Shown piece by piece: positions 1 through 35,906 of a DNA stretch of 35,906 nucleotides. The notes under the pieces were generated by a model. That model was not told the DNA's origin, ran no database searches, and saw nothing but the letters and a program-made list of their open reading frames with translations. This DNA is from an uncultured Verrucomicrobia subdivision 3 bacterium (GTDB lineage Bacteria; Verrucomicrobiota; Verrucomicrobiia; Limisphaerales; UBA8199), in contig CAIWJG010000478.1 of assembly GCA_903912925.1 (NCBI GenBank), forward strand, positions 1 through 35,906, in the 5' to 3' direction. Position 1 is the stretch's first letter. Every line of letters begins with the position of its first letter. A program made the position numbers and the translations under genes.

Positions 1-1
1 G

Positions 2-691
2 AGCGAGTTTCTGGCGATGATGAGCCATGAAATTCGCACGCCCATGAACGCTGTGCTGGGCATGACCGAGCTGCTGCTCAACACGCCGCTCGATGCCCGC
101 CAGACCGAGTTCGCCCGCACCGTCGCCACCAGCGGCGAGGCGCTGCTCGACATCATCAACGACATCCTCGACCTGTCGAAGATCGAAGCCGGCGGCCAAC
201 TCCAGATCGAGGCGCAACCCCTTAGCCTCCGCAAACTGACGGGCGGCGTGGTGCAGTTGCTCCAGCCCCGCGCCCAGGAGCGCGGGCTGGCCCTGACAGC
301 CGACCTGGCCGCGGACATTCCGCACTGGCTCAAGGGCGACGCCGGGCGTCTGCGCCAGGTGCTCATGAACCTCGCCGGCAACGGCCTCAAGTTCACCGAC
401 CATGGCGGGGTCAAGATCAGCGTGCGGCTCTGCGGCTCCGAAGCTTCGAGCGCCACACCCAACCCGCAACCGGTTCGCCTGCGGTTCGAGGTGCAGGACA
501 CGGGCATTGGTATCAGCGCCGAGGATGGTGCCCGCCTCTTCCAGCCCTTTACCCAGGTGGACAGCAGCGCGACCCGGCGCCGCGCCGGCACCGGCCTGGG
601 GTTGGCCATCTCCAAGCGCATCGTGGAGCTGATGGGGGGGGGGCATGGGCCTGGAGAGCGTCCCCGGCCAGAGCTCGCTGTTCTGGTTTGA
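2..691 (+). CDS. Hybrid sensor histidine kinase, N-terminal part (5' end outside window, frameshifted)
   Basis: The reading frame is open from the window edge, so the start lies upstream. It encodes the transmitter part of a hybrid histidine kinase. The HisKA H-box SHEIRTP has its phospho-accepting His at the codon at 26. The HATPase_c domain follows, with an N-box reading [10 protein letters not shown], a G1 box DTGIGIS and a G2 box GTGLGLAI. After the G2 box the family normally runs on through MGLES-type residues and a GSLFWFEI-like strand. Here the frame leaves that path at a run of ten G (634-643), reads a short nonsense tail and stops at 691. The expected sequence continues in another frame from about 645. 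Domain identity is clear from the motifs. Whether the break is real or a homopolymer sequencing error cannot be told from one sequence. Confidence 0.9.
634..643 (+). repeat. Ten-G homopolymer at the kinase frameshift
   Basis: Ten consecutive G follow the AT of an ATG codon at the end of the HATPase domain. Nine would read Met-Gly-Gly-Gly-Met-Gly-Leu-Glu-Ser and join the two halves of the kinase in one frame; ten shift the frame. The tract is therefore the exact site of the break. Confidence 0.9.
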
Positions 692-1547
692 GATCGCCCT
701 CGAAGTGGCGCAATCGCCCGAGACTGAGAATGAGCGCCGACTGCCGTCGGCGGCTACCCAAGTTGAAGCGGCCGCCCCCGGCCGGCCGCTGCGCATCCTG
801 GTGGCCGAGGACTACGAGCCCAACCAGCGTTTGGCGATGTACCTGCTGGAGGGCCTGGGTTATCGCGCCGATTTCGCCGCCAACGGCCGCGCCGCGGTCG
901 AGGCCTGGGAACGTTCCGCCTACGACGTCATCATCATGATGGACTGTCAGATGCCCGAAATGGATGGCTTCGAGGCCACCCGGGAAATCCGGCGGCGCGA
1001 AGCGGCCCGGTCCGCGGACGGCAGCCAGCGGACCTACATCATCGCGCTTACGGCCAATGCGGTGAAGGGTGGCCGCGAGCGCTGCCTGGCGGCGGGCATG
1101 GACGGCTACCTCAGCAAGCCCTACACCGGGAAACAGCTCGGCGCGGTTTTGAAGCAGCACCCCGCTCCATCCGCTCCATCCGCTCCTCCCGTCCGTTTCG
1201 ACCCCCAGCGCCTCGCCCAGCTCCGCGCCGACATCGGCGACCGTGGCGTGCGGTCCGTCATTGAAGCTTTTCTGGCCGATCTTTTCCAGCAGATCCCCGA
1301 GATCAGCGTCCTGGTCAGGGCGGGGCGCCAGAGCGACGCATCCCGCGTGGCGCATTCGCTCCGGGGCATCAGCCTGTCCTTTGGGCTGGTCCGGTTCGGC
1401 TCGCAGCTTCAGGAGATCGAGGACCAGACGAGGGCCGGCGCTGCAGCCGGCCTGGCCCCGCTGCTGGACCTGCTGCCAGCCGCTGCCGAGCAAGCCCAAG
1501 CCGACCTCCGCCAATGGCTGGAGGCGCCCCCCGAAACATCGAACTGA
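645..1547 (+). CDS. Hybrid histidine kinase, C-terminal part: end of HATPase, receiver and HPt domains
   Basis: This frame continues the kinase after the G tract; the Met at 645 is an internal residue rather than a likely start. Residues 1-17 ([17 protein letters not shown]) are the last strand of the HATPase domain. After a linker of about 30 residues comes a receiver domain (about 49-168) with acidic pair E55-D56, phospho-acceptor D100 in the [10 protein letters not shown] motif, and the switch Thr in ALTANA. The stretch before D100 reads YDVIIMMD, one residue longer than the usual YDxxxMD. An HPt domain follows, with H237 in AHSLRG as the likely phosphotransfer His. With the preceding part this gives a BarA/ArcB-like phosphorelay protein, His to Asp to His. 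No partner regulator is visible nearby. It lies 60 nt before moxR. Confidence 0.85.
734..757 (+). repeat. Short dispersed palindromic repeat inside the kinase linker
   Basis: Twenty-four bases, beginning GCGCCGACTG and ending GGCGGCTAC, match the sequence at 24996-25019 (right arm of the gpsA/thrH inverted repeat) at all but one position. Here the repeat is in frame and encodes RRLPSAAT in the linker between the kinase and receiver domains. Confidence 0.75.
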
Positions 1548-1607
1548 GTTACGTTTCTGCGCAGATAGCTTGAGTCTCCGCGTATCCGTGCCTAGATTGA
1601 CCGGATT

Positions 1608-2588
1608 ATGAGCACACCTTTGAATGAGCAGGTGCAGGCCGCGGCGGGCTGGGTCGGCCGGCTGCGCACGGAGATCGGCCGGGTTATCGTCGGCCAGGAG
1701 CAACTGGTGGACCGGTTGTTGGTCGGGTTGCTGGCCAACGGTCACGTCCTGCTGGAAGGTGTGCCCGGTCTGGCCAAGACGATGTGCGTCCGCACGCTGG
1801 CCTCCGCCATCCACGCCTCCTTTCACCGGATCCAGTTCACGCCGGACCTCCTGCCTGCCGACATCGTGGGCACGTTGATCTACAGCCCCCAGGACGGCAC
1901 GTATCGCGCCACCAAAGGGCCGGTATTCGCGAACTTTGTGCTGGCCGACGAAATCAACCGCGCGCCGGCCAAGGTGCAATCGGCGCTGCTCGAAACCATG
2001 CAGGAGCGGCAGGTGACGCTGGGCGGGGAGACGATGCCGCTGCCGTCGCCGTTCCTGGTGCTGGCCACGGAGAACCCGATTGACCAGGAGGGCACCTATC
2101 CCTTGCCGGAGGCGCAGGTGGATCGTTTCATGTTCAAGGTGCTCTTGGACTATCCGTCCTTCGAGGAGGAACGCAAGATTCTCGACCGCATGGCGTTCAC
2201 CTCTCCCGAGACGCAAGTCAGCCCCGTCATTCCCCTGGAGGAAATCCGGGAGACCCGCAAGCTGGTGGACCAGATTCACGTGGATGATAAGGTGCGTGAT
2301 TACGTGGTGCACCTGGTCTTTGCCACGCGCAAGCCGGAGCAATACAAGCTCGATCTGAAGCACTTCATCCAGTTCGGCGCGTCGCCGCGGGCGACCATCT
2401 ATCTGACGCTGGCGGCCAAGGCCTGGGCGCTGCTGCAAGGCCGGACCTACGTTACCCCGGAGGACGTGAAGAGCATCGGCCCCGATGTGCTGCGGCACCG
2501 GATTATCCTCACCTACGAAGCCGAGGCGCAGGCGGTGACGACGGATGCCATTATTAAGAAGATATTCAACGCCGTCCCAGTGCCGTGA
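1608..2588 (+). CDS. moxR: MoxR-family AAA+ ATPase of the Bat operon
   Basis: This is a 326-residue MoxR-type ATPase. MoxR proteins are chaperone-like AAA+ ATPases that work with von Willebrand factor A (VWA) proteins encoded next to them. Walker A is GVPGLAKT (residues 51-58). Walker B is VLADEIN (from 111), followed by the typical RAPAKVQSALLETMQE. The sensor-1 region ATENP (from 153) leads into GTYPLPEAQVDRF, a MoxR hallmark. Length is normal and both ATPase motifs are intact. The ATG at 1608 has no obvious Shine-Dalgarno sequence; it is chosen because homology begins soon after. It is the first gene of a run of eight same-strand genes and is separated from the next by a repeat element of about 150 bp. 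Confidence 0.95.
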   Translation: MSTPLNEQVQAAAGWVGRLRTEIGRVIVGQEQLVDRLLVGLLANGHVLLEGVPGLAKTMCVRTLASAIHASFHRIQFTPDLLPADIVGTLIYSPQDGTYRATKGPVFANFVLADEINRAPAKVQSALLETMQERQVTLGGETMPLPSPFLVLATENPIDQEGTYPLPEAQVDRFMFKVLLDYPSFEEERKILDRMAFTSPETQVSPVIPLEEIRETRKLVDQIHVDDKVRDYVVHLVFATRKPEQYKLDLKHFIQFGASPRATIYLTLAAKAWALLQGRTYVTPEDVKSIGPDVLRHRIILTYEAEAQAVTTDAIIKKIFNAVPVP

Positions 2589-2594
2589 TGCCAA

Positions 2595-2743
2595 ATCCGA
2601 AGGCCGAAATCCGAAGGCCGAAGGAAGGCCGAAATCCGAAGGCTGAACACGGCAGTGAGCTGGGTTCAGCCAGGCGCCGCCCTTTCGGTTTTCGGATTTC
2701 GGCATTCGGGTTTCCTTCGGTTTTCGGTTTTCGGTTTTCGGAT
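2595..2743 (+). repeat. Heptad-arm inverted element, copy A (moxR / DUF58 junction)
   Basis: The left arm (2595-2647) is a run of 7-bp words such as ATCCGAA and GGCCGAA. The right arm (2684-2743) is the imperfect reverse complement, with words such as TTCGGAT and TTCGGTT. A 4-bp GGAA (left) or TTCC (right) interrupts the 7-bp rhythm once in each arm. The core of about 36 nt begins CACGGCAGTGAGCT and ends GCCGCCC, as in copy D at 5632. The left arm starts 6 nt after the moxR stop and the right arm ends 17 nt before the next ATG. Confidence 0.9.
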
Positions 2744-2760
2744 TTCTGCCCGCCGCCGTC

Positions 2761-3678
2761 ATGACCATCACCGAGCTACTAGAAAGCGTGCGGCGGGTAG
2801 AAGTGCGCACCAACCGCCTGGTCAACGACATGATGGTCGGCGCCTATCTCAGCCACTTCAAGGGCCGGGGCATGGATTTCGAGGAGCTGCGGGAGTATAT
2901 GCCCGGAGACGAAGTCCGGGACATCGATTGGAATGTCACCTATCGCATGGGGCGGCCGTTCGTGCGGTGCTACCGTGAGGAGCGCGAACTGGCGGTGGTG
3001 CTGGTGGTGGACATTTCGGCCTCGTCGGCCTTCGGGTCGCTGCGCCGCACCAAACGCCAGTTTGCCGCGGAGATTGCGGGCACGCTGGCCATTTCCGCCA
3101 CGCGCAGCAGCGACAAGGTGGCGCTGTTACTATTCACCGACCAGGTGGAGCTTTACCTGCCGCCGCGCAAAGGGCGGCGGCATATTCTCCGGATCATCCG
3201 CGAGATGCTGTCGTTTGAGCCGAAGCAGCGCGGCACGAACATCCCGGCGGCGCTGGGATTCCTGAATCGCGTGCTCCACCGGCGTTCGATTGTCTTCCTG
3301 CTCACCGACTTTCTGCACAGCTTCGGGACCACCTCCAGCCAACCCATGCCCGGCCGCGACACGGTGCAGGAGATCGGCCTGACCAACGCGCGCCACGACC
3401 TGGTGTGCGTGCATCTGCATGACCCGCGCGAGAGCACGCTGCCGGCGGCCGGGTTGCTGACCATCGAGGACGCCGAGACGGGGGAGTTGCTTGAGATCGA
3501 TTCCAGCCGCACGGCGGTGCGCGAGAAGTTTGCCGAAACCAACGCTGAGCGCCTCGCCGAACTCGATCGAGCCCTGCGCCGCGCCGGGGTGGATACGCTG
3601 CGCTTTAACACGGCCGAATCCTTCGCGCACACGTTGCAGGCCTTCTTTGAGACCCGAAGGGGGAGGAGAAGAGGGTGA
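2761..3678 (+). CDS. DUF58 domain protein of the Bat operon
   Basis: This 305-residue protein has the DUF58 signature GRGMDFEELREYMPGD followed by EVRDIDWN (Y46 to about 58). A VWA-like fold then starts at VVLVVDISASS. The family is nearly always encoded next to MoxR and VWA proteins and is thought to help assemble or regulate them; its molecular role is not settled. There is no signal peptide or transmembrane helix, so it is probably cytoplasmic. The ATG at 2761 has no Shine-Dalgarno motif; the preceding bases are the pyrimidine-rich end of repeat copy A. The stop overlaps the GTG proposed as the start of the next gene. Confidence 0.92.
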   Translation: MTITELLESVRRVEVRTNRLVNDMMVGAYLSHFKGRGMDFEELREYMPGDEVRDIDWNVTYRMGRPFVRCYREERELAVVLVVDISASSAFGSLRRTKRQFAAEIAGTLAISATRSSDKVALLLFTDQVELYLPPRKGRRHILRIIREMLSFEPKQRGTNIPAALGFLNRVLHRRSIVFLLTDFLHSFGTTSSQPMPGRDTVQEIGLTNARHDLVCVHLHDPRESTLPAAGLLTIEDAETGELLEIDSSRTAVREKFAETNAERLAELDRALRRAGVDTLRFNTAESFAHTLQAFFETRRGRRRG

Positions 3679-4415
3679 GAGGCCGAAACCCGAAACCCGA
3701 AACCCGAAGGCCGAAGGAAATCCGAAGGCCGAAATCCGACTGCGGAGCGCGGCTGTCCTCAGCCGCAGCGGTTGGGACTCTCGCAGGCCGCGCGAGTAAC
3801 CTATTCGGATTTCGGATTTCGGCCTTCCTTCGGGTTTCGGGTTTCGGCCTTCGGATTTTGGCCGCCGCCCTCTCTCTGCTCTTTGCCCAGTCGCTCTTCG
3901 CCGCCGACACCAACCCCGCTACCAACTCCGAAATCCCAGCCCTTCGTCCGCCTCATGCCGAGCTGGCGCCGACCTACTGGGAACAGCACGGCGTAGCGGT
4001 GGTCGTCTGCGTGGTGCTCTTCCTGGCTTTAGTTGGCGTTGCCATCTGGTATCTCACCCGGCCTAAGCCGCCGGTCGTCATTCCGCCGGAGGTCCTGGCT
4101 CGCAAGGCGCTGGAGCCGTTGGGCCAGCGAGCGGAAGACGGCGCGTTGTTGAGCCAGGTTTCCCACATTCTGCACCAATACGTGACTGCGGCTTTCAATC
4201 TGCCGCCGGAAGAACTCACGACGGCCGAGTTTTGCCGCGCCATTGCCGGCCACGAGCAAGTCGGTGCCGACTTGTCCGCCGCCCTCAGCGAGTTCCTGCA
4301 GAAGTGCGACCAGCGGAAATTCTCTCCCCCCGCGCCAGCTCCGCCGCTCAGCGTCGTGGACCAGGCGCTCAAGCTCATTGACCAGGCCCAAGTAAGGCGG
4401 CTCGCTAGAAGATGA
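3675..4415 (+). CDS. DUF4381-like single-pass membrane protein of the Bat operon
   Basis: This is a small membrane protein in the place where Bat operons often encode DUF4381 proteins. The GTG at 3675 overlaps the DUF58 stop (GTGA), but this start is uncertain: about 60 N-terminal residues are translated repeat copy B. Residues 44-61 come from the right arm and run into a hydrophobic stretch ending in SLFAAD, which looks like a signal-peptide cleavage region. A second helix, VAVVVCVVLFLALVGVAIWY, precedes a soluble tail with a helical LARKALEPLG region. That pattern fits DUF4381, a periplasmic helper of BatA/BatB, but the assignment rests partly on position. A TTG inside the right arm (near 3857) is another possible start. 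Confidence 0.65.
   Translation: MRGRNPKPETRRPKEIRRPKSDCGARLSSAAAVGTLAGRASNLFGFRISAFLRVSGFGLRILAAALSLLFAQSLFAADTNPATNSEIPALRPPHAELAPTYWEQHGVAVVVCVVLFLALVGVAIWYLTRPKPPVVIPPEVLARKALEPLGQRAEDGALLSQVSHILHQYVTAAFNLPPEELTTAEFCRAIAGHEQVGADLSAALSEFLQKCDQRKFSPPAPAPPLSVVDQALKLIDQAQVRRLARR
3681..3856 (+). repeat. Heptad-arm inverted element, copy B (overlaps the start of the DUF4381-like gene)
   Basis: The left arm (3681-3740) uses words ACCCGAA, GGCCGAA and ATCCGAA with one GGAA interruption. The right arm (3804-3856) uses TTCGGAT, TTCGGCC and TTCGGGT with one TTCC interruption. The core of about 63 nt contains its own hairpin (GCGGCTGTCCTCAGCCGC). The element is translated in frame as the N-terminus of the downstream protein if the GTG at 3675 is used. 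Confidence 0.88.
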
Positions 4416-4416
4416 A

Positions 4417-4568
4417 ATCCGAAATCCGAAACCCGAGGCCCGAAGGAAGGCCGAAATCCGAAACCCGAACCGGGTCAGGTGCGGCTGGCTTCTGCCATTC
4501 GCCCCCGTTTCGGCCTTCGGATTTCGGCCTTCGGATTTCCTTCGGGTTTCGGCCTTCGGGTTTCGGAT
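4417..4568 (+). repeat. Heptad-arm inverted element, copy C (DUF4381-like / batA junction)
   Basis: The left arm (4417-4469) starts one base after the upstream stop codon, with words ATCCGAA and ACCCGAA and a GGAA break. The right arm (4509-4568) has words TTCGGCC, TTCGGAT and TTCGGGT with a TTCC break. The core is about 39 nt. The right arm ends 16 nt before the batA ATG. Confidence 0.9.
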
Positions 4569-4584
4569 TTCCTCCCCTTCCGTC

Positions 4585-5625
4585 ATGACGGGCAACCTCG
4601 AGTTCCAATACCCTTGGCTGCTGGCGCTGCTGGCGTTGCTGCCGATCTACGCTTTCCTCCGCGGGCGCATCGGCAAGCTCGCTGCGCTGCGCTTTCCCAG
4701 CGCCGACATCGCTCGGGCCGCCGGCGCCGCCGCGCGATCCGCGGCAGGCCGACTCCTGCTGTTTCTGCGAATTCTTACGGTGGCGTTGTGCATCGTTACG
4801 CTGGCCGGGCCGCGCTTCGCCAATGACCATACCGAGACACAAGCCAGCGGCATCGATATCATGCTCGTGCTGGACTTGTCGTGGTCCATGATGGCGCTGG
4901 ACATGAGCGGGCCGCAGGAGCGCGTCTCGCGCTATGACATCGCCTCGCAGGTGCTGGAGGATTTCATCCGCAAGCGTCGCAGCGACCGGCTCGGGCTGGT
5001 CGTCTTTTCGGCTGTGCCCTACCTGGCGAGCCCACTCACGCTCAATCACGATTGGCTCATCGAGAACCTCCATCGTCTGCATGTGGGACTCATCCGGGAT
5101 CTGGGCACCGCCATCGGCGATGCCACCGCCGCCGGCGCCAAGCGGCTGAAGGCGCTCAAGGACAGCAAGAGCCGCATCATCATCCTGCTGACGGATGGCG
5201 ATAACAACAAGGGCGAGATTGATCCTCTGCCCGGCGCGCAGCTTGCCGCTGCCCTGGGCGTGAAGATTTACACCATCGGCATCGGCATCGAGCAGCCGTG
5301 TACCCTGCCGCTGTTCAACCCGCTGACCGGCAAGCTGGAGCTGGACGCCAATGGCAATGTCAAACCGGCCATGGTCCTGCAGCCCGCCAACTACGATGTG
5401 CTCAGCAAGATGTCCGCCCTCTCCCGGGGCAAGTCCTACCGCGCCACCAACCGCCGCGAATTGCAGCGCATCTACGACGAGATTGATCGTTTGGAGAAGA
5501 CCGAGATCAAGCTGCGGCGCTTCACGACCTACCGGCCGTTGTACCAGTGGCCCTTGCTGGCCGCTTTGGGATTGTTTGCGCTGGAAGTAGTCCTCGCCAA
5601 CACCCGGCTAAGGAGGGTGCCATGA
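4585..5625 (+). CDS. batA: VWA domain membrane protein BatA
   Basis: This 346-residue inner-membrane protein has two N-terminal helices (about 8-25 and 58-77) and a C-terminal helix (PLLAALGLFALEVVLA). They bracket a periplasmic VWA domain. The metal-binding MIDAS motif is intact: D97-x-S99-x-S101 in DLSWSM, the Thr in LGTAIGDA, and the Asp in LLTDGDNN. BatA forms a complex with BatB in the Bacteroides-type aerotolerance operon; the exact substrate is unknown. The ATG at 4585 gives the usual short N-terminus before the first helix. No Shine-Dalgarno sequence is seen; the upstream bases are the end of repeat copy C. Confidence 0.9.
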   Translation: MTGNLEFQYPWLLALLALLPIYAFLRGRIGKLAALRFPSADIARAAGAAARSAAGRLLLFLRILTVALCIVTLAGPRFANDHTETQASGIDIMLVLDLSWSMMALDMSGPQERVSRYDIASQVLEDFIRKRRSDRLGLVVFSAVPYLASPLTLNHDWLIENLHRLHVGLIRDLGTAIGDATAAGAKRLKALKDSKSRIIILLTDGDNNKGEIDPLPGAQLAAALGVKIYTIGIGIEQPCTLPLFNPLTGKLELDANGNVKPAMVLQPANYDVLSKMSALSRGKSYRATNRRELQRIYDEIDRLEKTEIKLRRFTTYRPLYQWPLLAALGLFALEVVLANTRLRRVP

Positions 5626-5631
5626 GGGGAA

Positions 5632-5784
5632 ATCCGAAACCCGAAACCCGAAATCCGAAGGAAGGCCGAATACCGAAATCCGAACACGGCAGTGAGCTAA
5701 GGGCAGTCAGTGGCCGCCCTTTCGGATTTCGGAATTCGGCCTTCGGATTTCCTTCGGAATTCGGCCTTCGGATTTCGGTTTTCC
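5632..5784 (+). repeat. Heptad-arm inverted element, copy D (batA / batB junction)
   Basis: The left arm (5632-5684) has words ATCCGAA and ACCCGAA with a GGAA break. The right arm (5721-5784) has words TTCGGAT, TTCGGAA and TTCGGCC with a TTCC break and a closing TTCC. The core begins CACGGCAGTGAGCT and ends GCCGCCC, as in copy A, with a diverged middle. The left arm starts 6 nt after the batA stop; the last heptad ends 20 nt before the batB ATG. Confidence 0.9.
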
Positions 5785-5800
5785 TACTCCCAGGCCGCGC

Positions 5801-6829
5801 ATGAACTTCGTCAACCCACATTTCGCCGAACCGCACTGGCTCTGGCTGGCGGTGCTGGGTCCGCTGCTGCTGGTGGCCCTGCAACGCTATTCGGCCTGGG
5901 CGCGACGCCGACAGCTCGGCCAACTGGCGGCGACGCAGTTCCTCGAGGACCTGACCCGCTCCTACAGCCCCGTCCGCCGCGCGATCAAGGACGTATGCCT
6001 CGTGCTGGCCGTGGCTGGAGTGGGGCTCGCGCTGGCCCGGCCGCAATGGGGCGAGCAGGCAGAGGTGAGCCGCTCCTTCGGCCAGGACACACTCTTTATT
6101 CTGGATTGTTCACGCAGCATGTTGGCGGGAGACGTCACGCCCAACCGCTTGCAGCGCGCCAAGCTGGCGATTCTCGACTACGTGCAGCGCTCCAGCCGGG
6201 GCCGGATCGGGCTGGTCGCCTTCGCTGGCCAGGCTTTTCTCCAGTGTCCGCTTACCTTTGACTATGGCGCCTTCCGGGACGCGCTGAGTGTCATCGACGA
6301 GAGGACCATACCCGTCCCCGGCACCGACATCGGCCGGGCGCTCGATGAAGCCTACCGCGCCATGGAGAAAGGCGAGCGTCAAAAGGTGCTGGTGCTGCTT
6401 ACGGACGGCGAAGACCTCGAACTGGGGGGCATCCGCACTGCGGAAACGCTGGCCAAGCAAGGTGTCGTCGTATTCACGTTGGGGATCGGCACGGCGGCGG
6501 GCACGGAGATTCAGTTCCCGAACGAGCAAGGCAAATTGGAAGTGGTGCGCGACAGCCGCGGCGAGGCCGTGCGCAGCCGGCTCGACGAAAAGACCCTGCG
6601 CGGCATCGCCCAGGCCACGCACGGCGCCTACTTTCCCCTTGGCCTGCTGGGGGAGGGCCTGGCGAAAGTCCGCCGTGCGCTCGAAAACCTGGACGCGGGC
6701 TCCGGCGCAGCCCCGGCGCGCAAGTTTGGGGTGGACCGTTTCCATTGGCCCGTAGCGGGGATACTGGTCTTGCTGGTGGCGGAATCTTTGATTGGCACCC
6801 GGCGCGGGCGGCGTGACATTACGTCTTGA
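5801..6829 (+). CDS. batB: VWA domain membrane protein BatB
   Basis: This 342-residue paralogue of the preceding protein has N-terminal helices at about 12-28 and 61-80. The VWA domain has an intact MIDAS (D102-C-S104-R-S106, then PGTDIGRAL and LLTDGEDLE). A C-terminal helix (PVAGILVLLVAESLIG) sits near the end. The paired arrangement of two similar VWA membrane proteins identifies the BatA/BatB pair; which is A and which is B is taken from gene order. The ATG at 5801 follows repeat copy D by 16-20 nt and has no clear Shine-Dalgarno sequence. The next gene follows after a few bases. Confidence 0.9.
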   Translation: MNFVNPHFAEPHWLWLAVLGPLLLVALQRYSAWARRRQLGQLAATQFLEDLTRSYSPVRRAIKDVCLVLAVAGVGLALARPQWGEQAEVSRSFGQDTLFILDCSRSMLAGDVTPNRLQRAKLAILDYVQRSSRGRIGLVAFAGQAFLQCPLTFDYGAFRDALSVIDERTIPVPGTDIGRALDEAYRAMEKGERQKVLVLLTDGEDLELGGIRTAETLAKQGVVVFTLGIGTAAGTEIQFPNEQGKLEVVRDSRGEAVRSRLDEKTLRGIAQATHGAYFPLGLLGEGLAKVRRALENLDAGSGAAPARKFGVDRFHWPVAGILVLLVAESLIGTRRGRRDITS

Positions 6830-6836
6830 ACAGCTT

Positions 6837-7880
6837 ATGATGCAGCGTGTGAACATCCAACTGAACATCCAACCGAACATCCAACATCCAACATCCAACA
6901 TCCAACATCCAGCGACGGCCCGAGCTGAGGCCATTGGATGTTGGATGTTGGATGTTCGATGTTGGGTGTTAAATATTGGATGTCGGGTGTTCCCGGTGGG
7001 CCTTTGGGTCTGCCTCCTGGCGACGAGCGCCCTTGCCAGCCCCGACGCCGCGCCGCCCTCCAGCCCACGCGAGCACTTCAATGCCGGCACCCGGCAGCTT
7101 AGCGCGGGCAAGCTGCGCGAGGCGGAGGCTTCGCTGGAAACCGCCCTCACGAGTCAGGATCAACGGCTCCAACCTCCCGCGCTTTACAACCTCGGCCTCG
7201 TGCGGTTTAAACAAGGCGCGGAGGAGTTGAAGAAAGGGCCGGCGGCCAAGCCAACCCTCGCCCGCGGACAGAAAGCGACCGAGCAAGGGGACGAGGCCCT
7301 TCACCAGGCGGAGGGAGCGCTGGCGAGCGACGACATGCTGAAAATGGTCGCCGCCTATATGCGCGGGCGAGGCGCGCGCAAGGAGTTGAAGGGGGCGACG
7401 GAGGCGGTGCAGCGCGCGCTGAAAGCGCATGGCTCGACGTTGGCCCGATGGGAGCGGTCGTCGGGTGATTTGAAGAGCACGCTGGAGCTGAACAGCGCCG
7501 ATTCCGACGCCCGACACAATGCGGAGGTCGTGGATCGCTGCATCGCCAAGCTCGTGGACAGCATCCAGGAGTTGCAGCAGTGCTCCAGCGGATCGTGTAA
7601 TAAGAAGAATGAACTGAGCGATGCGTTGAAGAAGCTTAAGGGCCGCATCCCCAATCCCAACATGCCCCCGGGCGAAGCCGGAGAGGAGGAGGAGGAAGAG
7701 CAGGAGCAAAAGCCTCAGCCCGGCCAGCAGGAAGGCCCTTCAAAGGACGGCCAGGAAACCACCCTGTCCCCGGAACAAGCGGCGTGGCTCCTGGACTCCT
7801 ACAGGCTCGACAGTGAACGCCGTTTGCCGATGGGCGAAACTCCGAGTCAACCGAAAGAGCGTTCCCGGCCCACATGGTGA
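6837..7880 (+). CDS. batC: TPR protein BatC
   Basis: This is a secreted tetratricopeptide-repeat protein. A TPR-like region starts near REHFNAGTRQLSAGKLREAE and continues through ALYNLGLVRFKQG. Then comes a helical middle, a low-complexity acidic stretch (EEEEEEQEQKPQPGQQEG), and a C-terminal LSPEQAAWLLDSYRLDSERR motif typical of BatC. The role is probably as a periplasmic partner of BatA/BatB. The ATG at 6837 makes a leader of about 70 residues, of which roughly 33-51 are the translated right arm of repeat copy E. The Met at 6945 gives a more normal signal peptide, MLDVRCWV... ending LATSALAS. Both starts share the frame; the second is more signal-like. Confidence 0.85.
   Translation: MMQRVNIQLNIQPNIQHPTSNIQHPATARAEAIGCWMLDVRCWVLNIGCRVFPVGLWVCLLATSALASPDAAPPSSPREHFNAGTRQLSAGKLREAEASLETALTSQDQRLQPPALYNLGLVRFKQGAEELKKGPAAKPTLARGQKATEQGDEALHQAEGALASDDMLKMVAAYMRGRGARKELKGATEAVQRALKAHGSTLARWERSSGDLKSTLELNSADSDARHNAEVVDRCIAKLVDSIQELQQCSSGSCNKKNELSDALKKLKGRIPNPNMPPGEAGEEEEEEQEQKPQPGQQEGPSKDGQETTLSPEQAAWLLDSYRLDSERRLPMGETPSQPKERSRPTW
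6853..6989 (+). repeat. Heptad-arm inverted element, copy E (ACATCCA / TTGGATG words)
   Basis: This has the same plan as the TTCGG elements but a different word. The left arm (6853-6911) holds ACATCCA repeated seven times, the first two followed by 5-bp spacers. The right arm (6934-6989) holds eight 7-bp units, TTGGATG with point variants, followed by TTCC. The core is about 22 nt. The whole element is inside the start region of batC. Confidence 0.9.
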
Positions 7881-7890
7881 TTCACCTAAA

Positions 7891-7971
7891 AGGAAACGCT
7901 GAAAAGCTGAAGCATGAAACCCAGACCGTCCCATCCGAATTTCAGCTTTTCAGCTTTTCAGCTTTTCAGCA
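7891..7971 (+). repeat. Inverted element with 8-bp words, copy F (batC / batD junction)
   Basis: The left arm (7891-7916) contains GCTGAAAAGCTGAAGC. The right arm (7940-7971) holds four 8-bp TTTCAGCT units. The core is about 24 nt. The batD ATG at 7914 lies at the inner edge of the left arm, so core and right arm are translated. Confidence 0.8.
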
Positions 7972-9854
7972 TTTGCCCCTGGGAGGGGACTCTGTTCTGT
8001 TTCGCGGCGGTTCTGCTCGCATCAGCACTCTCGCTGCATGCCCAGGTCGCCGCGCCTCCGCCACAGGACCCTTTGATAACCCTGATGGCGTCGCAACCAA
8101 GAATAGCAATTCCTGCGGTGACGAAGTGTACCGCCGCGTTTGACCCGCCCGTGGTCCGTCCCGGCGAACAAGCCTTCCTGCGCGTCGCGCTCAACGCGCT
8201 CGAAGAGTCAGTTAAGTGGCCGACCAACTTGACGGGCCCCTCCCAACTAGAAATCCGGCCGGGTGCTCACGAGCAGATGATGCATTACACTGGCACCAAC
8301 ATGGAGCCCCGGACGGCGTTTAATTATCGCGTCCGCGCTTCCAGTCTGGGCTTGTTCACTGTGCCGGAGTTTGAGGTCAAGGTCGATGGCAAGCCGGTGA
8401 AAGTGCCATCCGCGCAACTCGAAGTAATGCCCGAGCCGCCTGCGAGCGTAACGCCCGCGGCGCTGCTTACGCTTGGTTTGCCCGTCACCAACCTTTTTGT
8501 CGGGCAGGCGGTTCAGGCGCGCGTCGTGCTACCGGCGGGGCTGGGGCAAGGTTTGATGCAGCTTCAGTTGAGCGGCCAGGGGTTGCTGACGGACCAGGGC
8601 ACGATTCGTCAGCACATTGAAATGGTGCTGCGCGATGGGGTCAACGCGCCCTCGTTCATTTACGAAATGACTTTTACCCCCATGCTGGCGGGCAAGCTCA
8701 CCGTCTTTGCGCAAGGGTTCACGATCATGCGCCGCAACCCTGTTCCGGTCGTGCCCAATGTGCCTCCGGTTCCGCCGGTCCAGCCCCAATTCACGCTGGT
8801 TGAATCGGACCCGTTCGAGGTGAACGTGCGACCGCTCCCGCGGGAGGGGGAGTTGCCCGGGTTCACTGGGGCTATAGGCAGCCTGGCCGTTGGTCCCCCT
8901 AAACTGACGACGAACGTGCTGCACGTCGGCGACCCGGTCCGCCTGACCGTCAATGTTATGAACCGCGGCGATGGCCCGCTGGCTCGCCTGGTCAACCCGC
9001 CGCCGCCGCAGGCGCCGGACTGGCAGGTGTTCGTCGCAAATGACTTTGCCGCCCCACAACCGCTCGCCCCCCAGCAGATCGTCGTGCCGCAGCGCCCCGG
9101 TGTGCCGGCTCAGGTCGGGACCGTCGAGGGCGTTGTGACCTTCAATTACACCCTCATCCCGCTTACCGAATCTGCGCGGGCTACGCCGCCAATCCCTTTC
9201 AGCTATTTCGATCCCAAGACAGTCCGCTATGTTGATATCACGATCCCATCCGTGCCTGTGACCGTCAAACCCGGCGCGGTGCCAGGTGATCTGGCCACCC
9301 TCATGCAAACCAACCCGGCGGTGATGGAATCGGAAAAGGAACTCGTGCTGAGCGGCCTGGCAGGTTCACGCGGCCGGACAGCCTCCAGCCTGGTGCCCCC
9401 GCAACAGCAAGCCTGGTTTCCGCTGGTTCAACTTGCCCCGGCGGTGGTCTTTTTCGGATTGTGGCGCTGGGACCGCCGCCGCCGCTACCTGGAGGCGCAT
9501 CCGGAGATCCTCCTGCGCCGGCGTGCCCGGCGCGCTCTGCATCGCCAATGGCGCATCCTGCGACGGGCCGGGCGAGCGGCAGATGCCAGCCGCTATGCGG
9601 CAGCCGGGGTGGACGCCATGCGCGTCGCCTGTGCCCCGCATTATCCGGCAGAGCCGCGCGCGCTGGTTGGCGGCGATGTGCTGCCACTGCTCCCGGAGAG
9701 CGAACGCGCGGGCCGGGCCGGTGAGGTTGTGCGGCGCTTCTTTGCTGTGACCGATGCCGTGCGTTTCGACACCACGCCCCCAAGCGCCAAGGAGTTGCTC
9801 TCGCTGCAACCCGAATTGGAGCGCGTGCTTCAGCAATTGGAACAGAAGCTATGA
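7914..9854 (+). CDS. batD: BatD-like membrane-anchored periplasmic protein
   Basis: This large protein of 646 residues has an N-terminal signal region whose residues 10-20 (FSFSAFQLFSI) are encoded by repeat copy F. A hydrophobic stretch, FCFAAVLLASALSLHAQ, follows and ends at a plausible cleavage site. The long periplasmic part is beta-rich, with VRPGEQAFLRVALNA and VGDPVRLTVNVMNRGDGP, as in BatD oxygen-tolerance proteins. One C-terminal helix (about residues 499-518) precedes an Arg-rich cytoplasmic tail. BatD proteins are thought to take part in the BatABC complex; no enzymatic motif is seen. The stop overlaps the next start (ATGA), so translation is probably coupled. Confidence 0.85.
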   Translation: MKPRPSHPNFSFSAFQLFSICPWEGTLFCFAAVLLASALSLHAQVAAPPPQDPLITLMASQPRIAIPAVTKCTAAFDPPVVRPGEQAFLRVALNALEESVKWPTNLTGPSQLEIRPGAHEQMMHYTGTNMEPRTAFNYRVRASSLGLFTVPEFEVKVDGKPVKVPSAQLEVMPEPPASVTPAALLTLGLPVTNLFVGQAVQARVVLPAGLGQGLMQLQLSGQGLLTDQGTIRQHIEMVLRDGVNAPSFIYEMTFTPMLAGKLTVFAQGFTIMRRNPVPVVPNVPPVPPVQPQFTLVESDPFEVNVRPLPREGELPGFTGAIGSLAVGPPKLTTNVLHVGDPVRLTVNVMNRGDGPLARLVNPPPPQAPDWQVFVANDFAAPQPLAPQQIVVPQRPGVPAQVGTVEGVVTFNYTLIPLTESARATPPIPFSYFDPKTVRYVDITIPSVPVTVKPGAVPGDLATLMQTNPAVMESEKELVLSGLAGSRGRTASSLVPPQQQAWFPLVQLAPAVVFFGLWRWDRRRRYLEAHPEILLRRRARRALHRQWRILRRAGRAADASRYAAAGVDAMRVACAPHYPAEPRALVGGDVLPLLPESERAGRAGEVVRRFFAVTDAVRFDTTPPSAKELLSLQPELERVLQQLEQKL

Positions 9855-10729
9855 ACCCTCCCCCGCGCGCTGTTGGGCCTTGGCGCTTTGTGCTTCGGCC
9901 TTCGAACTTCGGATTTCGGCCTTCCTTCGGCCTTCGGATTTCGGCCTTCGGATTTCCTCTAGTAGTGCTGTTGCTAACGGTCGCGTGCATCTGGCCAGGC
10001 TCCGTCTCCGCTTCATCTGCCGAGGCCCTGTTTCAGACTGGGGTAACTGCCTACCGTGCGAGTGATTACGCGCTGGCCGCCGAGGCGTTTGGCCAATCCA
10101 TAGCGCTGCAGCCGGCCTCCGGTGCGCTGCAGAACCTGGGCAATGCTGAGTGGCAACGGCACCGCACGGGCGCGGCCATCCTCGCGTGGGAGCAGGCCCT
10201 CTGGCTCGACCCGTTCAACCAGTCCGCCCGCCAGAGTCTGCGCTATGCGCGCAAGAATGCTCAACTCGAAGCGCCGGACCTGGCGTGGTATGAGGTCATC
10301 TCAACCTGGCTGCCGGTGAGTTGGTGGGCGTGGATTGCGGGCGTGAGCCTTTGGCTGTCCGTCGGCGTCGTGCTGTTGCCGGGCATCTTGCGGCGACGCA
10401 AAGCCACCTGGCACCAGGCCATCGCGGCCGTGGGACTCATGGTCTTCCTGCTCAGCGTCCCGGCGCATATTGGCGTCGAGACGCGTTCACGGATCGGCTT
10501 TGTGATGCAAAAGGACACGCCGCTGCGGCTGACGCCCACGCTCGAAGCGCAGGCGGTGACACGACTGGCCGCCGGTGAGCCGGCCCGCAAAGTTCGCGTG
10601 CGCGGCAACTACCTGCTCATTCGCAACGGTCGCGTGCTGGGCTGGGTGGAGCAGGACCAGTTCGGCTTGACTTGCCCCAAACGCGGGAAGGATTCTGCTC
10701 AAACCGTCAAAGTGGCTATCGCACGCTGA
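9851..10729 (+). CDS. batE: TPR and SH3-like protein BatE
   Basis: This is a 292-residue membrane protein. It starts by ATGA overlap with batD. Residues 15-35 (FGFRPSF, AFGF and similar) are translated heptad repeats, and the hydrophobic core PLVVLLLTVACIW follows at once; together they make a signal or anchor sequence. Then comes a TPR-like segment (LFQTGVTAYRASDYALAAEA and LQNLGNAEWQRHRTGAAI). Two transmembrane helices follow (WWAWIAGVSLWLSVGVVLL and AVGLMVFLLSVPAHIGV). A C-terminal SH3-like part (DTPLRLTPTLEAQAVTRLA to VLGWVEQDQF) ends the protein. This domain order matches BatE. It closes the Bat operon; the next gene is 36 nt away. Confidence 0.85.
   Translation: MNPPPRAVGPWRFVLRPSNFGFRPSFGLRISAFGFPLVVLLLTVACIWPGSVSASSAEALFQTGVTAYRASDYALAAEAFGQSIALQPASGALQNLGNAEWQRHRTGAAILAWEQALWLDPFNQSARQSLRYARKNAQLEAPDLAWYEVISTWLPVSWWAWIAGVSLWLSVGVVLLPGILRRRKATWHQAIAAVGLMVFLLSVPAHIGVETRSRIGFVMQKDTPLRLTPTLEAQAVTRLAAGEPARKVRVRGNYLLIRNGRVLGWVEQDQFGLTCPKRGKDSAQTVKVAIAR
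9894..9957 (+). repeat. Heptad repeat half-element, copy G (right arm only, within batE)
   Basis: Nine-odd units of the TTCGGNN word with a TTCC break in the middle and TTCC at the end, exactly like the right arms of copies A-D. No left arm is found upstream; batD runs right up to the batE start. All of it is coding. Confidence 0.88.
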
Positions 10730-10765
10730 TAGGCCAGCACTAACCGATCGGAACCAGGAAATAAT

Positions 10766-11686
10766 ATGACATCGAATATATGTAGTCGCCGCGAGTTTTT
10801 GGGCCGGGCAGTTGCTTCGGGCGCGGGTATGGCGCTCGGGATGGGTTCGCTATCCCGGGCGGCTGATCAACCCGCCCGCAAGCAGGCCAGGCTCAGCACC
10901 CCCAATGCCGAGAAGCGGGGCTGGCGCCTTTGTTGCCAGCTTTACACCTTCCGCGACCGGAGCTTTTACGAGGCACTGGACGTTTTGGCCGGCATCGGCG
11001 TGTGCCGGGTGGAACCAGCGTTCTTCCTGCCGCTGAGCAAGGAACAGCCGGATCTAAAGACCAGTGAAGCCTTGCCTCAGGACAAGCGCCGTGAGATGAA
11101 ACTGCGCATGAGCGACCTGGGGATCACCATGCCGAACTACTACGCCCCGCTCGAAGGGGATAAGGGCGCCTACCGCAAGATCTTTGACTTCGCCAAAGAG
11201 ATGGGCGTCGAGACGCTCGTGGCTGAACCGCCGCCGGAGACGTTCGAGGCGCTGGATGGATTGTGCCAGGAGTACAAGATCAACCTGGCGGTGCACAACC
11301 ATCCCGAAGGCTCAGGCTCCAAGTACTGGAATCCGGATGCGTTCGTGAAGGCGTGCGAGGGCCGCAGCGCACGAATCGGAGGCTGTCCGGACAGCGGGCA
11401 CTGGGTCAGGTCGGGGCTCGACACACTGGAGAGCCTCAGGAAGTACCAGAAGCGAATCATCACCGTGCATTTGAAGGACGCAGCCGAATCGGGTAAGCGC
11501 GACAGCCGGGATGTGCCGCTCGGCACCGGCCAGGCGAACTACTCGGCGATCCTCAAGCAGTTGGCGGATTGGAAATGGCGCGGAGTGATGACCGTCGAGT
11601 ATGAGCACCAGTCTCCGCAATTGGTGCAGGAAGTTGCCCAGTGCCTACGGTTCGTCGAGGACTTCGCCGCAAGCCTCAAGAAATAG
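10766..11686 (+). CDS. Tat-exported sugar phosphate isomerase/epimerase-like TIM-barrel protein
   Basis: This 306-residue protein starts with a twin-arginine signal, SRREFLGRAVASGAG, so it is probably exported folded. The rest fits the AP-endonuclease-2/xylose-isomerase-like TIM barrel. GWRLCCQLYTFRDRSF is near the start of the barrel. NLAVHNHPEG carries likely metal-binding His residues, GGCPDSGHWVRSG follows, then ITVHLKDA and MTVEYEHQ as late strands with acidic residues. The substrate is unknown; many Verrucomicrobiota and Planctomycetota encode such proteins for sugar breakdown. An AGGAA at about 10758 is a fair ribosome site for the ATG at 10766. It is not clearly part of the Bat operon. 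Confidence 0.85.
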   Translation: MTSNICSRREFLGRAVASGAGMALGMGSLSRAADQPARKQARLSTPNAEKRGWRLCCQLYTFRDRSFYEALDVLAGIGVCRVEPAFFLPLSKEQPDLKTSEALPQDKRREMKLRMSDLGITMPNYYAPLEGDKGAYRKIFDFAKEMGVETLVAEPPPETFEALDGLCQEYKINLAVHNHPEGSGSKYWNPDAFVKACEGRSARIGGCPDSGHWVRSGLDTLESLRKYQKRIITVHLKDAAESGKRDSRDVPLGTGQANYSAILKQLADWKWRGVMTVEYEHQSPQLVQEVAQCLRFVEDFAASLKK

Positions 11687-11744
11687 GCTGGGAGGGCTTG
11701 GTTGGTCGCTGGGTCAGGGCCTGGAAGTCTCTGTGCACAGAAAA

Positions 11745-11775
11745 GGCGACTCGGGCTACGGCCTCCCGAGTCGCC
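11745..11775 (-). terminator. Perfect 11-bp hairpin, terminator-like on the minus strand
   Basis: Stem GGCGACTCGGG pairs with CCCGAGTCGCC around a 9-nt loop. On the minus strand the stem is followed by TTTTCTG, as in an intrinsic terminator. On the plus strand it is preceded by AAAA and followed by C-rich sequence, so it is a poorer terminator for the TIM-barrel gene. No minus-strand gene is seen between it and lysS. Confidence 0.55.
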
Positions 11776-11958
11776 CCCAACCCAACCAAACCACTATGAA
11801 ACGCAGGGCCGCGTCTGCTTCAGGCGCTGGCCTGCAAAGATGCGGGGATAGGCCCAGCACCAACTGTTTGACTGCATAGATCATGCCATCGCAGGACTGA
11901 GAAACGCCCCCAAACCGTGCCGAGGTGACCGCGTTTGTGGGAGGCTTGAGGCGTCCGT
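11776..11958. other. Gene-free stretch upstream of the long inverted repeat
   Basis: No convincing coding region is seen. On the minus strand the region 11790-11870 can form several short stems, including CAGGC with GCCTG and GGGCC with GGCCC. It ends in the hairpin at 11745, so an untranslated minus-strand RNA is possible but not shown. Confidence 0.3.
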
Positions 11959-12092
11959 GCGCATTCGCGAGTTCCTGGTACGGAGTCCCGGCTTTAGCCG
12001 GTCTGTCGCGCCACCGCCCTGCCCGTTGGCTTGCCGATCCTGGCCCTCGCCGGCTAAAGCCGGGACTCCGTACCAACAACTCGCGAATGCGC
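11959..12092. repeat. Long inverted repeat, 43-nt arms, upstream of lysS
   Basis: The arms 11959-12001 and 12050-12092 are reverse complements over 43 nt except for one 3-nt internal mismatch, with a 48-nt centre. The inner end of each arm carries the self-complementary CCGGCTTTAGCCGG, so each arm can also fold alone. It looks like a small non-autonomous (MITE-like) element. It ends 64 nt before the lysS start, so it may lie in that gene's leader. Confidence 0.85.
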
Positions 12093-12156
12093 CCGAGGTG
12101 TCCCTCTACCGCACGCCAAGCTTGCTCGCGGGAGCAAAGGAGATTACAAATTCGGC

Positions 12157-14031
12157 GTGTCAACCAATACCTTAACGGAGATCAGGAATGTCCGCCTTGG
12201 CAAGGCGGCCGCCCTGCGCACCCTGGGGCTTAACCCTTATCCTTCGCGCAGCCATCGCACGCACTTCACCAAGGCCATCCTCGATGACTTTCCCGGCCAC
12301 GACGGCAAGCAGGTGACCGTGGCGGGTCGCCTGATGTCCTGGCGCAAGCAGGGCGCCTTGGCTTTCGGGCATGTCCAGGACCAAACTGGCCGCATCCAAT
12401 TGTTCCTGCGGCGACAGCTCGTGCAGCCCACCGCCGCGGCAGAAGGGATTCTCGGCTACGCTGAAATGAACCTGCTCGATTTGGGCGACTTGGTTGAAGC
12501 GACCGGCAAGGTGGTCAGGACCGAGCGCGGCGAGATTTCTGTCCTGGTGGAGTCGCTGCGGCTGCTTACCAAAGCCATTCGGCCCCTGCCTGACCAGTGG
12601 TCCGGGTTGAAGGACCGGGAGCTGGTGCTGCGCAAGCGTTACCTGGATCTGATCCTCGACCGGCAACCGTTCGAGCGGTTTGCCTCCATCACCCGCATGG
12701 TGGCGGCCATCCGGTCCTTTCTGAACGGGCGCGGGTTCATGGAGTTCACGACGCCGATCATCACGCCGCAGTATGGCGGGGGCACGGCGAAACCGTTCAA
12801 GACGCACGTGAACGCGCTCGGGTGCGACATGTATCTCGCCATCTCGCACGAGCTCTACCTCAAGCGCCTCATCGTGGCCGGGTTTGACAAGGTCTATACT
12901 ATCGGCCGCTATTTCCGCAACGAGGGCATTGATCGCAGCCACCACCCCGAGTTCTCCATGGTCGAGACCATGACCGCCTACGAGAACTACGAATACAACA
13001 TGAACCTCATCGAGGAGATGTTCCGCCACATTGCCACCACGGCTTTTGGGCGCACTCAGTTCACGGTGCGCGGCCATACCATTGATTTCAGCCTGCCCTG
13101 GCGCCGGGTGAGCATGGCCGACGCCGTCAAGGAGAAGACCGGGGTGGACTTCCGGGAGATCAAGACGGTGGACGAGGCCAATGCCCGGCTGGCCGCGCTG
13201 GGAATCAATGAGCCGCAGCCCAGCGTGGGCGAGGCCCTGGTGAAGGCATTCGAGGGGGTGGAACCGGACCTCATACAGCCGACGCTCGTGTATGGGCACC
13301 CGATTGAGATCTCGCCCTTGGCCAAGCCTCTGGCCGATGACCCCCGCTACGTCGAGCGCTTCGAGATTTTCATCGCCGGCATGGAATGTGGTGACAACTG
13401 GTCGGAGCAAAACGACCCGGCCCGCCTGCTGGAGACCTGGCAGAAGTCCTACCGCGCGGAGGATCGGGATAGCGGCAAGTTCCACACGCTGGACTTCGAT
13501 TTCATCGAGGCGCTCGAATATGGGATGCCGCCGACGACCGGCATCGGCCCGGGCATCGAGCGCATGGCGATGATCTTCACGGAGCAGGAGATTATTGACG
13601 ATGTTATCTTCTTCCCGATGATGCGGCCCTCTGTGTCACCCGTAAACGCCTCGATCTACGGCGTCGTCGAGCCGTCGCTCGCGCCGGTCGAAGACCTGGC
13701 CTTGTCCGAGGAAGACTTCGAGGCGCTGTGCCAGGATCACGTCTTGAAACCCCATGCCCGGCATCTCATGCTCAAGCCCCACGTGCGGCTGTGGAATGTT
13801 TCCCCCGGCAAATCGCGCGGCTCCGCTCATGTGGAGATCGAAGGCTTCCTGCCCAACAGCGTCCTGCGTCTGGCAGGCTACCAACTCAAAGCGGATGCGG
13901 CGATGCCGGAGGAGGAAGCTAAGAAGCAGCTCGTGGGTTCGATCGAATTGTCGCTGGTCAAGTTCCTGCAAGAGACGTTTCCAGAGTGCCAGATCACCCT
14001 CTCGCCAGCCACCGTGCTAAGGCAAGGTTAA
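12157..14031 (+). CDS. lysS: Lysyl-tRNA synthetase, class II, with C-terminal extension
   Basis: Charges tRNA-Lys. The N-terminal OB fold (VTVAGRLMSWRKQGALAFGH) binds the anticodon. The class II core follows with motif 1 around RSFLNGRGFMEFTTPI, motif 2 FRNEGID (from residue 253) leading to HHPEFSMVE, and motif 3 GIGPGIERMAMIF (from 462). The motif 2 and 3 details and SPLAKPLADDPRYVERFE point to LysRS rather than AspRS or AsnRS. The core ends near residue 490, where the family normally stops. About 134 further residues follow, in one unbroken frame, with no motif I recognise. The GTG at 12157 has AAAGGAG about 13 nt upstream, a rather long spacing. The stop TAA overlaps the galK stop on the other strand. 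Confidence 0.88.
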   Translation: MSTNTLTEIRNVRLGKAAALRTLGLNPYPSRSHRTHFTKAILDDFPGHDGKQVTVAGRLMSWRKQGALAFGHVQDQTGRIQLFLRRQLVQPTAAAEGILGYAEMNLLDLGDLVEATGKVVRTERGEISVLVESLRLLTKAIRPLPDQWSGLKDRELVLRKRYLDLILDRQPFERFASITRMVAAIRSFLNGRGFMEFTTPIITPQYGGGTAKPFKTHVNALGCDMYLAISHELYLKRLIVAGFDKVYTIGRYFRNEGIDRSHHPEFSMVETMTAYENYEYNMNLIEEMFRHIATTAFGRTQFTVRGHTIDFSLPWRRVSMADAVKEKTGVDFREIKTVDEANARLAALGINEPQPSVGEALVKAFEGVEPDLIQPTLVYGHPIEISPLAKPLADDPRYVERFEIFIAGMECGDNWSEQNDPARLLETWQKSYRAEDRDSGKFHTLDFDFIEALEYGMPPTTGIGPGIERMAMIFTEQEIIDDVIFFPMMRPSVSPVNASIYGVVEPSLAPVEDLALSEEDFEALCQDHVLKPHARHLMLKPHVRLWNVSPGKSRGSAHVEIEGFLPNSVLRLAGYQLKADAAMPEEEAKKQLVGSIELSLVKFLQETFPECQITLSPATVLRQG

Positions 14032-15197
14032 GTCAGCTTCAACACGCCGGCTCCCGCAGCGGGGCGGGAGGAGAATATGTTGACCTGGTGACCGGTCTTC
14101 TTCTCATAGGCTCCATCCAGCGCGCGGGTGGTGCGCTGGACGGCGTCGGTTCTCACCAGACTGACCGCACAACCGCCGAAGCCCCCGCCGGTCATCCGGC
14201 AGCCGATGACCCCGCCGGCCTCGCCTATTGATTGGGCGATTTCAACCACCGTATCCAGTTCGGGGCAGCTCACCTCGTAGTCCTCATGCAGCGAGGCATG
14301 GCTGGCATACATCAGTTCGCCCACCTTGGCCCAGTCAGATGCCTGGATCGCCTGCGCGGCTTGCACAGTCCGCGCATTCTCGCTGATGACATGACGGGCG
14401 CGCCGGAACACGGCCGGCTCCATTTGCCTTCGTGCATTGTTGAGCGCCTCGGGCGTGGCATCGCGCAGCGCCGCCACCTTCAGCACGCGCGCAGCGGCTT
14501 CACATTGTGACCGTCGTTTAGCGTATTCGCTCTCCGCCAGTTTGTGGCGGATATTCGTGTTGATGATCAGCACGGTGACTGCGGGATCGGTCATCGCCAC
14601 ACTAGTCGCCGTCCGCGAGCGGCAGTCCAGCAGCAGCGCGTGATCTTCCTGAGCGAGGATGGATGCGAACTGGTCCATGATGCCGCAGGGCACGCCGGCA
14701 AAGTCGTGTTCGGCCCGCTGGCAGAGCAATGCTTTCTCCAGAGGTTCGAGTGCCGGGCCGGTCATCGCTTCGAGCAAGGTGGCGGTGGCCACCTCCAGCG
14801 CGGCGCTGCTGGCGAGCCCGCCGCCTAACGGCAATGTGGATTCGATGACCGCGTCGAAGCCGGTGGCTCCTTTCCCAAGCTTTTGGAATCCCGCGATCAC
14901 ACCCCGGACGTAATTCGACCAGCCCGGCTCGCCGCGTTCGACTTTGGGGCGGATGCTGAAGTTCGCCGTTTCGCCCGTCGTCTCGCTGTGTAGCGTGACC
15001 TGGCGCCTGGTATTGGTGTCCGCGGCGATGAGGATGTAGCGCCGGATTGCCATAGGCAACACGAAGCCATCGTTGTAATCGGTATGCTCGCCGATCAGGT
15101 TCACGCGGCCCGGGGCTGCGACAATCCACCGAGGCTGGTGGCCGAAGCACCGGGTGAATAGCTGCGCCGCCCGGCCGGCCATGAGGTCCAATGACAT
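14028..15197 (-). CDS. galK: Galactokinase
   Basis: Phosphorylates galactose to galactose-1-phosphate with ATP (Leloir pathway, cytoplasm). The 389 residues carry all three GHMP-kinase signatures. The galactokinase motif GRVNLIGEHTDYND runs from G30 to 43, the ATP-binding LPLGGGLASSAA is near residue 120, and the C-terminal GGGFGGCAVSLV completes the set. Length is normal. The ATG at 15197 lies close upstream of the first motif. The gene converges on lysS, the two stop codons sharing TTAA, and no terminator fits between them. No other Leloir genes are nearby. Confidence 0.96.
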   Translation of the reverse strand: MSLDLMAGRAAQLFTRCFGHQPRWIVAAPGRVNLIGEHTDYNDGFVLPMAIRRYILIAADTNTRRQVTLHSETTGETANFSIRPKVERGEPGWSNYVRGVIAGFQKLGKGATGFDAVIESTLPLGGGLASSAALEVATATLLEAMTGPALEPLEKALLCQRAEHDFAGVPCGIMDQFASILAQEDHALLLDCRSRTATSVAMTDPAVTVLIINTNIRHKLAESEYAKRRSQCEAAARVLKVAALRDATPEALNNARRQMEPAVFRRARHVISENARTVQAAQAIQASDWAKVGELMYASHASLHEDYEVSCPELDTVVEIAQSIGEAGGVIGCRMTGGGFGGCAVSLVRTDAVQRTTRALDGAYEKKTGHQVNIFSSRPAAGAGVLKLT

Positions 15198-15327
15198 AGG
15201 TGCTGACTAATAGGATAACGCCGGATACCCTGGAAAACCAGTTTTTGTTAAGCGACTTGCCGAGGCGCAGCCAGAGCGCGTGCTCAGGAAGTCCGCACGA
15301 GGCAGCCGGAGAACTGCGAGGTTTGCT

Positions 15328-16242
15328 TTAGAGGCCTTGATCGACAGTTGCCGCGGCGACCGGGTCCATTGTCCAGGACGGCACAGCATCGCCGTCCACA
15401 CCGTCATGGGCCTTGTTGTCGTTGTTCCACCGGCGCCTCCAGAAGGTGTTCGCGGGATTGCACGAGTCAGGCCGTTTGCCGGTCTCGACATGGCTATCCG
15501 CGAACAGGAAGTCAGTTCGGCCGGCATGGCGGTTGGAGGGCCACTGGCTATGGCCAGGGGAACTGTCACAGGGGTCCAGATTGGCATCGAAGCTGATTAA
15601 GGCTGCGTTGGGCTGTGCTCGGCAGTCTCCGATCACGATGAATTCGGAGGGCCGGAGCACCATCGATTCACTCACGGTTCCAGCAAAAATACCGCCGGCC
15701 ACATCGCCGCCCGTGCCGAGCGTCGGTTTGTGTCCGAGGTCCAGCCCCCAGTCGTTGTCGCCCAGGGAAAAGCGCGACTTGGAGGTGACTGCATAAGGGT
15801 CGGCAGAGCCGTTTTCGGCAGTGCCTCCCAGAGTCGGGTTGCGGTTGGTATCCCAGGAGCTGTTCGGGGGCGCGGCTGGGCAATAAAAAGAGTTTCGATT
15901 GTTCCCCATCAGGGCCAGGGTTCGCGTCATCCAAACGTAGGTATAAGCCCCCCCGAAATAGCCTCCGCTGCCGGGATACGCCTTGTAATCACTTATATAC
16001 ATCACGTAGGCGAGGCCGATCTGGTGCAGGTTGTTCATGCAGGCTGCCTGCTGACCTTTGGACTTGGCCTTGGCCAGGGCCGGCAGCAGCAGCGCCGCCA
16101 GGATGGCGATGATGGCGATGACGACCAGTAGTTCGATCAGGGTAAACGCCCGCGCACCAACACGAGCCGGACCACCACGGGCTGCGTGGCGTGCGTTAGA
16201 CGGGAGCCTGACGGCTCCCAATTGGCCATTCGGATTTCTCAT
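15328..16242 (-). CDS. Prepilin-type N-terminal cleavage/methylation protein (H-x9-D family)
   Basis: This 304-residue pseudopilin-like protein has a leader of about 32 residues and then [20 protein letters not shown]. The prepilin peptidase would cut between A32 and F33, with E37 as the conserved Glu at position 5 of the mature protein. The C-terminal part has [17 protein letters not shown], close to the H-x9-DG motif of a large Verrucomicrobiota/Planctomycetota family; here Ser replaces the Gly. The function of this family is unknown; it resembles type II secretion or pilus subunits. The leader contains the palindrome 16202-16219, in frame. It is the last gene of the kinase/sigma group on this strand, 228 nt after the sigma factor. 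Confidence 0.88.
16202..16219. repeat. Small palindrome within the prepilin leader
   Basis: GGGAGCC and GGCTCCC form a 7-bp stem around TGAC. It is translated in frame as part of the leader (residues about 9-14) of the prepilin-like protein. Confidence 0.6.
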
Positions 16243-16362
16243 CGGATCGCCTGTGTTTTCAGCGGATTTTGCTCTCTGAGTTGTCTCATGTCGCTGTTCC
16301 GATTACAAGCAGAAGTTTGGTTGCCACTTCTCAATGGGCGCACCCTGATACCACTACCGGAA

Positions 16363-16420
16363 CGCCGGATTTATCCGGCAGGCGGGCGAGTGGCGCTGGG
16401 GCTGCCGGATAAATCCGGCG
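16363..16420. repeat. Inverted repeat with 19-nt perfect arms
   Basis: The arms 16363-16381 and 16402-16420 are perfect reverse complements. Each arm is itself a hairpin, CCGGATTTATCCGG. The layout and the CCGG-TTTA-CCGG core resemble the inner part of the repeat at 11959. It lies between the sigma factor and the prepilin-like gene; the rest of this 228-nt gap holds nothing recognisable. Confidence 0.8.
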
Positions 16421-16470
16421 CCGGTTGGCTCGGTTATCCGCCTTGGTGGCGGTGTCGGGATGCCCCAATC

Positions 16471-17223
16471 TCACTCAGCGAAGGCCTGGAATAGCGCGCG
16501 CAGCTCTTCTTCCAGGTCAGCCGGCTCCGAGAGCGTCTGGGCGATTTCCAGGCGCAGCAATTCCCGGTAGCGCTTGCGCAGGCGGTGGACTGCCACTCGC
16601 GCGGCTCCTTCGTTCAAGCCCAGGCTGGCGGCGGCTTGCGCGTAAGGGATGTCGCTCTTGCACATCATCAGGAACGGCTTCAACTGTTCGAAGACCTGGC
16701 CCTTGCCTTCGGCGGCGCACTCCTCGCGCAGACGGGCGATGACCTGTTCGAGCAAGGTCGTAGCCCAGGCACGGTCGTAAAGCTTGTCCGGACTGAGCTG
16801 GTCGGCGGGGTCAATCTGGTAGCGCGCGTCGGCGTCCTGCCAGTCGAGCGAAAGGGGCACCACACCGCCGCCCCGCTTTTGGCGCCCGGCGCGGTCATGT
16901 TCGTTGGCCAGGAAATGCTTCAGTGCCGCCAGCAGGAAAGCGCGAAATCGGCCTTTCTCGCTGCTGAGGCCCTCCAGGTAGTTGCGCTCCAGAAAGCGGG
17001 CAAAGAAGCCCTGCGTGAGATCCTCGGCATCCTCCTTCGAGTGTCCCTGCCGTCGCACGAAGGCATAGAGGGGATACCAGTAGGTGCGGCACAGTTCCTC
17101 CAGCGCCCGGTCCGCCTCCGGCGCGCTGCGGCGACGCCCGGCGGCGAGCACGACTGTCCAATGCGTGGTGGCGAAGATGTCTCCCCGGGCGCTGGCGGTT
17201 GTGCTGGAGTGTGCGGAGGTCAA
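16471..17223 (-). CDS. ECF-type RNA polymerase sigma factor
   Basis: This 250-residue sigma-70 family protein directs RNA polymerase to specific promoters. The N-terminal FATTHWTVVLAAG is typical of a planctomycete/verrucomicrobial ECF group. Region 2 includes ELCRTYWYPLYAFVRRQG and EDAEDLTQGFFARFLE. Region 4, YAQAAASLGLNEGAARVAVH, has the helix-turn-helix followed by RLRKRYRELL. It lies 56 nt downstream of the Ser/Thr kinase on the same strand. Sigma factors of this group are often encoded beside such kinases, and control by phosphorylation has been proposed for them; here that is inferred from position. No anti-sigma factor is seen. Confidence 0.93.
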   Translation of the reverse strand: MTSAHSSTTASARGDIFATTHWTVVLAAGRRRSAPEADRALEELCRTYWYPLYAFVRRQGHSKEDAEDLTQGFFARFLERNYLEGLSSEKGRFRAFLLAALKHFLANEHDRAGRQKRGGGVVPLSLDWQDADARYQIDPADQLSPDKLYDRAWATTLLEQVIARLREECAAEGKGQVFEQLKPFLMMCKSDIPYAQAAASLGLNEGAARVAVHRLRKRYRELLRLEIAQTLSEPADLEEELRALFQAFAE

Positions 17224-17279
17224 TGGAAGCGCATCGGACTCTTTGGCTATGGCTTTATGTGACGTGGTTCAACCGTGAT

Positions 17280-19970
17280 TCAATTCCCCGGCAGCACCAC
17301 GTTGCGCCATTCATTGGTGCGGAGGGGACGCATGCCGATCAGAAACCTGGCCACATCGGCCAGTGGGAGTGTGAATTCAAACCGGCGCGTGCCGTGCGTG
17401 CCAAGCCATGCACTGCTTCCCCTGACCTTGCTCGGGATTTCGCGTCCTTCCTTGGTAACGGCTACCGCGTCAAATCGGCGGCCACGGTTCCCCAAGACAT
17501 CTGCCGTTATGGTAAGGAAGGCGGTCCCATCCATATTCTGGCCGTAGTTGTTGACCGAGCCGCCGCCTCCGAGGAACATCGAGACGGCTCGATTGGGGGT
17601 GATAGCAAGTTCCTGAACGCGTTCGAGGGGGCCGATGGTGTAGGTTAGCCGCACGGTTATGTGTGATGGGAGATTTGTCCAATCCCATTGACTTAAGGTC
17701 GTGGTGAACCAGCCGAGATTGCCATTCCGGTCGCTCGGATCATGTGGCTGGGAGAACCACGAACCGCGGTCACCCGATTGGATGGGCTTGCCGGCTCCAT
17801 CCAGCAAGGAAACCTCATTGAGTTCAGTTCTCCCCACTGGGGGGGATGAGAACCACAGGTGCAGGAAGCGCGGCTCGGACTTGGGCTTGTTCCCGCTGAT
17901 GCCCGACCGGCCAGGCGAAACCTGGCGCAACCAGCCCAGCTCAACCGGGTCCGTAACCCGTGAACCGTCGGGCTGTCGTGCTGCGCCGGGCTGATTGGTT
18001 TGCCATTCATCCTGCCAGGCAAGGAAACGAAATACGGGAGGTTCGGTCAGTAGCGCGTGTGTGACGGACCGGTCAAGCGGAGTGGGCGTCTCGGACTGGG
18101 TGGCCGACCGCCATGCCGGTTGGCCGAAGTCTTCCACATTGGTAATGGCGCCCGTTCTTTCGCCCTCATTCTGTGATATGGCCCCCACCTCCCGCAGGAT
18201 CGCTTCCATCACCCCGAGTTGCTCCGGCGTACCCGTTGCGACGACGAGGTTGCGCTCATGGTCGATCATGTATTTTGAGCCCTTGAACAGGTTGGTGGTC
18301 GCCCGCTCCAAGGAGGCTAGCGCCGTGGCTCGATCGTTGACGGAGTCATGTAATCGGTAGAAGCGGGTTTCTTCCGGTGCTCGCTTTGCGGCCTTTAGAT
18401 CCATCACCTGGACCATATCCTCGCCGATCTGGAACCGGAGACCGTAGTTTTGGCTCAGATAGCTGAAAACCTCGGCCAGCGTCACTCCATCCATCTGCAT
18501 GCTGACCCTCTGCTTGAGGACCGGCAGCGTCTTGTCGGCCACGATGCTTAGTCCGATGTTCGCTTGGAGAGAGTCGAACACTCCTGCTAACGGCACATTA
18601 TCCAGGTGGATCGTCATCGCCTTCACCAGCAACTTGACCATGCGGCTATTGGTGGTCTCTAAGCTAACCCCGGTCATTAGCGGCCAGGCGGCAGGGGCCT
18701 CGGTCTTTTGGTTGGAATTTAGTCCAGGCTTGGACAACGCCGGGCGCAAGGTAACGACCACAATAGCGAAGTTCACTGCTACCAAGGCGAGGATGACTGC
18801 GGCGGCGATCTTCCATGCGCGAAGGCCTGAACTCGTCGGTTCGATCGCTCCGGTTGGGGCGGCGGTGATCCCCTGCACATCCGTACTCAGTTGGCTGGCC
18901 TGCTGGTAGCGGCGCTCAGGCTCTTTCTCAAGAGCGTGCAGCACTACTTCATCCAGGCGCACGTCCACTTGGACCTTGCGCGAGGGAGGCTGGAATTTGC
19001 CCAGCGGGAGTTCGCCCGTCAGCATCTCGTAGAAGACCACGCCGAGGGAGTAGATGTCGGCGCGGTGGTCCACGTCCTGCGGGTGCTCGATCTGCTCGGG
19101 GGCCATGTAGTGGGGGGTACCCATGACCTGGCCAGCTTCTGTCAGATGGGCAGGGACGGATGGGCCTGCGGCTCGCGCCTCCGCCGTTTGCGGGTCGTCG
19201 GCTGGACGCCTTGGCGACGCGTCCCCACCTTTCATGATCTTGGCCAGACCGAAGTCGGCGATCTTCACCCGGCCCTTGCGGTCTATCAGCACGTTCTCGG
19301 GTTTGATGTCGCGGTGGACGACGCCTTCGTCGTGGGCGTATTGAAGGGCGTCGCATATTTGCGGCACGATCTGCAATGCCTCACGCGGCGAGAGCCGGCC
19401 GGCCCTCTGGAGCTGGCGAAGGTTCACGCCGTCCACAAACTCCATGATGAAATAGGGGAGGGCGGAGGGAGGTGGCGGGGCAGGCGTCTCGCCTGCCTGC
19501 GGCACTGCCACGGGCGGGACGCCCGGTGGATTCGCAGGCGGGACGCCTGCGCCACTAACAGGCACTTGTCCGAACTCGTGGACGGCGACGATGTTCGGGT
19601 GGCTGAGGCGGGCCAGGGCGCGGGCTTCCCGGGTGAACCGCTCGGCGAAGCCCGGGTCGGGCGCGGTCTGGGCGGGCAGGATCTTCAACGCGACCAGGCG
19701 GTCGAGGGCAGGCTGGCGCGCCTTGTACACGGCACCCATGCCGCCTTTGCCGAGGAAGCCGAGGATTTCGAGCTGCGGGAAGAGCCGGGCTACCTCCTCC
19801 ACCGGCGGTGGCACGAACGGTTTGGCCTCCGAGCGGGTGGCGGTATCCGCGGCCACGCCTTGCTGCATCAGGCAGGCGGGGCAAAGGCCCGCCAGCCCGC
19901 CTTTCGGCAGCGTGGCACCGCACTGAGGACACTTCTGTGGCATAGTCCGATTCGTTCCGGCATCATTCAT
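17280..19970 (-). CDS. Membrane Ser/Thr protein kinase with zinc ribbon and STN-like domains
   Basis: This 896-residue protein has several parts. It opens with a zinc ribbon (C14, C17, C30, C33). A PknB-type kinase follows: glycine loop LGKGGMGAVYKA, K96 in VALKIL, HRD Asp D221 in VVHRDIKPEN, D239 in DFGLAK, and APEQ. All catalytic residues are kept. A helix (IAAAVILALVAVNFAIVVV) leads to an outer part with a secretin-like STN region (SLQANIGLSIVADKTL, VTLAEVFSYLSQNYGL) and a beta-rich C-terminus I do not recognise. Two low-complexity insertions derive from repeats: about residues 138-172, and about 247-282 in the activation loop. It probably relays an envelope signal to the cytoplasm. A second Met at residue 10 is a possible start. 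Confidence 0.9.
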   Translation of the reverse strand: MNDAGTNRTMPQKCPQCGATLPKGGLAGLCPACLMQQGVAADTATRSEAKPFVPPPVEEVARLFPQLEILGFLGKGGMGAVYKARQPALDRLVALKILPAQTAPDPGFAERFTREARALARLSHPNIVAVHEFGQVPVSGAGVPPANPPGVPPVAVPQAGETPAPPPPSALPYFIMEFVDGVNLRQLQRAGRLSPREALQIVPQICDALQYAHDEGVVHRDIKPENVLIDRKGRVKIADFGLAKIMKGGDASPRRPADDPQTAEARAAGPSVPAHLTEAGQVMGTPHYMAPEQIEHPQDVDHRADIYSLGVVFYEMLTGELPLGKFQPPSRKVQVDVRLDEVVLHALEKEPERRYQQASQLSTDVQGITAAPTGAIEPTSSGLRAWKIAAAVILALVAVNFAIVVVTLRPALSKPGLNSNQKTEAPAAWPLMTGVSLETTNSRMVKLLVKAMTIHLDNVPLAGVFDSLQANIGLSIVADKTLPVLKQRVSMQMDGVTLAEVFSYLSQNYGLRFQIGEDMVQVMDLKAAKRAPEETRFYRLHDSVNDRATALASLERATTNLFKGSKYMIDHERNLVVATGTPEQLGVMEAILREVGAISQNEGERTGAITNVEDFGQPAWRSATQSETPTPLDRSVTHALLTEPPVFRFLAWQDEWQTNQPGAARQPDGSRVTDPVELGWLRQVSPGRSGISGNKPKSEPRFLHLWFSSPPVGRTELNEVSLLDGAGKPIQSGDRGSWFSQPHDPSDRNGNLGWFTTTLSQWDWTNLPSHITVRLTYTIGPLERVQELAITPNRAVSMFLGGGGSVNNYGQNMDGTAFLTITADVLGNRGRRFDAVAVTKEGREIPSKVRGSSAWLGTHGTRRFEFTLPLADVARFLIGMRPLRTNEWRNVVLPGN
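19140..19230. repeat. Repeat-like insertion in the kinase activation loop
   Basis: About 36 residues, rich in Ala, Pro and Arg, separate DFGLAKIMKGG from GTPHYMAPEQ, where most kinases of this family have far fewer. The DNA here contains GGACGCCTTGGCGACGCGTC, an imperfect palindrome. The insertion is in frame. Confidence 0.5.
19484..19556. repeat. Palindromic repeat cluster in the kinase N-lobe
   Basis: Several short palindromes stand in series: GCAGGCGTCTCGCCTGC, GGGCGGGACGCCC and GCAGGCGGGACGCCTGC. They are in frame and encode a Pro/Gly/Ala-rich insert between VAVHEFGQ and the ALPYFIMEF strand of the kinase. Confidence 0.75.
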
Positions 19971-20069
19971 ACACCCTACTCAGAAGCGAATCCGAGCAAA
20001 TGTTACCGGAAATGTGGTGCGCTGGCGGACCTGCCAGCGCCAAACAAGCCATGAACCCGCGGGAAAGTC

Positions 20070-20168
20070 TCGATTGTTCCTCGATTGTTGCTCGATTGTT
20101 GCTCGATTGTTGCTCGATTGTTGCTCGATTGTTGCTCGATTGTTGCTCGATTGTTGCTCGATTGGTGG
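20070..20168. repeat. Tandem array of nine 11-bp units upstream of the Ser/Thr kinase
   Basis: Units of TCGATTGTTGC start at 20070, 20081, 20092, 20103, 20114, 20125, 20136, 20147 and 20158. The first ends CC, seven are identical, and the last has decayed. It lies between the lpxB stop and the kinase start, 100-200 bp before that start. The 11-bp period is close to one helical turn, so any bound protein would sit on one face. The rest of this 260-nt gap shows nothing recognisable. Confidence 0.95.
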
Positions 20169-20231
20169 GCCGTTTCCTGCAAGGAGATTTCAGAGCCTCC
20201 TCACGTCGGCTCCTACTATTTGGACGGGCGG

Positions 20232-21449
20232 TTAGCCAGCCTTTAGCCTGCTGATGATGACTTTCGCTGCACGGCGGGGTGCGCCTGGGTCGCCCAATGA
20301 GGCGATGATTTCGGCGAGCCTGGCTTTGACCTTGGCGCGGCGGGGAGCATCGCGCAGGAGGTCAACCGTCGCGCGGGTAATGTTGTCAGACGTGGCGGCG
20401 CTTTGGATGAACTCGGGGAAGACTTCCTCATTGGCCAGAAGGTTGGGCATGGCCGCGTATTTCACTTTTACGATGCGCTTGGCGATTTGCCAGGTGCTCC
20501 AGGAGATCTTGTAGAGGGCCACGGTCGGGACGCCGAAGTAAGCGCACTCGGTCGTTACCGTGCCGGTCGAGGCGATCGCCACGTCCGTTACGGCCAACGC
20601 TTCGGGCAGGCCGCCGATTTGGGCTTCCAGACCGGCGGGGAGGCCCAGGGCCTTCGCCTGCTTGAGGAGATTTGCGTTTGGCAGAACCATGCGCGCCCGG
20701 AGGTCGGGCGTTTTGGCACGGATCAATTCGAAGGCCGCCAGCATCACCGGCAAGTGGCGGGCGAGTTCGCTGGCGCGGCTACCCGGCAGCAGCAGCAAGT
20801 TCGAGGTGTTCTGTGTCCTTCGCTCCTCCGTCTTTGCCCGGGGCCGTTCGGCGTATCGGTCCACGATGGGATGGCCGACGAACTCGATGGGCAACTGCGG
20901 CACGCGTTTCGCATACCAAGCCTGCTCGAACGGAAAGATGCTCAGGACGAGGTCGTAGTCGCGCGCCATCTGGAAGACGCGCCGCTCGCGCGAGGCCCAA
21001 ACCTGGGGCGAGACATATTGGATGAGTTTGGGGTCCCAATCGTGGAACCAGCCGGCGTGCGCGCGAGCATATTGCCTGACGGCGTGCGCAAAGCGGCGGT
21101 TGAAGCCGGAGAAGTCCACGCAGATGATCGCGTCGGGCTGGCGTTGCAGGGCGAGTTCAAAGAGCTGGTTGAACAGCCGGCGGAACTTGAGGTAGTGCTT
21201 CAGCACCTCCGTCAGGCCAATGACCGAGTGCTCGGTCATGTCGAAGGCGAGGTCCATTCCTTCAGCGGCCATGCGCGGACCGCCCGCGCCGAAGAAGCGC
21301 GGCTCCAGGCGGGCGTGCAGCGGCTGGTAATCCGGCGTCGGAATTGCCTCCGCTTCCGCAAACTCCTGGCGCAAGGCGCGGACGAGTTCCGCAGCCAGCA
21401 CGTCGCCGCTGGCCTCGCCCGCGATCAGCATGAAGCTCTTGGGTTTCAC
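20232..21449 (-). CDS. lpxB: Lipid-A-disaccharide synthase
   Basis: Joins UDP-2,3-diacylglucosamine and lipid X to make lipid A disaccharide at the inner membrane; its presence implies an LPS-containing outer membrane. It shows SFMLIAGEASGDVLAAELVR at the N-terminus, FFGAGGPRMAAEGMD, then VDFSGFNRRFA, QYVSPQVWASRERR and FVGHPIVD. LLPGSRASELARHLPVM and ASTGTVTTECAYFGVP complete the family pattern. I use the GTG at 21449, which overlaps the upstream stop (GTGA) and places the start six codons before MLIAGEASGD; this gives 405 residues. An open frame extends further but lies inside the neighbour. It is coupled to the Gfo/Idh/MocA gene. Confidence 0.95.
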   Translation of the reverse strand: MKPKSFMLIAGEASGDVLAAELVRALRQEFAEAEAIPTPDYQPLHARLEPRFFGAGGPRMAAEGMDLAFDMTEHSVIGLTEVLKHYLKFRRLFNQLFELALQRQPDAIICVDFSGFNRRFAHAVRQYARAHAGWFHDWDPKLIQYVSPQVWASRERRVFQMARDYDLVLSIFPFEQAWYAKRVPQLPIEFVGHPIVDRYAERPRAKTEERRTQNTSNLLLLPGSRASELARHLPVMLAAFELIRAKTPDLRARMVLPNANLLKQAKALGLPAGLEAQIGGLPEALAVTDVAIASTGTVTTECAYFGVPTVALYKISWSTWQIAKRIVKVKYAAMPNLLANEEVFPEFIQSAATSDNITRATVDLLRDAPRRAKVKARLAEIIASLGDPGAPRRAAKVIISRLKAG

Positions 21450-22495
21450 TGGGCGCGAATCTGGCGGGTGATCTCGAAGGCCAGGTCCAGCGCCCGTTTC
21501 GCCGATTCGCCGCTGACGTCCGGGGTGAGGTGGGCGCGGACGCATTGGACGAAATGCTGCAGCTCCAGCTTGAGCGGCTCCTCCTTCGTAATGGGCACCG
21601 GCTCGCGCACGATGCGCTTGCCGCCGAATGCGCTGACGATGGTGGAGTCTTTGGCGCGGAGCAGCTTCTTGAGCAGCGAGCTTTCTTCTTCGTCGTCCCG
21701 GGCGATGCGGTAGATGAACCCTTCCTGCGCGCGGTAATCGAGTGAGATGTAGCTGGTCATGGCGCCGCCGCTGAAGACCCGAATCTTGCGCATCCGCTCG
21801 GGGCTGACGCGGCTGACGGTCATGTTCGCCACACAGCCATTGGCGAAGCGCAGGCGGGCGTTCGCGATGTCCTCTGACGTGCTGAGCACGGGGATGCCCA
21901 CGGCGTCAACGCTCTTCACGGGCGATTTCACGAACGCCAGCACCACGTCCAGGTCGTGAATCATCAGGTCGAGCACCACGCCGATGTCCGTGCTGCGGGC
22001 GGGGTAGGGGGACAGGCGGTGGGTCTCGATAAAGCGCGGGTCGGTGGCCACGCTTTCGAGGTACTTAAAGACGGGGTTGAACCGCTCGACGTGCCCCACC
22101 TGCAGGACGCAGGCCTTTTGTTGCGCGATCTGGCACAGTTCGGTGGCCTGCGCGGCGTTCTCGGTCATCGGCTTTTCCACCAGCACGTGGCGGCCCTGCT
22201 GCAGGAGCATCTTGGCGAGCTCGAAGTGTGTGGTAGTGGGCGTAACGATGCTCACCGCGTCACTCGCCGCCGCCGCCTCGGCCAGGGAGGCGAACGCTCG
22301 AACGCCGTGCTTCTGGGCGAATTTCTGTGCGGTCTCCGCCACGGTGTCATACACCCCGGCAAACTCGACTTGCCCCGCTGCGGCCAGCTCGGCGTAAATC
22401 CGCGCGTGCTCCTTGCCCAGCGAACCAGTGCCGAGCACGGACACTTTGACCTGTTGCGTGTTGCGTGTTGCGTGAACCGTTTCCATTGGCGGCAT
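21446..22495 (-). CDS. Gfo/Idh/MocA-family NAD(P)-dependent oxidoreductase
   Basis: This 349-residue oxidoreductase has a Rossmann fold at the start (VSVLGTGSLGKEHARIY) and the family motif VLVEKPMTENAAQA, whose EKP Lys is catalytic. MIHDLDVVLAF is in the C-terminal domain. It overlaps lpxB by GTGA, so it is likely cotranscribed and coupled. A UDP-sugar of lipid A synthesis is therefore a plausible substrate, as for GnnA (UDP-GlcNAc 3-dehydrogenase), but no GnnB-like aminotransferase is visible, so the substrate stays open. The start may be the Met at 22495 or 22486. Codons 8-14 come from three direct 7-bp repeats (22453-22473). Confidence 0.88.
   Translation of the reverse strand: MPPMETVHATRNTQQVKVSVLGTGSLGKEHARIYAELAAAGQVEFAGVYDTVAETAQKFAQKHGVRAFASLAEAAAASDAVSIVTPTTTHFELAKMLLQQGRHVLVEKPMTENAAQATELCQIAQQKACVLQVGHVERFNPVFKYLESVATDPRFIETHRLSPYPARSTDIGVVLDLMIHDLDVVLAFVKSPVKSVDAVGIPVLSTSEDIANARLRFANGCVANMTVSRVSPERMRKIRVFSGGAMTSYISLDYRAQEGFIYRIARDDEEESSLLKKLLRAKDSTIVSAFGGKRIVREPVPITKEEPLKLELQHFVQCVRAHLTPDVSGESAKRALDLAFEITRQIRAQ
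22453..22473 (+). repeat. Three direct 7-bp GTTGCGT units in the start region of the oxidoreductase gene
   Basis: GTTGCGT occurs three times in direct tandem, within codons 8-14 of the minus-strand oxidoreductase. About 50 bp away, at 22515-22535, lies CAACTGG in two tandem copies after a related TGACTGA. The two sets are not complementary, so this is not a full inverted element. Confidence 0.7.
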
Positions 22496-22539
22496 TGTGC
22501 CACTGATGGGTAGTGACTGACAACTGGCAACTGGGGTGC

Positions 22540-22950
22540 CTAATCCGGCAGCAGGAGTGGAATCGCCTCTCGGCCGTGCCGGCGATAGACGGTAAAATCC
22601 GCCCGGTCGATGGTGACTACTTTACTGTCCTTCGTCTGTTCGCTCAGATAGACGAGGCAGGCATCTGCAAAGTCCATTGGCCGGTCGGCGTACTTTCTGA
22701 CTAGCTCGGCCAGGCGCGGCGCCGCGGACTGGGTGTCAAACCGCGAAACCAACAACCCTCGTCTCACCGCTTCGAGGAGCCTTGCGGGCGACCGCAGGAA
22801 GTGCGCCGCTTCTGTCAGCACCGCGTCGCAGGTGAACAATGGATAAGGGAGTGAGCGCAGAAGCTTGGCCGCCCAGGGCGTGAAGGGGTCTCCGTCTTCG
22901 GGGCGGCGGAACGCTGCCACGAGCGGCCCGGTATCCAGAATGTAGATCAT
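22540..22950 (-). CDS. vapC: PIN-domain toxin, VapC-like
   Basis: This 136-residue PIN-domain protein is probably an endoribonuclease toxin. The expected acidic residues are present: D6 in YILDTGPLVA, a Glu in VLTEAAHF, Asp residues in MDFADACLVYL, and an Asp in VVTIDRADF. It overlaps the antitoxin gene by ATGA, the usual toxin-antitoxin arrangement with the antitoxin first. The toxin appears intact. The cellular target cannot be deduced from sequence. Confidence 0.88.
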   Translation of the reverse strand: MIYILDTGPLVAAFRRPEDGDPFTPWAAKLLRSLPYPLFTCDAVLTEAAHFLRSPARLLEAVRRGLLVSRFDTQSAAPRLAELVRKYADRPMDFADACLVYLSEQTKDSKVVTIDRADFTVYRRHGREAIPLLLPD

Positions 22951-23186
22951 GGCCCTTTGGAGCGCATGGCCTTGCGGACATTCTGGTTGGTGGCGGGAGG
23001 GGCATCAGTGTTCACGCTTCCCAGCAGATCATCCCAGGGCGATCCGTGCCTGGCCTGCACTGCCTGTACCCGTTGCCGCACGGCCTTGCGGGCAAACTCG
23101 CTGAGGTCTTCGCCCATCGCGTTGGCCACCTTTTGCCAGGATTCCTTTTCACGGCCGGGAACCCTTACCGTCAGTGTGTCACTCAT
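22947..23186 (-). CDS. vapB: Antitoxin, probably ribbon-helix-helix, VapB-like
   Basis: This small protein of 79 residues lies just upstream of the toxin. The start MSDTLTVRVPGREKESWQKV followed by MGEDLSEFARKAVRQRV fits a ribbon-helix-helix DNA-binding domain: one strand and two helices. The tail would cover the toxin. The frame is open further upstream, but that part has no such pattern and crosses the likely promoter, so the ATG at 23186 is chosen. By family habit it should bind its own promoter; a triple 9-bp repeat overlaps its start codon. Confidence 0.8.
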   Translation of the reverse strand: MSDTLTVRVPGREKESWQKVANAMGEDLSEFARKAVRQRVQAVQARHGSPWDDLLGSVNTDAPPATNQNVRKAMRSKGP

Positions 23187-23203
23187 GTCACGTATGTAAC
23201 ACA
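23177..23203. promoter_or_regulatory. Three 9-bp direct repeats at the antitoxin start, possible operator
   Basis: TGTCACTCA, TGTCACGTA and TGTAACACA follow each other without gaps, sharing TGT-AC. They cover the antitoxin ATG and the bases before it. An autoregulated antitoxin could bind here; that is an inference from position. Confidence 0.45.
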
Positions 23204-23284
23204 GTCTCCGCCCGAGGTCAAATTTCGGGACCCGCGAAAGCAGCAGCGCTTGAACTTTGCACTGCGGATTCATAGATTGTCGCT

Positions 23285-23947
23285 GTGCCAATTGCTGGTT
23301 ACATCCTGACGGTGTTGATCGCCTACTTGCTGGGGTCGATCCCAACGGGCTTTTTAGTCGCCAAGGCGCGCGGGGTTGACATCCGCACCGTGGGGAGCGG
23401 CAACATCGGGGCGACCAACGTATTCCGCATCCTGGGCAAAGCGGCAGGGGTATTTGTTTTGGTGGTCGATGCCGCCAAGGGGTGGCTGGCGGTCTTTGTC
23501 GTGGCCAAGTTCGTATCCGGATGGTTTTACCCTGAGGCCGGGTCATCAGCACTGGAGTGGTTTCGTCTTTGCGCGGGCATCGCCGCTATCCTGGGCCACA
23601 ACTACACTTGCTGGCTCCATTTCAAGGGGGGCAAGGGCATTGCCACTTCCGCAGGCGTGCTGGTGGCACTCGTGCCGAAGCCGCTGTTGGTCGTTCTCGC
23701 CATTTGGATCATCATCTTTGCACTGAGCCGCTACGTGTCGCTCGCCTCAATTGTGGCTGCGCTTAGTCTCCCGTTCGCTGCCTGGGCGTTCGGTGAAACC
23801 CGGACCATAATCTTAGTCACTGCGGCGCTGGCGGCGTTGGCGATTTACAAGCACAAGGCCAACATCCAGCGACTGATCAACGGCACGGAGAACCGGATTG
23901 GCGCGAAGAAGGGATCATCCGCCGAGGCACCGAAACCAACATCATGA
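23285..23947 (+). CDS. plsY: Glycerol-3-phosphate acyltransferase PlsY
   Basis: An integral membrane enzyme that moves an acyl group from acyl-phosphate to glycerol-3-phosphate, the first step of phospholipid synthesis. The 220 residues hold the PlsY motifs GSIPTGFLVAK, then VGSGNIGATNVFR near residue 36, and GHNYTCWLHFKGGKGIATSAG. Several hydrophobic helices are present. The GTG at 23285 gives the expected short N-terminus. The C-terminal tail of about 25 polar residues is slightly longer than usual. The stop overlaps the gpsA start (ATGA). PlsY uses the glycerol-3-phosphate made by GpsA, so the pair is functional. Confidence 0.96.
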   Translation: MPIAGYILTVLIAYLLGSIPTGFLVAKARGVDIRTVGSGNIGATNVFRILGKAAGVFVLVVDAAKGWLAVFVVAKFVSGWFYPEAGSSALEWFRLCAGIAAILGHNYTCWLHFKGGKGIATSAGVLVALVPKPLLVVLAIWIIIFALSRYVSLASIVAALSLPFAAWAFGETRTIILVTAALAALAIYKHKANIQRLINGTENRIGAKKGSSAEAPKPTS

Positions 23948-24921
23948 AGATCACCATATTGGGCGCTGGCGCGTGGGGGACGACCCTGGCGCGATTGCTA
24001 CATCAGGGGGGCAACGCGGTCACGCTCTGGGGGCATATCGCGGAATGGTTGGACGAAATCCGCCAGGTGGGGCGCAACGAGCGCTTTCTGCCGGGCATCG
24101 AGGTGCCACGGGAGGTGGTTTTGCAGGGGGACCTGCCCCGGGCCATTGAAGGTGCGGAGTGCATCGTGGTGGCTGTCCCCTCGCAACCCTTCCGGCAGGT
24201 TACCCGCTGCCTTGGTGACTTCAGCGGCTTGATCGCCAGCGTGACCAAGGGCATCGAATACCAAACCGGCCTAACGATGTGCGGCATCCTGGCCGAAAAC
24301 GCGCCTCGAGCCAGGTGTGCGGCTCTGTCCGGCCCGACGTTCGCCATCGAGGTGGCGCGTGACATCCCCACGGCCATCGTCGCGGCGAGCCGGGATTCCT
24401 CCACCGCCGGACAAGTGCAGCAGCTTTTTAGCCGGCCAGCGTTCCGCGTCTATACCAGCACGGATTTGCTAGGGGTCGAGCTTGGGGGCGCTTTGAAGAA
24501 CGTCATCGCGATCGCGGCCGGCACCGGTGACGGGCTGGGCTTTGGCGACAACTCAAAGGCTGCGCTGGTGACGCGGGCCATTGTGGAGATGCGACGGCTC
24601 GGGGTGGCGTGCGGGGCGCAAGGCGAGACCTTCACCGGCCTGAGCGGTTTGGGCGACCTGATGGTGACTTGTTTCTCCAAGCACAGCCGCAACCGCGGCT
24701 TTGGCGAGCGTGTCGGACGAGGCGAGAAGCCGGCTGACATCGCCGCCAGCATGTTGGCCGTGGCTGAAGGCTACCCCACCGCGCGCTCAGCGTATCATTT
24801 GGCCCGCAAGCACGGCGTCGTCACGCCGGTCATTGATGAGGTTTATGCGATGCTCTACGAGGGCAAGAATGTTGCGCAGGCCGTCCGCGACCTCATGTCG
24901 AGGGACCTGAAGGCTGAGTAA
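23944..24921 (+). CDS. gpsA: Glycerol-3-phosphate dehydrogenase [NAD(P)+]
   Basis: Reduces dihydroxyacetone phosphate to glycerol-3-phosphate. The 325 residues show the NAD-binding GAGAWGT (7-13), VVAVPSQPFR, SVTKGIEY, LSGPTFAIEVA, and the catalytic-Lys region GVELGGALKNVIAIAAG. LSGLGDLMVTCFSKHSRNR and VAEGYPTA follow. Length and motifs are normal. It is translated together with plsY. Confidence 0.97.
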   Translation: MKITILGAGAWGTTLARLLHQGGNAVTLWGHIAEWLDEIRQVGRNERFLPGIEVPREVVLQGDLPRAIEGAECIVVAVPSQPFRQVTRCLGDFSGLIASVTKGIEYQTGLTMCGILAENAPRARCAALSGPTFAIEVARDIPTAIVAASRDSSTAGQVQQLFSRPAFRVYTSTDLLGVELGGALKNVIAIAAGTGDGLGFGDNSKAALVTRAIVEMRRLGVACGAQGETFTGLSGLGDLMVTCFSKHSRNRGFGERVGRGEKPADIAASMLAVAEGYPTARSAYHLARKHGVVTPVIDEVYAMLYEGKNVAQAVRDLMSRDLKAE

Positions 24922-24946
24922 CCCCACGGCCCACATGGTCGAGACT

Positions 24947-25024
24947 CCGGTAGCAGCCGATGGTAGTCGGCGCTATCTCCTCCCCCGGAAAGAATGCGCC
25001 GACTGACGTCGGCGGCTACGCCGG
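24947..25024. repeat. Inverted repeat between gpsA and thrH
   Basis: The left arm 24947-24973 and right arm 24996-25024 are imperfect reverse complements (about 22 of 27 positions plus a 2-nt bulge). The right arm has a near-identical copy inside the histidine kinase gene (734-757). It fills the gap between two convergent genes and could stop transcription from both sides, though it has no T tract. Confidence 0.75.
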
Positions 25025-25031
25025 CAACCCC

Positions 25032-25637
25032 TCAGCCCATCGCCGCCTTGATCAACTTCATGAAGTCGGCGTAGGCCTCGACCGCCTTGAACTGTGGGAA
25101 TTGCCGCCTCACATTCTCCGGCGCCCGGAACAGGATGCCGACGTGGGCCTCGATCAGCATGGCGGTGTCGTTGAAGGAGTCGCCGCCCGCGATGACGTAA
25201 TAGTTCAGGAGCTTGAGGGCGGCCGCCGCCTTTTGTTTCTGGTCGGGCACGCGGAGTTTGTAATCCACGATGCGGTCATTCTCAACCACCAGCCGGTGGC
25301 AGAACAGGGTAGGCCAGCCCAGTTGGCGCAGGAAGGGCGTCGCAAACTGCTCGAATGTGTCCGAGAGGATGATGACCTGTACCAGTGAGCGCAGTTCATC
25401 GAGGAACTCCTTGGCGCCGTCCAGTGGGCGCAGCGTCCCGATGACCTGCTGGATGTCGGCCAGCTTAAGGCCATGCTGGTCGAGGATCTTGAGCCGGCCG
25501 CGCATGAGCTTATCGTAGTCCGGTTCGTCGCGGGTGGTGCGGCGCAGTTCTTTGATGCCCGTCTGCTCGGCCACCGCAATCCAAATCTCGGGAGTCAGCA
25601 CTCCCTCCATGTCCAAGGTTACAATCGATTGTTTCAC
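25032..25637 (-). CDS. thrH: Phosphoserine phosphatase / homoserine phosphotransferase ThrH
   Basis: This 201-residue HAD-superfamily enzyme closely fits ThrH, which can dephosphorylate phosphoserine and pass the phosphate to homoserine. Motif I is TLDMEGVLTPEIWIA; the D9-x-E11 form is characteristic of ThrH. Motif II is IILSDTFEQF, the Lys is near DQKQKAA, and motif III/IV is GGDSFNDTAML. The family fit is strong. It stands alone, divergent from purA. No other Ser or Thr synthesis genes are nearby. Confidence 0.9.
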   Translation of the reverse strand: MKQSIVTLDMEGVLTPEIWIAVAEQTGIKELRRTTRDEPDYDKLMRGRLKILDQHGLKLADIQQVIGTLRPLDGAKEFLDELRSLVQVIILSDTFEQFATPFLRQLGWPTLFCHRLVVENDRIVDYKLRVPDQKQKAAAALKLLNYYVIAGGDSFNDTAMLIEAHVGILFRAPENVRRQFPQFKAVEAYADFMKLIKAAMG

Positions 25638-25825
25638 CGCCCGAAGGCTTTCAAAATGCGCCCCGGGTGTCCAGCTTTCGGATTCGCTGTTTGCGAATTA
25701 CGAAGTGCGAGGCTGGGGCGGCTCGGCAGACCCTGCGCGGGCCATGCGGCTGAGGAACTCACTAAATCATTGTCCGTCATTGACAGGGGGGAAGGGGCTT
25801 CTTAGTTTCCTTGCGCAAGAGCTGA

Positions 25826-27139
<1,314 letters not shown>

Positions 27140-27877
27140 ATGAGCGCGCAAGCGGTCCATCTCAGCCCCGAAGCCAAGGCCTCCATTCCTCGGCACGTGG
27201 CGATGATCATGGACGGGAATGGCCGCTGGGCCAAGCAACGGTACCTGCCACGGGTCGAAGGCCATCGCGCTGGTGCGGAATCGGCGCGCGTCATTATCCG
27301 GACTGCGGGCGAGCTGGGCATTAAGTACCTCACTCTCTACGCATTCTCCGTCGAGAATTGGAACCGGCCCAAGGAGGAGGTGGATGCGCTGATGAAGTAT
27401 CTGGTGCATTACCTCAAGAGCGAGACGCCTGAGCTGAACAAGAACAACGTGCGACTGGAGATCATCGGCCAGATCTACCGCTTGCCGGAGATGGTGCAGG
27501 AGCACCTCAGGAAATCGATCGCGACGCTCTCGAAGAACAACGGGCTGACGCTGATCATGGCGTTGAGTTATGGCGGGCGCACGGAAATCGTGGACGCAGT
27601 CCGCAGCATCGCCACCAAGGTTAAGGGCGGTGAGCTCGACCCGGCCGATATCACGGAACAAGTGTTCGCCCAGCACCTCTACACGCGCAATGTGCCGGAC
27701 CCGGACTTGCTGATCCGGACCAGCGGCGAAATGCGGGTCAGCAATTTCCTCTTGTGGCAGATTTCCTACACGGAGCTCGTGGTGACGCCGACCCTGTGGC
27801 CGGACTTCCGTAAGCCGCAGCTCTATGAGGCGCTTGAAGAATACAATCGCCGCCACCGGCGGTTTGGGGGGGTGTAA
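27140..27877 (+). CDS. uppS: Isoprenyl transferase (undecaprenyl diphosphate synthase)
   Basis: Builds the C55 carrier lipid for peptidoglycan and LPS from isopentenyl and farnesyl diphosphate. The 245 residues contain [16 protein letters not shown], with catalytic D25. [25 protein letters not shown] and a C-terminal [20 protein letters not shown] follow; [14 protein letters not shown] is the family end. Length and motifs are normal. It abuts purA with no gap and precedes cdsA by 88 nt. The supply of its substrates is encoded nearby by dxr and ispG. Confidence 0.97.
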
Positions 27878-27965
27878 GATGCCGACAGGCCGGAGCGCCG
27901 GGCTAGAATGTGTGGGCGAGGAATCCGCTCGACACGGCTGAAGGGCTCTTTACCCTCTTTGCCAC

Positions 27966-28892
27966 ATGCCTGACACTACCGGGCCAATATCGCCGCCAGC
28001 AGTCGCCCTTTCCAAGCGCACAATCTTCTTGCGCCGGATGGTGAGCTTCCTGGTGCTCTGGACGATCGTGCTGACCGCGATGTTTTCCAGCAACCGGCTG
28101 GTGTCGGATTACGTGTTCCTGGCTATCATGGTGTTCCTGGCCATCACGGGGCTGGCGGAGTTCTACGGGCTGGCGGCGAAACGCAACCTGGTCTGTTTCG
28201 AGCGCTGTGGGATTCTGGGCGGCGTGCTCCTCATGGTGGGTACCTTTCTGAATCTAACCGGAAAGTTAGGGACTTCAGGCTCCCCGGCCAGGGTCAATGA
28301 CTTCGAGACGAGTTTCCTGATTCTCTTTGTGCTGGGGCTTTGCCTGCGGCAGTTCTTTGCGCGCAGCAATACGGAGGGAATCGTGGCGATTGCGACGACG
28401 CTATTCGGCCTGATGTACGTGCCGTGGCTGCTGAACTTTATCCAGAAGATCAATTTCTTCCCCGGCGTCGATGGCCATTATTATCTGCTGTACTTCATAC
28501 TCATCACGAAGTTCAGCGACTCAGGCGCCTACGCGACCGGCTCGCTGATCGGTCGGCATAAGATGATCCCCCGTATCAGCCCCGGGAAGACTTGGGAGGG
28601 TTTTGCTGGCGCCGTCATCTTTTCGACGCTCGCCAGCCTGATCTTCGTCCATTTCCTGGGCTCGAAGATGGCCGGCATGAACTGGAAGCACGCGATTATA
28701 CTCGGCATCATCCTGAGCGTCACGGCCGTGGTTGGGGATCTGATTGAATCCCTTCTCAAACGCGAGGCTGGGGTGAAGGACTCCGGGAAGTTCTTCCCCG
28801 GCATCGGAGGCATACTCGACTTGCTGGATAGTCTGCTGTTTAATGCGCCCATCATGTATTTGTATCTGCGACATGTGCTGACGAGACCGTAG
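27966..28892 (+). CDS. cdsA: Phosphatidate cytidylyltransferase
   Basis: Makes CDP-diacylglycerol from phosphatidate and CTP in the inner membrane. The 308 residues have several hydrophobic helices, FSDSGAYATGSLIGRHKM, ISPGKTWEGFAGA and the C-terminal signature region KREAGVKDSGKFFPGIGG to LDLLDSL (about residues 265-290). The usual signature is PGHGGxxDRxDS; here Ile replaces His and Leu-Leu replaces Arg-x. The key Asp residues are kept. The ATG at 27966 gives a hydrophilic N-terminus before the first helix. A decayed element follows directly. Confidence 0.92.
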   Translation: MPDTTGPISPPAVALSKRTIFLRRMVSFLVLWTIVLTAMFSSNRLVSDYVFLAIMVFLAITGLAEFYGLAAKRNLVCFERCGILGGVLLMVGTFLNLTGKLGTSGSPARVNDFETSFLILFVLGLCLRQFFARSNTEGIVAIATTLFGLMYVPWLLNFIQKINFFPGVDGHYYLLYFILITKFSDSGAYATGSLIGRHKMIPRISPGKTWEGFAGAVIFSTLASLIFVHFLGSKMAGMNWKHAIILGIILSVTAVVGDLIESLLKREAGVKDSGKFFPGIGGILDLLDSLLFNAPIMYLYLRHVLTRP

Positions 28893-28895
28893 CAG

Positions 28896-29125
28896 ATATA
28901 CGATATACGATTTACGATTTACGCATTTAGAGAAGCACGCACTTGCAGGAATACCGGAGACGACACCATGACACGCGAAGAAATGAAGGCACGGACAAAA
29001 GCCTATCGTGATGAAGGAGGGAGACGAACTCCTCGCTATCGTCGTGGCCTCCGCCAAAACGACTAGCGCATCCAAGGAACAGGCAACAAGCTCGTCAATC
29101 CCAAATCGTAACTCGTAAATGCGTA
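28896..29125 (+). repeat. Heptad-arm inverted element, copy H (enclosing a four-helix-bundle remnant)
   Basis: The left arm (28896-28930) holds two ATATACG, two ATTTACG and CATTTAG, all 7 bp. The right arm (29102-29125) is the imperfect complement; TTTACGATTTACG on the left matches at 12 of 13 positions. The core of about 170 nt carries the remains of a gene. The left arm starts 3 nt after the cdsA stop, and the right arm runs into the dxr start codon. Confidence 0.85.
28968..29118 (+). pseudogene. Remnant of a four-helix-bundle (S23/IVS-type) gene
   Basis: From the ATG at 28968, with GGAG about 10 nt before it, the sequence reads MTREEMKARTKAY. This matches the usual start of four-helix-bundle proteins of the 23S rRNA intervening-sequence family. 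From 29011, in another frame, it reads MKEGDELLAIVVASAKT, which matches their usual C-terminus; that frame stops at 29116-29118. About 80-90 residues between the two are missing and the frame is broken, so the gene is dead. The family comparison is from memory. The stop TAA touches the dxr ATG. Confidence 0.75.
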
Positions 29126-30258
29126 ACGTCGTCTTACTGGGCAGCACTGGTTCCATCGGCACCAGCACCATCAAGGTCGCCGAGGATCTGCCGGATCGAA
29201 TTCGCCTCCTGGGCCTGGCGGCCGGGAACAACGTGGAGTTGCTCCTGGACCAGACGCGCAAGCATCGGCCCGAGGCCATTTCCATTACCGATCCGGCCAA
29301 GGCGCGCGATTTGCGCGATATGCTCGGCGCGAGCACGGAGGTGTTCTCGGGGTCCGAAGGGCTGCTCAAGCTCGCTACACTGCCCGCCGCCGACATTGTG
29401 CTGATCGCCATTGTGGGCACGGCGGGCTTGGCCCCCGCGCTGGCTGCCATTCGGGCGGGCAAGGACATTGCCGTGGCTTCCAAGGAGATTTTGGTCATGG
29501 CCGGCGAAATCGTGATGCGGGAAGCACGCGAGCACGGCGTGAAGGTGTTGGCGGTGGACAGCGAGCACTCGGCGATCTTCCAATGCCTGGATGGAAAGCC
29601 ATCCAATTCAGTTCGCCGCCTCTGGCTGACGGCTTCCGGCGGTCCGTTTCGCACGACGCCCAAAGAGGAGTTTCCGGGCATCACCGTCGAGCGCGCCTTG
29701 AAGCACCCGTCCTGGGTCATGGGCCGTAAGATCACTATTGATTCGGCTACCCTCTTTAACAAGGGGCTGGAAATGATCGAGGCGCGGTGGCTGTTCGACA
29801 TCGAAATGGGCCGGGTGTCGGTGGTGGTGCATCCCCAAAGCGTGGTGCATTCGATGGTCGAGTTTGTGGACGGCTCGATGCTGGCTCAGCTCTCCACCCC
29901 GGACATGTGCTTGCCCATTCAATATGCCCTGACCTATCCCGAACGGGCGGCCAGTGATCGTGTCCAGACCAACCTGGCAAAACTGGGCAGCCTGACCTTT
30001 GAGGAGCCCGACCCTGAACGGTTTCCCGCCTTGGAACTGGCCCGCACGGCTGGCGAGGTGGGTGGAACTTTGCCGGCGGTATTGAACGCGGCTAACGAAA
30101 TCGCTGTCGATGCCTTTGTGAATCGTCGAATCAGCTTCCCGGAAGTATCGGCCACAGTCCGGCGCACCATGGACCGACACCACCTGGTGCCGCACGCCAG
30201 CCTGCAACAGATTCTCGAAGCCGATGCCTGGGCGCGCACCGAGGCGGCCCGGGGCTGA
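29119..30258 (+). CDS. dxr: 1-deoxy-D-xylulose 5-phosphate reductoisomerase
   Basis: Second step of the MEP pathway of isoprenoid synthesis, NADPH dependent. The 379 residues begin MRNVVLLGSTGSIGTSTI, with the NADP loop at 8-14. VASKEILVMAG, the metal-binding VDSEHSAIFQ (D147, E149), TASGGPFR and HPSWVMGRKITIDSATL follow, then MIEARWLFD and HPQSVVHSMVEF. All expected motifs are present. The start codon lies inside the right arm of repeat copy H. No Shine-Dalgarno sequence is seen. Confidence 0.97.
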   Translation: MRNVVLLGSTGSIGTSTIKVAEDLPDRIRLLGLAAGNNVELLLDQTRKHRPEAISITDPAKARDLRDMLGASTEVFSGSEGLLKLATLPAADIVLIAIVGTAGLAPALAAIRAGKDIAVASKEILVMAGEIVMREAREHGVKVLAVDSEHSAIFQCLDGKPSNSVRRLWLTASGGPFRTTPKEEFPGITVERALKHPSWVMGRKITIDSATLFNKGLEMIEARWLFDIEMGRVSVVVHPQSVVHSMVEFVDGSMLAQLSTPDMCLPIQYALTYPERAASDRVQTNLAKLGSLTFEEPDPERFPALELARTAGEVGGTLPAVLNAANEIAVDAFVNRRISFPEVSATVRRTMDRHHLVPHASLQQILEADAWARTEAARG

Positions 30259-30356
30259 TGCTGCCGCGAAAGCGTCTTGCCGGGGCTGTTGCTGGTGCGG
30301 TCGCCAACAAATAACTGGCATAAGCGCCCAGTCCGGCTAAGTTTAACCACCTACAT

Positions 30357-31745
30357 ATGTTTGTTCTGAACGTTATCTATGTCGTCGCAGCAATGCTCTT
30401 GCTGTTCGGCGCGGCCGTCTTTGTCCACGAATATGGGCATTACTGGATGGCACTGCGGCGCGGCCTGAAGATCGAGGGCTTTTCCATCGGCTTCGGGCCC
30501 AAGATCGTGAGCTGGATGCGCGATGGTGTGGAATGGTCCTGGCGCTGGATTCCGGCCGGGGGCTTCGTGAAGCTCCCGCAGATGGTCACCTCCGACGCGA
30601 TCGAAGGCAAGGCGACTGAGCCGGTCGAGAAACTGCCCCCGGTATCGCCCTGGTCGAAGATCCTGGTTGCCTTCGCCGGGCCGATGATGAACGTCATCTT
30701 CGGCATCGTCATCGCGTTCCTGTTGTGGGGAGTCGGGATTCCCGTTCAAGTCAGCCCGCCCATCATCGGCTACGTGGACCCGGGGTCGCCGGAGGCCAAG
30801 CTCGGCATTCAGCCTGGTGACCAAATCCTTTCCGTGGATGGAAAGTCGATCAGCTCATGGCATGACATCCAGGAAACCACGATTCTTGCGCGCAGCACCA
30901 ACTTGGCCGTCGTCATCATGCGCGCCGGGAAGTTCACCAACACCTACGAATTGACGACCGTAGTGAGCGAGGCACTCGGCCTGAAGGTCCTTAACCTGGA
31001 TCCGCGCGACCACCCGGTCATCAAGAACGTGCGTGCTGATAGCCCGGCGGAGGCCGCCGGACTGAAGGCTGGGGATGAAATCCTGGTCTTCGCCCAGGTT
31101 CCGCTCCACGGTGCCGATCAGTTCATCAAGCTCGTGCAGAAATGCCCCGGGGAGACCAAGGACATCGTCGTCAAGCGAGACGGCCAGCGGACGACCCTGA
31201 AGGTCACGCCCCGTCTGGACGGCAGCGCCAAAGTCGGCCGGATTGGGGCTGAGATCGGCACCGGCAGGCCGATTTATCGCATCGAGCACATTCCCCCCTG
31301 GATCCAGATCGGCACCGTCCTGGACCGCACGGTTAGCACCTTCTCCGCGCTGGCACACTCCAAGCAAACCGGCGTCGGCTTGAAGGACCTCAGCGGGCCG
31401 CCGGGCATTCTTGCCATGCTGGCGGCCTACGTGAACTCGGATTGGCGGCTCGCGTTGAGCTTCCTGGTGCTGCTCAATATCAATCTCGCCATCATCAACC
31501 TGTTCCCCATGCCGGTGCTGGATGGCGGCCACATTGTCATGGCGTTGATCGAACGGTTGTTCGGCCGGCCGTTGCCGTATCGCCTGGTGGAATACACCAC
31601 CACGGCCTTCGCCGTCCTGCTCATCGGCTTCATGCTGATCGTCTCCTGGAACGATTTTAAACGGTTCTCGCTCTTCCGCTCCATGTTCAACAGCCAGGGC
31701 GTCACCATTGAGAAGCAAGACAGTCAGCCCGCCGGCGCCCGATGA
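30357..31745 (+). CDS. rseP: Site-2 zinc metalloprotease RseP
   Basis: This 462-residue inner-membrane protease cuts substrates within the membrane, in many bacteria anti-sigma factors. The zinc motif is HEYGH (H24, E25, H28) in the first helix, followed by GFSIGFGPKI and PAGGFVKLP. Two PDZ domains follow (GYVDPGSPEAKLGIQPGDQI and NVRADSPAEAAGLKAGDEI). The third zinc ligand is in NLFPMPVLDGGHIVMALIE. The ATG at 30357 begins the first helix. The stop overlaps ispG (ATGA). The order dxr-rseP-ispG is common. Confidence 0.96.
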   Translation: MFVLNVIYVVAAMLLLFGAAVFVHEYGHYWMALRRGLKIEGFSIGFGPKIVSWMRDGVEWSWRWIPAGGFVKLPQMVTSDAIEGKATEPVEKLPPVSPWSKILVAFAGPMMNVIFGIVIAFLLWGVGIPVQVSPPIIGYVDPGSPEAKLGIQPGDQILSVDGKSISSWHDIQETTILARSTNLAVVIMRAGKFTNTYELTTVVSEALGLKVLNLDPRDHPVIKNVRADSPAEAAGLKAGDEILVFAQVPLHGADQFIKLVQKCPGETKDIVVKRDGQRTTLKVTPRLDGSAKVGRIGAEIGTGRPIYRIEHIPPWIQIGTVLDRTVSTFSALAHSKQTGVGLKDLSGPPGILAMLAAYVNSDWRLALSFLVLLNINLAIINLFPMPVLDGGHIVMALIERLFGRPLPYRLVEYTTTAFAVLLIGFMLIVSWNDFKRFSLFRSMFNSQGVTIEKQDSQPAGAR

Positions 31746-33586
31746 GCACGGTCCGCTACTGCGACTCACCTTTCTTCTACCGCCGCCGCCGCTCCCGCGA
31801 GGTGATCGTAGGTGATCCCGCCCGCGGCGGAGTGATCATCGGCGGCGACCACCCGGTCGTCATGCAGTCCATGATCACCTGTGACACGATGGACACGGCG
31901 GAGTGCGTCAGGCAGAGCCTGGATCTGGTGAGGGTGGGCTGCGAGATCGTGCGCATCACCGCGCCCACCGTGAAGGACGCCGCGAACCTGAAGAATATCG
32001 TCGCCGACTTGCGCGCGCGGGGCTGCCAGGTGCCGATCGTGGCGGACATCCATTTCAAACCGGAGGCTGCGCTGGAAGCCGCCAAGTGGGTCGAGATGGT
32101 CCGCGTCAACCCGGGCAACTACGCCGACACGAAGAAGTTCGCCATCAAGGACTACTCCGATGAGCAATATGCGGCTGAGTTGGCCCGCATCGAGGAGAAG
32201 TTTACTCCCCTGGTGAAGCTGTGCGCGGAACTGGGCCGCGCCGTGCGGATCGGGACCAACCACGGCTCCTTGAGCGACCGTATCATGAACCGGTTCGGCG
32301 ATTCACCGCTCGGCATGATTGAGAGCGCCCTGGAGTTTGCCCACATTGCGCGCAAGAACGGCTTCCATAACTTCAAGTTCTCCATGAAGTCCAGCAACCC
32401 CAAAATCATGATCCAGTGCTATCGGTTGCTGGTGGCACGGCTGGAGCAGGAAGGGCCGGACTGGAATTACCCCATTCACCTGGGCGTCACCGAAGCCGGC
32501 GAGGGCGAGGACGGACGCATCAAGAGCGCCATCGGCATTGGATCACTTTTATGCGATGGACTGGGGGATACCATCCGGGTCTCGCTCACTGAGGATTCCC
32601 CGCGGGAGATCGAAGTTTGCCGTGACCTGCTCTCGCAGGTTGCGTCGTTGACCGTGGCCGCGGATACCGTCCAGCTCGATTCCTCTTCGGCCTTCGGACT
32701 TCGGCCTTCGGACTTCTCCGTCTCCTGGCCTTTCGACCCCTTCTCCTACACACGCCGTGCCACGCCGGAGATTGAGCTTGCCGGCGGTGTCAGATGCGGC
32801 GGCGAACAAACCGTGCGCGTAGTCGTCACGCGCGCCACGTGGGACAAGGTGGCTCCCAAGCTCACGGCCCGTGCTGACGTGCGACCCGAGGCCGTTTACG
32901 AGGATCTGAACGTCTGCGAGATCGACCCCACCCGCGACTTCGAGGTGAACTGCGACACCCAGCTCGTGACCGTCAAAGATGGCACGCCTTTGCCGGCCGT
33001 TGCGGCGTTCAGGTTGCTGGCGGCCAAACTGAAGCGGCTGGGCCGGACCAATCCCATCCTGCTGAAGGATTGCCTGGGCTTCGAACCTCTGCCGCTCGAT
33101 CCGAAGATCGCATTGCTCCGTGCCTCGGCTGTCATTGGTTCATTGCTCGCGGACGGAATCGGCGATGCCATCCTGGTCCGGGGTGAATCCGGCGCCGGAC
33201 TATCTCTGCGGCTGGCTTACAACATTCTCCAGGCAGCCGGCTGCCGCTCGTTCAAGACCGATTACGTGGCCTGCCCCTCTTGCGGCCGCACACTATTCAA
33301 CCTGCAAACCGTCACTGGCCGCATCAAAGCCCGCACCGAGCACCTCAAAGGGGTTAAGATTGCGATCATGGGCTGCATTGTGAATGGCCCGGGGGAAATG
33401 GCGGACGCGGATTTTGGCTATGTCGGCGGCGCGCCCGGCAAGATCAACCTCTACGTCGGCAAGACCGCCGTTAAGTTCAACATTCCGGAGGTGGAGGCCG
33501 TGGACCGCCTGGTGGATCTCATCCGCGAGCACGGCAAGTGGGCCGAGCCTGCCCAGAATGCTGCTGGCGAACTCGCAACGCTTTGA
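31742..33586 (+). CDS. ispG: 4-hydroxy-3-methylbut-2-enyl-diphosphate synthase, long form
   Basis: A 4Fe-4S enzyme that makes HMBPP in the MEP pathway. The 614 residues are the three-domain form seen in chlamydiae, plants and related bacteria. The TIM barrel has VMQSMITCDTMDT, VPIVADIHFKPEAAL, VRVNPGNYAD and GTNHGSLSDRI. An inserted middle domain follows. The C-terminal domain carries cluster ligands C511, C514 (ACPSCGRTLFNLQ) and C545 (MGCIVNGPGEMADADFGYVG). Residues about 315-325 (SSAFGLRPSDF) are encoded by four 7-bp repeats at the barrel/insert border. It is coupled to rseP by ATGA. The enzyme looks complete. Confidence 0.95.
   Translation: MSTVRYCDSPFFYRRRRSREVIVGDPARGGVIIGGDHPVVMQSMITCDTMDTAECVRQSLDLVRVGCEIVRITAPTVKDAANLKNIVADLRARGCQVPIVADIHFKPEAALEAAKWVEMVRVNPGNYADTKKFAIKDYSDEQYAAELARIEEKFTPLVKLCAELGRAVRIGTNHGSLSDRIMNRFGDSPLGMIESALEFAHIARKNGFHNFKFSMKSSNPKIMIQCYRLLVARLEQEGPDWNYPIHLGVTEAGEGEDGRIKSAIGIGSLLCDGLGDTIRVSLTEDSPREIEVCRDLLSQVASLTVAADTVQLDSSSAFGLRPSDFSVSWPFDPFSYTRRATPEIELAGGVRCGGEQTVRVVVTRATWDKVAPKLTARADVRPEAVYEDLNVCEIDPTRDFEVNCDTQLVTVKDGTPLPAVAAFRLLAAKLKRLGRTNPILLKDCLGFEPLPLDPKIALLRASAVIGSLLADGIGDAILVRGESGAGLSLRLAYNILQAAGCRSFKTDYVACPSCGRTLFNLQTVTGRIKARTEHLKGVKIAIMGCIVNGPGEMADADFGYVGGAPGKINLYVGKTAVKFNIPEVEAVDRLVDLIREHGKWAEPAQNAAGELATL
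32686..32713 (+). repeat. Four heptads in frame within ispG
   Basis: TTCGGCC and TTCGGAC alternate twice (28 bp). These are the same words as in the right arms of copies A-D and G. They encode FGLRPSD at the junction between two IspG domains. No left arm is nearby. Confidence 0.85.
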
Positions 33587-33598
33587 GCATGATCAAGT

Positions 33599-33790
33599 AT
33601 GGTTAAGTTCGCTCGCAAGGTGCGCCTCAGAGAAGAAGGGAACGATGTTGCCTATTGGCTCTCGCGTTCTCCGCTTGAGCGGTTGCGTGCCGTCGAGTCC
33701 TTGCGACGCAGTTATATCCAGGCCCATGTTGCTCCTGACCAACAAAGACTTCCGCGAATTTGTCGAGTTGTTAAATTCAAACGGAGTTAG
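33599..33790 (+). CDS. Small antitoxin-like protein
   Basis: This 63-residue protein reads MVKFARKVRLREEGNDVAYW, then SPLERLRAVESLRRSYI and QRLPRICRVVKFKRS. This pattern, with its ERLxAVExLRR helix and a short basic tail, resembles small proteins encoded directly before minimal nucleotidyltransferases, where they act as partners or antitoxins. The next frame begins with the remains of such an enzyme, supporting the reading. There is no good ribosome site before the ATG at 33599, only 12 nt after ispG. It may no longer be functional. Confidence 0.5.
   Translation: MVKFARKVRLREEGNDVAYWLSRSPLERLRAVESLRRSYIQAHVAPDQQRLPRICRVVKFKRS
33726..33790 (+). pseudogene. 5' fragment of a nucleotidyltransferase gene
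   Basis: From the ATG at 33726 the frame reads MLLLTNKDFREFVELLNSNG and VRF, which looks like the N-terminus of small nucleotidyltransferases (usually followed by a YLVVGGYA-type strand). At about 33790 the resemblance ends and the sequence becomes the 3' end of recO on the other strand. The gene was probably cut by a deletion. It overlaps the antitoxin-like gene by 65 nt. Confidence 0.55.
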
Positions 33791-34569
33791 GTTTCTCCGA
33801 TACCCAGCGCCGCCTCTCTCCCTTTCGGTATTCTCCCCAGGTGGTAGATCAGAAACCCATGCAGGAAGCGGCCCAGTTCAGCCGCTTGGGCTGCGGTTGG
33901 CTTTAGACGTGCCACTACCGGCCAATCCTTCTCCGCAAGCGCCTTCACCAGTTGCTTCGTCCCCGGATTCAAGTTGCTCTGGTCCAGGTCCGGCTTGAGG
34001 CCCAGATCGGTCAGTAGCTTGAGTTCAAAGGCGAAGATCGTGGTCGCCTGCGGAGCCTCCACGGCCCTTTGCCGCACCTCGGGACCTTGAACCGCCCCCT
34101 CTCCCGCCTTCGGCACCCTCTCCCCCTCTGAGGGGGAGAGGGACAGGGAGAGGGGGCCGGCACGAGCGCCCCGCGGTTCATGGAGAGGGCCTGCCACAAG
34201 CTGCCCGAGGAGGCCCGTCATTAGCTCGAAAACGCCCGCCAGCGGCGTTTCCATCTCGGTGGATTGCTCCACCAGGGCGGTGCAGTAACAAGCTTGCTGG
34301 AGCAGGCCAAGGTCCTCCCGCAATCTGCTGTGCGTCTGGCGCAGGCTCGCCTCACGCAGCGTATGAAGCTCGGAACGGCGGCTGCGGCTGAAGCTGAAAT
34401 CCGCCAGGTAGAACAGGTCCAATTTGCCGCGGAACGGCGAGTTGGCGCGGCGCGCTCCCTTGGCCACGGTCGCCAGCCGGCCCAGGGTGGGGGTGAGCCA
34501 GTGGACGATGAGGCTGGTCTCCGTGAGCGGTCGCGTGCGCAATACCAGGCCCGCGGCGGTTTCGATCAT
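33787..34569 (-). CDS. recO: DNA repair protein RecO
   Basis: RecO loads RecA onto single-stranded DNA with RecR in the RecFOR pathway. The 260 residues show the N-terminal OB fold: TAAGLVLRTRPLTETSLIVH, then TLGRLATVAKGARRANSPFR, and YLADFSFSRSRRSELHTLRE. A helical C-terminal domain follows (FAFELKLLTDLGLKPDLDQ). About residues 143-172 (LSLSLSPSEGERVPKAGEG and its surroundings) are a repeat-derived insertion in the helical domain, in frame. The gene overlaps the DUF502 gene by ATGA. Confidence 0.9.
   Translation of the reverse strand: MIETAAGLVLRTRPLTETSLIVHWLTPTLGRLATVAKGARRANSPFRGKLDLFYLADFSFSRSRRSELHTLREASLRQTHSRLREDLGLLQQACYCTALVEQSTEMETPLAGVFELMTGLLGQLVAGPLHEPRGARAGPLSLSLSPSEGERVPKAGEGAVQGPEVRQRAVEAPQATTIFAFELKLLTDLGLKPDLDQSNLNPGTKQLVKALAEKDWPVVARLKPTAAQAAELGRFLHGFLIYHLGRIPKGREAALGIGET
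34116..34142. repeat. Perfect 13-bp palindrome inside recO
   Basis: CCCTCTCCCCCTC (34116-34128) and GAGGGGGAGAGGG (34130-34142) are perfect complements with a single T between. This is the core of a dispersed repeat that I recognise as common in several bacterial groups. It is translated in frame in recO. Confidence 0.85.
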
Positions 34570-35276
34570 CGGATGGAAACTCCCGCAGGGTAGGGCACCT
34601 CGCCGAGCGAACTTTTGGCCTCCGGGCTGGAGACCGGGACATAGTCGGGCAGGATGGCGCCCAGGCTGATGACGTACTTGATCGCGTCGGGCACCGACAT
34701 ATCCAGCTTGATCACCTTCTCCTCGGGCACCATCAGCAGGAAGCCTGACGTCGGGTTCGGCGTCGCCGGCACAAACACGCAGACCACCTTCCGGCCAGTC
34801 TTGAGCCTCACCTCTTCCTGCTGCTCGCTGGTGATGAAACCGATCGAATGCACCCCGGCGTGCGGGAACTCGACCAGCACCACCGTGCGAAAGGCGGTCT
34901 TGTTGGTGGCGGAGAAGGCGTCATTGACCTGCTTGGTGGCGCTGTAGATCTTGTTGAGCAAAGGAATGCGCAGCAGGGCCGAATCCACCCATTCGATGAT
35001 TTTCTTGCCGAAATAATTCCGGGCCAGCAAGCCCACCGTGCCGATCAGGAATACCGCCAGGGCGAGCGCCACCAGGCTCCAGTACCAGTACATCGGCCCG
35101 TTCCCCTGATCGTGATGGATGAACCTCTCGGGCACGAAGATCAACAGCGTGTCCGTGATATTCGCGACCGTTCCGAACAGCCATCTCAGGACCGCGATGG
35201 AGATGACCGCGGGCAGTACAATGACCAGCCCGGCCCAAAAGTTGGCCTGCCAGCGCGCGAAAATACTCTTCTGCAC
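34566..35276 (-). CDS. DUF502 family membrane protein
   Basis: This protein is of the DUF502 family, widespread and of unknown function. Near the N-terminus FWAGLVIVLPAVISIAVLRW is a membrane helix; a second is WSLVALALAVFLIGTVGLLA. The conserved RIPLLNKIYSATKQV follows, with FPHAGVHSIGFIT and FVPATPNPTSGFLLMVPEE. The GTG at 35276 gives 236 residues and a start (MQKSIFARWQ) close to the family norm. The frame stays open for another 95 codons, but those are translated 7-bp and 11-bp repeats and are unlikely to be real protein. The stop overlaps the recO ATG. Confidence 0.88.
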   Translation of the reverse strand: MQKSIFARWQANFWAGLVIVLPAVISIAVLRWLFGTVANITDTLLIFVPERFIHHDQGNGPMYWYWSLVALALAVFLIGTVGLLARNYFGKKIIEWVDSALLRIPLLNKIYSATKQVNDAFSATNKTAFRTVVLVEFPHAGVHSIGFITSEQQEEVRLKTGRKVVCVFVPATPNPTSGFLLMVPEEKVIKLDMSVPDAIKYVISLGAILPDYVPVSSPEAKSSLGEVPYPAGVSIR

Positions 35277-35333
35277 CCCGTCAGAGTAGGCGAATGCGCC
35301 TTTTTGCTCAAGGTAAAGCGCGGAGGGAAGGGG

Positions 35334-35436
35334 GGAATGCAGAAGGAAGAATGTAGAATGAAGAATGTCCCGAGTTGGCAGCCCGCCGTTCCTGCCAGGC
35401 CGGTTTTCTGCATTCTTCATTCTGCATTCTTCCTTC
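35334..35436. repeat. Heptad-arm inverted element, copy I
   Basis: The left arm (35334-35368) is built on GAATGAA and GAATGTA words with a GGAA break. The right arm (35408-35436) is built on CATTCTT and CATTCTG words ending in TTCC. The core is about 39 nt. It lies directly upstream of the DUF502 gene. Confidence 0.88.
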
Positions 35437-35444
35437 CCCCCTCG

Positions 35445-35587
35445 GTGGCTTTGGGGTCGCATGAGGGACGCATGAGGGACGCATGAGGGTCGCATGGGGG
35501 ACGCATGCGGGTCGCATGAGGGACGCATGAGGGTCGCATGGAGGACGCATGGAGGACGCATGGGGGTGGCTTTGGGGTGGCTACCGC
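35445..35587. repeat. Tandem array of about thirteen 11-bp units
   Basis: Units of the form GACGCATGAGG or GTCGCATGAGG follow each other from 35456 to 35565. They are flanked by variant 11-mers GTGGCTTTGGG at 35445 and 35566 and one decayed unit. Three further variant units lie at about 35610-35645. The period is 11 bp throughout, as in the array at 20070. Confidence 0.93.
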
Positions 35588-35668
35588 CTGGCTAGCAACA
35601 CGCATTGAGGTGGCTTTGATGTCGCATTGAGGTCGCATGAGGTGGCAAGCACGACCCGCCCGGCCTTT

Positions 35669-35807
35669 CTTCATTCTTCATTCTTCATTCTGCATTCGCC
35701 GATTTGAGCGGGGCGCTTTGCAGCAAGCCAGGCGGTATGGGGGCGGTATGGGGGCAGTATGGGGGCGGACAGATGAATGAAGAAGGAAGAAGGCAGAATG
35801 TAGAATA
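35669..35807. repeat. Heptad-arm inverted element, copy J, enclosing 11-bp repeats
   Basis: The left arm (35669-35697) has CATTCTT words. The right arm (35775-35807) has GAATGAA-like words with a GGAA break. The core (about 77 nt) contains three tandem 11-bp units: GGCGGTATGGG at 35731 and 35742, and GGCAGTATGGG at 35753. Confidence 0.85.
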
Positions 35808-35906
35808 GGACCATAACCCTAAAAACGGCCCTTGGGATTAACCGCAAAGAACACAAAGATCGCAAAGAATGAATCAGTTCTTTGGCTCGGAATCATCACA
35901 AGTTCC
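35808..35906. other. Gene-free end of the window
   Basis: No coding region is seen. At 35841-35870 the motif CGCAAAGAA occurs twice with a related ACAAAGAT between, a short imperfect direct repeat. The window ends here, so a gene may begin just beyond. Confidence 0.4.

Follow-up and report, generated by a model that had tools for sequence, protein, structure and literature searches.

A dispersed intergenic element of head-to-tail 11-bp units in a verrucomicrobial genus

The best explanation as a whole, which we consider probable, is that the block at 35445-35642 of the window (the entire 35,906-nt stretch analysed here) is one copy of a non-coding element that is dispersed between genes and consists wholly of head-to-tail 11-bp units. 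This 11-mer element is a previously unreported repeat family of a familiar kind. The window, contig C478, comes from a metagenome assembly of 8.8 Mb in 997 contigs, hereafter the own genome. The nearest relative in our collection, G001, belongs to the same genus and was the only other genome of the genus compared.

The 11-bp arrays of the window and their heptad neighbours

Period-11 arrays were reported by TRF at 35454-35566 (10.3 copies), 35601-35647 (4.4 copies), 35731-35768 (3.5 copies, GGCGGTATGGG), and 20069-20164 (8.7 copies, CTCGATTGTTG). When decoded in phase, 35445-35642 is an unbroken run of 18 units of 11 bp. GNCGCAT or CACGCAT was counted in 13 of the 18 units, in agreement with the "about thirteen" of the initial annotation, and the remaining units are GTGGCTTTGRK, GTGGCTACCGC, and CTGGCTAGCAA. 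The three further units of the same annotation lie at 35731-35763, as two exact GGCGGTATGGG units and one GGCAGTATGGG. Its statement that the array at 20070 has an equal period also held, as TRF gave 11 bp for both. As shown in Table 1, heptad blocks lie around and between the 11-bp arrays. A degenerate 9-bp array, CGCAAAGAA CACAAAGAT CGCAAAGAA, was also seen at the contig end (35842-35868), and 9-bp words, AATGGGACG among them, make up another class that recurs in the own genome.

Table 1. Features of the repeat cluster and of the other 11-bp array in the window
Feature	Position	Strand	Basis or remark
DUF502-type membrane protein gene flanking the repeats	34569..35276	-	repeat cluster upstream of its promoter region
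Heptad inverted pair, long hairpin left of the 11-bp array	35331..35440		TRF; RNA fold
Units of the left heptad pair	GAATGNA 35335-35367; TTCTKCA 35406-35436		
11-mer element, variable-number part of 12 units: GTGGCTTTGGG, ten GWCGCATGNRG, GTGGCTTTGGG	35445..35576	+	in-phase decoding; TRF
Ordered terminal cassette GTGGCTACCGC CTGGCTAGCAA CACGCATTGAG GTGGCTTTGAT GTCGCATTGAG, then GTCGCATGAGG	35577..35642	+	ungapped alignment with 37 other copies (two species); genome matches
Anchor unit GCCAGGCGGTA within the cassette; the same unit stands at 35727-35737, plus strand	35582..35592	-	sequence
11-mer element, right end: a TGGC... unit out of phase, followed by CCCGCCCGGCC	35643..35665	+	like right ends in other copies
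Heptad block TTCTTCA between the two 11-bp elements	35667..35697	+	TRF
Leader GGGCGCTTTGCAGCAA of the second 11-bp element (J)	35711..35726	+	matches elsewhere in the genome
Second 11-bp array: anchor GCCAGGCGGTA, then GGCGGTATGGG GGCGGTATGGG GGCAGTATGGG	35727..35768	+	TRF; other copies, including one in another genus (L043)
Heptad block GAATGAAG/AAGAAGG, inverted relative to 35667-35697	35774..35806	+	sequence; inverted-heptad match
Another 11-bp array in the window (CTCGATTGTTG), distinct in word class and copied in the own genome and G001	20067..20170	+	TRF

The two kinds of array differ in architecture. An inverted partner within 250 bp was present for 92 of 209 heptad arrays (44%; 8 in the reversed control). 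For the 11-bp arrays, the corresponding numbers were 1 of 23 in the own genome and 0 of 35 in G001, or about 2%. Since inverted partners are frequent among the heptads, we regard the heptads largely as hairpins and the 11-mers as direct arrays. The single 11-bp array with an inverted partner, at L108:470-560, consists of (ACCTCCGTAGT)n facing (ACTACGGAGGT)n. Heptad inverted pairs were also seen between consecutive genes of a MoxR/BatA-type operon in the window (2593-6991 and 9893-9956). They include CCGAAGG/TTCGGAT and AACATCC/TTGGATG, and several have higher-order steps of 7+7+7+4 = 25 bp.

We considered whether the repeat could act at the RNA level, as the hairpin of a terminator, attenuator, or structured leader. 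The adjoining left heptad pair folds very stably, as a 110-nt hairpin of -60.7 kcal/mol (z -8.25 against shuffles). However, the 11-bp parts fold near or slightly better than shuffled sequence (z -2.6, -0.9, +0.2, and -0.4), no Rfam family reaches its gathering score, and the 11-bp arrays have no such inverted partners. RNA structure was therefore rejected for the 11-mers, and an RNA-level role is very improbable.

Copies, anatomy, and sites of the 11-mer element

A BLAST search of the own genome found 92 segments matching 35300-35906. In a sequence-model search, the terminal cassette was found at no fewer than 87 places in the own genome and at no fewer than 104 in G001, both lower bounds with 150 candidates scored per genome. 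The cassette model gave no match in the other 11 genomes of the family or in 243 other genomes of the order, and in a phylum-wide draw that left out G001 it was found only in the own genome. No match to the 11-mer element was found in plasmids, phages, or viral contigs. Shuffled sequence contained essentially no such arrays, and none at these lengths. Together with the 92 BLAST segments, this places the 11-bp block far beyond chance. An assembly artefact, or chance, is very improbable. The window and many copies do lie near contig ends in a metagenome assembly of 997 contigs; however, dozens of copies are internal to their contigs, the cassette recurs in a second species that was assembled independently, and shuffling produces none.

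The aligned copies have a common plan. They start with CAGGCTTTG / GGAGCCTTG, followed by a variable array of units drawn from GTCGCATGRGG, GACGCATGRGG, and GTGGCTTTGRG. The length of the array before the core varies from 5 to 19 units between dispersed copies, with one genome examined per species. Five units then follow in fixed order, GTSSCWAYCGS YTGGCTAKCAA CACGCWTTGRG GTGGCTTTGAT GTCGCATTGAT, and the right end after this cassette is GGCTTTGCCCGG. The cassette aligns without gaps in 38 copies from the two species, with strict 11-bp spacing and no indels. With regard to MITE features, a left end (CCAGGCTTTG) and a right end (GGCTTTGCCCGG) were seen by eye to recur, and no exact target duplication was seen at two G001 sites.

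Within the arrays, neighbouring units are the most alike, and an alternation of two units is seen. Unit identity falls with separation, from 8.0 to about 6.9 of 11 positions in the own genome and from 8.1 to 4.2 in G001. These patterns suggest that the array gains and loses length through local duplication of blocks of 11 bp and 22 bp. In the window, heptad hairpin blocks and the second 11-bp element, J, are joined to the copy.

None of the 42 copies examined falls within a predicted gene; the genes were called in this analysis using a codon model trained on the window. In relatives, the DUF502 gene follows ybeY after about 80 bp. At the window site, the repeats ahead of the DUF502 promoter region span more than 600 bp, and ybeY is absent from the contig. 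The DUF502 frame continues upstream without a stop across the 11-bp array (34566-35561, minus strand), giving a spurious N-terminus, MRPPCVLHATLMRPSCDPHASPMRPSC..., and automatic annotation may thus start this gene about 95 codons too early. Two G001 copies adjoin genes whose orthologues in the own genome are without the element. As the sites differ between the two species, the copies appear to have moved or multiplied since the species split, and mobility of the element is suggested by these site comparisons. The copies have probably spread to different intergenic sites by some copying route.

RAYT and reverse-transcriptase loci were considered as drivers and rejected, because, apart from a coincidence on one contig rich in repeats, no association was found. 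Of 17 Y1-transposase matches in the genome, 16 are above the cut-off, and no 11-mers were found near any of these 16 loci. No mobilising enzyme or transposase, and no function, was found for the 11-mer element. A terminator or promoter role with constant orientation to genes was also rejected, as the two genomes disagree: right-hand neighbour genes are mostly on the minus strand in the own genome and mostly on the plus strand in G001.

Unit positions 4-5 (GC) and 7 (T) are nearly invariant and the other positions vary, although the conservation of position 5 arises partly by construction, because the decoder used here demands a C there. This pattern would fit arrays of selected protein-binding sites, phased at about one helical turn, with the spacing fixed and the words free. 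The strict spacing of the 38 cassettes, the strictly intergenic location, and the direct-only architecture would also fit this explanation. On the other hand, the compared sites are not common to both species, the gene orientation around the copies is inconsistent, and the arrays use many words with no known binder. By analogy with known sites such a role is conceivable, and we rate it as unlikely. Rather than a device dedicated to regulation, the 11-mer element is most likely a passenger, neutral or selfish, that is tolerated between genes.

Periods 7 and 11 and the kinship of the 11-bp words

Periods were surveyed in 765 kb of the own genome (about 9% of it, in part from contigs selected for carrying the element), in 569 kb of G001, and in 473 kb of relatives in the order. 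Non-coding arrays of at least three copies had periods of 7 (161 arrays), 8 (23), 9 (19), 10 (3), 11 (22), and 12 (1) in the own genome; the corresponding numbers in G001 were 52, 11, 4, 1, 35, and 0. In the outgroups, period 7 was dominant and one period-11 array was found. The suggestion that 7 and 11 dominate whatever the word was borne out for 77-81% of non-coding arrays, but periods 8 and 9 also occur. Arrays of 8 bp (GCTGAAAT / AAAAGCTG) are another recurrent class in the own genome (L060-L079, L107-L126, and L179-L197), and in G001 8-bp arrays directly follow some 11-mer elements (TTTCAGC tails).

Autocorrelation, which needs no threshold, gave two series of peaks in the genus, 7/14/21 and 11/22/33; the outgroups lacked the 11 series. 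The 11/22/33 series survived masking of the main family. With the main family left out, exact duplications at 11 compared with those at 10, 12, and 13 together numbered 23 vs 11 in the own genome, 19 vs 3 in G001, and 2 vs 12 in the outgroups. The 11-bp excess of the genus over the outgroups had a Fisher p of 5e-5 for events and 0.007 for word clusters. Exact two-copy duplications also peak at 7 and 11. Since the peak at 11 persists without the main family, 11 is a true second mode of the genus. In this survey, period 7 occurs throughout the order, and the additional mode at period 11 is confined to the genus. An origin of 11 as 7 + 4, from heptad steps such as TTCGGCC+TTCC, was rejected for the main family; it explains a few heptad-derived 11-bp calls (GAAGGCCGAAA, AAGACCGAAAC).

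We also investigated the relationship between the 11-bp words. The initial annotation took the GGCGGTATGGG units for the core of a heptad element and the 11-bp words for unrelated. The first claim was not upheld: the GGCGGTATGGG units belong to a dispersed element of their own, J, with leader GGGGCGCTTTGCAGCAA, which merely abuts heptad blocks. The second holds in part. There are many word classes, but the unit GCCAGGCGGTA is exactly the same in the GACGCATGAGG and GGCGGTATGGG elements, where it lies within GC(A/T)AGCCAGGCGGTA in the main cassette (minus strand) and in J, and one leader stands before two different 11-bp words. This leader, GGGCGCTTTGCAGCAA, was found at 23 genome places with at most one mismatch (0 in the reversed control), before CGGTATGGGGG arrays in several copies and before CGGTAGTGCTA arrays in two further ones. 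Intermediate units are seen in a copy from another genus (L043). A G004 match to the J leader was read by eye as lying inside murF and was taken as chance.

Judged from its copies, J appears to be a longer dispersed element, cut off by heptads in the window. Elsewhere (L004:1773, L005:1762, L007, and L010), J has a conserved downstream tail, GGCCTGACGTGG.TTGC...CTGATATT...ACGAGATTAGC. Beside 27 non-main 11-bp arrays, AGCCAGG/CAAGCCA was the most enriched word (7 vs 0.9 expected), which is suggestive and not decisive after multiple testing. In two arrays, at L095:2620-2749 and L124:11944-12040, the word drifts from end to end with the register kept and few letters shared per unit. Descent of all words from one family was rejected, because their mean similarity of 5.95 vs 5.67 in the letter-shuffle null is too weak.

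Two distinct generating processes had been proposed for the two periods. The periods are indeed real, separate modes that differ in architecture and distribution. However, periods 8 and 9 roughly equal 11 in frequency in the own genome, the words are partly linked, one dispersed family accounts for many of the 11-bp arrays, and the falling unit similarity with 22-bp blocks is the pattern of ordinary local tandem duplication. A separate generating machine for each period is possible. A specific form of this explanation combines a general slippage preference for 7 bp with genus-specific 11-bp tandem duplication of any sequence. It is consistent with the local maximum at 11 over 10, 12, and 13 in both species without the main family, with the autocorrelation series that stays after masking, and with the different architecture of heptads and 11-mers. 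Against it, several of the exact two-copy duplications belong to dispersed word families and so are not independent births, periods 8 and 9 are raised as well, the anchors and leaders common to some word classes imply descent, and there is no candidate enzyme. We therefore consider it the less probable course, though one with some weight. That a lineage-specific process makes 11-bp-step duplications in arbitrary intergenic sequence, beside a widespread 7-bp process, seems to us a little more doubtful; if true, the window arrays and about 20 other word classes would be its products.

The shared anchor and the one leader with two words favour an inherited register in which the words drift, rather than a dedicated generating machine for each of the two periods. 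In this explanation, which we prefer, the fixed period would be mainly an inherited register, as in-phase block duplication would preserve the 11-bp step. Point changes and homogenisation would replace the word, leaving related arrays with different words. The heptads would be the older, order-wide, hairpin-forming class. About 20 period-11 word clusters remain in the two genomes once the main family is omitted, and only some of them can be linked by anchors or flanks, which speaks against an inherited register. Nor does an inherited register account for a preference for 11, and not for 10 or 12, that is limited to this genus.

Comparison with known repeats and significance

Heptamers have been described as the commonest bacterial repeats of 5-11 bp, and polymerase slippage or footprint has been proposed as the explanation, according to PMC4679880 and PMC4692102. 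The same papers summarise LSSR5-11 (Mrazek et al. 2007), intergenic tandem arrays with units of 5-11 bp, found in free-living bacteria with large genomes. Like these, the 11-mer arrays are tandem units within 5-11 bp and longer than chance. Unlike them as described there, the genus has a second mode at exactly 11 bp, largely one dispersed element with a fixed unit order, and no 11-bp preference is described in the text consulted. Heptamers of cyanobacteria and Xanthomonas (STRR, GGGNATC; PMC4692102) are also short-unit intergenic arrays found genome-wide, some as inverted pairs; the present unit is 11 rather than 7, with no inverted partners and with an ordered cassette.

By description, STAR of staphylococci (PMC3532100) may be the nearest analogue in behaviour, as both are interspersed intergenic direct repeats with variable copy number and species-specific loci. 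STAR, however, is built of repeat plus spacer, and the array here is contiguous, with a different unit and size. REP/BIME elements, with their RAYT transposases, are likewise numerous dispersed intergenic repeats, and the genome has Y1-transposase matches, but the 11-mer unit is not palindromic and has no linked RAYT gene. Arrays of 11-bp direct repeats form the plasmid centromere for ParR of R1, and 7-bp repeats serve omega of pSM19035 (PMC9426499, PMC9499535). The likeness in unit length and regular spacing to parC and parS would be a functional analogy only: those have one word at one or few plasmid sites, whereas the 11-mer element has at least 87 chromosomal copies, many words, and here a DUF502 neighbour. 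CRISPR arrays have unique spacers, whereas the 11-bp units are contiguous and spacer-free. No earlier report of the 11-bp mode or of this family was found in the open-access literature.

The genus that contains both genomes consists of soil bacteria. A dispersed family of more than 80 copies helps explain why assemblies of these genomes are fragmented, and such a family can corrupt gene calls, as with the DUF502 frame that runs through the array. A preference of bacterial tandem repeats for 7 bp has been noted since 2007, without a tested cause. The second sharp preference, at 11 and missing in the sampled relatives, offers a natural contrast on the origin of step length, and it bears on whether this length comes from the replication machinery, an inherited register, or selected spacing.
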